64,000 bases of DNA from Aggregatilinea lenta (GTDB lineage Bacteria > Chloroflexota > Anaerolineae > Aggregatilineales > Aggregatilineaceae), in the NCBI RefSeq assembly GCF_003569045.1, contig NZ_BFCB01000004.1:124001-188000 (forward strand), in the 5' to 3' direction. The first letter of the stretch is position 1. The number at the start of each line of letters is the position of its first letter. Below, piece after piece: positions 1 to 64,000 of this stretch. The notes below the pieces were generated by a model. That model had not been told where the DNA came from, ran no database searches, and saw nothing but the letters and a program-made list of their open reading frames with translations. The position numbers and the translations under genes are program-made.

Positions 1-1
1 G

Positions 2-469
2 ATCGAGGTGGTGCTGGGGCTGGCGTATGGCCCTCGCGAGGATCTGCGCGTGCAGGCGGCAGCGCTCGGCCCGCGCGTGACGGTCGCGGAGCAGGTGCGC
101 GACATGAGCCGCCGCATGCACGCCGCCGACCTGGTGATTACGTCCGCTGGGCGCACGGTGTACGAGGTGGCGGCCATCGGCACACCGTGCATCGTCATGA
201 GCCAGAACGCGCGCGAGCAGCGCCACCTGTTCGCGCTGGCCGAGAACGGCTTCGTGAACCTGGGTCTGGGCGCGGACGTGCCCGACGAGACGCTGCGCGA
301 TGCGGTCGCGCGGCTGGTGGGCGATTACACGCAGCGCCAGCAGATGAGCGCGCGCATGTTGGCGGCGGACATTCGCGGCGGCACGGGGCGCATCGTGCGG
401 CTGATGTTGGAGCGTTACCGGGCGTTTGAAGCGGCGATCCTTGACACTGTCACGCGGAGGGACGTATGA
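2..469 (+). CDS. PseG/SpsG-like glycosyl hydrolase or transferase, C-terminal part (5' truncated by window)
   Basis: The frame is open to the left edge, so only the C-terminal ~156 residues are present. They form the second Rossmann half of a GT-B fold. The stretch ADLVITSAGRTVYEVAAIGTP is the typical nucleotide-sugar-binding region of MurG/PseG-like proteins (UDP-2,4-diacetamido-sugar hydrolase in pseudaminic acid synthesis). Its stop overlaps the ATG of the following NeuB homologue (ATGA), so the two are translationally coupled. This supports a role in nonulosonic-acid (sialic/pseudaminic/legionaminic) synthesis. The N-terminal half is outside the window, so a fusion to a cytidylyltransferase domain cannot be excluded. 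Confidence 0.7.
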   Translation: MEVVLGLAYGPREDLRVQAAALGPRVTVAEQVRDMSRRMHAADLVITSAGRTVYEVAAIGTPCIVMSQNAREQRHLFALAENGFVNLGLGADVPDETLRDAVARLVGDYTQRQQMSARMLAADIRGGTGRIVRLMLERYRAFEAAILDTVTRRDV

Positions 470-1530
470 AATCCGTTCTGATTGGCGAGCGCCGGATCGG
501 ACCTGGCGAACCGGCGTACGTCATCGCGGAAGCCGGGGTGAACCACAAGGGCAGCCTGGACGCGGCGCGACGCATGATCGACGAGGCGAAACGCGCCGGG
601 GCGGACGCGATCAAGTTCCAGACGTATAAGGCCGACAAGCTGGTGACGCGCGCCGCGCCGCGCTATTGGGACGACGCCGAGGCGAGCGGCACGCAGTACG
701 CGATCTTCAAGCAGTCGGATACGTTTGGTGAGGCGGAGTATCGTGCGTTGTTCGAGCACGCGGGGGCGGCGGGTATCACGTGGCTGTCCACGCCGTTCGA
801 CCTGGACGCGGTGGCGTTTCTGGATGCGCTGGGCATGCCCGCGTTCAAGATCGCGTCCGCAGACCTGACCAACGTGCCGCTGCTGGAAGCGTGCGCGCGC
901 ACGGGCAAGCCGGTGATCCTTTCGACCGGGGCCTCGACGCTGGACGAGGTGCGCGCCTCCGTGGACGTGCTGCGGCGGGCGGGCTGTGCCGATCTCGTGC
1001 TGCTGTACTGCGTGTTGAGCTATCCCACGCGCGACGAGGACGCGAACCTGCGGCGCATGGTGACGCTGCAGGCGGCGTTCCCGGACGTGCCGGTTGGATT
1101 CTCGGATCACACGATCCCCGACGACTGCGTGATCGTGCCCTCGGCGGCGGCGGCGCTCGGCGCGGCGGTGATCGAAAAGCACTTCACGCTGGACCGGACG
1201 CTGCCCGGCGACGACCATTATTTGTCGGTCGATCCGGGACAACTGGCGACGCTGGTGCGCAACTGCCGCGTCATCGCGGAGGTGGTGGGCGACGATCAAT
1301 TTTCCGTGCAGGCGAGCGAGGAAGCGGCGCGGGCCTACGCGCGGCGCAGTATCGTCGCGGCGGTGCATATCCCGGCAGGCACGGTCATCAGACCCGACAT
1401 GCTGATTATGAAACGTCCCGGCACAGGCATTTCGCCCGTCGAAGTGGACCGGTTGGCGGGTCGCGCGGCAGCGGTGGACATCCCCGAAGACACGACGATC
1501 ACGTGGGAGATGGTCGCGCCAAGTTCATAG
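466..1530 (+). CDS. neuB: N-acetylneuraminate / nonulosonate synthase (NeuB family)
   Basis: 354 residues, normal for NeuB/PseI. It condenses phosphoenolpyruvate with a C6 N-acetyl sugar to give a nine-carbon sialic-type acid. The TIM-barrel domain (about 1-280) shows the family motifs IKFQTYKADKL near residue 46, the sequence VGFSDHT, and EKHFTLDR followed by GDDHYLS. The C-terminal antifreeze-like SAF domain (about 290-350) contains ARRSIVAA and KRPGTGISP. A GGAGG ribosome-binding site lies 5 bases before the ATG, inside the upstream gene. The sequence does not decide between neuraminic, legionaminic and pseudaminic acid. The product probably decorates surface glycans or glycoproteins. Confidence 0.9.
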   Translation: MKSVLIGERRIGPGEPAYVIAEAGVNHKGSLDAARRMIDEAKRAGADAIKFQTYKADKLVTRAAPRYWDDAEASGTQYAIFKQSDTFGEAEYRALFEHAGAAGITWLSTPFDLDAVAFLDALGMPAFKIASADLTNVPLLEACARTGKPVILSTGASTLDEVRASVDVLRRAGCADLVLLYCVLSYPTRDEDANLRRMVTLQAAFPDVPVGFSDHTIPDDCVIVPSAAAALGAAVIEKHFTLDRTLPGDDHYLSVDPGQLATLVRNCRVIAEVVGDDQFSVQASEEAARAYARRSIVAAVHIPAGTVIRPDMLIMKRPGTGISPVEVDRLAGRAAAVDIPEDTTITWEMVAPSS

Positions 1531-1590
1531 CCGTTAGTTTTTAGTTGTTAGTCCAGAACGGTGGCGTGGGCGGAGTGGTTTGCCGGGCAG

Positions 1591-1638
1591 ACCTCACCCC
1601 CGGCCCCTCTCCAATCAAGCTGGAGAGGGGAGACAAGC
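1591..1638. repeat. Dispersed palindromic repeat A, copy 1
   Basis: The unit begins ACCTCACCCCCGG and contains the inverted repeat CCCCTCTCCA (1604-1613) / TGGAGAGGGG (1621-1630). It lies in the gap between convergent neuB and corA. Near-identical units lie at 20390, 24345, 29851 and 42467, with a diverged one at 41109. As RNA it would form a stable hairpin, but there is no T-run. Confidence 0.85.
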
Positions 1639-1705
1639 AGAAATCGGCGGGTTTTGTAGGGCGGATTTCCAAACCCGTCCGGTTCTTACGCAAAATTCTC
1701 AATGC

Positions 1706-2662
1706 CTACAGCCAATCGAGCTTCTTGAACAGCAGCAGCAGCCCGGTGACGAGGCCGATCATCAGCGCCAGCACGAACGGCACGCCCCACACCGTGCCGA
1801 ACGGCGGCCACGTGTCGTTGAAGTTCATGCCGTAAAAGCCGCTGATGACGGTCAGCAGGCCGATCAGCACGGTGACGATGGTCAGGCGGTTCACGACGAC
1901 GTTCAGCCGGTTGGACACGGCGGACATGTACAGGTCCAGCGTGCCGGTGAGCGTGTCGCGGAACGTGTTCACCATCTCTGCAATCCACATCAGGTGATCG
2001 GAGACGTCGCGTAAGTAGTGGGTGAGCGCGTCCTCGTCCAGGAACGGCAGGTCATGGTGCATGATCTTGTTCGGGATATCGCGCTGCGGCCAGAGGATGC
2101 GCCACATATCGACCAGCGTTTTTTTCATGTCAAAAAGCTGGTTGAGCATCTTCTGGCTCGGCTCGGCCAATACCTGATCGCCCAGGTCCTCGATTTGCTC
2201 CTGGAGCTGGTCCAGCACCGGGAAGTAGCCGTCCACCACGATGTCGAGGATGGCGTACAGCAGGAAGCCGGAGGTCGGCATGGTGCTCAGGCGCTCGATG
2301 CGCTCCTGCACGTTGGCGAGCAGCGGCTCGTCGCCCCGGTGGACCGTGACCACGTAGTTGCAGCCGATGAAAATGTCCAGCTCGCGGAAAACGGGCCGGT
2401 TCGTGCCCCATTCGACCGGGTTCAGGATCGTGAACAGATAGTCGGCATATTCGTCAACCTTGCCGCGCTGCCAGTGGTTGCGTGTGTCTTCAATGGAGAG
2501 TGGGTGGAACTTGAATACGTCGCGCAGCAGGGCCAAATCGTCGTCGTTCGGGCCGAGCATGTCGACCCACACGGTATGCTTGTCCGGCCCGATCAGGTCG
2601 GTCAGGTCGTCCGGCTCGGCGCTGCGCTTGCTTTTTTTGTCGTAGACGGTGATAGTCGCCAC
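1706..2662 (-). CDS. corA: CorA-family Mg2+/Co2+ transporter
   Basis: 318 residues with a large cytoplasmic N-terminal domain and two C-terminal membrane helices. The diagnostic CorA signature YGMNF follows the first helix, in the context ISGFYGMNFNDTWPPFG. CorA proteins form pentameric channels for magnesium and related divalent cations. The start is GTG at 2662, with GGAG about 12 bases upstream, only 3 bases after the stop of the glycosyltransferase gene, so the two are probably cotranscribed. The pairing looks like positional economy, since no functional link is evident. Confidence 0.92.
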   Translation of the reverse strand: MATITVYDKKSKRSAEPDDLTDLIGPDKHTVWVDMLGPNDDDLALLRDVFKFHPLSIEDTRNHWQRGKVDEYADYLFTILNPVEWGTNRPVFRELDIFIGCNYVVTVHRGDEPLLANVQERIERLSTMPTSGFLLYAILDIVVDGYFPVLDQLQEQIEDLGDQVLAEPSQKMLNQLFDMKKTLVDMWRILWPQRDIPNKIMHHDLPFLDEDALTHYLRDVSDHLMWIAEMVNTFRDTLTGTLDLYMSAVSNRLNVVVNRLTIVTVLIGLLTVISGFYGMNFNDTWPPFGTVWGVPFVLALMIGLVTGLLLLFKKLDWL

Positions 2663-2665
2663 GTG

Positions 2666-3799
2666 TCAGGGCATCTCCTGGCCGCCCGGCGGCCCAATCA
2701 GGCGCGTGAACAGCGCCACCAGCGCCCGTTCCTGCTCGGCCCAGTCGTAACAGTTCCGCGCACGCTCGTACCCTTGGTGGCCCAACGAAGCGCGCAGGAC
2801 GGGGTCGCGGGCCAGCGCCTCTAAACCGCGCGCGATGTCGCGCGGGTCCTCGATGTTCACCTGGATGGCGCTGTCGCCTGCGAGATCGGCCCAGAAGGCG
2901 CTGCGCGTCATCAGCATGGGTAATCCCGCCGCCATGTACTCGAACAGCTTGATCGGCCAGTTGACGGTGCTGTTGGGCTGGGGCCGCAGGCTCATCAGGC
3001 CGATGTGCGCCCCGGCCAGCAGCGCCGGGATCTGCTCGTGCGGCAGGGTGCCGAGCAGCCGTACGCGATCTCCGCCCGCCGCGCGGATCTGCGCCTCATA
3101 CTCTGGCGAGACGGCGCGCCCGGCGACCCAGACTTCGACCTTCAGCGCGGGATCGAGCAGGGCGGCGGCCTGCGCCAGTTCCAGCACGCAGCGATCGGGC
3201 TGGACCGCGCCTGCATACACGGCGATCACCTTGCCGTCAGGACTGCATCCGCCCGCGTTGGCGCGCTGCCAGCGGTCGAGTTCCGGCACGTTGCGGATGA
3301 TGACCGGATGCGCACGCGGAAAGCGTGCCGCGATTTGCTCGAAGGCGACAACGATCGCGTCGAAGCGGCCCACGATGGCGCGCTCGTAGTAGTCGTAGAG
3401 CCACGCGACGGGTTTGCGCAGGCGCGCGGGAATCCACGCCTTGTCGAGAATCTGGTAGGGCACATGCTCGTGCACGTCGTAGACCACACACCGTCCGCCG
3501 AGCTTGAGTATCAGCCCGACCGGGGTCAGTTCCGGGTCGTGCAGCAGATAGGCGTCCGCGCGTTCGCGGCGGGCGCGCTGCCACATCTGCGGGAGCCGCA
3601 GCCAGCGCCGCCACGCCTGCCGCGCGGGCGGTTTGGCGGGGAAGGGCTGCAGCCGCACGCCGTCGATCGTCCTGTCCGGCGCGCCCTGGCCAATCAGGAT
3701 GACCGCGTACCCGGCGCGCGCCAGGGATCGCGCTTGCTTGTGGAAGACGCGCGAATCGAAGGGATCGTGCACGGTGGTCAGGATGCAGATCGAGGGCAT
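2666..3799 (-). CDS. GT-B fold glycosyltransferase (GT4-like)
   Basis: 377 residues. The N-terminal Rossmann domain begins MPSICILTTVHDPFDSRVF and contains the GT4 feature of a glycine-rich early loop and an ARSLARAGYAV helix. The C-terminal domain has GTLPHEQIPALLAGAHIGLMSL and KLFEYMAAGLPML, the usual donor-sugar-nucleotide site with conserved Glu (E in KLFEYMA). It probably transfers a sugar in surface polysaccharide synthesis, in line with the nearby NeuB locus. A TATAAT -10 element lies at 3835-3840 on this strand, but no good -35 is visible. Donor and acceptor are unknown. Confidence 0.85.
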   Translation of the reverse strand: MPSICILTTVHDPFDSRVFHKQARSLARAGYAVILIGQGAPDRTIDGVRLQPFPAKPPARQAWRRWLRLPQMWQRARRERADAYLLHDPELTPVGLILKLGGRCVVYDVHEHVPYQILDKAWIPARLRKPVAWLYDYYERAIVGRFDAIVVAFEQIAARFPRAHPVIIRNVPELDRWQRANAGGCSPDGKVIAVYAGAVQPDRCVLELAQAAALLDPALKVEVWVAGRAVSPEYEAQIRAAGGDRVRLLGTLPHEQIPALLAGAHIGLMSLRPQPNSTVNWPIKLFEYMAAGLPMLMTRSAFWADLAGDSAIQVNIEDPRDIARGLEALARDPVLRASLGHQGYERARNCYDWAEQERALVALFTRLIGPPGGQEMP

Positions 3800-3944
3800 G
3801 GTCGGGTCCGGGTTGGCGCTGGCACTACTGTGTGATTATAGCCGAATTTGCCGCGCGCCGGGTCCGCCGGGAGCAGGCAGAACAAACGCCCCGGACCATC
3901 GCAGGGCGCTTGTGGTTGGTGCAATAGGGGTGGGACGGTCTGCG

Positions 3945-5192
3945 TCAGGACCCTTTGGCGCGGATCTCGGCAGCAAGCTCCGCCGTTTGCGGCGAGGCCG
4001 GCACGCTGAGCGTGCTTTGCAGCTCCGATTCGAGCCGGTCGTAGACGTCGAGCGCGTCACGGGGGCGACCCAGGTCGCGGTACAGCTCCATGATGGAGCG
4101 GGCGAGGTCCTCGCGCTGCGGGCTGGTGGCGGCGGCGCGCAAGTAGCAGCCCAGCGCGTTTTGCGCATCGTCACGGTTGCGGTAGATGCGGGCCAACCCG
4201 GCCAGAGCTTCGGCGTAGGTCATCGCCAGCTCGCTGCGGCGGTTGGTCACCCATGCCTGCTCGATCGTGCTAAGGAAGGGGCCATGGTACAGCTCGACCG
4301 CGTTTTGCAGCAGCGCCAGCGCGACGTCGTCTTCCTCAACGGCGGCGTTCTGCACGGCCTCGGCAAACTTCAGCACGTCGTAATGCAGCTCTAACTCCGG
4401 TGAGATGCGGTAGAAGCCGGACCAGTAGACCGTCAGGTCTGTGCCCAGGATCTCGCTGATTTTACGCTTGGTGACGTGGAAGACGTTGGTTGCCTCGCGC
4501 GTGGAGAGGTTCGGCCAGAAGGTGTGAAAGATCTCGTCGCGGGTGGTCATGCCCCGGTCCACAAAGTAGAAGAACAGCGTGCGTGGCAGCACGCCATCCC
4601 ACTGCTCGATCAGGCGGCCATTAATCAGCACGCGGCCTGGACCCAGCGCACGCACTTCGAGCACGGTTTGCTGGGCCGAACTCACGTAATCGAGCATCAT
4701 CTTGTCGGGATCGACGGGCACCACGGCGGCCTTGTCCTGAAGATCGTCTCGCTTCAATAGATCGGTGGGCAGTTCGCGCCCGCCCAGGATCAGGCGGCTG
4801 CCGCCAGACAGCGACGACACCAGCGCGACGATGAACGGAACGACTTCTTCCTGGCGCGTTTGATCGTAGGCATCCAGCACGAGAGTGACCGGGCTGTGCG
4901 CACGCAGCGCCTGCGCGACTGTCTCCGCTGCCTGCTTGTCTTGCGCGAGGTGCGACAGATTGAGGCCAAGCTGCTGGTTCAGGGTCTGCTGCAGGGTTTC
5001 GAGCAGGGTGTGCAGCGAGGTGCCGGACCCGTTCACGGACAGAAAAATGGGCGTCGTGTCGGTATCGAGCAGGATCGGTCCGAGCAGACTGTGCTGGCCG
5101 TGAAAGTCGGGATGGAGGACCACAAGTGATATCTCGGGCGCAAGTTTATTAAATTGCTCCCTCGCATTAGAAAAGTGATTAACGGTCTTCAC
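3945..5192 (-). CDS. BTAD-domain transcriptional regulator with degenerate STAND-like N-terminus
   Basis: 415 residues from GTG at 5192, chosen because GGAGGT (5201-5206) then lies 8-9 bases upstream; a TTG at 5201 would abut it. Residues 1-200 resemble the MalT-type NTPase: TLVLDAYDQ looks like Walker B and GSRLILGGREL like the following strand. No Walker A GxxxxGK(S/T) is present. A winged-helix segment follows (NGRLIEQWDGVLPRTLFFYF to about residue 290), then a bacterial transcriptional activator (BTAD) TPR domain to the C-terminus. It resembles SARP/BTAD regulators that lost nucleotide binding. Target genes are unknown. Confidence 0.8.
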   Translation of the reverse strand: MKTVNHFSNAREQFNKLAPEISLVVLHPDFHGQHSLLGPILLDTDTTPIFLSVNGSGTSLHTLLETLQQTLNQQLGLNLSHLAQDKQAAETVAQALRAHSPVTLVLDAYDQTRQEEVVPFIVALVSSLSGGSRLILGGRELPTDLLKRDDLQDKAAVVPVDPDKMMLDYVSSAQQTVLEVRALGPGRVLINGRLIEQWDGVLPRTLFFYFVDRGMTTRDEIFHTFWPNLSTREATNVFHVTKRKISEILGTDLTVYWSGFYRISPELELHYDVLKFAEAVQNAAVEEDDVALALLQNAVELYHGPFLSTIEQAWVTNRRSELAMTYAEALAGLARIYRNRDDAQNALGCYLRAAATSPQREDLARSIMELYRDLGRPRDALDVYDRLESELQSTLSVPASPQTAELAAEIRAKGS

Positions 5193-5292
5193 GATTGACA
5201 ACCTCCATCATGTAAAACAGGCGTCACGTGTTTGGCTTGACTGTAATTGATTGTTTTGTTATAGGTCTGGACTGATAAGCTTTATTGATAGC

Positions 5293-5321
5293 ATTATACA
5301 CGCATGAGGAAATCCCCACAA
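5293..5321 (-). promoter_or_regulatory. Promoter of the BTAD regulator gene
   Basis: On the minus strand TTGTGG (5321-5316) and TATAAT (5298-5293) are separated by 17 bases. The -10 is a perfect consensus. It lies about 100 bases before the GTG start, in an AT-rich stretch. Confidence 0.6.
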
Positions 5322-5394
5322 CCGAAAGTTGGCTTTGTTGTAATTAGAACCTTGTTATAGGGCTGGCAGGTAACAATTGACGATCAGGATAAGA

Positions 5395-5727
5395 CTATGG
5401 TTGAGGCAGAAATCCCAAGAGGTTAACGGGCAGCCGCCTCAGACGGAGGGGCAGGCTGTAGGCGTTCCGGTATACGGCGGGAATGGGGAGTGGCGGTTGT
5501 GCGGCGGATGCATCCTCGTCATCAGGGGCGGCTTCGGTCTGTTCGGCGGTAGCGGTAATCTCTGGCGACGGCGCGACGGTCGTTGCTGGGATGGCGGAAG
5601 GCGGCGTGGGGGGCGGTTCGCCGGGGCGGCGGAACGTGGCGCAGCTCAGCGCGGCAAACAGCAGCATCACGAGGCACAGCGCGAGGGCGGCTGCCGGGCG
5701 GATCACGGCGCGCGGTCCGACATTCAC
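5395..5727 (-). CDS. Small Pro/Thr-rich lipoprotein, unknown function
   Basis: 110 residues from a GTG start that lies 4 bases after the rel stop, so it is probably expressed with rel. A hydrophobic segment (about 12-27) ends in a lipobox-like LFAALSC, with Cys as the likely lipidated residue. A low-complexity Pro/Thr/Ala linker with an acidic patch (DDEDAS) follows, then a short basic C-terminus. I do not recognise a domain. The weak ribosome-binding site and low complexity leave some doubt that it is a gene. Confidence 0.5.
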   Translation of the reverse strand: MNVGPRAVIRPAAALALCLVMLLFAALSCATFRRPGEPPPTPPSAIPATTVAPSPEITATAEQTEAAPDDEDASAAQPPLPIPAVYRNAYSLPLRLRRLPVNLLGFLPQP

Positions 5728-5731
5728 CGCT

Positions 5732-7930
5732 TCAGACCGCCGTACGCCGGACGGCTTCGACTACGTTGGGCAGGTGTTCGATCTTTGAGAGAATGCGGGC
5801 CAACTGCTTGAGGTCGTGAATTTCCATAGTGACTTCGAACGTGGCGATGTTGTGCCGCGTGCTGATGTTGACGTTGGACATGTTGATATTTTCGTCGGCG
5901 ATGACCGCGCCGATGTCGCGCATCAGGCCCTCGCGATCGTAGGCGACGATCAGCACCGGCACGGGATAGACCTGCTCGCTGGCGGGCGGCCACGTCACGT
6001 TGATGATGCGTTCCGGTTCGTTGGTGTTCAGGACGTTCTTGCAGTCGGCGCGGTGGACTGTGATGCCCTTGCCGCGCGTGATGAAGCCCGCGATGTCGTC
6101 ACCGTAGGTCGGGTTACAGCAGCGCGCCAACGTGACGAGCAGCCCGCTCGTCTCGTCGATGCGCATGCCGTCGGCCTTGACCGGTTCCTGAGGCCGCGCG
6201 ACGGTTGCTTCCAGGCGTTCTTCGGCGGCAGCTTCGGTCGCGCGGCGCTCGGCTTCCAGCAGGCGGAAGGCGATCTGCGCGCCGGTCACGTCGCCAAAGC
6301 CAATGGCTGCCATCAGGTCTTCCGCCGTGGCGTAACCGAGCTGCGAGGCGATATCGGGCCGCGACATCTGGGCCATGCCCAGCTTGCGCAGCTCGCGATC
6401 GAGCACTTCTTTGCCGTCCGCGATGCTCTTATCACGGTCACGGCGCTTGAACCACTGCCGGACTTTGGCGCGCGCCCGCTGCGTCTTGGTGAAGCCCAGG
6501 TCCGGGTTGAGCCAGTCGAGGCTGGGGCCGCCGCGATTGGCGGTGATGATCTCGACGCGCTCGCCGTTCTTGAGCTGGTAATCCAGGCCGACCAGCCGCC
6601 CGTTGACCTTCGCGCCGCGACAGCGGTGCCCGACTTCGGTGTGGATATGATAGGCAAAGTCGATCGGCGTCGCGCCTTCGGGCAGGTCGATAATATCGCC
6701 CTTGGGGGTGAAGGCGTAGATGCGTTCCGGCGTGATCTGCTCGATCATGCCCTCGACGAAGTCGTTCGCGTCCTCGCCGCCGTCCTGCTGAACGTCTTCC
6801 ATCATGCGGCGGATGCGCTCGATGCGGCGCTCGAAGGCGCTCTCCGCCGACGTGCCGCCGTTGCGGCCTTCCTTGTAGCGCCAATGCGCCGCGATGCCGT
6901 ACTCCGCCTCTTCGTCCATGTCGCGCGTGCGGATCTGGACTTCGAGCGTTTTTCCTTCTTTGTCGAGTACGGCGGTGTGCAGGCTGCGATAGGAGTTTTC
7001 TTTGGGGGAGGAGATGTAGTCGTCGAATTCGCCGGGGATGGAGTGGAAGATGTTATGGATGATGCCCAGGGCTTGATAACACTCCGCGATGTTGTCCACG
7101 ATGATGCGGATGGCGCGGATGTCGTAAATTTGGCTGAAGGGCAGGTGCTTCCGGTCCATCTTGCGATAGATCGAGTAAATGTGCTTGGGTCGCCCCTTGA
7201 TTTCGGCGCGCAGGTCCTCACGCGCGAACTGCTCGCGGATGTATGCCGTGACGCGTTCCATATAGGCTTCGCGGTCGGCGCGGCGTTCGTCGATTTGGGC
7301 GGCGATCTCGCGGTAACGGTCAGGATCGAGGTAGCGGAAGGACAGGTCTTCCAGCTCCCACTTGATCTGCCAGATGCCCAGGCGGTTGGCAATCGGCGCG
7401 AAGATATCAAGCGTTTCGCGCGCGGTCTGGATCTGCTTGTGGGCGGGCATGTAGCCCAGGGTGCGCATGTTGTGCAGCCGGTCCGCGAGCTTGATCAACA
7501 TCACGCGGAAGTCGGACCCCATCGCCAGGAAGGTTTTGCGCAGATATTCCGCTTCACGGTCGCGCGGCTTGCCGCCGTGCATGCCTTCGACGCCGGTGGG
7601 GAGCTGCTTCAACTTGGTGACGCCATCGACCAGCTCCGCGACCTTCGAGCCGAACTCGGTCTCGATGTCCTCCAGCGTGACGCCCGTGTCTTCCACGACG
7701 TCGTGCAGGATGGACGCCGCGATCGTCGTGGCATCCATGCCCATATCGGCGAGGATCTGTCCTACGGCGATGCAGTGGATAATATAGGGCTGGCCCGACT
7801 TGCGGAACTGACCGGCGTGCGCAATTTTTGCCCGTGCAAAGGCGCGCTCGATCAGAGCCTGGTCGCCAATGGAGAGACCGGGGAGGGCCTGGAGAATGCC
7901 AGTGATGTCAAGTGTATCGGTCGTCTGCAC
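5732..7930 (-). CDS. rel: Bifunctional (p)ppGpp synthetase/hydrolase Rel
   Basis: 732 residues if started at GTG 7930. An ATG at 8074 in frame would add 48 Arg-rich residues with no homology, so the GTG is preferred. Domains in order: HD hydrolase (SILHDVVEDTG near residue 70), synthetase (DYISSPKENSYRSLHTAV, EVQIRTRDMDEEAEYGIAAHW), TGS (IYAFTPKGDIIDLP), an RIS/zinc-finger region (ARCCNPTYGDDIAGFITRGKGITVHR) and a C-terminal ACT domain. Both catalytic halves keep their motifs, so it should both make and degrade (p)ppGpp in the stringent response. A small lipoprotein ORF follows directly. Confidence 0.95.
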   Translation of the reverse strand: MQTTDTLDITGILQALPGLSIGDQALIERAFARAKIAHAGQFRKSGQPYIIHCIAVGQILADMGMDATTIAASILHDVVEDTGVTLEDIETEFGSKVAELVDGVTKLKQLPTGVEGMHGGKPRDREAEYLRKTFLAMGSDFRVMLIKLADRLHNMRTLGYMPAHKQIQTARETLDIFAPIANRLGIWQIKWELEDLSFRYLDPDRYREIAAQIDERRADREAYMERVTAYIREQFAREDLRAEIKGRPKHIYSIYRKMDRKHLPFSQIYDIRAIRIIVDNIAECYQALGIIHNIFHSIPGEFDDYISSPKENSYRSLHTAVLDKEGKTLEVQIRTRDMDEEAEYGIAAHWRYKEGRNGGTSAESAFERRIERIRRMMEDVQQDGGEDANDFVEGMIEQITPERIYAFTPKGDIIDLPEGATPIDFAYHIHTEVGHRCRGAKVNGRLVGLDYQLKNGERVEIITANRGGPSLDWLNPDLGFTKTQRARAKVRQWFKRRDRDKSIADGKEVLDRELRKLGMAQMSRPDIASQLGYATAEDLMAAIGFGDVTGAQIAFRLLEAERRATEAAAEERLEATVARPQEPVKADGMRIDETSGLLVTLARCCNPTYGDDIAGFITRGKGITVHRADCKNVLNTNEPERIINVTWPPASEQVYPVPVLIVAYDREGLMRDIGAVIADENINMSNVNISTRHNIATFEVTMEIHDLKQLARILSKIEHLPNVVEAVRRTAV

Positions 7931-8196
7931 GGTACCGCTCGCTTCCGGCCTTCTGCGATTTTTATAAGTATAGCTGCTACGATGCCTGCCTGCAATCCTT
8001 TTTGCTGGCGCGCAGCGTCTGGCGCGGCAGGAACCGGCTGGTTTTGCAGCTCCGCTTCCGACAAATATGGACATCGCATTAATCAGATGTGTGTTTTGTT
8101 AACATCTATACCAATTAACCCACAAGCAGGTATACTTGACATACATTGCGCAGTAACCTGGCACGAATCTGCCTGGACGCACGGAGGGATTTTCGG

Positions 8197-8688
8197 GTGA
8201 CCGCGACGAAAGCAAAGAATACGGAAGCTGTGAAGGCTGCATCGGGCCTCGATTGGCTGCGGATCGTTTCAATTCTGCTTGCGATAGCAGGGATCGCCGT
8301 GGCGGGCTACCTGTCCTGGGCAGAAGTGACGGGGAACGAAACGCAGTGTTTGGACACCGGCAAGATCAACTGCGAGACGGTGCAGTCCAGCGCCTATTCT
8401 GAAGTGTTGGGCGTGCCGATCGCGCTGCTGGGGCTGGCGGGCTACATCGCGATCCTGGGCGTGCTGCTGCTGGAAGATCAGGTTCCGTTCCTGGCGGCTT
8501 ACGGGCGCACCCTGATCGCGGGCTTTGCACTGTTCGGCGTTCTGTTTTCAGTCTACTTGACCCTGATTGAGGCCACGGTGCTGGACGCGTGGTGCCAGTG
8601 GTGCGTGATCTCCGCGCTTCTGATCACGCTGCTGCTCATCGTGGGTGCGGTGCGGCTGAACCAGTTGTTCAGCGTGCTGCGCAGCTAG
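8197..8688 (+). CDS. Vitamin K epoxide reductase (VKOR) family protein
   Basis: 163 residues from GTG 8197, with GGAGGG (8183-8188) about 8 bases upstream; an in-frame ATG at 8146 lacks a ribosome-binding site. There are four or five membrane helices. The two VKOR cysteine pairs are intact: loop cysteines C51 and C59 and the CxxC active site C133-Q-W-C136. Bacterial VKOR reoxidises a DsbA-type oxidase and passes electrons to quinone. The probable partner is the DsbA-like protein at 9770-10663, about 1 kb away on the other strand, which suggests an extracytoplasmic disulfide-forming pathway. Confidence 0.93.
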   Translation: MTATKAKNTEAVKAASGLDWLRIVSILLAIAGIAVAGYLSWAEVTGNETQCLDTGKINCETVQSSAYSEVLGVPIALLGLAGYIAILGVLLLEDQVPFLAAYGRTLIAGFALFGVLFSVYLTLIEATVLDAWCQWCVISALLITLLLIVGAVRLNQLFSVLRS

Positions 8689-8789
8689 GGGCTGCGTTCT
8701 CACACACTGATTTGCGGGGGCAGTTCGTGGACTGCCCCCGCTTGCGGACGCTCCTGCGCACGATTTCAGGGCGGAGTAACGATCAAAAA

Positions 8790-8811
8790 CAGGCGACCAA
8801 CCGGTCGCCTG
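8790..8811 (-). terminator. Intrinsic terminator, S1 gene (possibly bidirectional)
   Basis: Perfect 9-bp stem CAGGCGACC (8790-8798) / GGTCGCCTG (8803-8811) with a 4-base loop. On the minus strand TTTTT follows (8789-8785). The plus side has a weaker TCGTTTGTT, so it may also serve the VKOR gene. Confidence 0.85.
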
Positions 8812-8836
8812 TCGTTTGTTCATAAGGGGATGATGC

Positions 8837-9553
8837 TCAGTCGTTCGCGTGCTGGCGCAGCGTCCGTGCGAAGATGTCTTCACGTTCCTGGCGACGCCGT
8901 TCCTTTTTGCTGCGCTTCTTCGGCTGCTGGCGCTGCGGCATTTCAATGCCGGAGCCTTCGAGCGCCTGACGGAGCGCAAGCTCCATCGCGGTCGGCACTT
9001 CTTCGCTGGCTTCTTCATTGAACTCGATCATGGTGGCTTCTTCCAGCGCGCGGATGCTCATGTCGATTTGCTTCTTGCGCCGGTTCACACCAATTACCTT
9101 GACCTGCACTTCGTCGCCAACTTTTACGACGTCGGTCGGGTCGCCCACATATCCTTGCGCCAGTTCCGAGACGTGCACCAGACCGGGGCGCTCCGCGCCG
9201 ACATCCACGAACGCGCCGAACTTCTCTACGCGCACGACTTTGCCGGTAAACACTTTGCCGTTGTCGATCTCTGACCAGCCCAGGGCTGCAGGCTCAAGCA
9301 TGGTCAGGCTGATGCGCCCGCGCTTGCGGTCCACTTCCTGGACCCAAACGGTGACGGTGTCGCCCTCGTTGAGCACGTCAGAGACGTTCTTGACATGTCC
9401 CTCGCTGAGCTGGGAAATGTGGAGCAAGCCAGGACGGCCAACGCCAATGTCCACCAGGGCGCCATAGAGTTCGATTTTCTTGACGACGCCCTCGACCTTC
9501 ATCTTCGGGACGACTTCGTCAAAGGTGGTGGGCGCGATGTTTTCGGTAGTCAT
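8837..9553 (-). CDS. Two-S1-domain RNA-binding protein (RpsA-like)
   Basis: 238 residues. Two S1 OB-fold domains are visible, at about 15-85 (VEGVVKKIELYGALVDIG ... GLLHISQLSEGHV) and about 98-170 (FTGKVVRVEKFGAFVDVG ... GLVHVSELAQGYV). A basic tail rich in KKRSKKERRRQE follows. This is shorter than 4-6-domain ribosomal S1 and fits the short S1-like proteins of Chloroflexota and Firmicutes that bind mRNA or 30S subunits. AAGGAG lies 9 bases before the ATG. It has its own promoter and terminator, so it is monocistronic. Confidence 0.85.
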   Translation of the reverse strand: MTTENIAPTTFDEVVPKMKVEGVVKKIELYGALVDIGVGRPGLLHISQLSEGHVKNVSDVLNEGDTVTVWVQEVDRKRGRISLTMLEPAALGWSEIDNGKVFTGKVVRVEKFGAFVDVGAERPGLVHVSELAQGYVGDPTDVVKVGDEVQVKVIGVNRRKKQIDMSIRALEEATMIEFNEEASEEVPTAMELALRQALEGSGIEMPQRQQPKKRSKKERRRQEREDIFARTLRQHAND

Positions 9554-9626
9554 TCGACGTGCTCCTTATCCGTACCGCGACACGATACGGCTCGATATGC
9601 CTTTTTTGCTGAACGTAACTTGGCGG

Positions 9627-9655
9627 ATTATACCTGTTCAACCCCGGTGGGTCAA
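9627..9655 (-). promoter_or_regulatory. Consensus promoter of the S1-domain gene
   Basis: Minus strand TTGACC (9655-9650), 17-base spacer, TATAAT (9632-9627). This is a near-perfect sigma-70 promoter about 75 bases before the ATG. Confidence 0.8.
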
Positions 9656-9769
9656 CGGTATCTTTGGCCCGGTTGTACTGCGGCGCACAAACAAAAGCGC
9701 CGATCAGGGCGATCTGCAATCACCAAATCGCCCTGTGATTCACACGGTGACGCATACGTGGCACAGCGG

Positions 9770-10663
9770 TTAGCTGGCCGTGAGGTACGACTGGATGATC
9801 TGGTCGAAGTACTCGAAGGGCTGCGCGCCGATCGGGTACACGACGCCGTTGATCACGAAGCCGGGCGTGCCCTGCAGGCCAAACTCGACTGCGGCCTGAT
9901 AGTCGTCCTGCACTTCGGTCAGGTACTTCTCGGTGCTGAGGCACTCTTCGAAATCGCCCGTATCCAGACCGAGGTCGCCCGCCATGCTGACCAGCGTCGG
10001 CTGGTCGAGCGTGATGTCGTCCTGGTTGGTCAGGGCGTCGAAGATGGAGTCGTGCATGTCCCAGAAGCTGTCCTGGTCGTCAGCACACTCGGCAGCCATC
10101 GCGGCGCGCATGGAGTCTTCACCGAAGATCGGGAAGTCGCGGTAGATGAACTTCACCTGATCGGGGTACTGGTTCAGAATCTCGGCCAGAGTGGTGTTGT
10201 ACCAGCGCTCGCAGTAGCTGCACTGGTAGTCCGCGAACTCGACGATGGTGACCAGCGCATCGGCGGGGCCACGGAACGCGTCGTCGCTCTGGTAGTACGC
10301 TGCCGGGATGATGGTCGGCGTGGGCGGAACCGGCGTGTTGGTCGGGCGCAGCAGCGCGACTTGGGTGCCGACGGCCTGATCGACCATCGCCTGCACGTCC
10401 GCCGAGTTGTCGCTGGCGGGCGCGGCAGATTGGAGCACGGCGACCTGCGTGCCGACGGCTTCCTGCACGGCGGCGTTAAGCTCGCTCTGGTCGATGCCGT
10501 TGTCCCCGCCATAGAACAGCGTCGCGATGAGCAGACCCGCCAGCAGGAACACCAGCGCGGTCATGGTAATCGTGAGCACCTGACGCGAATCGGACTGGGC
10601 GGCGCGTGCCGGGCCAGGGGTGGGGCGGTCGTCGTTGAGTGGCTCGGGTGGGAGTTCGGCCAT
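9770..10663 (-). CDS. Membrane-anchored DsbA-like thiol oxidoreductase
   Basis: 297 residues. A cytoplasmic N-terminus (about 1-28) is followed by one membrane helix (LTITMTALVFLLAGLLIATLF), a linker (about 50-110) and a DsbA/thioredoxin-4 domain. The active site is C148-S-Y-C151 in DYQCSYCERW, and the cis-proline loop is GLQGTPGFVINGVVYP. It probably oxidises or isomerises secreted proteins and is recycled by the nearby VKOR. GAAGGAAG precedes the ATG. A consensus promoter lies about 75-100 bases upstream. Confidence 0.9.
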   Translation of the reverse strand: MAELPPEPLNDDRPTPGPARAAQSDSRQVLTITMTALVFLLAGLLIATLFYGGDNGIDQSELNAAVQEAVGTQVAVLQSAAPASDNSADVQAMVDQAVGTQVALLRPTNTPVPPTPTIIPAAYYQSDDAFRGPADALVTIVEFADYQCSYCERWYNTTLAEILNQYPDQVKFIYRDFPIFGEDSMRAAMAAECADDQDSFWDMHDSIFDALTNQDDITLDQPTLVSMAGDLGLDTGDFEECLSTEKYLTEVQDDYQAAVEFGLQGTPGFVINGVVYPIGAQPFEYFDQIIQSYLTAS

Positions 10664-10731
10664 GAGAGACTTCCTTCTGTATCGCTAACGAATCCAACCA
10701 GGTTGCGCGTCGTCCAGTGGCTCGGTCAACG

Positions 10732-10760
10732 ATTATACGTGCCGGAGGGCCGCTTGCCAA
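10732..10760 (-). promoter_or_regulatory. Promoter of the dsbA-like gene
   Basis: Minus strand TTGGCA (10760-10755), 17-base spacer, TATAAT (10737-10732). Five of six and six of six consensus bases match. Confidence 0.75.
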
Positions 10761-10807
10761 CGGTAAGAGGCCGTTTTGGCGTATATTGTCAATAAAAAGG
10801 TACAAAA

Positions 10808-10834
10808 ACCGCCGTCTCCTGAGAGGACGGCGGT
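10808..10834 (-). terminator. Intrinsic terminator of recA
   Basis: The stem ACCGCCGTC (10808-10816) / GACGGCGGT (10826-10834) is followed on the minus strand by a run of T (10808-10804). It lies about 40 bases after the recA stop. Confidence 0.85.
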
Positions 10835-10870
10835 GATTGGCATGCTGTAAGGGGTGGCAGATCGACGCGG

Positions 10871-11947
10871 CTAGTCGTCCAGATCGGCCTGGGTGTCGGC
10901 GTCGTCTTCCGAACCGGCCAGCTCCAGGTCCGCGCCGACATGCGCGTGCAGCGGCACGACATCGTACCGCTGGCGGATGAGCAGTTCCAACTCGCGCATG
11001 AGATCGGGATTCTCGCGCAGGTACTGCTTGGCGTTTTCGCGCCCCTGGCCGATCAGCCCGTCATTGTAGCGGTAGAACGCGCCACGCTTGTCGATGATGT
11101 CGCACTCCACGCCGAGATCGAGGACATCGCTCTCGATCGAGAAGCCGTGATCGTACATCAGGTCGATTTCGCACTGGCGGAAGGGCGGAGCAACCTTGTT
11201 CTTGGTCACCTTGACGCGGGTGCGATTGCCAACGATCTCGTCCTTCTGCTTGATCGCCTGGATGCGGCGGATGTCCAGCCGGATGCTGGCGTAGAAGCGC
11301 AGCGCGCGCCCGCCGGTCGTGGTTTCGGGATTGCCGAACATGACGCCGATCTTCTCGCGGAGCTGGTTGGTGAACAGCACCGCCGTATTCGACTGCTTGA
11401 TCGCGCCGGAGAGCTTGCGCAGCGCCTGGCTCATGAGGCGGGCCATCAAACCGACGTGGCTGTCGCCCATCGTGCCTTCCAGCTCGGCACGCGGAACGAG
11501 CGCCGCGACACTGTCAAGGATTACCACGTCGATCGCGCCGCTGCGGACCAGCGCTTCGGTGATTTCGAGCGCCTGCTCGCCCGTATCCGGCTGGGAGATG
11601 TAGAGATTGTCGATGTCCACGCCCAGCCGCTGCGCGTAGATCGGGTCCAGGGCGTGCTCCATGTCCACGAAGGCGCACGTGCCGCCTATGGCCTGGGCCT
11701 GCGCGACGACGTGCAGACACAGCGTCGTCTTGCCGGAGCTTTCCGGCCCATAGATCTCGGTCACGCGCCCGCGCGGGATACCCCCGACGCCCAGCGCCAG
11801 ATCCACGGCCAGCGAGCCGGTCGGGATCACTTCGATGTTCATATGGGGCGAATCCCCCAGGCGGATGATCGTGCCGTCTCCAAAGCGCTTTGTGAGATCG
11901 GCCAGGGCGATGTCAAGGGCTTTCTGCCGGGCTTCTGCTACTGCCAT
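10871..11947 (-). CDS. recA: Recombinase RecA
   Basis: 358 residues from ATG 11947, chosen because GGAG lies 8 bases upstream; an in-frame GTG at 11956 lies directly against that site. Walker A is GPESSGKT near residue 68. The region [20 protein letters not shown] and the L2 loop with [20 protein letters not shown] are canonical. The C-terminus is acidic ([12 protein letters not shown]). RecA performs strand exchange and stimulates LexA self-cleavage. The upstream region carries a palindrome placed between the -35 and -10 elements, which suggests SOS control. Confidence 0.98.
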
Positions 11948-12031
11948 CTTCACCACTCCATCAGCGAATAGGTCGCCTTAGTTACATTATGAGATCTACA
12001 CTGTGTGATTTACACAATGAGTATAAAGAAA

Positions 12032-12060
12032 AGTATAGCACAAACGTTCGTGTAGATCAA
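12032..12060 (-). promoter_or_regulatory. recA promoter with embedded LexA-like palindrome
   Basis: Minus strand TTGATC (12060-12055), 17-base spacer, TATACT (12037-12032). Inside the spacer is the near-perfect palindrome CACGAACGTTTGTG (12052-12039). It resembles the Gram-positive-type LexA box CGAAC-N4-GTTCG but matches only in part. A repressor bound there would block RNA polymerase. A second, looser inverted repeat, TGTG(N7)CACA, lies at 12002-12016. Confidence 0.65.
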
Positions 12061-12100
12061 TAACTTATAGCCCATATGTGCGAATTTGGTCCACAAAAAA

Positions 12101-12129
12101 ACGCCCGCCTGGATCGTCCAGACGGGCGT
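12101..12129 (-). terminator. Intrinsic terminator of the PPC-domain gene
   Basis: Stem ACGCCCGCCTGGA (12101-12113) / TCCAGACGGGCGT (12117-12129), one mismatch, 3-base loop. On the minus strand a run of seven T follows (12101-12095). Confidence 0.88.
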
Positions 12130-12154
12130 CTCGATTTGCCTGTAACGCTGAAGC

Positions 12155-14278
12155 TTACGGCTGGGACAGCGACAGGGTGTAGGTGCCGGTCGTGCCGCCC
12201 AGGTTCAGCCCGTAGTGCGTGGCAATGATGGTATACGTGCCGGACGACGATAGGGTGGTTTCGGTGATGGCCGAATTGCGGTTCTCACCCACCGCGATGT
12301 CGTCGTTGTAGGCGGCCTGGAAGCCGTTGGGCGCGATCAGGAACAGCGCCGTGTCGAGCGTGCCGCCTGTCGCGGTCATGGTGATGTCCACCACGTCGCC
12401 CGCGTCCGCCTCGAAGGAGTACAGCTCAAACGGCTGGTCCTGCGTGATGCTGCCCGACACCGTCGATCCGAGCTGGACCGGGGTGGCCGAGTCGAGCTGG
12501 TTCTGGTAGTTGAGCGTGTTGGCGGTCGACATGTCGAAGAAGCCGCCGTTGCCCGCCGTCGCCGTGCCGCTCTGGTCGATGGTGAACGTGATCATGAAGT
12601 GCGCGTTCAGCGGGATCTGCTGCGGCGTGTTAATGATGGTCTGGCCGCCGACGTCGACGCGCAGCGCGATGTTGACCGGCGTGTTGTCGCTGCAGTTGTC
12701 CTGGTACCACACTTCGACTTCGTACGTGCCCGGCAGCAGAGAGCGGTTGGCAGGCCAGTAGATGTAAGACACCGGGCTGTTGGTCGTGTCGGTGCAGTTC
12801 TGATTGCCGACTGATTCGAGCAGACCGCCGCTGGCGATTTCCGGCTCGTCGTCATAGACCGTGTCGCCATTGGGGTCACGGACGTTCAACTGAAGGTCGG
12901 CATTGGTCGGCCAGGTCAGCTCAACTTCGATCGAGCCGGGAGTCAGCGCCGTCGTTTCACCTGCGTCTGCAGCGGTCGCGGCGGGAACCGGTGTGCCGGT
13001 CGTGTCGGTGGGTGTTTCCGCTGTGCCAGTGGTGAGGCTCAGCGTAAAGTCGCCTTCCGTGCCGCCGATGGCCAGCGCGTAGCGCGTAGCGATGATGGTG
13101 TAGGTGCCGTCCGCGCCGAGCGTGAAGTCGATGCCCGAGTTGGTGCTGTCGCCCGCGTCGTCATTGCTGGCAACCAGCGTGTTGTCCGGCCCGAGCAGGG
13201 CGACGTAGGTGTCGAGGCTGCCCGACTGGGCCTGCAGCGCGATGTTGACCGGGGTGCCGGTCGTGCCGTCAAACGTATAAGCCTGGGCCGGTTCCGCGTT
13301 GGTGATCGTGCCGGACACGGTGGTACCGACGGCGATGGGATCCGCATCCGCGACTTCGGCACTGAACAGCGAGACGTCCAGCCCGGCGTTCACGCCGCCG
13401 TTGTCCAGGGTCCATGAGCCGTTCGGCTCGACGATGAGGCGCGCCAGATATTCCTGGGTGGGGTTCAGCGTGCCGGGGATGCTCTGCGTCGTGCCGCTGT
13501 TGACGGTCGCGTCGAGCTGGAATTCCTGCGGGCCGCCGATGCCGCACGCGTCAAAGTAGTGCACGATGATCTCGTAGCTGCCCGCCGGGACTTCGCCCAC
13601 CGGCCAGCTCACAGTCTCAGTCGGGTTGTCGGCAGTGGTGTCCTGGCACTCGCCGTTCACGTCGGCGCTGAGGCTGCCGCCGCTGGGGGCGGTGGGACTG
13701 AAGGCGTGTACCGTGCCGCCAACCGGATCGCGAACTTCCAGGTTAAGGTCGACCGCTTCGGCCCAGGTCAGGTCAATCGCGATGCCGCCGTCCTGAAGCG
13801 TGACAGTGTCGCCGCTGAGCTGAATGGTGCCGCTCAGCTCCAGCTCGAAGTCGCCGCTGACGTCGCCTTCGGCGCCCGACGCACGCAGCACCTGGATGAA
13901 GTACGTGCCATCGGTCTCAATCGCCAGATCCGCAACCGACGCGCCCGACGTGCTGGCGTCGGCGTCCTGGGCGACGATGTTGCCGTTCTGGTCGGCGACC
14001 AGCAGCACGATGCCGAGGTCTTCCACCTCGGTCGTGACGTCCACGGAGATGGTGTCGCCGGTGCTGGCTACAAAAGTATAAACCTGGACAAAGACGTCCG
14101 AATCAAGCGTTCCTGAAACAACATCGCCAACCGTTAACTGGCGACTCTGATCCCCCTGAGCGAAAGCCATGCCGGAGACCAGGACCAGGCTGAGCACAAC
14201 CGTAACGCACAGCGCCAGCCCCACCGCCAGCAGCCCAGCGGGCCGAAGAGAGCGGAGATTTTGGTCCAACTGAGTCAT
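12155..14278 (-). CDS. Secreted multi-domain protein with pre-peptidase C-terminal (PPC) repeats
   Basis: 707 residues from ATG 14278, chosen over 14311 because GAGGAGT lies about 10 bases upstream. A signal peptide (hydrophobic LLAVGLALCVTVVLSLVLV, cleavage after AFA) is followed by at least three PPC-type beta-sandwich units, each ending in a DGTYTIIATRY-like strand (VLRASG in the first). These alternate with two homologous modules of the form IDLTWAEAVDLNLEVRDP / VELTWPTNADLQLNVRDP, with paired cysteines (NCTDTT, DNCSD). No catalytic domain is visible, so it is probably an exported adhesive or structural protein. The Ser/Thr/Asp/Gly-rich composition is typical of surface proteins. Confidence 0.8.
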   Translation of the reverse strand: MTQLDQNLRSLRPAGLLAVGLALCVTVVLSLVLVSGMAFAQGDQSRQLTVGDVVSGTLDSDVFVQVYTFVASTGDTISVDVTTEVEDLGIVLLVADQNGNIVAQDADASTSGASVADLAIETDGTYFIQVLRASGAEGDVSGDFELELSGTIQLSGDTVTLQDGGIAIDLTWAEAVDLNLEVRDPVGGTVHAFSPTAPSGGSLSADVNGECQDTTADNPTETVSWPVGEVPAGSYEIIVHYFDACGIGGPQEFQLDATVNSGTTQSIPGTLNPTQEYLARLIVEPNGSWTLDNGGVNAGLDVSLFSAEVADADPIAVGTTVSGTITNAEPAQAYTFDGTTGTPVNIALQAQSGSLDTYVALLGPDNTLVASNDDAGDSTNSGIDFTLGADGTYTIIATRYALAIGGTEGDFTLSLTTGTAETPTDTTGTPVPAATAADAGETTALTPGSIEVELTWPTNADLQLNVRDPNGDTVYDDEPEIASGGLLESVGNQNCTDTTNSPVSYIYWPANRSLLPGTYEVEVWYQDNCSDNTPVNIALRVDVGGQTIINTPQQIPLNAHFMITFTIDQSGTATAGNGGFFDMSTANTLNYQNQLDSATPVQLGSTVSGSITQDQPFELYSFEADAGDVVDITMTATGGTLDTALFLIAPNGFQAAYNDDIAVGENRNSAITETTLSSSGTYTIIATHYGLNLGGTTGTYTLSLSQP

Positions 14279-14335
14279 CACATTACCACTCCTCATCGCG
14301 GCGGTAGACATCTCTACCGCTCCTTATGCATTTTG

Positions 14336-14364
14336 AGTGTAGCCAATCGCGTCAGGTTAGGCAA
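14336..14364 (-). promoter_or_regulatory. Promoter of the PPC-domain gene
   Basis: Minus strand TTGCCT (14364-14359), 17-base spacer, TACACT (14341-14336), about 55 bases before the ATG. Confidence 0.55.
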
Positions 14365-14433
14365 AGGTTGATAGACCGTGTTCAGGCAATAGATGGGATA
14401 ACGTAGGGTACGTGCCTGCCCGCCTGCCGCGCG

Positions 14434-15756
14434 TCAATTATCCTCTCCGGCAGGCTGCGGCGTAGCGGCGGATTCGACCTGAAGCTGGATGAAATTCACC
14501 GTCCCGGCTTTGACGGTGATCCGGTCCGAGATGCGCAGGCCGTTGATGTTGGCCGTAATGTCGTACGTGCCTTCGGGTACGTCGCCGAGGACGAAATTCT
14601 CCTTCCAATACGGGTCGGGCACCACGTCCCAGGTCCGCGCGTCCTCCACGTAAGGACTGATATAGGTGGACGTGGTTTCCTTGACGCGGCCCTCCTGGCT
14701 GAGCGTGATCGCCGCGTCGTCAGCGTAGGTACCGTCCGCGTAAAACACCTGCCCGGCGATGATCCCCGTGCCGACGTAGGGCACGATCCACAGCAGCGGA
14801 TTCTGCACGGTGTAGTAGGTGTTCTGGCCGACGCGCACTTCCAGGTGAACGTGCGGCCCGCTGACGTCGCCCGTCGCGCCGACCAGCCCGATCGGGTCAC
14901 CCGCCTCGACGCGATCCCCGACTTCGACCAGCACCGCCGACAGGTGCGCGTAGAGCGACCACAACTTCTGCCCGCGATAGCCGTAATCGTGCTCGATCAC
15001 CACGGTGTTGCCATAGGACGGGTAAATCTCGACTGCGCTGCCCGCGAAGACCTGGGTCCAGTCACCGGCCCAGATGATGCGGCCTGCCAGCCCGGCATGA
15101 ACCTGCTCGCCGACGGGGTTGGGCATATCGACACCGTGATGCACGCGCCACTGGTTTTCCGCCCCATTGGAGCCGAAGGGATAGTAGAACAGACTGGCGC
15201 TGTTGGCGCTGGCGTCCACGGGGCGGCGCAGCCAGAAGTGATCGCCGGACTGCACGCTGAGCGGGGCCTGTTCGGGCGGCGGCTGGAAGTCCTCGATTTG
15301 GCTGTTGGACGTGGACGAGACGCCGGTCGGCGCGGGCGTTTCGGTCGGGCCGAGCTGGGGCAGGGGCGGCGGCTCGGTGGGCGTCACGTCGTCGGATGCG
15401 GCCAGGGTTGCGCCGGAGATCTGCGTCGGGGCGTAGATCACGTCCGCATCGCCATCCGGCGGTTCCAGCGTGGGCGGCACGAAGGCCGTCGCGGTCAGAT
15501 CGACGGTGGGCAGCGGCGTGCTGGCGCTGGCGATCTGCTGTTCCAGCGCGGCCTGCCAGTCTTCGGCGGTGGCGCTGCCGCCGGTGGGCGTGGGGGCCGG
15601 GACCGAGACGACGAGGTCCGGCTGGCTGTTCTGCCAGAGGTACAGCCCCGCGATGAGGACCAGAAAAACCAGGATGAACAGACCTTCTAAATGGTGACTG
15701 CGTTCCATGCGCCTGTGGCTCCGCTGTGAGCGGCGAACTGGGCCGCCGTGCCGCAT
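14434..15756 (-). CDS. Membrane-anchored M23 (LytM-type) peptidase-like protein
   Basis: 440 residues; an ATG at 15708 is an alternative start directly before the single membrane helix (LFILVFLVLIAGLYLW). A long Pro/Thr-rich linker follows, then an M23 domain with the zinc motif HxxxD (HHGVDMPNP) and the later HxH (GPHVHLEV). A C-terminal beta domain (about 330-440) resembles a carboxypeptidase-like fold. M23 enzymes cut peptidoglycan cross-bridges or tether to the wall. The start lies 1 base after the stop of the PD40 gene, so the two are translationally coupled. Confidence 0.85.
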   Translation of the reverse strand: MRHGGPVRRSQRSHRRMERSHHLEGLFILVFLVLIAGLYLWQNSQPDLVVSVPAPTPTGGSATAEDWQAALEQQIASASTPLPTVDLTATAFVPPTLEPPDGDADVIYAPTQISGATLAASDDVTPTEPPPLPQLGPTETPAPTGVSSTSNSQIEDFQPPPEQAPLSVQSGDHFWLRRPVDASANSASLFYYPFGSNGAENQWRVHHGVDMPNPVGEQVHAGLAGRIIWAGDWTQVFAGSAVEIYPSYGNTVVIEHDYGYRGQKLWSLYAHLSAVLVEVGDRVEAGDPIGLVGATGDVSGPHVHLEVRVGQNTYYTVQNPLLWIVPYVGTGIIAGQVFYADGTYADDAAITLSQEGRVKETTSTYISPYVEDARTWDVVPDPYWKENFVLGDVPEGTYDITANINGLRISDRITVKAGTVNFIQLQVESAATPQPAGEDN

Positions 15757-15757
15757 C

Positions 15758-17914
15758 TCATGATTGCAGATCCGGCGGAATGGGCGTCGGGCTGCGCTGC
15801 GGCTCCGGCGTGGGCGATGCGGTGGGCAGCGGCGGTGGCGGGGGCACGCTCGTTGCTTCGCTCAAAAAGGCGTCGAGTTCGGCAGAGGCGTACAGCTCCA
15901 GCATGGCGTCGTTCCAGCTAAGGTCCTGGGTTTTGAGGAATTCCCAGTACTGGATCGCGCTGAAGTTGTACTGCCACGTACGCTGGGCGGATGCGCGGAG
16001 CCAGCCGTAATCCTCGGCGATCTGGGTGAGATCGACGTAGTAGCCAGCGGGCACGCGATCGTCCAGCCGACCACCGCGCTCGTAATCTTCGACGTTGCCG
16101 CTGTTGCGCGCCGTGAAGTCCCACGGGCGGCTGCGCAGCGGCTCGCCCAGAGCGCCGCCCTGCGCTTCGTCCGCGACGCGCACGAACACGCGCCAGTAGG
16201 TGCTGACCTCGACGTCCTCACGCACGATCTCGATAGGCTGCGGCGCGGAGGCATAGATCAGCTCGCGGTCGAAGGCGATGGCGCGCCCGGTATAGTGCCA
16301 GTTCTGCGCCGGTTCGCCCGGCTCCGGCGGACGGTCGGCGGGCCAGAAGGCGTCTTCGAGCGTGCCGAGGAAGTCGTAACCGGCCTGCGCCAGCACGGCC
16401 AGTCGCAGCGCCTCGAACGAGTCGTTGACGCGCGGCGAGAGATACGGGTAGGGGGCCGTCACGCCGTTGAGCGCGGCGAGGCCGTAGAGGCCGTTTTCGT
16501 TCTGGCGCTCCTGCTCGACGAACAGCGGCTCGCTGACGTCCGGGTTGGCCGGGACGCCGCCGCCCTCGATGAAGCCACGCGGCAGGGGCGCGCCGGTCCA
16601 GTCGGGATCGGTGGCGCGGGCGGGCAGGGCGATGGCGTTGGTCGAGGCGCTGAACGGCGTGGCCGAACGGGTGAGGATCTGCGTCTGGCGGCCATCGTAC
16701 AGGTCGAGCGTGTAGACCAGACTCGCGCCGCTGGGGGACCACGACGGCATTTTGCCGCGCGCCAGCACGGTTGCTTCCTGCTGGGGCTGCTGCACCGGCT
16801 TGACGAAGACCTCGTCCACGCCGCTGACCGTGGCGCTGTAGGCGATCTCGGTCCCGTCAGGACTCCACGACGGGTAGTTCTCGTTGATGTCGGACGTGCC
16901 GGTCAGGTTGGCCGCCAGTTCCTCGCGGCGCGGATCGGTTTCGTCCAGGTTATAGACGAAGATGTCCTGGCTGCCTGTGCGCCAGCTCGTGTAGGCGATC
17001 TGGCGCCCCGCTGGCGACCACGCCGGTTCGATATCCGGCCCGGCGGCGTAGGTCAGGCGTGTCGCGCCGTCTTCGGTGGCACGGGTCGGGTCGGCGCTGA
17101 TGATGTAGATGTCCAGGTCCTGCGTATCGTCGTTGTAGCCCTCGTAGGCCAGCCATGCGCCGTCAGGACTCCACGTGGGCGCGCCTTCAAAGCCGGGCGT
17201 GAAGGTCATGCGCGTCGTCGCGCCCGACGACACCTCCAGAATGTACAGTTCCCAGTTGCCGTCGCGCGTGCTGGCGAACGCGACGCGCGTCCCGTCAGGA
17301 CTCCACGCGGGGTCGCGGTCATCGGCGGCGTCATTGGTCAGGCGCAGCGGCGTGCTTTGCCCGACGCTGATCGCCCATAGATCTTCCTGCCCATTTTCGC
17401 GCATTGCGTAGACGAGGCTGCCTTCGGCCTGGAGCGGATCGGGTACGGGCGTCTCGGTAGGGATGGTGGTCGGGAAGATGGTCGTCGGCTGGAGCGTGCC
17501 GTTCGATTCGGGCCAGAAGTTGACGTTGGCGGCTGCCTGTGGCTCCTCGTCGTCCTGGCTTTGTAGCACGACGACGACGAGCAGGGCCAGCAGCAGGAGC
17601 ACCGCGAACGCGCTCAGCGCGCGGTTCTGCTGGCGCAGCGGGTCTTCCACGATGCGCGGCTTCAGCTCCGCTTCGGCGGCGCGCTGGGCCATTGTGCGCT
17701 GGTACTGGTCGTTGGTCGCCTCGTACGCCTGGTAGGCGGTGCTGCGCGTGCGGCGCACGGTCCCGGTAAAGAATTGGGCTATCCCGACGATCAGCGCGAT
17801 CAGTCCCCGGCGCAGGTATGCTACCTGTTCGACCAGCGCCATCGCGGTCCATGCCGCGATGCGCAGGAAGGCATTACCCAGCCGGTCGGTGACGCGGAAC
17901 GCGCGAATGAGCAT
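15758..17914 (-). CDS. Membrane-anchored TolB-like PD40 beta-propeller protein
   Basis: 718 residues. A cytoplasmic N-terminus with amphipathic segments is followed by one membrane helix (LSAFAVLLLLALLVVVVLQ) near residue 110. Six or so PD40/WD40-like blades come next, each with a WSPDGTRVAFAS-type motif (for example WSPDGAWLAYEG, WSPAGRQIAYTS, WSPDGTEIAYSA). The C-terminal ~250 residues have no obvious family and may form a helical domain. The propeller would face outside and bind protein or polymer. It is coupled to the M23 gene, suggesting a joint role at the cell wall. Confidence 0.82.
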   Translation of the reverse strand: MLIRAFRVTDRLGNAFLRIAAWTAMALVEQVAYLRRGLIALIVGIAQFFTGTVRRTRSTAYQAYEATNDQYQRTMAQRAAEAELKPRIVEDPLRQQNRALSAFAVLLLLALLVVVVLQSQDDEEPQAAANVNFWPESNGTLQPTTIFPTTIPTETPVPDPLQAEGSLVYAMRENGQEDLWAISVGQSTPLRLTNDAADDRDPAWSPDGTRVAFASTRDGNWELYILEVSSGATTRMTFTPGFEGAPTWSPDGAWLAYEGYNDDTQDLDIYIISADPTRATEDGATRLTYAAGPDIEPAWSPAGRQIAYTSWRTGSQDIFVYNLDETDPRREELAANLTGTSDINENYPSWSPDGTEIAYSATVSGVDEVFVKPVQQPQQEATVLARGKMPSWSPSGASLVYTLDLYDGRQTQILTRSATPFSASTNAIALPARATDPDWTGAPLPRGFIEGGGVPANPDVSEPLFVEQERQNENGLYGLAALNGVTAPYPYLSPRVNDSFEALRLAVLAQAGYDFLGTLEDAFWPADRPPEPGEPAQNWHYTGRAIAFDRELIYASAPQPIEIVREDVEVSTYWRVFVRVADEAQGGALGEPLRSRPWDFTARNSGNVEDYERGGRLDDRVPAGYYVDLTQIAEDYGWLRASAQRTWQYNFSAIQYWEFLKTQDLSWNDAMLELYASAELDAFLSEATSVPPPPPLPTASPTPEPQRSPTPIPPDLQS

Positions 17915-18077
17915 AAGCCGCCCTATCTGTGTGAGGGAATCCCGTCCGTGCGGGTACGGATCAGTGTGACCCAGTCTCGAATTTTACAAAAAAAGGGAGC
18001 GGCGAGCAAGCAGCGGGAGGATTGCGGTTTGGATATGGGGCTAACCCACGCCTTGCGAAAGCGGATACACTTGAGAT

Positions 18078-18098
18078 CTGCCGGATAACGTCCGGCAG
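18078..18098. other. Perfect hairpin between divergent genes
   Basis: CTGCCGGA (18078-18085), loop TAACG, TCCGGCAG (18091-18098). It lies in the 213-base gap between the divergent PD40 and PPOX genes, 30 bases before the PPOX start. No T-run follows, so an operator or 5'-UTR hairpin is more likely than a terminator. Confidence 0.5.
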
Positions 18099-18127
18099 GG
18101 TTCCGGTCACGCACAATGAGGTGAGGT

Positions 18128-18523
18128 ATGTACGACGAGGCGTGCCGCGCGTTTTTGCAGAAGCCGCTCATTGCGCGGATGAGCACGATCGATCCGGACG
18201 GCTACCCGCATACCGTTCCGGTGTGGTTCAAGCTGGACGGCGACGATCTGGTGGTGATCGTGGTGCGCAGCACACGCAAAATTGGGCACATCCAGGCCAA
18301 CCCGAAGGGATCGCTGTCCATTGGCGGCGATGACGGGGACGGCGGCGGTTACCTGATCAAAGGCGAATTCGTGCTTGAAGAAGATCCCGACGACCGCTGG
18401 GTGCGGGCGCTGTGCCACCAGTACGAGCCGCCGGATAAGGCTGAGGCGGACGTGGCCGACTGGGCCGATTTGGACATCATCCTGGCGCGGCTCAAGCCGC
18501 GCAGTGTGTACAAAACGGCCTAG
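18128..18523 (+). CDS. PPOX-class flavin/F420-binding protein (pyridoxamine 5'-phosphate oxidase fold)
   Basis: 131 residues forming the split beta-barrel fold. The N-terminal motif ARMSTIDPDGYPHTVPVWFKLDGDDLVV is typical of the F420H2- or FMN-dependent PPOX group, and RSTRKIGHIQANPKGSLSI follows as the cofactor-binding region. Such proteins reduce quinones, biliverdin or unknown substrates. The sequence does not decide between F420 and FMN. GAGGTGAGGT precedes the ATG. Confidence 0.8.
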   Translation: MYDEACRAFLQKPLIARMSTIDPDGYPHTVPVWFKLDGDDLVVIVVRSTRKIGHIQANPKGSLSIGGDDGDGGGYLIKGEFVLEEDPDDRWVRALCHQYEPPDKAEADVADWADLDIILARLKPRSVYKTA

Positions 18524-18538
18524 CGTGATTGTCTGCGG

Positions 18539-18568
18539 GGCCGTCACGAGCGTTCCTCGGACGGCCCG
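18539..18568. terminator. Possible bidirectional hairpin between convergent genes
   Basis: GGGCCGTC (18539-18546) / GACGGCCC (18561-18568), 14-base loop. It lies between the convergent PPOX and holin-like genes. There is no T-run on either strand, so termination is only suggested by position. Confidence 0.4.
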
Positions 18569-18585
18569 GCAGGGTCGTGTTCCGA

Positions 18586-18972
18586 TCAGCGCGTGATGAT
18601 GACCGTTTCCTCTTCGTCCTTGTCATTGAGGCCGAGCGCCGATTCGAGGATCGAGCCGACTATGCCGAATACCAATCCGCCGAGAATGGCCCACAGCAGG
18701 CCGTCCACGTCGAACCTGCCGCCTGCCAGCTCGTCGGTGATGAGCAGCATCAGGCCGTTGACGACGAGGTAAAACAAGCCGAGCGTCAGGATGATCAGCG
18801 GGCAGCTCAGAATGGTGATGATCGGCTTGATGATGGCATTCACGACGCCGAAGATGAGCGCAATCAGCAGCAGCGAGCCGATGCCCATATCGATGTCGAT
18901 GCCCGGCAGCACGTAGGCCGTGATGGCGAGCGCCAGGGCGTTGACGATCAGACGAATGAAAAAGTCGCGCAT
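18586..18972 (-). CDS. Phage-holin-family IV-like four-helix membrane protein
   Basis: 128 residues from ATG 18972, chosen for GAGGAGG 8 bases upstream; an ATG-type start at 19002 has no such site. Four membrane helices match the 'phage holin superfamily IV' family (begins MRDFFIRLIVNALALAITAYVLPGI; then FGVVNAIIKPIITILS, LGLFYLVVNGLMLLI, LLWAILGGLVFGIVGSIL). This family is widespread in chromosomes without prophages, and no phage genes are nearby. Function is unknown despite the name. Confidence 0.85.
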   Translation of the reverse strand: MRDFFIRLIVNALALAITAYVLPGIDIDMGIGSLLLIALIFGVVNAIIKPIITILSCPLIILTLGLFYLVVNGLMLLITDELAGGRFDVDGLLWAILGGLVFGIVGSILESALGLNDKDEEETVIITR

Positions 18973-19164
18973 GGGAATCCCCTCCTCAAGTGAGCACGTC
19001 AAGGTTCAGCGCCGCGACGGTTACCGCATCTGCGGCGCTGATCTCATATACGATCTTTAGCACAAACAGGGTGCGCTGGCCCGCGATGTGTAGGCATGGT
19101 GTGACCTTCCCCCGATTTCTCGGACAGAAGAAAAGTCGTAGACTGGAGAAATCAGGAGAGGCGC

Positions 19165-19467
19165 ATGGACAGGCAATATCGAACCTACACGAAGGAGTTC
19201 AAGCGGGATGCACTGGAGCTGTGGGAAAGCAGCGGCAAGAGTGCGTCGCAAGTGGAACGCGAGCTAGGGATCACCAAGGGACTGCTGCTGAAGTGGCGAG
19301 ACCGGTATCAGGTGACACGGCAAGCAGGCCAGAGCGAGTTGGCGCCGAGTGATCTGGCCGCATCACAGCAGGAAGTGCGACGATTGCGGCGAGCGCTGGC
19401 CATCGCCGAGCAAGAACGAGACATCCTAAAAAAAGCGGTGAGCATCTTCAGCAAGCTGGAGCGGTGA
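19165..19467 (+). CDS. IS3-family transposase OrfA (helix-turn-helix)
   Basis: 100 residues. The N-terminus (YTKEFKRDALELWESSGKSASQVERELGI) is the transposase_8 helix-turn-helix that binds the terminal repeats. A leucine-zipper-like coiled coil (ELAPSDLAASQQEVRRLRRALAIAEQERDILKKA) follows. Seven A (19428-19434) lie in the A AAA AAA register of this frame, a standard -1 slippage site, and the orfB frame is open through it. Confidence 0.93.
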   Translation: MDRQYRTYTKEFKRDALELWESSGKSASQVERELGITKGLLLKWRDRYQVTRQAGQSELAPSDLAASQQEVRRLRRALAIAEQERDILKKAVSIFSKLER

Positions 19468-20339
19468 AGTATGCCTTCATCGCCGCGCACTGTGGCGAGT
19501 ACCCGGTGCGGCGGATGTGCCAGGTGCTGAAGGTATCGCCGAGCGGCTACTACGACTGGCGCAAGCGCCCACGCAGTCAACGCCAGCAAGCGAACGACGG
19601 TCTGCTGGGCGCGATTGAGCGCGCGTATGAAACGAGCCGCCAGACGTATGGCAGCCCGCGGATTCACGCCGCGTTGAAGCAGCAAGGGCTGTGCGTGAGC
19701 CGGAAGCGCGTCGCGCGCCTGATGCAGCAGCACGATCTTGTCGGAAAAGGGTCGCGTCGCAGGCCGCCCCACACCACGCAGCGCGAGGTCGACGCACCGG
19801 TTGCGCCGAACCGGCTGGCCCAGCACTTCACGGCCAGCCAGCCGGACGAGATCTGGCTGGGCGACATCACCTACCTCGATACATACGAGGGCTGGCTGTA
19901 TCTCGCCCTGGTGATGGACCTGTTCAGTCGCAGGGTTGTGGGCTGGGCCATGGCACCCCATCTGCGTGCGACGTTGGTCGAGCAAGCCCTGCGCATGGCG
20001 TTGGGCTGGCGGCTGCCGCTGACGTCCCTGCTGCATCACTCTGACCGGGGCAGCCAGTACACCAGTCATCTCGTCCAGACCCTGCTGGCTGATCATCACA
20101 TCCAGGTCAGCATGAGTGGCGCGGGCTGCTGCTACGACAATGCGCCGATGGAAAGCTTCATCGGCACCTTGAAGACCGAGTGCGCTGCCGGCCCGTTTGC
20201 GACCCATGCCCTGGCGCGGCAGGCGATTTTCGAGTACATCGAGGTCTGGTATAACCGCCAGCGGCTGCATTCGTCGCTGGACTACACCAGCCCCGCCCTT
20301 TTTGAACGTCGTTTCTACGACACTTTTCCCGTCCGTTGA
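19464..20339 (+). CDS. IS3-family transposase OrfB (DDE integrase domain)
   Basis: 291 residues as a free ORF from GTG, though it is more probably made as an OrfAB fusion by -1 frameshifting at 19428-19434. An HTH_21 region (YGSPRIHAALKQQGLCVSRKRVARLM) is followed by the rve catalytic core with the DDE triad: Asp in GDITYLDT, Asp in HHSDRGSQY and Glu in APMESFIGTLKTE. It ends with the IS3 motif WYNRQRLHSSLDYTSP. All catalytic residues are intact. Confidence 0.95.
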   Translation: MKYAFIAAHCGEYPVRRMCQVLKVSPSGYYDWRKRPRSQRQQANDGLLGAIERAYETSRQTYGSPRIHAALKQQGLCVSRKRVARLMQQHDLVGKGSRRRPPHTTQREVDAPVAPNRLAQHFTASQPDEIWLGDITYLDTYEGWLYLALVMDLFSRRVVGWAMAPHLRATLVEQALRMALGWRLPLTSLLHHSDRGSQYTSHLVQTLLADHHIQVSMSGAGCCYDNAPMESFIGTLKTECAAGPFATHALARQAIFEYIEVWYNRQRLHSSLDYTSPALFERRFYDTFPVR

Positions 20340-20389
20340 AACGGGGCAAGGTCAGTGTGGGGGAAGGAGGCGGGGCGGTCATCGGAGAG

Positions 20390-20437
20390 ACCTCACCCCC
20401 GGCCCCTCTCCAATCTGGGTTGGAGAGGGGAGACAGG
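20390..20437. repeat. Dispersed palindromic repeat A, copy 2
   Basis: ACCTCACCCCCGG start with inverted repeat CCCCTCTCCAA / TTGGAGAGGGG (20420-20430). It lies 35 bases beyond the right end of the IS and is followed by repeat B at 20509. It occupies the gap after hypD. Confidence 0.85.
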
Positions 20438-20508
20438 CGGAGATTGGTGGGTTTGTAGGGCTGAGCTTACGCCGTTCGTTTTCGCCATAAGTGAAGAAAA
20501 AACTGGCT

Positions 20509-20536
20509 GTAGGGGCAATTCATGAACTGCCCCTAC
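20509..20536. repeat. Dispersed palindromic repeat B, copy 1
   Basis: GTAGGGGCA (20509-20517) / TGCCCCTAC (20528-20536), a perfect 9-bp inverted repeat with the centre ATTCATGAAC. It ends 7 bases before the hypD stop. Related units follow repeat A at 24411 and 42529. Confidence 0.8.
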
Positions 20537-20542
20537 GAGAGA

Positions 20543-21658
20543 TTAACTTTCGGAAGTCAGGGTTGGCGCGGTCTCGAAGCGGCCAAAGTTGTAGTAGGCG
20601 GCGCACGCGCCCTCGGAGGAGACCATCGGTGCACCGAGCGGGCGGCGGGGTGTGCATTCCTTGCCGAACGCCGGACACTCGTTAGGCTTCAAGATGCCTT
20701 TGAGCACGTCTCCCGCGTGGCACAGGGTCGATTCGATGGTCTGAACGTGGCCGAGCGGGAAGCGCTTCGCGGCGTCGTACGGGGCGTAGGCGGGCTTGAG
20801 CTGCCAGCCGCTGCCGGGAATGCTGCCGATGCCGCGCCACTCGCGGTCGCACGTCTCGAACACTTCCTCGATGATCGCCATCGCGGGGGCGTTGCCCTGC
20901 GGCACGACGACGCGCTCGTAGGCGTTCTCGACCTCGGCGCGGCCTTGCTCAAGCTGGCGCACGGCCATGTAGATCCCGCGCGTCACGTCCAGCGGCTCGA
21001 AGCCGGTGACGACCATCGGCACGCGGAACTTCTCAACCAGCGGCGGATATTCCCAGGTGCCCATCACGGCGCAGACGTGCCCGGCCAGCAGGAAGCCCTG
21101 AACCTGGACCTCCGGCGCACTCATGAGTGCGTCCAGCACGGGCGGCACGCGCACATGCGACACGAGCATCGAGAAGTTGGGGATGCCTTGTTGTTTGGCC
21201 TGGAAGACGGCCATCGCGTTGGCGGGTGCGGTCGTCTCGAAGCCGACACCGAAGAACACAACTTCCTTAGTCGGATTCTCCTGCGCGATCTTCAGGCATT
21301 CCAGCGGCGAATAGACCACGCGCACGTCGCCGCCCCCGGCCCTGACCTGGAACAGGTCGTGCCGCGAACCGGGCACGCGCAGCATGTCGCCAAACGACAC
21401 CATGATCGTGTCCGGCATGGCAGCGATGGCGATGGCCTGATCGATGATCGCCTGCGGCGTGACGCAGACCGGGCAGCCGGGGCCGTGAATCATGTCGATG
21501 CCGGACGGCAGAAGCTGGTCGATGCCGTGGCGGATGATCGAGTGCGTCTGCCCGCCGCAGACTTCCATCAGCCGCCAGGGGCGCGTCGTGATGCGGTGGA
21601 TTTCGTCCAACACCTCGCGCACGCGCCGTGCGTCGCGGTATTCGGTGAGGTGCTTCAT
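20543..21658 (-). CDS. hypD: Hydrogenase maturation protein HypD
   Basis: 371 residues, the usual length. HypD is an iron-sulfur protein that with HypC carries the Fe(CN)2CO group during [NiFe]-hydrogenase active-site assembly. Family motifs include [42 protein letters not shown] and the C-terminal cysteines in [26 protein letters not shown]. The start overlaps the hypC stop by 4 bases. hypE, often next, is absent. Confidence 0.97.
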
Positions 21659-21924
21659 CGTGCCGCGTCCTCATCCGGGGATTCGCCGAGTTCTTCGTCC
21701 AGGATGCCGACCTCAATCATAAGCTGGAGCGTCTTTTGCGCCTCGACCTCGTCGATCACGTTCAGCGCGAAGCCGACGTGAATAATCGTATAGTCGCCGA
21801 TTTGCGCTTCGGGCACGTAGGCCAGGCAGGCTTCTTTGATCACGCCGCCGAAGTCCACCTTGCCCATGCGCAGACCGTGCTGTTCGTAGATCTCAACAAT
21901 CTTACCGGGGATGCCAAGACACAT
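21655..21924 (-). CDS. hypC: Hydrogenase maturation chaperone HypC
   Basis: 89 residues from ATG 21924, which gives the invariant N-terminus MCLGIPGKI with the essential Cys2. AGAGGAGTC lies about 7 bases upstream. HypC binds HypD and delivers the iron centre to the large-subunit precursor. The C-terminus is extended and acidic ([13 protein letters not shown]). The longer frame to 21999 adds an unrelated N-terminus and is rejected. Confidence 0.96.
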
Positions 21925-21937
21925 TTTTCTGACTCCT

Positions 21938-24265
21938 CTAGAATCCGTTGGCTGCGGCGCAGGCTGCGACCGCTGTCTGACCGAGCGCCAGCCCGCCATC
22001 GTTGGGCGGGACGAGACGGTGGGTGTAGACGGTGAATCCGGCGGTACGCAGCAGTGGGACCGCTTTTTGCAATAGTGTGACGTTCTGCCAGACGCCGCCG
22101 CTCAAGGCGACCGCGTCCAGGCCGGTGCGTTCGCGGGCCAGCAGGCAGGCATCGCGGACGATGTGGGCGACGCCGTTATGGAAGCGCGCGGCGATGGTGG
22201 AAATGGGTACGCCCGCGCGTCCATCCGCGATCAACGCGCGCAGTGCCGGGGCGGGATCGAGCAAGGTGGGGGCATCGCCGCCGAGTTCGCGTAAATCGAA
22301 CGGATACACGCCCATTTCGTCGGGATCGACGCGCGCCTCGAACCAGATCGCAGCCTGGGCCTCGTAGGTGACCGTTTGCAGCAGGCCCGCCAGCGCCGCC
22401 GCTGCATCGAACAGACGGCCCATGCTGGACGTATCCGGCGCGTTGAGTCGCTTTTCGATCTGCTGGCCCAGGATCGTTTGCTCCTGGGCGGTGGCCGCAA
22501 TCACCGGAGCGAGATCCGATTCCCACGGTATGTCCGCCGCCCATAAGTGCGCCAGCGCCGCGCGGTAGGGGCGCAGCGTGGCCGCGTCGCCGCCGGGCAA
22601 CGGGATGTAGCGCAGGTGCGCGAAGCGCTGGTAACCCTCGTAACCGCCGATCAGAATCTCGCCGCCCCAGATCGCCCCATCCGGTCCCAGGCCGGTCCCG
22701 TCGAAGATGACGCCGATGGCCTGTTCGCCGGGCGGCAGGTCGTGTTCCGCGAGCACGCTGGCAAGGTGCGCATGATGGTGCTGGACGGCGACGTGCGGCA
22801 GGCCGTCGCGCTCGGCGCGCTGGATCGCGTAGCGGGTGGCGCGGTAGTCGGGGTGGGCGTCATGGGCGATGACCTCTGGCCGGACGCGGAACAGGCGCTC
22901 CATGTGCTCAACGCTGTGCTCGTACGATTGCAGCGCGTCGTAATTCGCCAGATCGCCGATGTGCTGGCTCATGAAGGCGCTGCGGTCGCGCGCGAGGCAG
23001 AAGGTGTTTTTCATCTCCGCGCCCGCCGCCAGCAGCGGCACGGACTCGAAGGGCAGGGCGAGTGGGCCGGGCGCGTACCCGCGCGAACGGCGCAGCGGCA
23101 GGACGGTGTCGCCCAGCACGCGCACCACAGAATCGTCGCAGCGGATGTGGATCGCGCGGTCGTGCAGCAGGAAGGCGTCCGCCAGCGGCGCGAGGCGGTC
23201 GAGCGCGTCCTCGCTGCGCGTGGCGATGGGTTCCTCGCTGAAGTTGCCGCTGGTCATGACCAGCGCGGGCGGAAAGCCCTCCGCCGGTTCGAGCAGCAGG
23301 TAGTGCAGCGGCGTGTAGGGCAGCATCACGCCGAGTTCGCTGAGTTCGGGCGCGACTTCACCCGCGAGATCCGTGCCGGGCTTGAGCGGCAGCAGCACGA
23401 TAGGCCGTTCGCGCGACGTCAGCGCCTCCGCTGCGGCTGGACTGACTTCGCAGTATCGCTCGACAGTGGGCAGATCGAACAGCATCACGGCGAAGGGTTT
23501 CGCGGCGCGGCCCTTGCGCTGGCGCAGCGTTCGCACCGCGTCGGGGTTGGTCGCGTCGCAGGCGAGATGGAAGCCGCCCAGGCCCTTGATCGCCACGACG
23601 TGCCCGGCGGCCAGCAGCGCGCGCGCCGACGCGATCTCGTCCGGGGGCAGCGCGTCCCAGCCGGGCAGGGCTTCGCGGCTTGGTGCGGAGACCAGTTGCA
23701 GCCGCGGCCCGCAGTCGGGGCAGGCGTTGGGCTGCGCGTGGAAGCGGCGGTTGAGCGGGTCCTCGTATTCCGCGCGGCAGGCGGGGCACATCTCGAACGG
23801 GGCCATCGTGGTCTCGGGCCGGTCGTAAGGGATGTCCTGAATGATGGTGAAGCGCGGCCCGCAGTTGGTGCAGTTGGTGAAGGCGTAGCGGTAGCGGCGA
23901 TCTGCCGGGTCGAAGATCTCGCGCAGGCAGTCGTCACAGATGCACACGTCGGGCGAGATCGGCTGGTAGGCGCCTTCCTGCGCGGCGCTGTGCAGGATCT
24001 CGAATTTCGCGTAGCCATTGGGGGCGATGGGCGTCACGCTGACCTGCTCGATACGCGCCAGCGGCGGGGCTTCCGCCGCGATCTCGTGGGCGAAGGCATC
24101 CAGCGCGTCCGGCGGGCCGCTGACCTCGATATCCACGCCCGCCGAGGTGTTGCGCACCCAGCCGAGCAGCGCGTGACGCAGGGCCAGCCCGTAGATGAAC
24201 GGGCGGAACCCGACTCCCTGCACGATGCCGGTTACGTGGATGCGGTAGGCGGCAATGTCGGACAT
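21938..24265 (-). CDS. hypF: Carbamoyltransferase HypF
   Basis: 775 residues. In order: acylphosphatase domain (HVTGIVQGVGFRPFIYGLA, residues ~8-95), two zinc-finger CxxC-x18-CxxC units (CICDDC ... NCTNCG; CPACR ... ACPDCG), a YrdC-like domain (AIKGLGGFHLACDA) and a Kae1-like domain (HHHAHLASVLAEHDL). HypF converts carbamoyl phosphate to the cyanide ligand precursor passed to HypE. It ends 13 bases before hypC. Because its partner HypE is missing here, hypE must lie elsewhere if the pathway works. Confidence 0.97.
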   Translation of the reverse strand: MSDIAAYRIHVTGIVQGVGFRPFIYGLALRHALLGWVRNTSAGVDIEVSGPPDALDAFAHEIAAEAPPLARIEQVSVTPIAPNGYAKFEILHSAAQEGAYQPISPDVCICDDCLREIFDPADRRYRYAFTNCTNCGPRFTIIQDIPYDRPETTMAPFEMCPACRAEYEDPLNRRFHAQPNACPDCGPRLQLVSAPSREALPGWDALPPDEIASARALLAAGHVVAIKGLGGFHLACDATNPDAVRTLRQRKGRAAKPFAVMLFDLPTVERYCEVSPAAAEALTSRERPIVLLPLKPGTDLAGEVAPELSELGVMLPYTPLHYLLLEPAEGFPPALVMTSGNFSEEPIATRSEDALDRLAPLADAFLLHDRAIHIRCDDSVVRVLGDTVLPLRRSRGYAPGPLALPFESVPLLAAGAEMKNTFCLARDRSAFMSQHIGDLANYDALQSYEHSVEHMERLFRVRPEVIAHDAHPDYRATRYAIQRAERDGLPHVAVQHHHAHLASVLAEHDLPPGEQAIGVIFDGTGLGPDGAIWGGEILIGGYEGYQRFAHLRYIPLPGGDAATLRPYRAALAHLWAADIPWESDLAPVIAATAQEQTILGQQIEKRLNAPDTSSMGRLFDAAAALAGLLQTVTYEAQAAIWFEARVDPDEMGVYPFDLRELGGDAPTLLDPAPALRALIADGRAGVPISTIAARFHNGVAHIVRDACLLARERTGLDAVALSGGVWQNVTLLQKAVPLLRTAGFTVYTHRLVPPNDGGLALGQTAVAACAAANGF

Positions 24266-24344
24266 TCACCTCACCCTCGGTCCCGCGCCCGTGATTGGGG
24301 CGGGAATGCTAAACGTATCGTGGGGCGGGGTGGTTGTCGAAGAG

Positions 24345-24392
24345 ACCTCACCCCCGGCCCCTCTCCAATCAAGTTGGAGAGGGGAGAAAAGC
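24345..24392. repeat. Dispersed palindromic repeat A, copy 3
   Basis: ACCTCACCCCCGG start, inverted repeat CCCCTCTCCAA (24358-24368) / TTGGAGAGGGG (24374-24384). It lies inside the hyp cluster, between hypB and hypF. Confidence 0.85.
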
Positions 24393-24410
24393 GAAAATCC
24401 GGTGAGTTCT

Positions 24411-24438
24411 GTAGGGGTAATGTGTGAATTGCCCCTAC
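24411..24438. repeat. Dispersed palindromic repeat B, copy 2
   Basis: GTAGGGGTAA ... TTGCCCCTAC, a near-perfect inverted repeat 18 bases after repeat A copy 3. The same A-B order and spacing style occurs at 42467-42553. Confidence 0.78.
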
Positions 24439-24459
24439 GGGAAGATCGTGCGCCCGAAG

Positions 24460-25128
24460 CTAGGCGCTGACGGCGGCTTTTTTCACTGCGACCTGGGCGC
24501 GCAGCCAGTCCAGCCACGCGTCGAAACCTTCGCCTGTCTTGGCTGACACCGGGAAGAACTCCAGGCCGGGGTTGAGCACCTCGATGCCGTGGCGGAAGTA
24601 GTCCAGGTCGAAGTCGATATAGGGCAGCAGGTCGATCTTGTTCAGGATCAGGACGTGCGCGCCCCGGAACATCGCCGGGTACTTATACGGTTTGTCGGAG
24701 CCTTCGGGCACGCTGGCGATCACGACGTTGAGATGAGCGCCGATCCTCCACGCCGCCGGGCAGATCAGGTTGCCCACGTTTTCGACCACCAGGAGATCAA
24801 TGGCACTCAGGTCCATGCGGGGCAGGGCAAGGTTGACCTTGTTCGCGTCCAGGTGGCAGTCGCCGCCGGTGTTGATTAGCGTGGTCGGCACACCCAGCCG
24901 CGCGATGTGCTGCGCGTCGATCTCGACCACGTCGCCGTCCATATAGCCCACGCGGACCTCGTCCTTGAGGGCTTCAATGGTGCGCCGCGTGATGCTGGTC
25001 TTACCGCCGCCGGGCGACGCCATGACGTTCAGGCCCAGGACGCCCGCCGCGTCCATCTGGCCCTGGATCTGAGCGGCCAGGCGGTCGTTTACGCTCATGA
25101 TATCTTCGACGACTTCAATCTCGGGCAT
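24460..25128 (-). CDS. hypB: Hydrogenase nickel incorporation GTPase HypB
   Basis: 222 residues. The P-loop is NVMASPGGGKTS (Walker A GxxxxGKT/S form SPGGGKTS). Further SIMIBI GTPase motifs are NTGGDCHLDA, VENVGNLICPA (G3) and LNKIDLLPY (G4, NKxD). HypB with HypA inserts nickel into hydrogenase. The N-terminal CxxCGC and histidine-rich nickel-binding stretches of some HypBs are absent, so nickel storage is unlikely. It overlaps the hypA end by 14 bases. Confidence 0.96.
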   Translation of the reverse strand: MPEIEVVEDIMSVNDRLAAQIQGQMDAAGVLGLNVMASPGGGKTSITRRTIEALKDEVRVGYMDGDVVEIDAQHIARLGVPTTLINTGGDCHLDANKVNLALPRMDLSAIDLLVVENVGNLICPAAWRIGAHLNVVIASVPEGSDKPYKYPAMFRGAHVLILNKIDLLPYIDFDLDYFRHGIEVLNPGLEFFPVSAKTGEGFDAWLDWLRAQVAVKKAAVSA

Positions 25129-25510
25129 GGCTGGTTTCCTTTGATCCAGGGACCGGGCTGCTGTCGGCCAGGTCTACGTCGATACTTTCCAGAAAGAATT
25201 CATCGCCACTGGCGACGGTGAGGCTGCTGCCGCCGCAGACCGGGCAGGTATATGTCTGGCGGTCCAGTGGGGCGGTTTGGCCACAGCCGGCGCAGCGCAT
25301 GGTCGCCGGGATGCGCTTAAACTTAAGCTGCGCTTTTTCGGCAATTGTGCCCTGGCTGACGAAGTCCCAGTAGAACTGGACCGAGTCGTCCACGATGCTC
25401 GACAGCTCGCCGACGACGATCGTCAGGCTGTTGATGCGCACGGCGTCCGCGCGCTGGGCGTGGTCGAGGGCGATGTTCAGTAGATTTTGAGTGATGCCCA
25501 TTTCGTGCAT
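25115..25510 (-). CDS. hypA: Hydrogenase nickel metallochaperone HypA
   Basis: 131 residues. The N-terminus MHEMGITQNLL supplies the nickel ligand His2. The zinc domain has two CxxC pairs (CAGC and CPVC). The C-terminus is longer than usual by about 15 residues. First gene of the maturation operon. A CRP/FNR-type site lies upstream. The ribosome-binding site is weak (AGAAGAAG). Confidence 0.96.
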   Translation of the reverse strand: MHEMGITQNLLNIALDHAQRADAVRINSLTIVVGELSSIVDDSVQFYWDFVSQGTIAEKAQLKFKRIPATMRCAGCGQTAPLDRQTYTCPVCGGSSLTVASGDEFFLESIDVDLADSSPVPGSKETSHARD

Positions 25511-25572
25511 GGTGGACTTCTTCTGATTTGACTTCTTTTGATATATGAGATGCTTATCACCATTACGGGCTT

Positions 25573-25616
25573 ACTGTAGCACAGTCCGGGGACGTTTTCA
25601 GGTGATGAAAGTCACT
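25573..25616 (-). promoter_or_regulatory. Putative CRP/FNR-controlled promoter of the hyp operon
   Basis: The site GTGA-N6-TCAC (25602-25615) matches the core of CRP-family operators. A TACAGT -10 lies at 25578-25573 on the minus strand, giving a start near 25566. The site is then centred at about -42, the class II activator position. The -35 region (TGAAAA) is poor, as expected of an activated promoter. No regulator gene is present in the window. Confidence 0.5.
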
Positions 25617-25730
25617 CGCTTGCAGTTAGTTGTGATTTCTTTCACGGATCATATGGGGAAAGGCGTAAACCCGGCTTAACGTGTGGATCACGGTGCGTTA
25701 AAACCGGGCTGGTAGAGTGGAGCGAGTCCG

Positions 25731-25868
25731 CTAAAAACCCTGGTAGATCCACTGAGGCGAGGCGTCGGCAGTGACGATCACGAGGAAGATCACAATCAGG
25801 CAGAGGCCCAGCGCAAACAGGTTTTCGCGGCTGAAGAGCCGATGCAGCACGGTTTTCCAAGTGGGCAT
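25731..25868 (-). CDS. 45-residue single-span membrane peptide
   Basis: The protein starts MPTWKTVLHRLFSREN, has one strongly hydrophobic helix (LFALGLCLIVIFLVIVTA) and ends SPQWIYQGF. GGAG is placed 5 bases before the ATG. It starts 10 bases after the stop of the fatty-acyl-AMP ligase, so the two are almost certainly cotranscribed. I do not recognise the family. The positive inside / short outer tail layout suggests an N-in membrane anchor or enzyme partner. Confidence 0.7.
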   Translation of the reverse strand: MPTWKTVLHRLFSRENLFALGLCLIVIFLVIVTADASPQWIYQGF

Positions 25869-25877
25869 GAGGCGCTC

Positions 25878-27623
25878 CTATTCTTCGCTGGCCTGTTCGT
25901 CGAGGAACTTCTGGCGGTTGGCGGCGCGGGCGACCTTGCCGCTGGACGTCTTCAGCAGCCACTTGGGGCCGACGAGGTGCACGTAGCGCGCCATGACATC
26001 GGCGGTTTGCACGATGCGAGCGCGGATCTCGCGCCCGATCTGCGCCTGCTGCTCGATGTCTTCGGTTTCGACTTCGCACACGACGGCGATATCTTCGGTG
26101 CCAAGCTGGTCGTTAGGCACGCCGAAGGCGACGACGCGGCCCGGATGCACGCCGGAGATGTCGTTCAGCGCGTTTTCGATGTCCTGCGGGTAGATATTCT
26201 TGCCGCTGTTGATGATCAGGTCCTTCTGGCGCCCGGTGATGTACAGCTCGCCGTCCGCGACGTAGCCCAGGTCGCCGGTGAAGAACCAGCCGTCCGTGAT
26301 GGCCTGTTCCGTGGCTTCGGCGCGGTGATAGTAACCGGAGAGCATACAGTCGCCGCGCAGCGCGATCTCGCCCACGTGACGCTCCGGCAGGTCGTGCCGC
26401 TCGGCGTCTACCACGCGGATCGTCGTGTTGGGGATCGGCGCGCCGCACGAGACCATCTCCACCGCCGGGCGATCGCCCTCGGCGGGGCGGGCGACGCGGG
26501 CGGTCATTAGCGTGTCGCGATCCACGACGTCCACGTGGGGCGGCTGGCCGACCGCGCTCTGCGTCACGGCGAAGGTGTTTTCGGCCATCGCGTAACACGT
26601 GGCGAGCGCTTCAGGGCGCAGACCGTAAGCTGTGTAGCGCTCGGTGAAGGCACGGTGACTGTCGGCACGGACCGGCTCGGAGCAGTTAATCACGGCGCGC
26701 AGGCTGGTCAGGTCCAGCCCTTCGAGCGCGGACGGGCGCACGCGCGTCGCCAGGAAGCTGTAGGCAAAGTTCGGCAGCCAGCACAGCGTCGCGCCGTACT
26801 GCTGGATCGCGTGCAGCAAAATGGCCGGTTCGCGCACCCAGTGGAAGGGCGACATCAGCACCAGCGGAATGCCCTGCACGATCGGAGTGACAAAGCCCGC
26901 GATGAGGCCCATATCATGGTAGAGGGGCAGCCAACTGGCAATTACGTCATCGGGCGTGAGACGGATCGCGTGGCTGTAGGCCGCCACCTGATTCAACACG
27001 GCGCGGTGGGAGAGCATCACGCCTTTTTGCAGGCCGGTGCTGCCTGACGAATGCTGTAAAAACGCCGTGTCGTCGGGTCCGGCGGGCATGCGATCCAGGT
27101 AATCGTCGAGCGATCCGGCAGGCTCCAGGTCCGCCACGTTGAGGATCGCGCCCAGCGTTGGGATGTCGCGCAGATGCGCTTCGAGGGCAGGCTGCTGGTC
27201 CGGGAAGGTAACGACGGCCTTGACCTCCGACAGCTCGACCAGCGCGCGCACGCTCTCGTAGTAGCGGTCGGGGTCGAGCTTGGGCGTCAGGAACGGGAAA
27301 ATCGACGGGATCGCACCCAGCAGCATCGCGCCCCAGAAGGCGTGCAGCACGTCTGGCCCGTGCTGGAGCACCAACACGACCAGATCCTGCGGGCCGACGC
27401 CCGCTTCTTCCAGCGCGTGGGCATAGCGCGCGGCCTCGTCAAAAAAGGCGCGGTAGGTAAGGGTAGCGTTTCCGTCAGGCGTGATCAGCGTCACCGCAGT
27501 ATGATCGCCGGAATGCAGCGCCAGCGCGCGCGCGCTGGCGATCAGCGTCGCGGGACGGTGGTCAAGTCGAATTGGGAGCATTGGGTGAGTTTCCAGACTG
27601 GCCGAAGTGCCCATAATGACCAT
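25878..27623 (-). CDS. Fatty-acyl-AMP ligase (FAAL-like AMP-dependent synthetase)
   Basis: 581 residues. Adenylation motifs include FLQHSSGSTGLQKGVMLSH (A3), YGLRPEALATCYAMAENTF (with A5-like region), TGDLGYVADGELYITGRQKDLIINSGKNIYPQDIE (A7-A8) and a C-terminal lysine region. The FLQHSSGSTG and MAENTF forms are typical of FAALs, which activate fatty acids for transfer to an acyl-carrier protein or polyketide synthase rather than to CoA. No carrier or PKS gene is nearby. An internal ATG (residue 15, 27581) is an alternative start. Confidence 0.85.
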   Translation of the reverse strand: MVIMGTSASLETHPMLPIRLDHRPATLIASARALALHSGDHTAVTLITPDGNATLTYRAFFDEAARYAHALEEAGVGPQDLVVLVLQHGPDVLHAFWGAMLLGAIPSIFPFLTPKLDPDRYYESVRALVELSEVKAVVTFPDQQPALEAHLRDIPTLGAILNVADLEPAGSLDDYLDRMPAGPDDTAFLQHSSGSTGLQKGVMLSHRAVLNQVAAYSHAIRLTPDDVIASWLPLYHDMGLIAGFVTPIVQGIPLVLMSPFHWVREPAILLHAIQQYGATLCWLPNFAYSFLATRVRPSALEGLDLTSLRAVINCSEPVRADSHRAFTERYTAYGLRPEALATCYAMAENTFAVTQSAVGQPPHVDVVDRDTLMTARVARPAEGDRPAVEMVSCGAPIPNTTIRVVDAERHDLPERHVGEIALRGDCMLSGYYHRAEATEQAITDGWFFTGDLGYVADGELYITGRQKDLIINSGKNIYPQDIENALNDISGVHPGRVVAFGVPNDQLGTEDIAVVCEVETEDIEQQAQIGREIRARIVQTADVMARYVHLVGPKWLLKTSSGKVARAANRQKFLDEQASEE

Positions 27624-27817
27624 AATAGAGTATGGAATGGATGCATCGTTCGGGACGTGAGGTAGTTCCAGGCAGGGGAATTATACCCGGTTCTGATGAA
27701 TGAACCAGCCGTTCTGGCGGGCGAGACGAAACCACTCTTTATTGATTGCAGGAGCACGGTTTACGAACCTAAACCCGATTTGATATGCGTGGTAGCCCGC
27801 AGTGAGGAACGCAGGAG

Positions 27818-29827
27818 ATGAACGAGGAAAGCAACTACGCGGCACAGTCCGAAGCCCGCGAGAAATGGAATACTGCCCGGCGGCGCGCGTTTTACGAGCG
27901 CCTGTCGAGCACGCTTGGTTTTGCCAAGCGCCCCGCCAGCTTGCTGTCCTTCGAAGAAGTGCAGAACAAGCTGCGTCTGACCCAAAGCAACTATCGCGGC
28001 CTACATCAGGTGCCACTCGATCAAATCGTGGGCAGTGTAGGGCGCTATAACGACTTCACTCGCACGTTTCTACCTCTGATCGAGGACGACAGTTGGCGCT
28101 GGCGGCGCGTTGCCGAGATACAGGTCAACGAAGGACTGCCACCCATTGAGCTGTACAGGGTAGGCGACGCGTACTTCGTCAAGGACGGCAATCACCGCGT
28201 CTCGGTAGCGCGGCAGTTCGGCGCGACGTCGATCGAGGCGTACGTCTGGGAGTACGAAACGCCGGTGGGCGGCATCCGCCCGACCACCAACGTCAACGAG
28301 CTGATCGTCAAGGCCGAGTACCGCGAATTCCTGGACCGGACGCGGCTGGATATCTCCCGGCCCGAACAGAACATCGTGCTCACCGAGCCGGACACCTATC
28401 CCGCGCTCGAAACGGAGATCGAGCTGTACCGGCGCAACCTGGAGCGCATCGACAGCGAAAAGCGCAGCTTCGAGCATGCTGCCGCCGCGTGGTACGATAT
28501 GGTCTATACGCTGGCGGTGGACGTAATCCGCGAGTCCGGCGTGCTGGACCTGTTCCCGGGCCGTACCGAAGCCGACCTGTACGTGTGGGTGTCGCGCAAC
28601 CGGCGCGAGTTGGCCGAGCGCTACGGACAGCGCGTCTCGATGCGTGATGCGGTGTCGCTGCTGGTCGAAACACAGCAGAAGCCGAGCACGGTGGAGCGCA
28701 TGATGCAGTCAGTAGGGCGCTCGGTGGCCGGACTGGTGCAGAGCCTGCGTCCGGTGGAAGCCGAGGAGAAGCCCGACTCCAGGCCGCCTGTCTCCCAGGA
28801 CGATCCGCTGGGCAAGCTGCTGGCACAGGTCGAGGGCTATCAGGCGGAGCTGAAGTATGAGGGGCAGCGCGGCGACGACTGGCGCTGGTGGCGCGGCGAA
28901 GTGCGCGGGAAGCTCTGGGAGCTGCTGGGCGCGACGTATACGCCCGCCGAGGATGTCGAGGTGGAGATCCAGGATCGCGCGCTGATCAGCGGCGTGGAGC
29001 GCTTCCGCCTGATGCTGACCGCTGGCGACGGGCTGCGCCTGCCGGGCTACCTCATGCGTCCGGCGGACCTCAAGAAGCCTGCGCCGGGGCTGCTGGTCTA
29101 CCCCGGCCACGGCGCGATTGCGCAGACCGCCGGGCTGGAATACAGCTTGCAGCGGGCCAACGCGCTGGCGCTGGCGCAGGCCGGATATGTCACCCTGACC
29201 CTCGAGGAGCGCGGCTTCGGTGAGCTGTCACGCGCCGACCACGTCGCGCTGGATAACATCGCGCGGCTGGTGGGGCGTACGTGGCTCGGCATCACGATCG
29301 AGGACGGGCTGCGCGCGCTGGACTACCTGCAAACGCGCGAGGACGTGGCACCCGATCACCTGGGCGCGACCGGCCTGGGACTGGGCGGCGGGCTGGCGCT
29401 GTATTCGGCGGCGCTGGACGAGCGCATCCGCGCGGTTGTGATCGAAAATTACGTGGGCGGCGACATCGACCTGCTGCACGTGCTCGGTCACGGCTGCGAC
29501 TTCGTGCCCAATCTGCGGCGCTTCCTCCATCTTTCGGATATAGCGCGCACAATTGCCCCGCGTCCCGCGTTGTACGTGTATCCCCAGGGACGCGAGGCGA
29601 CCACGCTGGCGCATCGCGCCTGGGACGGTGCGCGCCCGACCTACGAGACGTTTGGCATTCCCGACCGGACGCGCTTCGTCGAGCACGACCGGGGCGACCG
29701 CTACGTGCGGACGGTGGCGAAGAACTGGTTCGACCGCTGGCTGGCCGAGGAGCCGGATACGAGCGTGCTGCTGTGGGCGCCCCGTGAGGACATCGTGCCA
29801 CGCCAGGTGAAGCGGAAGACACGGTAG
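27818..29827 (+). CDS. ParB/Srx-like domain fused to an alpha/beta-hydrolase domain with lost nucleophile
   Basis: 669 residues from ATG 27818. Residues ~95-150 carry IELYRVGDAYFVKDGNHRVSVARQFG, the DGNHR motif of the ParB/sulfiredoxin fold. A long helical region (~150-330) follows. From ~385 there is an acetyl-xylan-esterase/dienelactone-hydrolase-like fold (LLVYPGHGAIA, TLEERGFGELS). Where the nucleophile elbow should read GxSxG the protein has TGLGLGGG, with Gly521 (codon GGA, 29378-29380) replacing Ser. The acid-bearing loop (LYVYPQGREAT) also lacks an obvious Asp, though EHDRGDRY retains a His. A non-catalytic or repurposed role is likely. Confidence 0.7.
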   Translation: MNEESNYAAQSEAREKWNTARRRAFYERLSSTLGFAKRPASLLSFEEVQNKLRLTQSNYRGLHQVPLDQIVGSVGRYNDFTRTFLPLIEDDSWRWRRVAEIQVNEGLPPIELYRVGDAYFVKDGNHRVSVARQFGATSIEAYVWEYETPVGGIRPTTNVNELIVKAEYREFLDRTRLDISRPEQNIVLTEPDTYPALETEIELYRRNLERIDSEKRSFEHAAAAWYDMVYTLAVDVIRESGVLDLFPGRTEADLYVWVSRNRRELAERYGQRVSMRDAVSLLVETQQKPSTVERMMQSVGRSVAGLVQSLRPVEAEEKPDSRPPVSQDDPLGKLLAQVEGYQAELKYEGQRGDDWRWWRGEVRGKLWELLGATYTPAEDVEVEIQDRALISGVERFRLMLTAGDGLRLPGYLMRPADLKKPAPGLLVYPGHGAIAQTAGLEYSLQRANALALAQAGYVTLTLEERGFGELSRADHVALDNIARLVGRTWLGITIEDGLRALDYLQTREDVAPDHLGATGLGLGGGLALYSAALDERIRAVVIENYVGGDIDLLHVLGHGCDFVPNLRRFLHLSDIARTIAPRPALYVYPQGREATTLAHRAWDGARPTYETFGIPDRTRFVEHDRGDRYVRTVAKNWFDRWLAEEPDTSVLLWAPREDIVPRQVKRKTR

Positions 29828-29850
29828 GGGGTAGGGGAAAAGTAAACGCG

Positions 29851-29900
29851 ACCTCACCCCCTGCCCCCTCTCCAATCGGGGTTGGAGAGGGGGAAAAGCG
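29851..29900. repeat. Dispersed palindromic repeat A, copy 4
   Basis: ACCTCACCCCCTGCCCCC start with TCTCCAA and TTGGAGA arms (inverted repeat GCCCCCTCTCCAA / TTGGAGAGGGGG). It lies between the convergent hydrolase-like and STAND genes. Confidence 0.82.
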
Positions 29901-29921
29901 AGCGTGAGAATGGGTATTTTC

Positions 29922-29948
29922 GGGGCAGGGCGGCGAGCCTTGCCCTTT
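29922..29948 (+). terminator. Intrinsic terminator of the ParB/hydrolase fusion gene
   Basis: GGGGCAGGGC / GCCTTGCCC imperfect stem followed by TTTTTT (29946-29951). The run overlaps the stop codon of the convergent STAND gene. Confidence 0.6.
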
Positions 29949-29949
29949 T

Positions 29950-32814
29950 TTATTCGGCGGGCGGATCAGTCGGTGGATCGCTGGGTGGGGCGTCGGTCAG
30001 GCTGCGGCGGAGGTCGGCGAGGAGAGTGCGATCTTGTTCAAGGTTAGGGTTTCCGATTGCTTCGCCAATGGCAATGTGCCGCTCGAGGTAGGAAATGGCT
30101 ACGGCGGTCTGGCCGAAGGCGTTATGCAGTACCACAGCAATGTTATTGCAAGCGATTGCTTCTCCGGCGCGATTACTGACTTCGCAGTGGATGGCTAGTG
30201 CTTGCTGGTAGAGGTCGAGGGCGCGCTCGTGCTGGCCCTGTTTGTAGTACACGCCCGCAATGTTGTTGAGGGTGGTGCCCTCCATCACCCGATAGTTTAT
30301 TTTTCGATGAATGTCTAGCGCCTGACGGAACATATCAAGTGCGCGCTTGTGTTCACCTAGCGTGTCATACACGAGGGCAATATTGTTAAGCGTTGTCCCT
30401 ACTGCTGCTTGGTTCCCCGAAGCATGACTGATGGCTAACGCTTGCTCGAAGAGGTTAAGGGCCTGCTCATATTGGCCGAGTTGACGGTAAGCGTCGGCAA
30501 TGTTGTTAAGTGTTGCGCTTTCCCCATCACGATCATTGACTTCGCAACGGATGTCTAGTGCTTGGTAGAAATAGTCAAGGGCTTGCTCATATTGACCGAG
30601 AACGCCGTAGATGCCCGCGATATTGTTGAGGATTGTGCCTTCCTTGGCGCGGTTATGCAATTCACGGCAGATTGCTAGTGATTGCTGATAGAAGTCAAGG
30701 CCACGCGCATACTGACCAAGACGGTGGTGTGTCAGAGCAATGTTGTTGAGTACGGCACTCTCCCCGATTCTGTTGCCCACTTTGTGCGCTGTTGCCAAGC
30801 TATGGTTGTAAAAGGTGAGAGCAGCGTCCGAGTTTCCCTGACTGTGATGCCATAATCCAAGCTCATTGAGAAATGTACCCTCTAAAACATGGCTATCCCT
30901 TACCCGCGCGCAAGCCAACCCCATTTGTAACCAGCGCAGCCCTTCTTCACCTGCACGGCGGCGGAAGATATAGTCCTTAACTGCTTCCGCAAACGCCTCG
31001 CCGCGCTCAAGGAGGGCCTGAGCCATGCGGGTGTCGGTGTCGATCTCGTCCAGCAGATCGTCGGGCGGATCGGGCTGGGCAAGGTCTTCGAGCGGCACCG
31101 CGCCGAATACGATCCCCTGCAAGTAGCCCGCCAGCGCGTTGCCGACGTGATGCACGTGCGGCAGGTCCGGGCCGATGATCGCGTCCCACTGCTCCATCGG
31201 CAGCGTCTCGAACTGCCCCGCGATGTCGTGAATGACGTGCCACGTATAGCGTCCCAATGCCCGGTCGTGCTCGTTCTCGCGCGTCGCCAGCGCACGGGCA
31301 TAGGCGTGCAGCAGCAGGTGCTGGCGATAGCGGCCCGTCTCCGGCTCGTGCACGATCAGGCCCGCGCCTATCAGCGCCGCCAGCGTATCATACGCCTCGT
31401 CAAGCGCGCTCTCGTCGGCGGGATCGACGTCCCAGGTGGCGAAGGCCGTACGCGCAGAAAACGACTCCTCCGGCGCGAGCACGCCCAATGCGCGAAAGGC
31501 TGCTTTCGCGTCGGGCGAAAGTGGCGCGTAACTCAGGTAGAGCGTCGCTTCCAGACTGTCGTCGCGCTCGGTGCCCTGGCCGAGATCCAATGCGCGGAAC
31601 GGCGTTGCCTCGCTCAAGTAATAGGGTAAGCGCCTGACGAGACGCTCCGCAAACGCGATGCCATGCGTCACAATCTGGCGGGCGGCGAGATCGAGCGCCA
31701 GCGCATGCCCGCCGAGCTGATCCGCGAGCGCGCGCAGTGAATCGACGTAATCGCCGGGCGCGAGGCCCGCCGCGCTGAGGCGATCCCGCAGCAGGGCGCT
31801 GCCGTCGTCCGTGTCGAGCGGTCCGAGCGCATGGATTTGTCCCAGGACAGCAACCTGTCGGGACCGTGTGGTGACCAGCACGGCGGTCCCGTCGGGCAGG
31901 GCCTTGAGCAGATCGCGCACCGGGCCAGGGAACCATGCGTCGTCGAGCACGGCCAGCAGGCGTCCCGGTGCCTGGGCCAACAGGGCGCGGACTGCGTCCG
32001 ATGAGAGATCGGCGGGATCGAGCGTGCGGCCTGCAGGGTGCGCCTGCGCCCACGCGCGGAGAATGGCGGGCGTCACTGCCGGGGCGCGTTGCGCTTCCGG
32101 GCCGAGCGTGGCCCACAATACGCCACCGGGGAAGTCGCCGCCCAGCGCGCGGGCGAGGTGCAGCGCGAGCACGGTCTTGCCCATGCCACCCGCACCGTCG
32201 AGGATCACCGGGCGATCGGTTTCGCGCAGCAGGTCGCTCACGGCGCGCACGTCCGCCGCGCGCCCGACGAATCGCGCAGCGGGCAGCGGGGCGGTGGGGC
32301 GCCGCCAGCCGGTCGGTGAATCGTCCGGGGCGCGGTGGGTCGCGTGATACAGTGCCGCCATGACCTTCTGTGCCAGATCGTCGGGGGTGGTGAAGGTCTT
32401 ATAGAGGGGTTCGCCGTCGAAGCTCGCCTTGAACGCCTTCAGGCGGGACGCGCCCGGCTCGCCTTCGACGAACTCTGGCGGCCACTCGTGGGACTCGTCC
32501 ACAAAGAAGCACAGCCGGGGAATGCCACGCGCAGTCGCCCAGTCATATTCGAGCGCGGTGATCGAGCGTTCGCCGTCGCCGCCCTGCGTATCCGTGGGAA
32601 CCCAGCCGTAACGATGCGCATAGATGCCGACCAGAAAATCGGCGTCGTGCAGATAGTGCTGGCAGGTATGCACGGCGGCGGCATCTTGCGCGGGGAAGTG
32701 CTCCATCATGATCGGGTGCAGGCCAAGCTCGCGTAGGGCGTGATCGACCGCCGCGCGGTGCGCGCGCAGATCGTCGCTGGTGGAACTCACAAACACAGCG
32801 TGCGGGCGGTTCAT
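29950..32814 (-). CDS. DUF4062 - NB-ARC - TPR STAND protein
   Basis: 954 residues. Residues 1-150 match DUF4062 (HAVFVSSTSDDLRAHRAAV, YLHDADFLVGIYAHRYGW, ALEYDWATARGIPRLCFFVD), a TIR-like Rossmann fold. An NB-ARC NTPase follows with Walker A GAGGMGKT (residues 207-214) and Walker B LLAVLDDAW, then a winged-helix/arm region. The C-terminal ~290 residues hold seven near-identical 40-residue TPRs of the form NNIAxxYxxLGQYEQALDxYxQAL. This is NLR-like architecture: TIR-like effector, oligomerising NTPase and sensor repeats. GGAG sits 6 bases before the ATG. It starts 30 bases after the DarA paralogue and is likely in its operon. Confidence 0.88.
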   Translation of the reverse strand: MNRPHAVFVSSTSDDLRAHRAAVDHALRELGLHPIMMEHFPAQDAAAVHTCQHYLHDADFLVGIYAHRYGWVPTDTQGGDGERSITALEYDWATARGIPRLCFFVDESHEWPPEFVEGEPGASRLKAFKASFDGEPLYKTFTTPDDLAQKVMAALYHATHRAPDDSPTGWRRPTAPLPAARFVGRAADVRAVSDLLRETDRPVILDGAGGMGKTVLALHLARALGGDFPGGVLWATLGPEAQRAPAVTPAILRAWAQAHPAGRTLDPADLSSDAVRALLAQAPGRLLAVLDDAWFPGPVRDLLKALPDGTAVLVTTRSRQVAVLGQIHALGPLDTDDGSALLRDRLSAAGLAPGDYVDSLRALADQLGGHALALDLAARQIVTHGIAFAERLVRRLPYYLSEATPFRALDLGQGTERDDSLEATLYLSYAPLSPDAKAAFRALGVLAPEESFSARTAFATWDVDPADESALDEAYDTLAALIGAGLIVHEPETGRYRQHLLLHAYARALATRENEHDRALGRYTWHVIHDIAGQFETLPMEQWDAIIGPDLPHVHHVGNALAGYLQGIVFGAVPLEDLAQPDPPDDLLDEIDTDTRMAQALLERGEAFAEAVKDYIFRRRAGEEGLRWLQMGLACARVRDSHVLEGTFLNELGLWHHSQGNSDAALTFYNHSLATAHKVGNRIGESAVLNNIALTHHRLGQYARGLDFYQQSLAICRELHNRAKEGTILNNIAGIYGVLGQYEQALDYFYQALDIRCEVNDRDGESATLNNIADAYRQLGQYEQALNLFEQALAISHASGNQAAVGTTLNNIALVYDTLGEHKRALDMFRQALDIHRKINYRVMEGTTLNNIAGVYYKQGQHERALDLYQQALAIHCEVSNRAGEAIACNNIAVVLHNAFGQTAVAISYLERHIAIGEAIGNPNLEQDRTLLADLRRSLTDAPPSDPPTDPPAE

Positions 32815-32844
32815 GCTGCGCTCCCGCAGGTGGGCGGGGTGGGG

Positions 32845-33117
32845 CTAGAAGTGTGTGAACTGGTCCGCGTTGAGGACGAAGATCGTCGCGTTGTGGTCGG
32901 CTTCGCCTTCGGGCGTGGGAATCGTCTCGCGGAAGATATTGAGCGCCGCCTCGATCTGGTCTTCTTCGACGCCGATGAGCACGGTGGTGCTGCCCTTGCG
33001 CAAAAAGCCGCCCGTGCTGCTCAATTCGGTGACGCGCAGCCCGGCGTCGAGCAGCCGGGGACGCACTCGTTCTTCGCTATCGCCGCGCAGGATGGCAAGG
33101 ATCAGTTTTGTCGTCAT
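32845..33117 (-). CDS. Cyclic-di-AMP receptor, DarA/PstA (YaaQ) family, paralogue 2
   Basis: 90 residues of the PII-like fold. It carries the family pattern LILAILRGD, STGGFLRKGSTTVLIGVEEDQ and the C-terminal TIFVLNADQF, seen in DarA/PstA proteins that bind c-di-AMP as trimers. The T-loop region is shorter than in the first paralogue (deleted between RETIP and ATIF). The start overlaps the first paralogue's stop by 4 bases. Ligand binding is inferred from family only. Confidence 0.86.
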   Translation of the reverse strand: MTTKLILAILRGDSEERVRPRLLDAGLRVTELSSTGGFLRKGSTTVLIGVEEDQIEAALNIFRETIPTPEGEADHNATIFVLNADQFTHF

Positions 33118-33440
33118 ATCTGCTCGAATCGCTCCACGTTCAGCACAAACACGGTCGCGCCGCCGACTTCGACCTCGACAAACGCGCCCATCATCGCCGC
33201 CGATTCGACGATGTTAGGGCCAGCGGGGATCAGGCGCGTGCGGCGTTCGCATGTTTCTTTGAGCATGCCTAACAGCGCACCGACCCGGTGATCCTCCACG
33301 CCGGCCAGCAGCGTGGTGTTGCCCACGCTAAAAAATCCGCCGGTGCTGGCCACCCGCGTGATGCGATATCCGGCATCGGTCAGGGCCTTGCTGGTGCGCT
33401 CAGCGTCCTGGTCTTGGACGATGGCAACGATCAGTTTCAT
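33114..33440 (-). CDS. darA: Cyclic-di-AMP receptor DarA/PstA (YaaQ) family, paralogue 1
   Basis: 108 residues from ATG 33440, with GGAGG 5 bases upstream. The N-terminus MKLIVAIVQDQDAERTSKAL and the TGGFFSVGNTTLLAGVED block closely resemble Bacillus YaaQ/DarA. A long flexible T-loop (RRTRLIPAGPNIVESAAMMG) is followed by VEVEVGGATVFVLNVERF. The family senses c-di-AMP and relays it to unknown targets. First gene of a probable darA-darA2-STAND operon. Confidence 0.9.
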   Translation of the reverse strand: MKLIVAIVQDQDAERTSKALTDAGYRITRVASTGGFFSVGNTTLLAGVEDHRVGALLGMLKETCERRTRLIPAGPNIVESAAMMGAFVEVEVGGATVFVLNVERFEQI

Positions 33441-33470
33441 TCGTCCTCCGTGGTGGGACCTCTCACGCGC

Positions 33471-33500
33471 AGTGTAGCACAGAATTTGGCCCACCAGCAA
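33471..33500 (-). promoter_or_regulatory. Candidate promoter of the darA-STAND operon
   Basis: Minus strand TTGCTG (33500-33495), 18-base spacer, TACACT (33476-33471), giving a start about 25 bases before the ATG. The -35 is weak. Confidence 0.4.
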
Positions 33501-33668
33501 TTGTGTATTGTTACGCAAGCGGAAACCGTTGGGAATAATCGCGGCTTTTGCTTATAAAAGTATAAATTGTAGCGAACTTTCCGTATTCTCTTTTAATCTT
33601 ATATTAATTGTGTTTCGCTATTATGTAAGCATCCTGTCATACAACGTGATCAAGTATACTAGAATGAG

Positions 33669-34874
33669 ATGACTATGCTTGCATCTATCGTGGATGGACG
33701 TCATATGAATAACCGATCAACGGACGCACGGGCGGCTATTATCCTCTTCGTGGACGACAATGCGGCACTGCTGCGCAGCGTGGAACGGTTACTGCGTATG
33801 GAAGGGTTCCAGACCCTGCTCGCATCCGATGGCAGCGAGGCGCTTCACCTGATGGAGTCCGTCACGCAGCTCCCGGACCTGATCATCAGCGACATCGCCA
33901 TGCCGCGCATGGACGGGTTCGAGCTGTTCGAGACGATCCGCCAGCGCCCGGAGTGGATGGATATCCCATTCCTATTTTTGACCGCGCGCGACCAGCTCGA
34001 CGATCTGCGGCGCGGTTATGCGCTGGGGGCGGACGATTACCTCGTGAAACCGCTCGACCAGGAGCGGCTGATCATGATCATTCGGGGCAAGCTCAAGCGT
34101 CGCACGGAGCTGCTGGAGAGCATCCAAAGCCAGCAGGACGCGCTCAGCTCCGCCAAGCGCGAGCTGTCGCTGATGGTGGCGCACGAGTTGCGCACGCCGC
34201 TGGTGTCGATCAGCATGGTGACCGATATCCTATCCCGTGAGCTGAACAAGATGGGCGCGGGCCAGCTCGACGAGATGGTAGACACCATGCAGAGCGGCAG
34301 CAGCCGCCTGTCGCGGTTGGTCGAGCAGATGGTGCTGTACGTGCAGTTTCAGTCCGGCGCGCTGTTGGAAGCGATCGAGATGGCGGTGCGGCCCGGCTAC
34401 GTGCGCGACGCGATCATCGGCGCGATCGACCGCGCGCGGCAGTTCAACTACCGGCGGCGCGACATCGCGGTACGCTTCGAAGAACTGGACCCCGGCATGA
34501 TGATCAGCGGTGACCTCGCGTCGCTGCGGCAGGCGATGGCCGAGGTGATCTCGAACGCGATGGCGTTCTCCCAACCCACCGACGAGGTTCAGATCACACA
34601 GTGGGTCGCCGAGAACCTGGTGTGGATCACCATCACCGACCAGGGACCGGGCATCCCTGAAGACGAGCTGGAGCGGGTGTTCGAGCCGTTCCACCAATCG
34701 AACCGCCAGCGCTTCGAACAGCAGGGCATCGGCATCGGGCTGGCGCTGGCGCGCGGCATCATCGAGGCGCACGGCGGCGCGCTGATGCTGCGCTCGAAGG
34801 AAGGGCGCGGCACGCAGGTTACGATCTCGCTGCCGCTCTACGGCGCCGACGACAGCTTCGTGGACCCCTACTGA
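33669..34874 (+). CDS. Response-regulator / histidine-kinase hybrid (REC-HisKA-HATPase)
   Basis: 401 residues. REC domain (about 22-142) with the phospho-acceptor Asp in LIISDIAMPRMDG and Lys in YLVKPLD. A coiled linker leads to HisKA (phosphorylatable His in MVAHELRTPLVS) and HATPase_c (N-box EVISNAMAF, G1 DQGPGIPEDE, G2 GIGIGLALARGIIEAHGG). Order is REC first, unlike typical hybrid kinases, so the receiver probably gates the kinase. There is no transmembrane segment, so it is cytoplasmic. The same layout recurs at 51264. Confidence 0.93.
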   Translation: MTMLASIVDGRHMNNRSTDARAAIILFVDDNAALLRSVERLLRMEGFQTLLASDGSEALHLMESVTQLPDLIISDIAMPRMDGFELFETIRQRPEWMDIPFLFLTARDQLDDLRRGYALGADDYLVKPLDQERLIMIIRGKLKRRTELLESIQSQQDALSSAKRELSLMVAHELRTPLVSISMVTDILSRELNKMGAGQLDEMVDTMQSGSSRLSRLVEQMVLYVQFQSGALLEAIEMAVRPGYVRDAIIGAIDRARQFNYRRRDIAVRFEELDPGMMISGDLASLRQAMAEVISNAMAFSQPTDEVQITQWVAENLVWITITDQGPGIPEDELERVFEPFHQSNRQRFEQQGIGIGLALARGIIEAHGGALMLRSKEGRGTQVTISLPLYGADDSFVDPY

Positions 34875-34906
34875 TCATCTGCCTGTGTCACATTTTGTAA
34901 CCGCGA

Positions 34907-34936
34907 CGTCCCTGGCCTGCGCCGGGGGCGTTTTTT
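34907..34936 (+). terminator. Intrinsic terminator of the REC-kinase gene
   Basis: CGTCCCTGG (34907-34915) / CCGGGGGCG (34922-34930), then TTTTTT. Confidence 0.82.
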
Positions 34937-35030
34937 GTGTTTGCGCCTGGCGGGCGATTGACCCTCCCGAAACGCAGGCCCTTCACGCTACAATAGGTCC
35001 GGCGCGGCACGTACCACGGGAGCAGCGACG

Positions 35031-36383
35031 ATGGCCCGATTTTTGAAACCTGACGTGCAGGGTGATATGCACCGGCAGCAGGCGCTCGACGTACTCGGCG
35101 CGGCACTGGACGCCGTCGATCCGGGCGCGGCAGTGCTGCGGGCACTCCACCGGGACGGCGCGATCCTGGACGTTGGCGGGCGGCGGTACGACCTGGACGA
35201 CTACGACCACGTATGGATCGTAGGGGCGGGCAAGGCGGGTGCGCCAATGGCGCAGGCTGCCGAGGCGGTGTTGGGCGACCGGCTGAACGGCGGTCACGTG
35301 GTCGTCAAAACTGGCTACGCGCTGCCTACCGCGACGGTCCGGCTGTGGGAGGCGGCGCATCCCGTGCCGGACGAGGCCGGATTGCAGGGCGCGCAGCGCA
35401 TCGCGGATTTGCTGCGCGGCGCGGGCGAGCGCGATTTGGTGTTGTGTTTGTTGTCCGGCGGCGGATCGGCGCTGCTGACGCTGCCGGTCGAGGGCGTGAC
35501 GCTGGGCGACATCCAGGCGCTGACGCAAACGCTGCTGCTCTCCGGCGCGCCGATCCAGGCGATTAACACGCTGCGCAAGCATCTGTCGCAGGTGAAGGGC
35601 GGCCAACTGGCCCGGCTGGCGCACCCCGCGACGCTGGTCGCGCTGATCCTCTCCGACGTGGTGGGCAGTCCGCTGGACGTGATCGCGTCCGGGCCAACCG
35701 TGCCGGACACGTCCACGTTTGCCGACGCGCAGGCGATCCTCGATGAGTACGGCATCCGTGAGACGATCCCGGACGCGATCCGCCGCACCCTGGACGCGGG
35801 CGCAGCGGGGCGGATCCCCGACACGCCCAAGCCCGGCGATCCCACGCTGGCGAGCGTGCACAACACGATCGTGGCCGACAACGCGATCGCGGCGGGGGCG
35901 GCGGTGGGGCGTGCGGAGGCGCTCGGCTTTCACACGCTGCTGCTCTCGACCTTTGTCGAAGGAGAAGCGCGCGAGGTGGCGAAGGTGACCGCTGCGCTGG
36001 CAAAGGAGATCGTCACGTACGGTCGGCCCGTGCCGCGCCCGGCGTGCCTGATCCTGGGCGGCGAGACGACCGTCACGGTGCGCGGCGAGGGCAAGGGCGG
36101 ACGCAACCAGGAGCTGGCGCTGGCGGCGGCCCTGGGAATCGCCGGGTGGGATGACGTCCTGATCGCGGCGCTGGCGACGGACGGCAGCGACGGCCCGACC
36201 GACGCGGCGGGCGGGCTGGTCGACGGCTCGACGGTGACGCGCGGGTCGGCGCAGGGATTGGACGCCCGTGCAGCGCTGGCCGCCAACGATGCCTATCCGT
36301 ATCTCGCGCAGGTTGGCGATCTGCTGATCACCGGGCCGACCAACACCAACGTCAACGACATCACCGCAATTTTCGTATTCTGA
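35031..36383 (+). CDS. Glycerate 2-kinase (MOFRL/GckA type)
   Basis: 450 residues, standard for the class II glycerate kinases. Motifs: IVGAGKAGAPMAQAAE near residue 62, LCLLSGGGSALL, NTLRKHLSQVKGGQLA, SDVVGSPLDVIASGPT and C-terminal GGETTVTVRGEGKGGRNQELALAAA with TDGSDGPTDAAG. It phosphorylates D-glycerate to 2-phosphoglycerate, linking glycolate/serine breakdown to glycolysis. GGGAGCA precedes the ATG. Single gene, on its own. Confidence 0.94.
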   Translation: MARFLKPDVQGDMHRQQALDVLGAALDAVDPGAAVLRALHRDGAILDVGGRRYDLDDYDHVWIVGAGKAGAPMAQAAEAVLGDRLNGGHVVVKTGYALPTATVRLWEAAHPVPDEAGLQGAQRIADLLRGAGERDLVLCLLSGGGSALLTLPVEGVTLGDIQALTQTLLLSGAPIQAINTLRKHLSQVKGGQLARLAHPATLVALILSDVVGSPLDVIASGPTVPDTSTFADAQAILDEYGIRETIPDAIRRTLDAGAAGRIPDTPKPGDPTLASVHNTIVADNAIAAGAAVGRAEALGFHTLLLSTFVEGEAREVAKVTAALAKEIVTYGRPVPRPACLILGGETTVTVRGEGKGGRNQELALAAALGIAGWDDVLIAALATDGSDGPTDAAGGLVDGSTVTRGSAQGLDARAALAANDAYPYLAQVGDLLITGPTNTNVNDITAIFVF

Positions 36384-36525
36384 CCGACCGGACCGGTCTG
36401 GGGAAGGCGGCGCTGCGCGTGGCGGGCGATTGTCCACCGATTACATTGCGTCCGGCCTGAGGCGGACAACTTGCCTCAAACAGTGTTAACATATACCTGT
36501 GAGAGCCATGAAAATGGAGGCGATA

Positions 36526-37659
36526 ATGAAAGCTTTGCGTTGGATGCTATCGTTTGGGGTAGCAGTGGTGATGGTTTGTGGCGTGGTCCTGGCGTCGCAG
36601 GGGCAGCTGGCATTTGCCCAGGGCGGCACGGAAGAGCCGACCGACGACGAAGGGCCGGGCCTGGTGGTGTTTGCGTCGGACCGGTTGGGAAATTACGACA
36701 TTTTTGCGCTGAATCCGCAGACCGGGCAGCTTGACCAACTGACGGATGATCCCGGCATGGACATTGAGCCGTCCTGGTCACCGGACGGCGAGACGATTGC
36801 GTTTGCGTCCGATCGCGACGGTGATTTTGAAATCTACGTGATGCGCGCCGACGGTACGGATGTGGTGAAGCTGACCGGTAACGAGGCGGAAGACCGCCAG
36901 CCGAGCTGGCAGCCTAACGGCGAATGGCTGACGTACGTCTCCGACGTCAACGGCCAGTGGGACGTCTTCGCGATCAGCGCCGACGGCGCAGAGGTTCGCC
37001 AGTTGACGAATGACACGAACGACGAGCGTATTCCTGGGTCGGGTGCTGCCCCCGAAGGCACTGCCGAGGCGACTGAAGCGCCGGGCGCTACCGCTACGGT
37101 TGCCGCCCCGACGCCGACCGTAGCGACCCCGGACGGCACGGTGAACACGCCGCGCCTCAACCTGCGCTCGAACCCTGGCGAAGGCGCTTCTGTTGCGGCG
37201 CAGCTATCACAGGGCGATCCGGTTGACGTCGTAGGACGGCTGGCCGACAGCACGTGGCTGCAAGTGTCCGCGTCCGGCACGACGGGCTGGGTCTACGCGC
37301 CGTACATCACGCTGAGCATTGACCTCGGCTCGGTGCCGGTCGTGAACGCGCAGTTCATGCCCGCGCCAACGGCGACGCCGGTCCCGCCGACGGCTGTGCC
37401 CGCGACCGCAGCGCCGACCGCCGGATCGACGGTCCCGGTGATCTCCTTCACGGTGGACCGCACCAGCATCACCAGTGGCGAATGCGTGAACTTCTCGTGG
37501 TCGACGGAGAATATCCAGTCGGTTTACTTCCAGGGGACGGGCGTGGTTGGCGTTGGGACACAGCAGGTGTGCCCGACCGCCACGACGACGTACGAGCTGC
37601 GCGTGATTCTGCCGGACGGCTCCGCCGATCCGCGCTACATCACGGTGACCGTCTCGTAA
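36526..37659 (+). CDS. Secreted PD40-repeat / SH3b protein
   Basis: 377 residues from ATG 36526, chosen for GGAGG 5 bases upstream. Signal peptide (SFGVAVVMVCGVVLAS, cleavage near AFAQ). PD40 units follow (WSPDGETIAFASDRDGDFEIYVM, WQPNGEWLTYVSDVNG). After a Pro/Thr-rich linker comes an SH3b domain (NLRSNPGEGASVAAQLSQGDPVDVVG) that may bind the wall. A C-terminal Ig-like domain (VDRTSITSGECVNFSWSTENI) with two Cys ends the protein. The modules resemble a cell-surface binding protein; no catalytic domain is present. Confidence 0.8.
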   Translation: MKALRWMLSFGVAVVMVCGVVLASQGQLAFAQGGTEEPTDDEGPGLVVFASDRLGNYDIFALNPQTGQLDQLTDDPGMDIEPSWSPDGETIAFASDRDGDFEIYVMRADGTDVVKLTGNEAEDRQPSWQPNGEWLTYVSDVNGQWDVFAISADGAEVRQLTNDTNDERIPGSGAAPEGTAEATEAPGATATVAAPTPTVATPDGTVNTPRLNLRSNPGEGASVAAQLSQGDPVDVVGRLADSTWLQVSASGTTGWVYAPYITLSIDLGSVPVVNAQFMPAPTATPVPPTAVPATAAPTAGSTVPVISFTVDRTSITSGECVNFSWSTENIQSVYFQGTGVVGVGTQQVCPTATTTYELRVILPDGSADPRYITVTVS

Positions 37660-37683
37660 GTCCGCTTTCCGTCAGCGACCTGC

Positions 37684-37717
37684 AAACGGGCCAGCGACTG
37701 TTCGCTGGCCCGTTTTT
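37684..37717 (+). terminator. Intrinsic terminator between convergent genes
   Basis: Perfect 13-bp stem AAACGGGCCAGCG (37684-37696) / CGCTGGCCCGTTT (37703-37715), followed by T-run on the plus strand. It lies 25 bases after the PD40-SH3 stop and serves that gene. Confidence 0.92.
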
Positions 37718-37750
37718 GTGTGGTGAAATGGTCGTCGAGAAGGGAGCGCG

Positions 37751-39430
37751 CTAGCGTTCGAGCACGGACAACTGACTGTTGGTGCGCGCTACGGTCTGCG
37801 TCAGGCGGCGGTACTGGTCCATGTCGGCCTTCGCCAGTCGCTCGTCCCCGGTCTGACTGCGCTGGAGGTAGGTGAGATGCCGGTTATAGTACGCTTCGGC
37901 GTAGGAAGGGTCCAGGTGCAGGACGTGCGTGAAGTCGCGGATGGCGTCGTCGTACATGGCCAGCTTGTTGTAGGTGATGCCCCGGTTATGGAACGCGCTG
38001 GCGTCCTGGGCGTCGATCTCAATCGCCTCGTCGTAGTCGGCCAGGGCGGCGTTGAGCTGCCCCAGCTCGTAATGCACGTTGCCCCGGTTGAAGTAGGCCA
38101 GCCCGAACTGCGGGTTGAACTGCAGCGCCCGGTTGAAGTCGTCCAGAGCGTCTTGCAGGCGCTCCAGGCTGTGATTGAGCACGCCGCGATTGTGATAGGC
38201 CGTCCAGTCTTCGGGTGAGAGGCGGATCGCCTCGTTATAGTCGTTCAGCGCCTTCTGGTCGCTGCCGAGGGCGTAGTAGGCGTCCCCGCGCGCGCGGTAG
38301 GCGAGGGCGTCGGCGGGATTGAGCGCCAACGCCTGGGCAAGATCGTCGATCGCCGTCTCGTAATTGCCGAGCATGCTGTACGTGATGCCCCGTCCCCGGT
38401 AGGCTTCGTCGAGGGTGTTGTCCAGCGTGAGCGCCTGGCTGTAGTCCTTGAGCGCGTCCAGCGCGCGGCCCGTCGCTTCGTAAATCTTGCCGCGCATGAG
38501 GAAGATGGTCGGGTCGGACGGGCTGAGCAGCACCGCGCGGTCGAGGTCGTGGAGGGCCTCCGTATAGTTGCCCATCGTGTAGTAGATCGTGCCACGCATG
38601 CCGATGGCGGGCGTGCTGTCGTCGATCTTGATTGCGCTGGAATAATCGTCGAGGGCGCGCTCGGAATCGCCCAGCAGGTCGTGAGTCAGGCCCCGATAAT
38701 AGTAGGCTTTGGCATGCGCGGCGTCGTTACGGATCGTCTCGGAGAAGCTCTCCAGCGCCCGCTCGTGCTCGCCCTGCGTCCGCAGAATCATGCCTTGCAG
38801 ATAATAGGCAGCGGCCATACCGGGATCTTCGCGGATAGCGGATTGAAAGTCTTGCAGCGCGCGTTCGGTGTGGTTGAGCTGGTAGTACGAAATGCCCCGG
38901 CTGTAGTAAGCGAGCGCGTTGGCCGGGTCCAGGCTGAGCGCGCGGTTATAGCACTTGATCGCGGTGGTGTAGTCGTAGCTGCGGAACGCCGCGTTGCCCT
39001 GTTCGATGGCGAGCGTCGCCGTGCGCGGGTCGCGCTGGGTCGCGTTGAGGTGCGCCAGCAGCTTTTTGATCGCGCCGGTCGGGTCGCTGGTGAAGTCGAT
39101 GGCCGGGTACTTCTGGAGGTTGTAGTGCACCGGCTGCCGGTCGCGCAGCACGATCAGGATGGGTTTGTCGTGCGACGTGAAATGAACCCACTCACTCTCG
39201 ACCTCGCTGGTCGCTTCGGCGGCCTTCGACCACACGAGGATCATATGCGAGCAGGCGTGCAGGGCGCGGTTGATGGCCTGATGCCAGCGCTCGTCGCGGC
39301 CCACGTCGCGCTGGTCGATCCAGACGTTCTGGCCCGCTTTTTGTAGCTCGTCATAGAGCTGGAGAGCAAAAGCATTATCTTCGTTGGCGTAGTTAACGAA
39401 AATGTAGGCTGTCGATAGGTCGGTCTCCAT
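37751..39430 (-). CDS. TIR-domain - TPR repeat protein
   Basis: 559 residues from ATG 39430; a GTG at 39466 in frame is less likely. Residues 1-130 form a TIR domain: AYIFVNYANEDNAFALQLYDEL, then WIDQRDV, and SEVESEWVHF with Glu80, the candidate catalytic Glu of NAD-cleaving TIRs. About 12 TPRs follow, each of the DALAYYSRGISYYQLNHTERAL type. TIR-TPR proteins occur in defence and signalling. The 3' end of a probable operon that begins at 40615. Confidence 0.85.
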   Translation of the reverse strand: METDLSTAYIFVNYANEDNAFALQLYDELQKAGQNVWIDQRDVGRDERWHQAINRALHACSHMILVWSKAAEATSEVESEWVHFTSHDKPILIVLRDRQPVHYNLQKYPAIDFTSDPTGAIKKLLAHLNATQRDPRTATLAIEQGNAAFRSYDYTTAIKCYNRALSLDPANALAYYSRGISYYQLNHTERALQDFQSAIREDPGMAAAYYLQGMILRTQGEHERALESFSETIRNDAAHAKAYYYRGLTHDLLGDSERALDDYSSAIKIDDSTPAIGMRGTIYYTMGNYTEALHDLDRAVLLSPSDPTIFLMRGKIYEATGRALDALKDYSQALTLDNTLDEAYRGRGITYSMLGNYETAIDDLAQALALNPADALAYRARGDAYYALGSDQKALNDYNEAIRLSPEDWTAYHNRGVLNHSLERLQDALDDFNRALQFNPQFGLAYFNRGNVHYELGQLNAALADYDEAIEIDAQDASAFHNRGITYNKLAMYDDAIRDFTHVLHLDPSYAEAYYNRHLTYLQRSQTGDERLAKADMDQYRRLTQTVARTNSQLSVLER

Positions 39431-39553
39431 TGTTTGCCCCTGTTTGCCGAACTCCGCGCAGCCCACCGGTGATCAGGTCACGTTGCCTGGCCTCGCAGAA
39501 CGTTCACTGACTGCAATCTGCCCTTGCTGCCGTTTTTTGGCCGTCGCAGCGCT

Positions 39554-40078
39554 TTAGTTTACTACATCAAAAAAAAAATCAAGCACACCCGGCACATGAT
39601 AGATCGCCAGAAATAGCAAAAACAGCACCAGCAGCAGCCCGTAAACGAACCGCCGGGTGACGTGGAACCAGCCGTAAAAGCCGCCGTGGCTGTCCGGCTC
39701 GATGTGAAGGCCGTAGTTTTCGGAGACATCGCTCACAAAGGCATTGCCCTGGGCGAATCCGTAACCCCGTCCCTCATTATAGCTCGAACCGCTGCCGCTC
39801 GATCCGCTTCCGGCGAACCGGTCGATTGACTTGGAAACCGTGCCGCGCCTGGCCGGAGTGCCGCCGCCCATCATGCCCGTCAACCCCTCGATGATCTGCT
39901 CCAGGTAGCTGCGCAGGCGCGGATCGTCAGAAGCCATCTGGCTGATGCGCTTGGCGTCGTAGGTGTCGTGCCCTTCCGGCAGCGCCTCATATTCCTCGGC
40001 GAAACGAGCGAGGTGGTCGGGCAGCTCAAGCCGGTGGGTGTGGTGGATGCGTGGTGGTGAATAGCGTACTTTAGCCAT
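39554..40078 (-). CDS. Tail-anchored hypothetical protein
   Basis: 174 residues. An acidic helical N-terminal region (HLARFAEEYEALPEGHD ... RSYLEQIIEGLTGMM) is followed by a Gly/Ser-rich linker (SGSSGSGSSYNEG) and one C-terminal membrane helix (VYGLLLVLFLLFLAIYHV). I do not recognise the family. The start is 27 bases after the stop of the preceding tail-anchored gene and 123 bases before the TIR-TPR start. Confidence 0.7.
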   Translation of the reverse strand: MAKVRYSPPRIHHTHRLELPDHLARFAEEYEALPEGHDTYDAKRISQMASDDPRLRSYLEQIIEGLTGMMGGGTPARRGTVSKSIDRFAGSGSSGSGSSYNEGRGYGFAQGNAFVSDVSENYGLHIEPDSHGGFYGWFHVTRRFVYGLLLVLFLLFLAIYHVPGVLDFFFDVVN

Positions 40079-40105
40079 GGCAGCTCTTGCTCCTCGTGCT
40101 CACGA

Positions 40106-40615
40106 TTACATCAGGGTCAGGACTGAGAGTGCTCCGAGTGCGGACATGAGCGCGCCGACGACCAGCAGCAGACGGCTGAGGACCAGCCGCTGTGGGGTCC
40201 CGTAGGGATCGCGACGGATGACGCTGGCGTTGCCGTTGACGTCAACGCAGACGTTGTGCGGCACATCCAGCGCGTTATGGTGAGCGAGCATCGGGTGAAC
40301 GGTCGCGACCGCGATCCGTCGCTCGGCCATGTAGGTCAGGTCGGCCAGGTAGCCGCCCTTCAGCGTGCGGGCAATTTGCAACGCACGCTGCTGTTGTTCG
40401 ATAGGCGACAGGCGCTCGGCGTCCGGCAGGACGTGCGCGATGTCAGGCTCCCGCGTGGGGGTGGAGAATGTGATCGAGATGGGGGAGGGTGCCAGCGACC
40501 GGTTCGCGAAGGCGGGCTGGCTGCGCCGCATCGCCGGATCTTGCAGCAGGCGGTTTCGCGCGGCAGCGGCAGCGCCTTTCTTGCCGAATCCTGTAAAAGT
40601 ATGAGAGCTAACCAT
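40106..40615 (-). CDS. C-terminal membrane-anchored hypothetical protein
   Basis: 169 residues from ATG 40615, with GTGGGGG about 8 bases upstream; a GTG 15 bases further up is possible. The N-terminal part is basic (KKGAAAAARNRLLQDPAMRRSQ). A central segment reads RIAVATVHPMLAHHNALDVPHN, then a C-terminal helix (LVLSRLLLVVGALMSALGALSVLTLM). No recognisable family. First gene of a probable three-gene operon with a long 5' leader. Confidence 0.68.
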   Translation of the reverse strand: MVSSHTFTGFGKKGAAAAARNRLLQDPAMRRSQPAFANRSLAPSPISITFSTPTREPDIAHVLPDAERLSPIEQQQRALQIARTLKGGYLADLTYMAERRIAVATVHPMLAHHNALDVPHNVCVDVNGNASVIRRDPYGTPQRLVLSRLLLVVGALMSALGALSVLTLM

Positions 40616-40843
40616 GCCGCGTTCCCCCACTTGAAGCTAACGAACACTTGAGAGATATAATTCAAACACAGCCAGCAGATTTGCTAGCAGCAAATGGCTG
40701 GTAGTGATGGCTAACTCGTGCGCTGCCAAATGCGACAGACACAAGTCGCGTTGAATTAGTGTTGTTGCTAGCTAGTTCCCACCCCGCGTGGAGACAGCCT
40801 ATTCAATTGTAGAAGACACAAACTAAAATCTAACTATACTGAA

Positions 40844-40872
40844 ATTATCTATAGTTTGCCCACGCTTGTCAA
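40844..40872 (-). promoter_or_regulatory. Strong promoter of the tail-anchored/TIR-TPR cluster
   Basis: Minus strand TTGACA (40872-40867), 17-base spacer, GATAAT (40849-40844). The predicted start near 40837 gives a leader of about 220 bases before the ATG at 40615. Confidence 0.7.
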
Positions 40873-41108
40873 CTGCATGACTTGTATAGAAATAATATAA
40901 AAGAAGTTTGCACCGTATTTTTCCCCTAAAGGAATGAAACTGTTAGCTGCAATACTTCATATGACGACATTAATTATTCATGGTAATTATCCAGTCTAGC
41001 ATAGATTCAGATAACGCGATAGTAAGGTAAAAGAACGGAACAGACATGCTCTGCGCAGGCACGCACGGTATAATGGCCTGGCGCTCGCTCGATGAGCGTG
41101 GTGGGAAA

Positions 41109-41150
41109 CCCTCATCGCCCGGCCCCTTTTCCCTCAGGGAGAAGGGGAGC
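41109..41150. repeat. Dispersed palindromic repeat A, diverged copy 6
   Basis: CCTCATCGCCCGGCCCCT start with a hairpin CCCCTTTTCCC / GGGAGAAGGGG. Less conserved than the other five copies, but it keeps the CCTCA(N)CCCGG lead. Confidence 0.6.
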
Positions 41151-41240
41151 AGGACAGCGGAGGGGGTTTGTCGTGAGTGATGAGAAGGGGCGTAAAGCCG
41201 CTTTCCATACACGCTCTATGAGACAGGAAGGAGTCCGGTT

Positions 41241-41639
41241 ATGCACAGCCTGGTGGTGCCCACAACCCGCAAAACCGAGCTGGTCGATATAACTGAAATC
41301 GTTCAGGATGCCGTGCGCGCGGATGGTTTCGACGACGGTATTCTGGCGCTGTTTTGCCCACATACGACGGCGGGTATTACACTCAACGAAAACTGGGACC
41401 CCGACGTGCAAACCGACGTGCTGCTGACCGTGGACGAGCGCATTGCGCCGCCCGATCCGCGTCACCGGCACGGCGAGGGAAATTCCCCGGCGCACGTCAA
41501 GACGTCCCTATTCGGCTCCAGCCAGGTCGTGCTGGTCGAAGGGGGCAAGCTGCTGCTGGGGCAGTGGCAAGGGATCTATCTGGCGGAGTTTGACGGACCG
41601 CGACGCCGGAAGGTATGGCTCAAGTTTATTGGCGGCTGA
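41241..41639 (+). CDS. YjbQ family protein (UPF0047)
   Basis: 132 residues with the family signature ALFCPHTTAGITLNENWDPDVQTD, and RHRHGEGNSPAHVKTSLFGSSQVVLVEGGKLLLGQWQGIYLAEFDGPRRR. Members have been described as secondary thiamine-phosphate synthases; the physiological role is uncertain. AGGAAGGAG lies before the ATG. It is followed 32 bases downstream by a histidine phosphatase, so the two may be cotranscribed. Confidence 0.9.
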   Translation: MHSLVVPTTRKTELVDITEIVQDAVRADGFDDGILALFCPHTTAGITLNENWDPDVQTDVLLTVDERIAPPDPRHRHGEGNSPAHVKTSLFGSSQVVLVEGGKLLLGQWQGIYLAEFDGPRRRKVWLKFIGG

Positions 41640-41671
41640 GGCCGTGATAGGACTGCGCGAAGGAGGCAGCG

Positions 41672-42397
41672 GTGCATCTCCTGTTAATCCGGCATGGGCA
41701 GAGCTTCGTTAACCTGGACGACTGGACGGAAGGCTACATCGACGCCGGGCTGACGCCGCTGGGCAGGCAGCAGGCCGAGCAGCTCGGCAGGTGGCTGGCG
41801 GCCAACGTCACGCTGGCGGCGCTCTACACCAGCACGATGGCGCGCACGCTTGAAACGGCGGCGTTTGTCGCGCAGGAAACCGGCGTCAGCGCGACGACCG
41901 ACGACCGTCTGCGCGAGTTCGGCAACTGTTATGGCAGCGGGCAGCCCGTGCCCCCGGAGGCGATGCCGATCCAGTACGCGACGTTTTGGGGATCGGAGCG
42001 CCCGTTCGAGTGCATCAATGAGGGCGGCGAAAGCTGGATGCTGTTCCGCGTGCGGATCAGCTCGTTTCTGGACGATGTGATGGCCCGGTTTGGCGACGGC
42101 GGGCCGGAGACGGTGGTTGCGGTGGTCTGTCACGGCGGCGTAATCGATGCCGCATTCGACTACGTGTTCAACGTGGGGCCTAATCGCCGCGTGGAGATCT
42201 GGACGCACAACACCGGGATCGTGCATTGGGAATATGTGCCGGATTCGCCGCGCGAGAAGTGGCGGCTGCATGCGCACGGGCTGGTGCATCACCTCGCGGC
42301 GTTCGGTGACGGGTGGCTTGGCTCGTCGCCCATTTTGCGCGACGCGACGCGCCCGTCCAGTCCCCTACCCATGCCGCACGAGAACGGCGGCGAATAG
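41672..42397 (+). CDS. Histidine phosphatase family protein
   Basis: 241 residues from a GTG start with GGAGG about 6 bases upstream. The catalytic RHG is in HLLLIRHGQSFVN; supporting histidine region VVCHGGVIDAAFDYV with the second catalytic His, and Glu in DRLREFGN. Broad family including phosphoglycerate mutase and sugar phosphatases; substrate unknown. The C-terminal tail (SSPILRDATRP) is extended. Confidence 0.87.
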   Translation: MHLLLIRHGQSFVNLDDWTEGYIDAGLTPLGRQQAEQLGRWLAANVTLAALYTSTMARTLETAAFVAQETGVSATTDDRLREFGNCYGSGQPVPPEAMPIQYATFWGSERPFECINEGGESWMLFRVRISSFLDDVMARFGDGGPETVVAVVCHGGVIDAAFDYVFNVGPNRRVEIWTHNTGIVHWEYVPDSPREKWRLHAHGLVHHLAAFGDGWLGSSPILRDATRPSSPLPMPHENGGE

Positions 42398-42466
42398 GGG
42401 TTGGAGGGCAGGGATTAGGGAATAGCCGGTGATCGCGTAGGGGCGTGCCGGTGCGGTTACAAGGAG

Positions 42467-42511
42467 ACCTCACCGGCCCCTCTTCAATCAAGTTGGAGAG
42501 GGGAGACAAGC
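42467..42511. repeat. Dispersed palindromic repeat A, copy 5
   Basis: ACCTCACCGGCCCC start with arms CCCCTCTTCAA and TTGGAGAGGGG. It is followed by repeat B at 42529 in the gap between convergent genes. Confidence 0.82.
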
Positions 42512-42528
42512 GAATAGTGGGTAATTCT

Positions 42529-42553
42529 GTAGGGGCGGGTTGCAACCCGCCCT
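42529..42553. repeat. Dispersed palindromic repeat B, copy 3
   Basis: GTAGGGGCGGGTTGCAACCCGCCC: inner inverted repeat GGGCGGGTT / AACCCGCCC. A-then-B order as at 24345-24438. Confidence 0.75.
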
Positions 42554-42594
42554 TGTCGTTTTCGTCGCCCACACAGGTAGAAATCCGCGGCATC

Positions 42595-44544
42595 TTACTG
42601 CGCGAGGTAGCCGGCGGCGGCTTCCAACCAGACCAACGCCGAGTCCCAGACCTCGAACGCTGACGCGTCGTCCGCTTCGGCGTGCAGCGCGATATCGAGC
42701 AGCACGAACACGTCCACGTCGGCCTGATACGCAGCCAGCGGGATCGCCTGGGCCAGAAACTCGGCGGCGTGCAGCGCGTCTCCTGCCTCGATCCAGGCTT
42801 GCGCGGCGTCCGTGTAGAGCGCGAGCAGGCCCGGCGCGTCCGCGTCCAGGACGTCCGGTGACAACTCAAGGGCGCTGGTAGCGGCGTCGAGGCTGGCGTC
42901 GAGTTGGTCCGTCTGCGCGAACGCAATCGCCAGCAGCAGGTACGCGTGCTGGCGCTGGGTGACACTGGCCGCTTTTTGCCACTCGCCAGAGTCCGGGGTC
43001 GGGAAGTCGCCCATAACAGCCTGGGTGAGCACGTCGACGGCTTGATCGATGTCGCCCTGGTCCAGCAGGGCGCTGCCGAGACCGACGTAGGCCGGGCCGT
43101 AAGCGGGATCTGACACGACTGCTGCTTCGAAGGCGGCTAGACTGTCCGGCGCGTAGGCCGGATTGAGCGCCAGAATCTGGCCGAGGGCGTGCAGCACCGG
43201 GGCGATGGGGTCGAGATCTGCCGCGTGCTCGAAGGCCGCGACGACTGCGTCGTAGGGTGCCAGCGTCACGTCCGCCTGTGCGACGGCGTCGCGGTAGGCG
43301 GCCAGCACGAGGTCGGCGTCGGCCACAATCGCCGCGGTCAGGGCATCGTCGGCGGCCTGCTCGTCTCCCAGTTGGCGGTAGACGCGGGCCAGGGCAAGCT
43401 GCGCGTGCGGCAGGTCGGGTTTCATCTCGACGGCCTGCACCAGCCAGGCGATGCCCTCATCGACTTGGCCCAGGACCAGACGAGTTTCGCCCCATTCGGC
43501 CATGACTTCGGGAATGTGCCCGTAGCTCGCGTAGAGGTGCGCCAGCCGGTCGTACGCCTCGTCGTCGCGGCCTTCCTCGCGCAGAGCGCGGATGGTGGAC
43601 AGATCGCGCAGCAGGGCGGGTAGATCGAGCAGCTGGTTGGCGACCGGGCGCGGTCGCGCGGGCGAAAACTCGGCGGCGGGCGCGAGGGCGCGGCGAATTT
43701 CGCTCAGGAAGGCGCGCGCGCTGGCCGGGCGATCCGCCGGATCTTTGGCGAGGGCGTGCAGCAGGGGCTGGCGCAGCGCAGTGGGGACGGACGGATCGCC
43801 GGGATTGAGCGGCAGCGGATCGTCGTCCGCAATTGCGTCCAGCAGGGCATCTTCGCCGTCGGATTCCGCGTCATAGTCCAGGTAGAAGTCGCCCGTCACG
43901 GCTTCGTAGAGCACCACGGCCAGCGCGTAGAGGTCGGAGCGCGGCGTGACCTCCTGGCCGAGCGCCTGTTCGGGCGACATGTACATCAGCGTGCCGGGTT
44001 GGGGGCCGGTCGCGTCGTTCGCGCCGGACGCGCTGGCCGTGCGCATGTGCGCCAAGCCGAAATCGGTCAGCTTGAAGCGACCCTCGTCGTCGAGTAAGAT
44101 GTTTTCCGGCTTGATGTCGCGGTGAATCACACCACGGGCATGCAGCGTGTCGAGCGCGTGGCAGATGTTCGCGGCGACGCGCAGGAACAGCGTGCGGTCC
44201 AGCGGGCCGCGCCGCTCGACCAGCCCGCGCAGATCTCCACCGGGCAGATATTCCATGATCAGGAACAGGGCGTCTGAGTGCTCGCGCAAGGCATAGGTCT
44301 GCACGATGTTGGGGTGGTTAAGGCTGGCCGCCAGCCGCGCCTCGCGGATGAACCACTCGCGCGTGCCTTCTTCCACGAAGGCTTGCGGATTGAGCTGCTT
44401 GATGGCGACCGGGCGCAGCAGGGTGGTGTCTTCGGCCCGGTAGACGACGCTGAAGCCGCCGCTGCCGATCTGCTCTACGATCTCGTATTCGCCGAGCCGG
44501 TCGCCCGGTTCCAGCCGCAGGAGGTTGCCGTCAAAGAGTGCCAC
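42595..44544 (-). CDS. Serine/threonine protein kinase with C-terminal TPR domain
   Basis: 649 residues. N-terminal Hanks-type kinase (about 16-280): glycine loop IGSGGFSVVYRA, VAIKQL Lys, catalytic HRDIKPENILL, DFG in LTDFGLAH and APE-like SPEQALG. All catalytic residues are present. No membrane helix is visible, so it is cytoplasmic. The C-terminal ~350 residues are helical repeats of TPR type (for example WLVQAVEMKPDLPHAQLALARVYRQLG). Its substrates are unknown. It follows convergently after the histidine phosphatase. Confidence 0.93.
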   Translation of the reverse strand: MALFDGNLLRLEPGDRLGEYEIVEQIGSGGFSVVYRAEDTTLLRPVAIKQLNPQAFVEEGTREWFIREARLAASLNHPNIVQTYALREHSDALFLIMEYLPGGDLRGLVERRGPLDRTLFLRVAANICHALDTLHARGVIHRDIKPENILLDDEGRFKLTDFGLAHMRTASASGANDATGPQPGTLMYMSPEQALGQEVTPRSDLYALAVVLYEAVTGDFYLDYDAESDGEDALLDAIADDDPLPLNPGDPSVPTALRQPLLHALAKDPADRPASARAFLSEIRRALAPAAEFSPARPRPVANQLLDLPALLRDLSTIRALREEGRDDEAYDRLAHLYASYGHIPEVMAEWGETRLVLGQVDEGIAWLVQAVEMKPDLPHAQLALARVYRQLGDEQAADDALTAAIVADADLVLAAYRDAVAQADVTLAPYDAVVAAFEHAADLDPIAPVLHALGQILALNPAYAPDSLAAFEAAVVSDPAYGPAYVGLGSALLDQGDIDQAVDVLTQAVMGDFPTPDSGEWQKAASVTQRQHAYLLLAIAFAQTDQLDASLDAATSALELSPDVLDADAPGLLALYTDAAQAWIEAGDALHAAEFLAQAIPLAAYQADVDVFVLLDIALHAEADDASAFEVWDSALVWLEAAAGYLAQ

Positions 44545-44673
44545 GAAGCTGTCCTATGCCTGTTGGAGCTGCGTCGCCGGGCGGAGTGGTCCGCGCGAGC
44601 GCGCGGCGGCTAACGCAGCCCATGAATGAAGTCAAGTATACAAACGATCCGGGCCGAATGCCGGGCATGAAAA

Positions 44674-44697
44674 CGTCCCGGCTGTGAGACCGGGACG
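44674..44697 (-). terminator. Intrinsic terminator of the glycosidase gene
   Basis: CGTCCCGG (44674-44681) / CCGGGACG (44690-44697), TTTT on the minus strand next to it. It follows the stop of the secreted glycosidase by about 30 bases. Confidence 0.75.
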
Positions 44698-44727
44698 CAT
44701 TCGAGCTGTTTCAGGCGTGTGAGGGCG

Positions 44728-46122
44728 TTACTGCAGCACGCTCGCCAGCGCCGTGCAGGCCGGACAGGTCCCGTCCGCGCGGACGATGGCATAGCCCGCC
44801 TGCGGGTCGGACCCCCAGGTGGTGAAGTCCACATTGAAGACGATCATCAGGCGGACGCGGCCACTGGTCGCGGCGGCCACGGCGGCCTCGGCCATCCACT
44901 GCGCCTGCTGCGCGATAGTCGTGTTCTGCGCCCAGGAGAAGCCGCCCGGCAGGGTACCGTAGCCTTCGGGCGTCAGGTAGCCCAGCTCGGTGAAGCACGC
45001 CTGCTTGCCGCCGAAGGGGGCCAGCGCGCGGCTGAGCATCGAGCCGAAGTAGCGGGTCGGGTAGCTGTCACGCGGATCGCCGCTGCTCTGCGTGGGGCTG
45101 ATGATGCCCTCGTTATAGTGCACGCCGATGCAGTCCGCGTACTGGCCCGCACCTGCGGTCGCCATCTGTTGGAGGTACGCGTCGTCGTTGCAGCCCTGGT
45201 CGGTGCAGCCTGCCGCGCCGAAGTAGCCGGTAGGGGCCAGCGCGCCGGTGATCACCAGCGTATTCGGGTTGGATGCCTTGATCGCGTTGTAAGCCTTCGC
45301 CAGCAGCGGCACGTAGTTCGAGCCGTTGATCTGCCCGGCGGGCCATTCGCGGTCGATGTTCATTTCGTTCCAGATCTCGATGGCGTCCGCGCCGGAGGCC
45401 GCGAGGCTGCCCACGAACTGCGCATACTGGTCCTGGTAGGCGGAATTCATGACCTGATTGTGATCGCCGACGACGGAGAACAGGATCTTGAAGCCGTTGG
45501 CGTGCGCTTCGGTGATGAAGCCCGCGCCGCTCTGGCCCATCGAGAGCTGGAGCTTGACCCACGTCATGCCTGCCGACTTCATTGCGTTGACCGTGCTGCC
45601 GGACATACCAGTCACCTGGCCGCCGATTTCAAAGCCACCGCTGACTGCCGATCCGCTCACCGGGGCGGGCAGGCCGCTGGTGTCTGCCGTTGTATCCGCT
45701 GCGGGGGCCGCGCCGGAGGTGACCTGATCGCAGATGGTGATGATCTTGGCGTTGAAGCTGGTACGCACTTCGTACTGCGCGCCGCCCATCGTCGTGATCA
45801 GGAAGCGCCAGCCGAAGTAGATCTGCTGCGGCTCTTCGCCTTCGGGCATGACGCGGCAGTCGTCGATGCCGCCCACAAATTCCATCTCGTCAAACGTCCA
45901 CTGCTGGACGAAGGTGAGATCCTGATGAATGTCCTGCTCCAGCGCGTCACGCGCGGCAGAGAACGCGATCCAGGTCGGATCGGTCGGGGTCGGGGTGGGG
46001 CCACCCTGGGCGGGGCTGGCGGAATCGGCAGGGGGCAGGGTGCCTGCGCTGACCGCCAGCGGGGTGAGGCCAAGCGCCAAAACCAGCGTGACCGCAGTCG
46101 TCAAGAGAGTGAGCTTACGCAT
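44728..46122 (-). CDS. Secreted clan A glycoside hydrolase-like protein
   Basis: 464 residues from ATG 46122, the start of a signal peptide (LLTTAVTLVLALGLTPLAVSA); a GTG-type frame up to 46227 is rejected. After a Pro/Thr linker and an N-terminal beta region, a TIM barrel shows GMTWVKLQLSMGQSG, then the acid/base E253 in IEIWNEMNIDREW and the likely nucleophile E379 in CFTELGYL. The pair is typical of GH clan A (GH5/GH39/PslG-like). Substrate unknown, probably an extracellular polysaccharide. Confidence 0.8.
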   Translation of the reverse strand: MRKLTLLTTAVTLVLALGLTPLAVSAGTLPPADSASPAQGGPTPTPTDPTWIAFSAARDALEQDIHQDLTFVQQWTFDEMEFVGGIDDCRVMPEGEEPQQIYFGWRFLITTMGGAQYEVRTSFNAKIITICDQVTSGAAPAADTTADTSGLPAPVSGSAVSGGFEIGGQVTGMSGSTVNAMKSAGMTWVKLQLSMGQSGAGFITEAHANGFKILFSVVGDHNQVMNSAYQDQYAQFVGSLAASGADAIEIWNEMNIDREWPAGQINGSNYVPLLAKAYNAIKASNPNTLVITGALAPTGYFGAAGCTDQGCNDDAYLQQMATAGAGQYADCIGVHYNEGIISPTQSSGDPRDSYPTRYFGSMLSRALAPFGGKQACFTELGYLTPEGYGTLPGGFSWAQNTTIAQQAQWMAEAAVAAATSGRVRLMIVFNVDFTTWGSDPQAGYAIVRADGTCPACTALASVLQ

Positions 46123-46474
46123 ATTCACAGGTACGGTTCCTTTCAAGGGCCTTCGCGTGCCAGCGTGCCGGACCGGACGCCATCGCCAAAACACATCGAC
46201 GGGGCGGCCTGAAGTCAGCGCACCCACGATCTCGCTTATTCTGCTCGAAAAGGTGGATTTTGTCGAGGGGAACGCGCGGCGGTTGGCCTACTCTTGTCTG
46301 ACAGGAGCGCTTTTTGCGGTAGTGAGCGGTGCTGACGAGGCGTGATCGGATTGCAGGAGGAATGACTGTGATGGACCTGAGATGCGCAACTGTTGACCAT
46401 AGTGTATTCTGTGTACTATGTAATAACCGCCCGGGATCATCCGGCGGAGACAACTGGATGACAGGGAAAGGTGC
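46123..46474. other. Divergent intergenic region, no gene seen
   Basis: 352 bases between the secreted glycosidase (minus) and the large sensor kinase (plus). I see no conserved ORF or RNA. A TTGACC (46393-46398) with a TACTAT 15 bases on is a weak candidate for the kinase promoter. Confidence 0.4.
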
Positions 46475-49400
46475 ATGTCCGGGCAATCACAAGAGTACCA
46501 GTCAAAGCTGGCGCAAGCCGAACAGGAACTGCAGCGCGCGCAGGCACGAATTGCCGCGCTGGAGGCCGCGCAAGAGACGTCGCAGCGTGACGCGAGAGCA
46601 GCCGGCGAGATCGATGCGTGGGGTCTTATGGACATGCTGTCCGGTGCGTGCGAGATCATCGATACCAAGTGGCGCGTGGCCTACGTTAACGACGCAGCCG
46701 CGCGTTACAGCGGCCTTGCAAAAGACGAGATGCAGGGCCAGTTAATCACCGAGTGTCACCCCGGCATCGAAGCCAGCCCCTTATATCCCATTTTGCAGCA
46801 CTGCATGCAAGCGCGTGTTGACTACAGCGGCGAGTTTGAGTTCGCTGGCGACGGCAGCGGCCCTGTGTGGGTCGATATTCAAGTCCACCCTCTGCCAGTC
46901 GGCCTGCTGATTCGCGGCTTCGATATCACGGACCGCAAGCAAGCTCAAAGGCGTCTGCAAGCCAGCGAAGAACGACTGCGGCTGTTCGTGATGCACGCTC
47001 CGGCACCGATCGCGATGCTCGACAAGGACATGCGCTACATCGCGGCCAGCCGCCGCTGGTTTTCGGCTTACCGGCTGGACGACGTAGACGTCATCGGGCA
47101 GTCGCACTACGAGCTGTTCCCTGACCTGCCGGAACGATGGCGCGCCGCGCACCAGCTTGGCCTTGCGGGCACACCGTCCAGCGCTGATGCCGAGCCGTTC
47201 GTTCACCCCGACGGGCAGGTGGATTGGGCGCGGTGGGAGGTCCAGCCGTGGTATACCAGCGACGGTGAGGTGGGCGGCATCTTCTTGCTAACCGAAGACG
47301 TCACCCGTCAGAAAGAAGCGGAAGCGAAGCTGGCGTACCAATCGATGATCCTTTCGCACGTGCACGACGCCGTGATCGCGACTGACGACCAGTTCAGGGT
47401 CACCTACTGGAACCGGGCGGCAGAGCAGATGTTCGGTTGGACCGCCGACGAAATGATCGGGCAGTTGGGCGACGATCTGATGCAGAGCGAGTTTCACGGG
47501 ACGACACGCGAGTCCGCGATGAAGGATTTGTTCGCAGGCAAGTCGTACGATCTCGACGTGAGTTACCGGTGTAAGGACGGCAAACGCCTGGTGACGCAGT
47601 CCAACGCTGTGGCTCTGACCGGCCCGCACGGCGAATTTGCCGGGATGATCGTTTCGGCGCGCGACATCACCGAGCAAAAATGGGCCGAGCACCAGGTCCA
47701 GAAGCTGACTCGCACGCTTTCTGTTCTGAGCGATGTCAACCAGGCGATTGTCCGCGAGCGCGACCTGCGCAAGCTGCTGAACATGACATGCGAGATCGCC
47801 GTGCGCAGGGGCGATTTTCGTATGGCGTGGATCGGACTGATCGATTCGATCTCGCACCGGGTAACGCCTGTCGCTCGCGATGGGGTGGTGGGGGATTATC
47901 TCGACCGGCTGGCGCTGGATTTGAGTGGCGACATGCCTCCGCCGGAATGCCTGGAAGGCGCGCTGCAGCGGGGCGAACGCTGGATCTGCAACGATCTTGA
48001 ACAGGCGGCCACCGAAGCACCGGAACGCGAACTGGCGCTGACGCAGGGATACCGCGCCTGCGCGCTTTACCCGCTGCGTGTATCGGGCGAAACTCGCGGC
48101 GTCTTTGGGCTGTATACAGCCGACGCGCAGTTCTTCGACGAGGACGAGCTGCGGCTGCTGGACGAGATGGTGGGAGATGTTTCCTTTGCCATCGAGTTTG
48201 CTGAGCGCGATGCAGAGCGGAAACGGGTCGAAGAGGCGCTGCGCGCCAGCGAAGAGAAGTATCGCAGCCTGGTGGAAAGCTCCGATTCCGTGATCGCCAT
48301 GTTCGATGGGGATGGGACGGTGCTGTATGGCAATGAGATCGCCGCGCGCTCGCTGAACCTGACCCCCGAAACGATCATTGGCAAGTCGATGCACGAGTTG
48401 TTCCCCCCTGCTGTTGCCACCTATCAGCTGAACTCCATCAAGAGGGCGATCCAAACCGGCGTGGGATCGGTGGCTGAATCCCTGAGCGCTATCGCAGAGG
48501 GTAGACGCTGGTACCGGACGAGCGTGCAGCCCGTGCTCGACGCATCCGGCAAGGGCGTGGCCGCAACGATCAACGCCGTGGACATCACCGCGATTAAAGA
48601 GGTGGAAGAAGCGCTGCGCGAGGCGTATGACACGCTTGAGAAGCGCGTCGTGGAACGTACTGCCGAGCTGCAAGCAGCCAAAGACCGGCTTGAGGCGATC
48701 TTGAACAACAGCCCCAGCGGAATTTTGCTGCTCGATCTCGAGTTGCGCATCCGCCAGGCAAATGTGGCGTTCAGTCGCCTGTTTGCCAGCGAAAGCCCGG
48801 GCCATTTCGGCCAGTCGCTGCTCACCTACATTCACCCGGATGACAGGGGGCGCGTCGAAGCGTTGGTGGACACGCCAGCAGTCGCCCCGGTTGGCAGTCA
48901 CATCGAAGTGCGTGGCATTCGACCGGATGGCACCACCTTCGACGCGGAGTTGAGCATCGGCTACATCCATGAGGATGGCGCGGTCTGCATCGTGCAGGAC
49001 ATCACCGTGCGCAAAGCACAGGAGCAGCAACTTCGCTATCACGCCAGCGTGCAGAGCAGCATGAACGACGCCGTCATCGTGACCGACCTGGAGTTCCACA
49101 TTCAAAGCTGGAATCGGGCTGCGCAATTGATCTACGGCTGGCGCGAGGACGAAGTGCGCGGCCAGTCGGTCCTGGACCTCTTAGAGACGCAATACGATGA
49201 ATCGAGTGGGCAGCGCGCGCAGATTCGCGAACAGTACGCACGGGCGGGCCACTGGGCCGGCGAGGTGATCCAGAAGCATAAGGACGGCTCGCCCATTTTC
49301 GTGCGCTCATCCGTGACGACGATTCGAGATGAGCAGGGACACCCCTACGGGATGGTGGCCGTGAACAGTGACATCACGGAGCGTAAGGCTGCTGAGCATT

Positions 49401-51286
49401 CCCTGCATACTTATGCAGCGGAGATCCACGACCTGTACAACAACGCCCCGTGCGGATACCACTCGTTGAACGAAGACGGCGTGTTTGTGCAGATCAACGA
49501 TACGGAACTGCAATGGCTGGGCTACAGCCGCGACGAGGTCTTGAACAAGTTGTCGTTCAGGGACATTGTGACGCCCGAAAGCCGGAAAGAGTTCGAAGCC
49601 AGTTTCCCGCTGTTCAAGAAACGCGGCTGGATCACCGATCAGGAATTCGATCTCGTCCGTAAGGATGGAAGCACGCTTCACGTGCTGATCAGCGCGACGG
49701 CGATTACCGATGACAACGGGCGGTACGTTATGAGCCGCACGACGCTCTTTGACATCACCGAACTGAAACGCGCCCAGGAGGCGATCCGCGAAAACGAGCT
49801 GCGCTATCGCTTGCTGGCGGACAACGTGACCGATGTCGTGCTGCGTGCCGATTTAGCAGGGAACTACGTCTACATCTCGCCGTCGTGCACGGCGGTGATG
49901 GGCTATACGCCCGACGAGCTGCTGGGGCGGAAGACGCTCGACTTCGTCCATCCCGATGATCTTGGCATCGCGGCAAAAGCGGTCCAGCGCGCCCTGACGG
50001 CGGGCGATCCGGAATTCAGAATTAATGTGCGGTTCCATCACCGGGCCGGGCACTACGTGTGGCTGGAGACGGTGGGGCAGATGATCTACGCGCAGCACTC
50101 CGGCGAGCCGGAAGGCTACGTCGCCTCGGCGCGCGAGGTTACGGCTCGTAAGCAAGCCGAAGACGCCCTGCGCGAGAGTGAGGGCCGCTTCCGCTCGGTA
50201 ATCGACGCGGCCACCGACTACATACTGCTGCTCAACCGGGGCGGCAAGGTCCGTATGGCGAACCCAACGGCCCTGCGCGACCTGGGCTATGAGGAAGATC
50301 AGGTGGTCGGCCAGTTGGTGACGGCGTTCTTCTTGCCCGACTCGCAGGCCGCCTTCGGGGCGGAATTCCCGCATCTGCTCGAAACGGGCACGCTGCGCAG
50401 CGAAAAGCGGCTGCTGCGCAAAGACGGGTCGGCTGCCGATATGGACTGCTCGTGGTCGGTGGCCTATGACGAAGCGAGGCAGCCGCAGTCCGTGGTCGTG
50501 GTCATGCGCGACATCGCCGAGCGCAAACGCGCCGAGGAAGCGCTGCGGCAGGCGCTGGAGAAAGAGCGAGAGCTGGGCGATCTGAAGTCGCGCTTCGTGT
50601 CGATGGCGTCGCACGAATTCCGCACGCCGCTGGCGACCATCCTGGCCCTGACCGAGATGCTGATTACCTACCGGCACCAACTGGCCGACGAGCACATCGC
50701 GCACCGGCTGGACAACATCAAAGAGCAGGTCGGGCACCTGACGGACATTATGGAAGATGTGCTGCAACTCGCCCGCATGCAGGCCCGCAGGGTGGAGTTC
50801 AATCCCGCGCCGGTTGACCTGGACGCGCTGTGCCGCAGCATCATCGACGAGTACCAGAGCCAGCCGCCGGTGCAGCACCACGTGAGCTACACGTGCAACC
50901 CTGCACTGCGCCACGTCGTGCTCGATCGCAAGCTGATGCGACAGATCATCGGCAACCTGATCTCGAATGCCATCAAATATTCCCCTGAGAAGCATGCGGT
51001 TGTCGTAACGCTGGATTATGTGGACGAGGCGCTGGTTTTGTCAGTGCGCGATGAGGGTATCGGCATCCCGGCGGCGGATCTGAAACACCTGTTTGAACCG
51101 TTCCATCGCGGTAGCAATGTGGGCACCATCGCCGGGACGGGGTTAGGGCTGAATATCGTCAAGGAATCTGTGGACCTTCACAGTGGCGATATCAGGGTAA
51201 CCAGCGACACAGGAGGCACAACGTTTACCGTCACGATTCCAGTTGCGATCCAAGGAGAAAGTGATGCCAAAGATTCTGGTCATTGA
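46475..51286 (+). CDS. Large cytoplasmic sensor histidine kinase with nine PAS domains and one GAF
   Basis: 1603 residues without a membrane helix. A coiled coil (~1-45) is followed by PAS1-3 (about 50-410), a GAF domain (about 413-580; LLNMTCEIAVRRGDFRMAWIGLID) and PAS4-9 (about 592-1350), each ending in a DITxRK-type linker. Then come HisKA with His1380 in SMASHEFRTPLATI and HATPase_c (NLISNAIKYSPE, DEGIGIPAADL, GTGLGLNIVKESVDLH). All kinase boxes are intact. It overlaps the next gene by 23 bases, so it probably signals to that REC-kinase. Multiple PAS domains suggest redox, light or ligand input; no specific ligand can be read. Confidence 0.93.
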   Translation: MSGQSQEYQSKLAQAEQELQRAQARIAALEAAQETSQRDARAAGEIDAWGLMDMLSGACEIIDTKWRVAYVNDAAARYSGLAKDEMQGQLITECHPGIEASPLYPILQHCMQARVDYSGEFEFAGDGSGPVWVDIQVHPLPVGLLIRGFDITDRKQAQRRLQASEERLRLFVMHAPAPIAMLDKDMRYIAASRRWFSAYRLDDVDVIGQSHYELFPDLPERWRAAHQLGLAGTPSSADAEPFVHPDGQVDWARWEVQPWYTSDGEVGGIFLLTEDVTRQKEAEAKLAYQSMILSHVHDAVIATDDQFRVTYWNRAAEQMFGWTADEMIGQLGDDLMQSEFHGTTRESAMKDLFAGKSYDLDVSYRCKDGKRLVTQSNAVALTGPHGEFAGMIVSARDITEQKWAEHQVQKLTRTLSVLSDVNQAIVRERDLRKLLNMTCEIAVRRGDFRMAWIGLIDSISHRVTPVARDGVVGDYLDRLALDLSGDMPPPECLEGALQRGERWICNDLEQAATEAPERELALTQGYRACALYPLRVSGETRGVFGLYTADAQFFDEDELRLLDEMVGDVSFAIEFAERDAERKRVEEALRASEEKYRSLVESSDSVIAMFDGDGTVLYGNEIAARSLNLTPETIIGKSMHELFPPAVATYQLNSIKRAIQTGVGSVAESLSAIAEGRRWYRTSVQPVLDASGKGVAATINAVDITAIKEVEEALREAYDTLEKRVVERTAELQAAKDRLEAILNNSPSGILLLDLELRIRQANVAFSRLFASESPGHFGQSLLTYIHPDDRGRVEALVDTPAVAPVGSHIEVRGIRPDGTTFDAELSIGYIHEDGAVCIVQDITVRKAQEQQLRYHASVQSSMNDAVIVTDLEFHIQSWNRAAQLIYGWREDEVRGQSVLDLLETQYDESSGQRAQIREQYARAGHWAGEVIQKHKDGSPIFVRSSVTTIRDEQGHPYGMVAVNSDITERKAAEHSLHTYAAEIHDLYNNAPCGYHSLNEDGVFVQINDTELQWLGYSRDEVLNKLSFRDIVTPESRKEFEASFPLFKKRGWITDQEFDLVRKDGSTLHVLISATAITDDNGRYVMSRTTLFDITELKRAQEAIRENELRYRLLADNVTDVVLRADLAGNYVYISPSCTAVMGYTPDELLGRKTLDFVHPDDLGIAAKAVQRALTAGDPEFRINVRFHHRAGHYVWLETVGQMIYAQHSGEPEGYVASAREVTARKQAEDALRESEGRFRSVIDAATDYILLLNRGGKVRMANPTALRDLGYEEDQVVGQLVTAFFLPDSQAAFGAEFPHLLETGTLRSEKRLLRKDGSAADMDCSWSVAYDEARQPQSVVVVMRDIAERKRAEEALRQALEKERELGDLKSRFVSMASHEFRTPLATILALTEMLITYRHQLADEHIAHRLDNIKEQVGHLTDIMEDVLQLARMQARRVEFNPAPVDLDALCRSIIDEYQSQPPVQHHVSYTCNPALRHVVLDRKLMRQIIGNLISNAIKYSPEKHAVVVTLDYVDEALVLSVRDEGIGIPAADLKHLFEPFHRGSNVGTIAGTGLGLNIVKESVDLHSGDIRVTSDTGGTTFTVTIPVAIQGESDAKDSGH

Positions 51287-52430
51287 GGACGAGGGCGTTC
51301 TTCGCGAAGAAATCGTCGCATGGCTTCATTTGGAGGGCTACGAGGCGTTCGGGGCAGCGGATGGCGTGGAGGGTGTCGCGGCGGCGTTCAAGCTGCGGCC
51401 CGACCTGATTATCTGCGACATTACAATGCCACGCCTGGACGGCTATGGCGTGCTGCTGGAGCTGCATTCAAACCCGGCGACCGCGACGGTGCCGTTTATC
51501 TTCATGACGGCGCGGGTTGCGCATGACGACATGCGGCACGGCATGAGCCTGGGCGCGGACGACTACGTCACCAAGCCGTTTAGCCTGGTCGATCTGCTGC
51601 AGACCGTGGAAAGCCGCCTGCAGCGGAAACGGATGCAAGAGCAGATGTACCAGCAGGAGATCGAACAGCTTCAGAAGGCTATCAACGAAGAGCACGAGCA
51701 GCGCGCGTTCAAGGCCAAACTGGTGGCCATGTTCTCGCACGATTTTCGCAACCCGCTGTCGAGCATCATGTCATCCAACAGCCTCCTGCGCGATTATTAC
51801 GATCGCATGGACAAGACCAGCCGCGACGAGCACTTTTCATATATCGACTCATCCGTGCGGCAGTTGATCCAGATGTTGGACGACATGCTGCTGGTGGGCC
51901 AGATGGATTCCGGCAACCTGACGCTGAAGTCAGAGATACTCAACGTCGGGGTGTTTTTCCAGGGCGTGGTGGACGAGTTCCGCGTTCTGTACCGCAAGTC
52001 GCATGAGATTCAGTTTGAGTGCCCGGACTCGCTGGTGGCGGTTGGCGATTCGCGCCTGCTGCGCCAGATCGCATCGAACCTGATCTCGAACGCGGTCAAA
52101 TATTCACCGCAGGGAGGCGAGATCGCGGTGACGGTCGAGCGCGGCGACAGCGTCTATTCGCTGTCTGTCGCGGATCAGGGGATTGGCATCCCTGACGAGG
52201 AACTGTCGCAGTTGTTTGAGGCGTTCCGCCGGGCGTCGAACGTGGGCAAGGTGCGCGGCACAGGCCTGGGACTGGCGATTGTCCGGCAGGCGGCGGATTT
52301 GCACGAGGGCAAGGTCGAGATCGAGAGCCAGCTGGGCACGGGCACGTGTGTCTGCGTCACGCTGCCGACGTGCCCCGGAAACAGCGATGCGGAAGTCAGA
52401 AAGGTGATGGAAGAGAGCGGTGCGTTGTAG
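51264..52430 (+). CDS. REC-HisKA-HATPase regulator kinase
   Basis: 388 residues from ATG 51264 (GGAGAAA before it). REC domain with phospho-acceptor Asp in LIICDITMPRLDG and Lys in YVTKPFS; a coiled-coil linker; HisKA with His in MFSHDFRNPLSS; HATPase_c (NLISNAVKYSPQ, DQGIGIPDEEL, GTGLGLAIVRQAADLH). The start lies within the end of the multi-PAS kinase, so the two are made together. A second phosphorelay step is a plausible reading. Same architecture as the protein at 33669. Confidence 0.92.
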   Translation: MPKILVIEDEGVLREEIVAWLHLEGYEAFGAADGVEGVAAAFKLRPDLIICDITMPRLDGYGVLLELHSNPATATVPFIFMTARVAHDDMRHGMSLGADDYVTKPFSLVDLLQTVESRLQRKRMQEQMYQQEIEQLQKAINEEHEQRAFKAKLVAMFSHDFRNPLSSIMSSNSLLRDYYDRMDKTSRDEHFSYIDSSVRQLIQMLDDMLLVGQMDSGNLTLKSEILNVGVFFQGVVDEFRVLYRKSHEIQFECPDSLVAVGDSRLLRQIASNLISNAVKYSPQGGEIAVTVERGDSVYSLSVADQGIGIPDEELSQLFEAFRRASNVGKVRGTGLGLAIVRQAADLHEGKVEIESQLGTGTCVCVTLPTCPGNSDAEVRKVMEESGAL

Positions 52431-52533
52431 GCGCTGCGCGGACGAGTACAACTAAAGTTTCTTAACTTTAAAGATTCTGGAACTTACACTTACGGTTATG
52501 CCGGGTGCGTAGCGGGCGCATCGGGCGGAAATA

Positions 52534-52561
52534 CAAAGGCGACGCCGCTGCGCCGCCTTTG
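52534..52561. terminator. Probable terminator hairpin between convergent genes
   Basis: CAAAGGCG (52534-52541) / CGCCTTTG (52554-52561) with GC-rich loop. No long T-run. Confidence 0.5.
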
Positions 52562-52590
52562 CGTGAGTCCACGTCAGGCCCTCTGCAGGC

Positions 52591-53877
52591 TCAGCCCTCA
52601 GCCAGCGTCAGGTAGAACCCCGCGATCAGCACGTCGCCGTCTTCGCCCCACGAGGCCGCGTAGCGGTAGGCGGGCACCAGCGGCAGGTAGCCGAGCAGGG
52701 TGCTGTCACCCATCCCCACGTCGAGCAGCTCCAGGATCACGTCGATCGAGGTATCGCCCTCGTAGAGCGAGGGGCCGACATCTTCCATTGGCTCCTGGAG
52801 CGTGCGCCACGCAACCAGGATCTGCGCGCCATCTGGGGACCACGTCGCGAAGGTGGGATAGAGCAGATCCGGGTTGTCACCCGCCACTTCGACGGGCTGG
52901 GCGAGCGGATGGATTGCGCCTGACTCCACGTCCATCCAGAAGGCCCAAGTGCTGCTCGGCATCGTGCCCGGATTGCCCATCCAGAGCAGCAGGCGCGCGC
53001 CGTCCGGAGACCACATCACAGGCGCGATCACAAAGACCTCCTGCGCCTCCGGGAAAATCTCGCGGTAAGGCTCCAGCGCCGTCGCCAGCGACAGCACCAG
53101 CTCCGGCTCGCCGCTTTCCAGGTCCACGCGCCACAGGCCGTCCGCCAGCGGCTCAGCCCTCGCGTGGCGCGTGGAAAACAGCAGCGTGCCGCTATCCGGC
53201 GACCAGGCAAAGCTGACGACCGTGCCCAGGTCGCGGTCGCCAGCGGCATAGCCGGGCAGGCCGGTGACCTGCTGCGCGTCGCCTGTGGCGGCGTCCACGA
53301 GAGTGACGTACGAGCGCTTGATTTCGCCCGCAGCGTTGGCGGCGGTGCGCTCCACCGCGATCTGCGTGCCGTCCGGCGACCACGCCGGGGAGCTGTCAAC
53401 GATCAGGTTCGGCACGGAATTGATGCCGAAGCTGCCCTCGACGCCATCATCCGCAAGCGTCACGAGGCTGCCATCCGCTGCGTTCATGACGGTCAGATCG
53501 GTGTCGTAGAGGTAGACGAACGGCGCGCCCACGATGGCGAGCTGCGAAGCATCCGGCGACCACCCGAACGGCCCGAAAAGCTCACGCGGCGGGGCATTGA
53601 GGTGCGCTTCCGGCGGGAGGGCGACGCAGGTTTCGTCGATGGTGGGCATTTCGACAACGCACAGCGAATCCGCTTCCTGGACGGCAAAATGTCGCCCGTC
53701 CGGGCCGGTGGTGATCCGGTTCAGGGGATAGCCCGTGCTGTCCAGCGAGGTCGCGGACTCGACGTGCCAGTCGTTCCCCTGGGCGCTGGCCGGGCTGGTG
53801 ATGGGCGCGGCGGCCAGTGGCAGCGCCAGTGCCAGGAGGAGTGCAAACACAACAAGCGGAAGCAAGCGATGGTTCAC
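52591..53877 (-). CDS. Secreted TolB-like PD40 protein
   Basis: 428 residues. Signal peptide (LLPLVVFALLLALALPLAAA). Repeated propeller blades with PD40 motifs: WSPDASQLAIVG, WSPDGTQIAVER, WSPDSGTLLFST, WSPDGARLLLW, WSPDGAQILVAW. Unlike the PD40 protein at 15758 it lacks a membrane anchor. The third secreted PD40 protein of the window. Function unknown; propellers of this type usually bind protein or carbohydrate. It lies upstream of no obvious partner; the next gene is an ABC exporter on the same strand. Confidence 0.8.
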   Translation of the reverse strand: MNHRLLPLVVFALLLALALPLAAAPITSPASAQGNDWHVESATSLDSTGYPLNRITTGPDGRHFAVQEADSLCVVEMPTIDETCVALPPEAHLNAPPRELFGPFGWSPDASQLAIVGAPFVYLYDTDLTVMNAADGSLVTLADDGVEGSFGINSVPNLIVDSSPAWSPDGTQIAVERTAANAAGEIKRSYVTLVDAATGDAQQVTGLPGYAAGDRDLGTVVSFAWSPDSGTLLFSTRHARAEPLADGLWRVDLESGEPELVLSLATALEPYREIFPEAQEVFVIAPVMWSPDGARLLLWMGNPGTMPSSTWAFWMDVESGAIHPLAQPVEVAGDNPDLLYPTFATWSPDGAQILVAWRTLQEPMEDVGPSLYEGDTSIDVILELLDVGMGDSTLLGYLPLVPAYRYAASWGEDGDVLIAGFYLTLAEG

Positions 53878-53935
53878 TTACGCTCTCCTTTGATGCAGTG
53901 TGCAGGGAGCCGATAGAGGATCGCGGCGGGGGGAC

Positions 53936-55768
53936 TCATGCCTCGGTCCCGCCGCGCAGTTGGGTCATGTACAGGTTATAGTAATGCCCGTGCTGGGCCA
54001 GCAATTCCGCGTGCGTGCCGCGCTCGATGATGCGTCCATGATCCATCACCACGACCTGATCGGCGCGTACGATGGTGCTCAGCCGGTGGGCGATGACGAA
54101 GGACGTGCGGCCTTCCAGAATGCGCCCCAGGGCGGCCTGCATTTGCAGCTCGGTGAGCGTGTCCACGCTGCTGGTGGCCTCGTCAAGCACGATGATCACC
54201 GGGTCGGCCAGCAGCGCGCGCGTGAACGAGATCAGTTGGCGCTGGCCCGCGCTCAAGCGCGATCCGCCTTCCTCCACGTCTGTGTCGTACCCTTTCGGGA
54301 ACTGTGAAATGAACTCGTGCGCGCCCGTTTCGCGCGCGGCGGCTTCAATTTCCTCGTCGGTGGCGTCGAGCCGCCCGTAGCGCAGATTGTCGCGGATGGT
54401 CGTGGCGAACAGCCCGATGTCCTGCGGGACCCAGGCCATTTGCGCGCGCAGCGAGTCCAGGGTCGCAGCGGTGATGTCGTGCCCGTCGAACAGGATCTGC
54501 CCGCTCTGCGGCTCATAGAAGCGGCCCAGCAGGCGTACCAGCGTGCTCTTGCCCGCGCCGGTGTGGCCGACGAGTGCGACCATCTGCCCCGGCGCGACGG
54601 AGAGCGAGACGTCGTGCAGGATGTTGGCGGGCGCTTCGTCGTCTGCGTGCGCGTCCGCCGCTACCTCGTCGCCGGATTGGTCCTGGTCGGGCAGGACATA
54701 AGTGAACGACACGTCGCGCATCTCGACTTCGCCGCGCAGCCGGGGCAGGGGATCCGCGCCGGGGTGGCTGACGATTTCCGGCTGGGTGTCAAGCACGTTC
54801 AGGATGCGCTCGCCCGCGGCGGCGGCTTCCTGAAACTGGTCGAGGCGCATGGCGAGGTCGCGGATCGGGTCGAAGAACAGGTTCAGGTAGAGCAGGAACG
54901 CGACCAGCGTGCCGGGGTCGAGCGTGCCGTTCAGGACGCGCACGCCGCCGACCGCGATCACCATCGCGATGCCGAGCTGCGAGATCACGTCGATGCCGGG
55001 CAGAAAGACGGACGAGAGCATGTCCGCGCGCAGGCTGGCGCGCAGCTCGCCCGTGGCAACGGCTTGGAACTGCGAGGTCTGGCGATACTCGCGCACGAAT
55101 GCCTGAATGATGCGCATCCCGGCGAGGCTCTCTTGCAACGTGGCGGAGACGACGCCAACTGCCTCACGCACCGCGCGATACTGGCGGGTAGCCCGCCTGC
55201 GCCACCACAGCGTCAGCCCGGCCATCAGCGGCACGATGACCAGCGTCAGCAGGGCCAGGGACCAGTCGAAGATCAGCAGCAGGACGACGATCCCGACGAG
55301 GATCATGCTGTTGCTGATGAAGTTGATCACCGCCCAGGTGATGAAGTTTTGCAGCGAATTGCTGTCTTCGGTGATGCGGGCCATCATGTCGCCGACGCGG
55401 TTGTGGTCGTAGTAGGACATGTCCATGTCGAGGTACTTGTAGAACAACGCCTGCCGGACCTGTTGGATCGCGTGTTGGCCGATCCAGATCATGTGCCACA
55501 TTTGCGCGCGCAGGCCGAATGCCTCGACCGTGACGGTGATCAGAAAGAGCAGGCTGTAGCGCGTGAGTGCGCCGCTGTCGCCCGCGACGAGGCCCTGGTT
55601 GATTGCCTGACGGACCAGCGAGGGTGAGATCAGGACGGTGGCGGATGTGACCAGCATCAGCAGCACGACGCCAATCACGCGGCGGCGGTAGGGCTGGACG
55701 AAGCCGAGCAGGCGGCTCAGCGTTTCGAGCATGGGGCGTTCGAGCTGGGCTTTGTCGGCGCCAATCAT
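53936..55768 (-). CDS. ABC exporter half, canonical-Glu subunit
   Basis: 610 residues from ATG 55768, with GGAG 8 bases upstream; an upstream frame to 55939 is a shadow of the neighbour. An N-terminal six-helix ABC type-I membrane domain, then an NBD: Walker A VGHTGAGKST, signature LSAGQRQ (Ala replaces Gly) and Walker B IIVLDEATSSVDT with the catalytic Glu; H-loop IAHRLSTI. It overlaps the next subunit by 4 bases. The pair probably forms a heterodimeric exporter for a drug, lipid or peptide. Confidence 0.93.
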   Translation of the reverse strand: MIGADKAQLERPMLETLSRLLGFVQPYRRRVIGVVLLMLVTSATVLISPSLVRQAINQGLVAGDSGALTRYSLLFLITVTVEAFGLRAQMWHMIWIGQHAIQQVRQALFYKYLDMDMSYYDHNRVGDMMARITEDSNSLQNFITWAVINFISNSMILVGIVVLLLIFDWSLALLTLVIVPLMAGLTLWWRRRATRQYRAVREAVGVVSATLQESLAGMRIIQAFVREYRQTSQFQAVATGELRASLRADMLSSVFLPGIDVISQLGIAMVIAVGGVRVLNGTLDPGTLVAFLLYLNLFFDPIRDLAMRLDQFQEAAAAGERILNVLDTQPEIVSHPGADPLPRLRGEVEMRDVSFTYVLPDQDQSGDEVAADAHADDEAPANILHDVSLSVAPGQMVALVGHTGAGKSTLVRLLGRFYEPQSGQILFDGHDITAATLDSLRAQMAWVPQDIGLFATTIRDNLRYGRLDATDEEIEAAARETGAHEFISQFPKGYDTDVEEGGSRLSAGQRQLISFTRALLADPVIIVLDEATSSVDTLTELQMQAALGRILEGRTSFVIAHRLSTIVRADQVVVMDHGRIIERGTHAELLAQHGHYYNLYMTQLRGGTEA

Positions 55769-57684
55769 GAGCGGTTCTCCTTGTCGCCGCGAATGTGCAG
55801 CATGTCCGTGCGGCTGCGTTTGTCCGGCTCGCGATCGTCCGCCGCCAGCGGCAGCTCCCGGACCGGCAGATCCTCGTCGTTGAGGCCGATTCCGCGAATG
55901 TCTTCCTCCGGGGCATCGGCGGTGGTTTGCAGATGCCACAGGTGCGCGTAGCGCCCGTCGAGCCGCACCAGTTCGTCGTGCGTGCCGCGCTCGACGATGC
56001 GGCCCGCTTCGAGCATCAGGATCTGGTCGGCGTGGCGCACAGTGCTCAGCCGCTGCGCGACGATCAGCGTGGTGCGGCCCTGCATCAGCGTTTGCAGCGC
56101 GGCGCGGATCTCGTACTCGGTGCGACTGTCCACACTGGCGGTCGCGTCATCCAGGATCAGCAGGCGCGGATTGACCAGCAGCGCGCGGGCGATGGCGATG
56201 CGCTGGCGCTGCCCGCCAGAGAGCGTAACGCCGCGCTCACCGACCAGGGTGCTGTAGCCGTCGGGAAATTCCAGAATGAAGTGGTGCGCGCGTGCCGCCT
56301 GGGCTGCCGCAATGATCTCGGCGTGGGTGGCGTCGGGCCGCCCGAAGGCGATGTTTTCCGCAATGGTGGCGTTGAATAAAAAAGTGCTCTGCATGACGAA
56401 GCCGACCTGCGCGCGCAGCAGCTTGAGCGGAAGCCGGCGCACGTCGATCCCGTCGATGCAGATACTTCCGCTGGTGACGTCGTAAAAACGCGGGATAAGG
56501 TCGATTAGCGTGGTCTTGCCGCTGCCGGTCGTGCCGACGATGGCGGTCACCGTGTCCGGCGCGGCCTCGAACGAGATGTCGTAGAGCACGTCCACCTGCG
56601 GCTCGTCTTCGTGCGGGTCGTAAACGAACGACACGTCGTCGAACACGATGTGCCCGTCGATCTGGCCGGGATTGATCGCGCCCGCCGGGGACTTGATCGC
56701 GGGGGTCGTGTCCATGATGGCGAAGATACGCTTGCCATTGGCGACGGCGCGCGCGGTGACGTCGATCATGTAGGCGAGGCGGTGCGCGGGCAGGGTCAGC
56801 AAGCCGACGTAGCCGTTGAATGCGACCAGCGTGCCCAGCGAGAGCTGGCCGTCGAGCACGGCGCGCCCGCCGAAGAACAGCAGCACGAAGGTCATGACGC
56901 TGACGACGTACCAGATGATCGGCTGGGCGCGCGTGAACAACGTGGCATAACTTAGCCACGCGGCCAGCACCTTGTCGTTGTCCTCTTCGAAGCGGTCGCG
57001 GGCGTAAGGTTCCTGCGCGAAGGCCTTGACGACGACGATCTGCGAGAGGTTTTCCTGAATGCGCGCGTACATATCGCCGCGTACGCTGCGGATGGCGCGG
57101 ATGCGCGGCTCGATGCGCACGCCGAAATAGTAGGCGACCCCGAACAGGATCGGGACCGGCACGAGGAACAGCGCAGCCAGCGGCGCATGAATGCTGAACA
57201 TGGTCGCGTAGATGCCGACCAGCAGCACGACGAGGTTGATCGCGTCGCCGATGACGATGCCCGCGAAGAACCGGATCTCGTCCACGTCGCCGATGAGGCG
57301 GCTCATAAGCTGGCCGGTGCGCGTCCGGTCATAGTAGGCAAAGGGCAGACGTTGAAGGTGCGCAAAAAGGTCGAGCCGCAGCGCGTAAGCGACCTTGCGA
57401 CCCAGCCACTGCGTGCCATAGCGCTGGCCGAAGTTGATCCCGGCGCGTGCTACGGCCAGGGCGACGAGGAGCACCGCCGCGCTGGTGAGCGTCTGGTTCT
57501 TGCTCCAACCGGTTGGGAGCAGAGGGAAGTGCTGCTGCTCGCCAGTGGCGACGTCGACGGCCTCACCGATCAGCCACGGGCCGACCAGCGTCAGCAGGCT
57601 GACGGCGATCAGGCAGACGTAGGACAGCGCGGCGACGCGCCAGTACGGGCGCATGTAGCGAAGAATGCGGAGCAGAATGGTCAT
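55765..57684 (-). CDS. ABC exporter half, degenerate Walker B subunit
   Basis: 639 residues. Six-helix membrane domain, then an NBD with Walker A VGTTGSGKTT, intact signature LSGGQRQ and Walker B LLILDDATASVDS, where the catalytic Glu is Asp. The H-loop is AQRLSTV, with Gln for the usual His position plus one. With the LSAGQ signature in its partner this gives one degenerate and one consensus ATP site, as in TM287/288-type exporters. GGGAGAG lies about 10 bases before the ATG. TATAAT at 57768-57763 may be its -10, with no good -35. Confidence 0.93.
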   Translation of the reverse strand: MTILLRILRYMRPYWRVAALSYVCLIAVSLLTLVGPWLIGEAVDVATGEQQHFPLLPTGWSKNQTLTSAAVLLVALAVARAGINFGQRYGTQWLGRKVAYALRLDLFAHLQRLPFAYYDRTRTGQLMSRLIGDVDEIRFFAGIVIGDAINLVVLLVGIYATMFSIHAPLAALFLVPVPILFGVAYYFGVRIEPRIRAIRSVRGDMYARIQENLSQIVVVKAFAQEPYARDRFEEDNDKVLAAWLSYATLFTRAQPIIWYVVSVMTFVLLFFGGRAVLDGQLSLGTLVAFNGYVGLLTLPAHRLAYMIDVTARAVANGKRIFAIMDTTPAIKSPAGAINPGQIDGHIVFDDVSFVYDPHEDEPQVDVLYDISFEAAPDTVTAIVGTTGSGKTTLIDLIPRFYDVTSGSICIDGIDVRRLPLKLLRAQVGFVMQSTFLFNATIAENIAFGRPDATHAEIIAAAQAARAHHFILEFPDGYSTLVGERGVTLSGGQRQRIAIARALLVNPRLLILDDATASVDSRTEYEIRAALQTLMQGRTTLIVAQRLSTVRHADQILMLEAGRIVERGTHDELVRLDGRYAHLWHLQTTADAPEEDIRGIGLNDEDLPVRELPLAADDREPDKRSRTDMLHIRGDKENRS

Positions 57685-57983
57685 GAGGGCAGGTCTCTCC
57701 CCAGACTACGTGCGGTCGGCGGGCAGCGGGCGGACGCGTTCCGGCGACGTAAAAAGAATTTTATTATAGCGTAACGACAGTCAGATGCGATGGCAGACAG
57801 GCGTGGGGAAGTCGTTGATTTCGGCGGTTCGGCGCGCAGAAGTAACGTTTGGCAGCGCGAGAATGGGCGGAATGCCACACGATGACCGGGCCGCGCAGCA
57901 CTATACTAAGATTGGGAGGTTACTCACGAATAAAACGAACATTATTTGAGTTAACTTATTTTGAGTTAACGAAGAGGAGAGAC
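57685..57983. other. Divergent gap with a 15-bp-period direct repeat
   Basis: No gene. Just before the iorA ribosome-binding site the sequence TTTGAGTTAAC occurs twice, at 57945-57955 and 57960-57970, 15 bases apart. Each contains the palindrome GTTAAC. Such a tandem site next to the start may be an operator for a repressor or activator. TATACT at 57902-57907 may be a -10. Confidence 0.5.
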
Positions 57984-59576
57984 ATGGATCGATTTGTCCC
58001 ATTAGGGAACGAGGCGCTGGCGCAGGGCGCACTCGACGCCGGGGTGTCCGGCCTGTACGCCTATCCGGGCACGCCATCCACCGAAATTATGGAGTACGTG
58101 CAGCGGTCGGCGGAGGCCGCAGAGCGGGGTGTACACCGCCGCTGGTCCGCCAACGAGAAGACGGCGGTCGAGGCGGCGCTGGGCATGTCCTACGCGGGCA
58201 AGCGCGCGATGGCGTGCATGAAGCACGTCGGGCTGAACGTCGCCGCCGACCCGTTCATGAACGCGGCGGTGATCGGCGTCAACGGGGGGCTGCTGATCGT
58301 CGCGGCGGACGACCCGTCGATGCACTCATCGCAGAACGAGCAGGATTCGCGCATGTACGGGCGCTTCGCGATGATCCCCACGCTGGAGCCGTCCGACCAG
58401 CAAGAAGCGTACGACGCGGCGCGGATCGGCTTCGCGCTGTCGGAGAAGTACAACGTACCGGTGCTGGTACGCATGACCACGCGCCTGTCGCACTCGCGCG
58501 CGAACGTCACGCGCCGGGACTCACGTCCCGAAAACGATCTAAACGTACCCGCCCACCTGCGGCAGTTCGTGCTGCTGCCGGGCGTGGCGCGGGTTCGCTA
58601 TGCGCAATTGATAGAGAAGCAGCCGTGCTTCGAGCAGGAAGCGGAAGAGTCGCCGCTGGTGCGCTACATGGATGGTCCCGACAAGAGTCTGGGCATCATC
58701 GCGTGCGGCCTCGCGCATAATTACCTGATGGAGAATTTTCCCGACGGTTGCCCGCACCCGGTGCTGAAGATCAGCCAGTATCCCGTGCCGCGCCGCCTGA
58801 TCGAGCGTTTGGTCGAGGCGTGCGACGACGTGCTGGTGCTGGAAGAAGGTATGCCGGTGGTCGAGGAGCAGATGCGCGGCTTCCCGTACGACGACGGGCG
58901 CGTGCATGGACGGCTGGACGGGACGCTGCCGCGCGCCGGAGAGCTGAATCCCGCGCTGGTGGCGCAGGCGCTCGGACGCGAAGCGCCGACGCTGTTCCTG
59001 GTGCCGGACGTGGTGACGGATCGCCCGCCGCAGTTGTGCCAGGGCTGCCCGCACGCAGATACCTACCGCGCGCTGAACGCCGCGCTGGAACCGTACAGCA
59101 AAGGCCGTGTGTTCTCGGACATCGGGTGTTATACGCTGGGCGCGCTGCCGCCGTTCGAGTCGATCAATACGTGTGTGGAGATGGGTGCGTCGATTACGAT
59201 GGCGAAGGGCGCAGCGGATGCGGGCCTGACGCCGACGGTGGCCGTCATCGGCGACTCGACCTTCAGCCATTCGGGCATGACCGGGCTGCTGGACGCAGTG
59301 CAGGCGCACGCGCCGGTGACCGTGATCATCCTCGACAACGAGACGACCGCCATGACCGGCGGTCAGGATTCCCCGGCGCACGGTGTGCTGGAGCAGATCG
59401 TGGGCGGGCTGGGCGTGCCGGAGGCACACGTGCGCGTGATCGAGCCGCTGCCGCGCCAGCACGAGGCCAACGCCGCCGTCATCGCCGAGGAACTGGCGTA
59501 CGCGGACGTGTCTGTGATTGTGGCGCGCCGCGAGTGTCTGGAAACGGCCCGGCGCAGAAAGCGAGGCCAGGCATGA
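57984..59576 (+). CDS. iorA: Indolepyruvate ferredoxin oxidoreductase alpha subunit lacking the ferredoxin domain
   Basis: 530 residues from ATG 57984 (GAGGAGAG 4 bases before). Pyrimidine-binding domain I begins LGNEALAQGALDAGVSGLYAYPGTPSTEI; the TPP domain has CQGCPHADTYRALN and AVIGDSTFSHSGMTGLLDAVQ ... DNETTAMTGGQ. Typical IorA is about 600-650 residues, with a C-terminal two-[4Fe-4S] ferredoxin. Here the protein stops at RECLETARRRKRGQA, with no CxxCxxC set. The stop overlaps the iorB ATG. It would decarboxylate aryl pyruvates to acyl-CoA, with electrons passing to ferredoxin by an unknown route. Confidence 0.88.
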   Translation: MDRFVPLGNEALAQGALDAGVSGLYAYPGTPSTEIMEYVQRSAEAAERGVHRRWSANEKTAVEAALGMSYAGKRAMACMKHVGLNVAADPFMNAAVIGVNGGLLIVAADDPSMHSSQNEQDSRMYGRFAMIPTLEPSDQQEAYDAARIGFALSEKYNVPVLVRMTTRLSHSRANVTRRDSRPENDLNVPAHLRQFVLLPGVARVRYAQLIEKQPCFEQEAEESPLVRYMDGPDKSLGIIACGLAHNYLMENFPDGCPHPVLKISQYPVPRRLIERLVEACDDVLVLEEGMPVVEEQMRGFPYDDGRVHGRLDGTLPRAGELNPALVAQALGREAPTLFLVPDVVTDRPPQLCQGCPHADTYRALNAALEPYSKGRVFSDIGCYTLGALPPFESINTCVEMGASITMAKGAADAGLTPTVAVIGDSTFSHSGMTGLLDAVQAHAPVTVIILDNETTAMTGGQDSPAHGVLEQIVGGLGVPEAHVRVIEPLPRQHEANAAVIAEELAYADVSVIVARRECLETARRRKRGQA

Positions 59577-60151
59577 AATACGACGTGATTCTGGCAGGTG
59601 TGGGCGGCCAGGGCGTGCTGAGCATCGCCGCGATCATCGCGCGGGCGGCGGCGGAGGCCGGGCTGTCGATCAAGCAGTCGGAAGTGCACGGCATGGCGCA
59701 GCGGGGCGGGGCGGTGGAAAGCCACCTGCGTCTGGCGGATCACCCGATTCACTCCGACCTGATCCCGACCGGGCACGCGGATATGCTGCTGGCGATGGAG
59801 CCGATGGAAGCGCTGCGCTACGTGCCGTTCCTCGCGCCGTCGGGCGCGATCGTCGCGGACCGCACGCAGGTCGTCAACATCCCGAACTATCCCGATGCGA
59901 CCGAAGTCTACGATGCGCTGGAGCGCTTCCCGTGCGTGCGGCTGGTGGACGCGAGCCAGATCGCGCGCAGTTTGCACGCGGCGCGGGCGTCGAATATGGC
60001 ACTGCTGGGCGCGGCATCGGCGTTTTTGCCGCTGCCTCCCGCCGACCTGGAAGCCGCAATCGGCGCGATCTTCGGGCGCAAGGGCGAGGCGGTCGTGGAG
60101 AAGAACATTGCCGCATTCCGGGCTGGGCGCGAGGCGGCCTGCGGCGACTAG
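59573..60151 (+). CDS. iorB: Indolepyruvate oxidoreductase beta subunit (2-oxoacid:acceptor oxidoreductase gamma domain)
   Basis: 192 residues. The domain has GVGGQGVLSIAAIIARAAAEAGLSIKQSEVHGMAQRGGAVESHLRL, the CoA/2-oxoacid-binding fold of the gamma subunit. It overlaps iorA by 4 bases (ATGA), showing translational coupling. IorAB act together in aromatic amino-acid degradation, feeding phenylacetyl- or indoleacetyl-CoA. No paaK or ferredoxin gene is nearby. Confidence 0.93.
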   Translation: MKYDVILAGVGGQGVLSIAAIIARAAAEAGLSIKQSEVHGMAQRGGAVESHLRLADHPIHSDLIPTGHADMLLAMEPMEALRYVPFLAPSGAIVADRTQVVNIPNYPDATEVYDALERFPCVRLVDASQIARSLHAARASNMALLGAASAFLPLPPADLEAAIGAIFGRKGEAVVEKNIAAFRAGREAACGD

Positions 60152-60174
60152 CACGTTAAGGGTCCGAACGATCG

Positions 60175-60208
60175 AAAACAGGCAGGGCCACCCGGCTCTG
60201 CCTGTTTT
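60175..60208. terminator. Bidirectional terminator between convergent genes
   Basis: AAAACAGGCAGGGCC (60175-60189) / GGCTCTGCCTGTTTT (60194-60208), one mismatch, 4-base loop. A- and T-runs on the two strands serve iorB and the DinB gene. Confidence 0.88.
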
Positions 60209-60228
60209 ATGTCGCGGCGGAAAAAGAC

Positions 60229-60699
60229 TCAGCCGATCCAGGTTTGGAGCTTGTCGGTCAGCGGTTTGTTCATGACGCGCAGGTAGACGGTGATCTTGCC
60301 GAAGAAGATCAGCAGCGCCTGGATGTAGACGTCAAGCTGAAATTCGACCGGGACGTCGAAGCCGCGCGAAATGCTTCGCGTCACGTCCTCGTCCGTGAGC
60401 GCCTTGACGGCGGTTTCCATCTCGGCGTCGAGCGTGTGGTACCAGTCCAGCAGCCTGGCGACGCCCGTCTCGACGGATGCATCGGGAGTGCGGTAGTTGA
60501 GATCCTGCGTGAAGGTCTTGAACGACTGCGCGTATGAGTGCTCGATCTCGCCCATTTCGCGGCAGAGCGCGCCGAGGGTCATGGCCTGCCCGCCGGGGTT
60601 GAAAGCCAGATCCGCGTCGGTGAGCGTGTTCATGAACTCGTCACGCATGCCGTGTGTGCCCTCAATCATCGACCATTTTTCGACAAGTGCCTGATGCAT
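60229..60699 (-). CDS. DinB-like four-helix-bundle protein
   Basis: 156 residues from ATG 60699 (AAGGAGG 5 bases before); longer frames are non-coding. The predicted all-helical bundle with RDEFMNTLTDADLAFNPGGQAMTLGALCREMGEIEHSYAQSF resembles DinB/DUF664 proteins, where three histidines usually bind a metal. Here H54-like (EIEHSY) and a WYHTLD His are visible; the third is unclear. Function of most members is unknown; some are thiol transferases or stress-induced. Confidence 0.7.
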   Translation of the reverse strand: MHQALVEKWSMIEGTHGMRDEFMNTLTDADLAFNPGGQAMTLGALCREMGEIEHSYAQSFKTFTQDLNYRTPDASVETGVARLLDWYHTLDAEMETAVKALTDEDVTRSISRGFDVPVEFQLDVYIQALLIFFGKITVYLRVMNKPLTDKLQTWIG

Positions 60700-60834
60700 G
60701 GTGCCTCCTTGTGTGTGTGATTCTGCTTCGATCTTAGCGCGAAGGGCGTGTAGAGGATTGTAAAAACACGACCAATAACAGAACCGGTGTGCTATGCTCT
60801 GGCGTGAATGCAGCGAAGGGCAGCGGAGCAGTCG

Positions 60835-61635
60835 ATGCGGCAAACCGTGCAAAACAAAGCGAAGGGCCTGTTAACCGGCGAGCAAGCGTTCCGGCTGGCG
60901 CGCTACGCGCCTGCGCCGGATCTGGCCTTCTTCATCGAACACTTCTGGGTTGTGGATTGGGATCTGCGCGGGCGGCCCTCCTTCCTGCAGGAGAATTTGC
61001 CGTATCCCTCGGTGCACATCGTGATCGAGCCGGACCGGTCCGGCATCTTCGGCGTGATGACGGGCAAGTTCACGCGGCGGTTGGAGGGCAAAAGCGGCGC
61101 GTTCGGCATCAAATTCAGGCCGGGCGCGTTTTATCCGTTCGTGCGGTCGTCCGTCTCTGTGCTGACGGACCGCGTGCTGCCGCTCGACGCCGTGTTCGGG
61201 GACGCGGGCCGGTCGTTCGAGGCGGCGATGCTGGCGCTGGAGGGGGATGATCCGCGCATCGAGCAGGCCGAGACGTTTCTGCGCGAGCGGCTCCCCGCAC
61301 AGGACAACGCCATTGCCGAGGTGAACCGCATCATCGAGTGCATCGTCGCCGACCGGGCGATCACGAAGGTCGATCACGTCGTGGTGCGACTGGATCTGAG
61401 TAAGCGCGGGTTGCAGCGGCTGTTCCATGATTATGTGGGCGCAAGCCCGAAGTGGGTGATCAAACGCTGTCGCCTGCACGAAGCCGCCGAACAGGCGGCG
61501 GGCCGCCAGCAGGTGAACTGGGCGCGGCTGGCGCAAGATCTGGGCTACTTCGATCAGGCACATTTTATCAAGGACTTCAAGGCGATGGTGGGCAAAACGC
61601 CTGCCGATTATGCCAGCGCACACGAGAGTGCCTAG
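60835..61635 (+). CDS. AraC-family transcriptional regulator with DUF6597 N-terminal domain
   Basis: 266 residues from ATG 60835 (GGAG 6 bases before); ATG 60808 is an alternative. The N-terminus (LARYAPAPDLAFFIEHFWVVDWDLRG) is the DUF6597-type ligand/sensor domain. The C-terminal AraC HTH reads VNWARLAQDLGYFDQAHFIKDFKAMVGKTPADYA. It faces the divergent DinB gene, which it may regulate, with 135 bases between the starts. Confidence 0.9.
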   Translation: MRQTVQNKAKGLLTGEQAFRLARYAPAPDLAFFIEHFWVVDWDLRGRPSFLQENLPYPSVHIVIEPDRSGIFGVMTGKFTRRLEGKSGAFGIKFRPGAFYPFVRSSVSVLTDRVLPLDAVFGDAGRSFEAAMLALEGDDPRIEQAETFLRERLPAQDNAIAEVNRIIECIVADRAITKVDHVVVRLDLSKRGLQRLFHDYVGASPKWVIKRCRLHEAAEQAAGRQQVNWARLAQDLGYFDQAHFIKDFKAMVGKTPADYASAHESA

Positions 61636-61836
61636 CCGAATCTTCGCGGCGGCGCACCGGGACGGCACGTTCTGCGTATAGTCATCTGCATGGAGGAACA
61701 CGCCGGGCGTGGCGGCAAATCGCCCCTACGTCCGGTTTGTTTTGGCGTGAGAGGCCGCCGTAGTGCAGGCGGCGGTTGGCAGATCCGCTCTGATCTGGGA
61801 TGATCGGGGGTGGAGTGTCGCACTCGAAGGAGACCT

Positions 61837-62739
61837 ATGACGTCTACACGGAACCGTTGGAAACTTGTCGGTCAGCTGCTGATTGTGATGGTGTTGGTAG
61901 CAACTGGATTGGTAACTTCCCCTATTCGCACGTCGATCCATATCGCAGACGCCGCCCCGAATGCACAGGGGTCCGGTGATGAAAGCCTGCCGCCGCTGTC
62001 GGCGGAGGTGATCGCTCATGCGCAGACGTTGTACCAGAGCGGGCTGGCGCAAGGAAACGACCCGAACAGCTTTATCCTGATTGGCGACAGCAACAACGAA
62101 AAACCGCACTTCCTACGGGCGTTCAGCTACGGGGACTACAACCTGGGGCCGTATTCGTACCTGCAATCCGTGGTAGATGCCTACAACACGACGGGCGCGT
62201 TTGGCGCACAATACCCGTCGTCGGAGCACGGCATGACGCTGAATATGCTGATGGACCCGCTGTTCGTGAATCCGTCGGTATGTCCCGACGCGGCGAACCT
62301 GCTCGACTGTGCGATCCAGGTGTACAAGCCCAGCGTGGCGATCGTCTACATGGGCACGTACGACACCTGCAACACACCGTTCGACACGTACCTGACGAAC
62401 TTCCGCAGCGCGATGGATCTGCTCACCGAGCGCGGCGTGATCGCGATCATGACGACGTATACGGTCGCGCTGGACGAGGGCTGCTGGGCGAGCACGCCCG
62501 CCTATACGGGCGTCATTCGCGATATGGCGGCGCAGTACCAGATGCCGCTGCTCGATCTGCCGGACTACGTGAAGCCGCTGCCGGACCAGGGCATGGAGCC
62601 AGACGGCTGGCACCTGTCGTATCCGAACGATTACCACATCTCCTTCGCGGGCGATCAACTGGTCTATGGCAACACGCAGCGCGAGCTGCTGACGATGCAG
62701 ATGCTGTACATGGTGCGCCGGGACGTGATGGGGCTGTAG
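61837..62739 (+). CDS. Secreted SGNH/GDSL-like protein
   Basis: 300 residues from ATG 61837 (AAGGAG 5 bases before). Signal peptide LLIVMVLVATGLVTS. Block I is ILIGDSNNEK, with GDSN in place of GDSL, so the Ser nucleophile is kept; block V has PDGWHLSYPND, the Asp-x-x-His pair. Block III Asn is not evident, though YMGTYDTCN is in place. Probably a serine hydrolase acting on acylated carbohydrate or lipid outside the cell; the substrate is unknown. Confidence 0.68.
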   Translation: MTSTRNRWKLVGQLLIVMVLVATGLVTSPIRTSIHIADAAPNAQGSGDESLPPLSAEVIAHAQTLYQSGLAQGNDPNSFILIGDSNNEKPHFLRAFSYGDYNLGPYSYLQSVVDAYNTTGAFGAQYPSSEHGMTLNMLMDPLFVNPSVCPDAANLLDCAIQVYKPSVAIVYMGTYDTCNTPFDTYLTNFRSAMDLLTERGVIAIMTTYTVALDEGCWASTPAYTGVIRDMAAQYQMPLLDLPDYVKPLPDQGMEPDGWHLSYPNDYHISFAGDQLVYGNTQRELLTMQMLYMVRRDVMGL

Positions 62740-62772
62740 CACGGGCCTGCTGAAACTGAAACGGGAACCTGA

Positions 62773-62806
62773 AAAAGGCCGGAGCATTCATTGTCTCCGG
62801 CCTTTT
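62773..62806 (+). terminator. Intrinsic terminator of the SGNH gene
   Basis: AAAAGGCCGGAG (62773-62784) / CTCCGGCCTTTT (62795-62806), perfect 12-bp stem, 34 bases after the stop. Confidence 0.88.
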
Positions 62807-62970
62807 GATTCAGTTGCGAGTGTTTCCCGCGGGCGATTGGTGAATCGTCCCTACGGTTAGCGGTTCGCGAGATGTCCCCGTTCCTCTATGCACGCGGAGG
62901 GCAGGGGAAAACAAGAAAAACGAGCGGAGCAGGCCCCGCTCCCGCCGTACGCGGCGGGATGCTGCGCCGC

Positions 62971-64000
62971 CTAATACTGGACGTGGACCGGCGTGCCGAT
63001 TTCGGCCCAGCCATAGAACCAGGCCGCTTCGGGCGTGGGCAGGTTCACGCAGCCGTGGCTCATCGGCTGGCCGAAATTGTTATGCCAGTAGGTTCCGTGC
63101 AGCGAGTAGCCCTGGTAGAAGTACATCACGTAAGGCACGCCGGGTAGGTAGTAGCCGGGGCCGGACATGGCCTGCGAGTCGTACTTCACGTAGATGCGGT
63201 ACGTGCCCTGAACGGTTGGCGTGTTGTACAGGCCGGTGGAGACGAGCACGTTGCGCACCAACTGGCCGTTTTCGTACGCGTAGACGCGCTGGTCGCTCAG
63301 ATCGACCACGATGTCCTTGCCGACCGAGGTCGTGGGCTGGGCGGGCGCGGGCGCGTAACTCTGGGGTATGGCCGATCCGCCCGCCGGGATGACAAGCACC
63401 TGCCCAGAGTAGATGGTATAGGGGCTGCCGATGTTGTTCGCGGCGGCGAGATCCGGCCAGGAGAGGCCGTAGCGGCTGGCAATTGAGGCCAGACCTTCGC
63501 CCGCCTGTACGGTATAGGTGCCCTGCGATGCGCTGGCGGCGACGGGCTGCGCGGCTGCCGGGGCGGGATCGATCGTGACCGGGGCGGCGACCTGCTGAAC
63601 CGCGCCGTTCGGGATGGCGAGCTGCTGCCCGGCGTAGATCAGGTTCGGGCTGGCAATGCCGTTCGCGGCGGCGATGTCGGTCCACGAGACGCCGTAGGCG
63701 CGCGCGATGCTGGCGAGCGTCTCACCCCGCGCGACGATATGCGTGCCGCTCGTCGTGGCGGCAGACGCCACCTGCACCGGGGCGGTTTCGACCGGCTGCT
63801 GGACGGCGGGCTGCTGCACGACGGGTTGAACCGTTGTGCCATACGCGCCGTCGAGTGGGACGACATACCCGGCGGTGTCGGCGGACACCGGACCAGTGGC
63901 GGATGGAATAAGCAGAACCTGCCCGGCGTAGATGGTCGCGGCATTGGTGATGCCGTTCGCCATCGCCAGGGCATCGACCGTGGTGCCATATTGCAGCGCG
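62971..64000 (-). CDS. LysM - L,D-transpeptidase (YkuD), N-terminus beyond the window
   Basis: The frame is open through 64000, so the start lies outside. Three LysM modules are visible: partial YGTTVDALAMANGI, then HIVARGETLASIARAYGV and YTVQAGEGLASIASRYGL, separated by Gln/Ala/Pro linkers. The C-terminal YkuD domain has SLHGTYWHNNFGQPMSHGCVNLPTPEA with the catalytic Cys. Secreted enzymes of this type cross-link peptidoglycan or attach proteins to it. It ends 230 bases after the SGNH gene on the other strand. Confidence 0.92.
   Translation of the reverse strand, partial: ALQYGTTVDALAMANGITNAATIYAGQVLLIPSATGPVSADTAGYVVPLDGAYGTTVQPVVQQPAVQQPVETAPVQVASAATTSGTHIVARGETLASIARAYGVSWTDIAAANGIASPNLIYAGQQLAIPNGAVQQVAAPVTIDPAPAAAQPVAASASQGTYTVQAGEGLASIASRYGLSWPDLAAANNIGSPYTIYSGQVLVIPAGGSAIPQSYAPAPAQPTTSVGKDIVVDLSDQRVYAYENGQLVRNVLVSTGLYNTPTVQGTYRIYVKYDSQAMSGPGYYLPGVPYVMYFYQGYSLHGTYWHNNFGQPMSHGCVNLPTPEAAWFYGWAEIGTPVHVQY

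Follow-up and report, generated by a model that had tools for sequence, protein, structure and literature searches.

The window, that is, the whole stretch of 64,000 nucleotides analysed here, carries on its forward strand a gene for a protein of 669 residues (27818..29827). The reading frame starts with ATG at 27818 and is uninterrupted. Its product, the fusion protein, is conserved in a group of uncultured Chloroflexota and combines a ParB/sulfiredoxin (Srx)-like module, a helical part, a linker and a pseudo-alpha/beta-hydrolase. The ParB/sulfiredoxin-fold domain (residues about 57-153; 27986..28276) was assigned from residues 48-144 of the N-terminal model, which align to ParB, Noc, Srx, SerK and SbnI. 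It contains a DGNHR motif (residues 123-127; 28184..28198), a putative phosphate-binding loop. The helical part (residues about 159-290; 28292..28687) is made of helices in the models, and the same stretch is matched by Pfam DUF4032 in relatives. It is followed by a variable linker (residues 301-344; 28718..28849) with low identity among the family members and low pLDDT. The pseudo-alpha/beta-hydrolase domain (residues 345-657; 28850..29788) completes the protein. All of these features lie on the forward strand. Compared with 11 family members, the window protein is 28-45% identical in the linker and 68-78% in the N-terminal part. Full-length orthologues are 62-68% identical to the window protein, and the homologue at locus L045 is 45% identical. 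The window genome has a single full-length copy, plus one match of 30% identity to the hydrolase half. The full-length model was of moderate confidence (pLDDT 60.6, pTM 0.46).

The divergent neighbour of the fusion gene is an acyl-AMP/acyl-CoA ligase-like gene on the reverse strand (25878..27623; Pfam AMP-binding, 1.7e-65). Its best NCBIfam matches, long-chain-fatty-acid-CoA ligase and fatty acyl-AMP ligase, were both below the cut-off. This gene was found upstream on the opposite strand at all 12 family-type fusion loci with enough upstream sequence; it lies within 300 bases at 10 of them, at 3.2 kb in L042 and at 1.1 kb in L043. At 10 loci, hypA, hypB and hypF come after it. The intergenic sequence (27624..27817) is the divergent promoter region. 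ATTATA at 27680-27685, the reverse complement of TATAAT, occupies the same aligned place in 11/11 intergenic regions, and from its sequence it is best read as the -10 element of the ligase-like gene. An operator for the fusion gene was considered and rejected, since the conserved intergenic element reads better as this -10 box. By inspection, no conserved inverted repeat was seen in the intergenic region.

Downstream of the fusion gene, two genes of the cyclic-di-AMP receptor family lie on the reverse strand (32845..33117 and 33114..33518; Pfam CdAMP_rec, 1.1e-16 and 1.1e-36, respectively). One or two such convergent genes were present at 12/12 family-type fusion loci with downstream sequence, and in L042 they also occur beyond the ligase-like gene. 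In the window, a gene for a protein of 954 residues with DUF4062, NB-ARC and TPR domains (29950-32814, reverse strand) stands between the fusion gene and the receptor genes. Since it was unmatched at 18 compared loci, several of them short, it may be a lineage insertion. Because several loci are closely related, the ligase and receptor context is a family-wide synteny and should not be counted as 12 independent events. It is missing from the outgroup fusions L045 and G426 (L089); a gene of the GDPD family lies upstream in L045 (6.3e-36). Neither gene type was found beside the sister stand-alone proteins at 15 loci or at L046, several of these contigs being short. The conserved neighbours give a hint of acyl and/or nucleotide second-messenger physiology.

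The hydrolase half is recognizable from its sequence. Within residues 389-546 of the window protein, Pfam AXE1 (3e-7, 30 bits) and Abhydrolase_7 (9.7e-6, 25.5 bits) were matched above the cut-off of 21, and DLH was just under its threshold (20.9 bits, cut-off 21). Searched with the whole protein, NCBIfam gave only the UilS lactonase, far below cut-off, and one chance-level match. The closest folds of the modelled C-terminal half are the putative acetyl xylan esterase 3g8y (Z 23.3, rmsd 4.5, 291 residues) and 3nuz (Z 23 over 302 residues), at identities of 18-19%.

The catalytic residues of this fold are lost. The preliminary description of the locus had placed a Gly where the family has the nucleophilic Ser, and the sequence confirms this: codon 521 is GGA (29378-29380) and lies within ATGLGLGGGLA, of which GLGLGGG (29372..29392) is the nucleophile elbow. 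In the predicted structure, of moderate confidence, a strand (510-520) is followed directly by a helix (522-533), which is the geometry of a nucleophile elbow. Since this strand-turn-helix places the elbow at 521, the model gives no sign of a nucleophile elsewhere.

To read the triad, 18 distinct fusions (duplicates and the gapped L062 were removed) were aligned with 20 stand-alone hydrolases. The acid and His loop columns were read by eye from the alignment, and L060 stops before both. Position 521 is Gly in 14/18 fusions, Arg in three (L032, L041 and L087) and Ser in L061 alone, whereas the stand-alone relatives have Ser in 19/20. Since Ser is missing in 17 of the 18 distinct fusion sequences, a sequencing error is unlikely. 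The acid loop (residues 581-597; 29558..29608), read PRPALYVYPQGREAT in the window protein, is without the Asp that all 20 stand-alone relatives hold, as the preliminary description had also noticed; among 17 fusions, only L045 has Asp at this position. To the losses of Ser and Asp, which were all that it had named, we add that of the catalytic His. The loop expected to hold this residue (residues 615-627; 29660..29698) reads VEHDR-GDRY in the window protein, and His is present in 19/20 stand-alone relatives and in 1/17 fusions, again L045. A complete Ser-Asp-His triad was found in 0/17 fusions readable at all three sites, versus 19/20 stand-alone proteins. In the window's family, all three residues are lost in 15/15 readable members. 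Thus, the sequences confirm that the hydrolase half has an acetyl-xylan-esterase-like fold without the catalytic triad.

Two outgroup fusions differ from the window's family. L061, a more distant homologue (47% identical), retains Ser, but Arg stands where the His would be. In L045, Asp and His are retained, and Gly at 521 is followed by Ser at 522. All 19 fusion rows of the C-terminal tree fall on one side of a branch with support of 99/100; L062 is represented there by one fragment, its other frame having been left out. L045 is outermost, followed by L061 with the L062 fragment and then by the window's family. From these residues and this order, the triad was seemingly lost stepwise, and differently by lineage. 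Since L061 keeps Ser, and L045 keeps Asp, His and a shifted Ser, residual chemistry is possible in the outgroup fusions. As a separate observation, the stand-alone hydrolase L077 has Gly at the nucleophile position and Asp at the His place, and is a second pseudo-hydrolase, distinct from the fusions.

The codons of the hydrolase half were then compared. Five closely related pairs (dS below 0.75) gave dN/dS values of 0.041, 0.098, 0.110, 0.111 and 0.047; three of these pairs were formed among L036, L038 and L040, so that they share sequences. Against the window protein, omega was 0.27-0.41 for ten family members, 0.12 for L035 and 0.47 for L045, all at high dS. In such comparisons with family members, the N-terminal half changes more slowly (omega 0.13-0.20). 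Judged by the close pairs, the hydrolase half is under purifying selection.

The fusions also share residues of their own. D479, R483, W489 and L470 are each present in 18/18 fusions and 0/20 stand-alone hydrolases, I434 in 18/18 and 0/19, and D474 and H475 in 17/18 and 1/20. Many of these residues fall in the stretch 474-489 (29237..29284), where the alignment of fusions with distant stand-alone proteins is less certain. H431 is retained in 17/18 fusions, and 89 positions of the hydrolase half are conserved with at most one exception. The five invariant residues are also found in L045 and L061. Since these two proteins still bear parts of the triad, the new role seems older than the final triad loss, and the alignment suggests that it predates the last losses.

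These results agree with the pseudo-hydrolase proposed in the preliminary description: the triad is lost in 15 readable family members, purifying selection acts on the domain, and new invariant residues have appeared. On the conservation of Gly521, which was to be checked in orthologues, the counts given above favour the proposal. Two findings would have spoken against it, Ser in close homologues and a nucleophile placed elsewhere by structure prediction. Among the fusions, Ser was found only in the more distant L061, and the pseudo-hydrolase reading stands because this lone Ser-bearing protein has Arg at its His place. The model retains the elbow at 521.

The N-terminal half is more difficult to classify. 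In the window protein, ParB_N (PF02195) gave no match at E up to 1 with the whole protein or up to 10 with the first 321 residues, where no Pfam family was found even at E 10. DUF4032 (PF13224) likewise does not match the window protein itself. The ParB/Srx assignment comes from the profile matches of relatives, weak PHROG matches and the structure search, not from Pfam on the window protein. Among 29 relatives, the window protein included, DUF4032 matched 19 (E of 1 or lower; best 4.6e-11), ParB_N matched two weakly (best 0.029), and the SerK model NF053625 matched four weakly (best 0.025), the window protein not being one of them. Two ParB-like PHROG profiles matched 26/29 and 24/29 (E of 1 or lower; lowest 1e-4 and 6.4e-6). 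The window protein itself matched an unnamed PHROG (9e-4) and, weakly, a ParB-like one (0.056). In a PDB profile search, the matches to inositol monophosphatase (E 0.31) and sulfiredoxin (1.3) were not significant.

The N-terminal half was also modelled alone, with moderate confidence (pLDDT 70.2). In Foldseek, the best 50 of 121 rows consisted of ParB, Noc, KorB, PadC, Srx, SerK and SbnI chains together with 1vk1, a conserved hypothetical protein; the best E was 1.3e-3. The best VIA-align row was ParB 7bnk (Z 8.0, 79 residues, 3.5 A), a Z that may mean a common arrangement, and Srx 6ky4 gave Z 7.7 over 82 residues at 3.8 A. The first clearly unrelated row appeared at rank 37 (Z 3.0). The VIA-align rows also include 2hwj, a hypothetical protein. 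Osa and 1vk1 are presumably members of the ParB/Srx fold group. For the helical part, VIA-align gave no clear structural match, and such an absence does not argue for a novel fold; Noc 7ol9 aligns into this part at 8.1 A rmsd only. Taken together, a ParB/sulfiredoxin-type fold of the N-terminal half is supported by the model and by the profile matches of relatives, in line with what the motif had suggested at first sight.

The motif itself is strongly conserved. In the 67 rows of the N-terminal tree, the window protein included, DGNHR was found in 64 and DGHHR in three; a distant relative in Collinsella, fused to a Bmp domain, has EGNKR in its place. We take DGNHR to be similar to the phosphate loop of SerK and Srx. 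A motif of phosphate-contact type is thus intact in 67/67 rows, which is at most compatible with the active ParB-like domain that the preliminary description had envisaged. The GxxR P motif of the ParB-CTPase fold has been described (PMC12704722, main text).

Homologues were collected as full-length sequences from named genomes and from the genomes of relatives. With the whole protein as query, a match was obtained in 194/400 genomes of the phylum, and among the matches listed the window's own is the sole one to extend over both halves. Within the family of the window, a near-full-length fusion lies on one contig in 12/17 other genomes, and the fusion is present, whole or in part, in 16/17. 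In G406, G408, G409 and G410, its parts lie at contig ends or are divided between contigs, G409 having only the N-terminal half up to the contig end. G405, with weak matches only, is the sole family genome without fusion parts. In other families of the order, the fusion occurs in 2/43 genomes, complete in G426 and with a gap of N in G419. In G420 (L098), the contig ends 47 bases past the match; this may be a cut fusion, and it was counted with the fusions when the N-terminal tree was tested. On the question of a single origin of the fusion, the C-terminal tree unites all fusion rows, as given above. In the N-terminal tree (67 rows), L045 groups with stand-alone proteins, but a single fusion clade was not rejected (p 0.089, for a group defined after inspection of the tree).

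The ParB/Srx-like module also exists alone, without a fused domain, and with other partners. From their translations, 14 of the 29 phylum loci were labelled as fusions to a universal stress protein (USP) domain, and these 14 form one separate clade (99/95). Pfam was run on eight of them, all from Chloroflexota (L003, L005, L007, L021, L025, L026, L028 and L029); Usp was found in 8/8, with two stretches in 6/8. A Collinsella plasmid protein carries the module together with a Bmp domain (3.9e-16), and a Subdoligranulum record contains a relative of this BMP fusion (631 aligned positions, 36% identity). The USP and BMP/PnrA-like domain families are binders of small ligands. Viral relatives were limited to six short, weak matches. 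Two further arrangements were observed among the stand-alone proteins. In L011:1426-2856 the helical part occurs twice, query residues 167-261 matching again at 333-426, and in L102 and L103 the ParB-like gene is present in two tandem copies.

Beside the stand-alone modules, a metallophosphoesterase gene was found repeatedly. It adjoins the module on the same strand in 10/11 members of one clade (L009, L011, L014, L015, L017, L019, L022, L023, L027 and L031); the eleventh, L020, has only 367 bases upstream, with no metallophosphoesterase match in them. It is also adjacent on the same strand in L110 and L112. In the USP fusion L003, it lies 1 kb off on the opposite strand. At 16 further loci among the 29 from the phylum, no metallophosphoesterase was found within the flanks, which are often 1.5 kb. 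Among six plasmid records with a module match, five were inspected. The module and a metallophosphoesterase stand side by side in those of Tsukamurella, Collinsella, Cetobacterium and Subdoligranulum, and in the Rubrobacter record the annotated metallophosphoesterase is about 2.7 kb from the module. The adjoining pair thus spans records of Chloroflexota, Actinomycetota, Fusobacteriota and Bacillota. Stand-alone or BMP-fused modules directly beside a metallophosphoesterase include those at L114, L115, L116 and L120. A search of the window locus and the listed fusion loci, whose flanks differ and are in part short, gave no such metallophosphoesterase; the window genome has one copy, on a different contig. 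Among the titles and abstracts searched, no description of a pair of ParB-like protein and metallophosphoesterase was found.

As judged from sequence comparison, the fusion protein is most likely a sensor or switch and not an enzyme. For a specific form of this, we see about an even chance that it is a switch dependent on a nucleotide, with a dead-esterase domain that binds, but does not cleave, a ligand. The N-terminal domain would bind a nucleotide through DGNHR, and the former active-site pocket would hold an ester-, acyl- or carbohydrate-type ligand, uncleaved. Binding of the ligand is predicted to alter the nucleotide-bound state, or vice versa, and the helical part may relay the outcome to a putative partner. 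In favour of this reading are the missing triad, the low dN/dS of close pairs, the fusion-specific residues, the ParB/Srx-type fold and profile matches, the conserved motif, the ligand-binding domains joined to the module elsewhere and the spread of the fusion through the family. Against it stand the moderate confidence of the models, the modest scores of the N-terminal fold matches, the triad residues kept in L061 and L045, the faster change of the hydrolase half in comparisons with the window protein, and EGNKR in the Collinsella relative. A wider proposal, which is tentative and somewhat doubtful, is that the ParB/Srx-DUF4032 module represents a class of soluble nucleotide-switch receptors, widespread but unrecognised, with lineage-specific binding domains (USP, BMP/PnrA-like or dead esterase). 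Some branches, perhaps ancestrally, would have a dedicated metallophosphoesterase, and the window protein would be a catalytic esterase turned ligand receptor.

The strongest rival is a kinase reading of the N-terminal half. This half would be a small-molecule kinase or phosphotransferase like SerK, SbnI or Srx, the dead esterase would hold or present the substrate, and the metallophosphoesterase of other branches would remove the phosphate. The structures of SerK, SbnI and Srx among the fold matches, the weak SerK matches in 4/29 members, and the metallophosphoesterase adjoining the stand-alone module in 10/11 members of one clade, in L110 and L112 and in four plasmid records are all in keeping with it. 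However, no position of the module could be assigned to a catalytic residue of these kinases, and the metallophosphoesterase was not found in the flanks, some of them short, of the window and listed fusion loci. We regard this reading as unlikely, though worth serious attention.

It appears improbable that the C-terminal domain has kept an enzymatic activity by means of another nucleophile or a water-activating residue drawn from the new conserved set. Polar residues are available for such a role, D479 and R483 being invariant, D474 and H475 nearly so and H431 kept in 17/18 fusions, and the outgroups retain Ser (L061) or Asp and His (L045). However, the elbow is Gly or Arg in 17/18 fusions, the whole triad is lost in the 15 readable family members, and the modelled strand-turn-helix makes position 521 the site of the canonical nucleophile.

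It is quite improbable that the N-terminal half is a ParB-like regulator that binds DNA, or a partition protein, with the divergent neighbour under its control. The fold matches do include ParB, Noc and KorB, with Noc 7ol9 reaching the helical part (8.1 A rmsd); the Tsukamurella relative is annotated as ParB, and the fusion and ligase-like genes are divergent at 12/12 loci. Against this, the window protein has no ParB_N match, the intergenic element reads as a -10 box with no conserved inverted repeat seen by inspection, and the examined sister stand-alone proteins are not adjacent to the ligase-like gene. A role in chromosome partition was rejected on the missing ParB_N match.

Finally, it is hardly credible that the hydrolase half is a decaying, functionless remnant: its triad was lost stepwise by lineage and it evolves faster than the N-terminal half in comparisons with the window protein, but decay of a useless domain is unlikely because close pairs show purifying selection (dN/dS 0.04-0.11), and the 89 conserved positions and the near-full-length fusion in 12/17 other family genomes also speak against it.

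Compared with known systems, the fusion protein has partial counterparts. Its C-terminal half shares the fold of the acetyl xylan esterase/Abhydrolase_7 proteins (PF05448, PF12715; 3g8y, 3nuz). Unlike that family, it is without the triad, is fused to a ParB/Srx-like module and has fusion-specific conserved residues. With the ParB/sulfiredoxin superfamily (ParB, Noc, PadC, KorB, Srx, SerK and SbnI) it has in common a loop of GxxR type and, at residues about 57-153, the fold, but it has no ParB_N match, and a DUF4032-like helical part and a pseudo-esterase are added. DUF4032 proteins (PF13224) are matched by relatives of its N-terminal half, whereas the window protein is below detection; no paper naming DUF4032 was found in a search that covered few of the subscription journals. 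NDRG and neuroligins are catalytically dead alpha/beta-hydrolases that serve as binding proteins. As here, the fold is kept and the triad lost, but they are eukaryotic and have no ParB/Srx partner, so that the likeness is in kind only.

The nearest published work is a survey of fusions of the ParB-CTPase fold to lineage-specific domains, some of which bind CTP, ATP or GTP (PMC12704722, 2025, main text). Like the fusions treated there, the window protein joins a ParB-type NTP-binding fold to a lineage-specific domain. The domain search of the survey, as given in the main text, began from PF02195, which does not match the window protein. Its main text contains no 'esterase', 'universal stress' or 'Chloroflex', and 'hydrolase' occurs only in the references. 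By titles and abstract openings, with few subscription journals covered, no description of the fusion was found elsewhere in the literature.

ParB-type NTP switches are known in many fusions, but the main text of PMC12704722 does not mention one with a dead esterase. If the proposed reading is true, a bacterial enzyme fold would have become a sensor for a ligand, with a nucleotide switch coupled to it, and steps of the triad loss would still be visible in the outgroup proteins L045 and L061. The findings also point to a broader ParB-like family, partly partnered with a phosphatase, that escapes the standard ParB profile.
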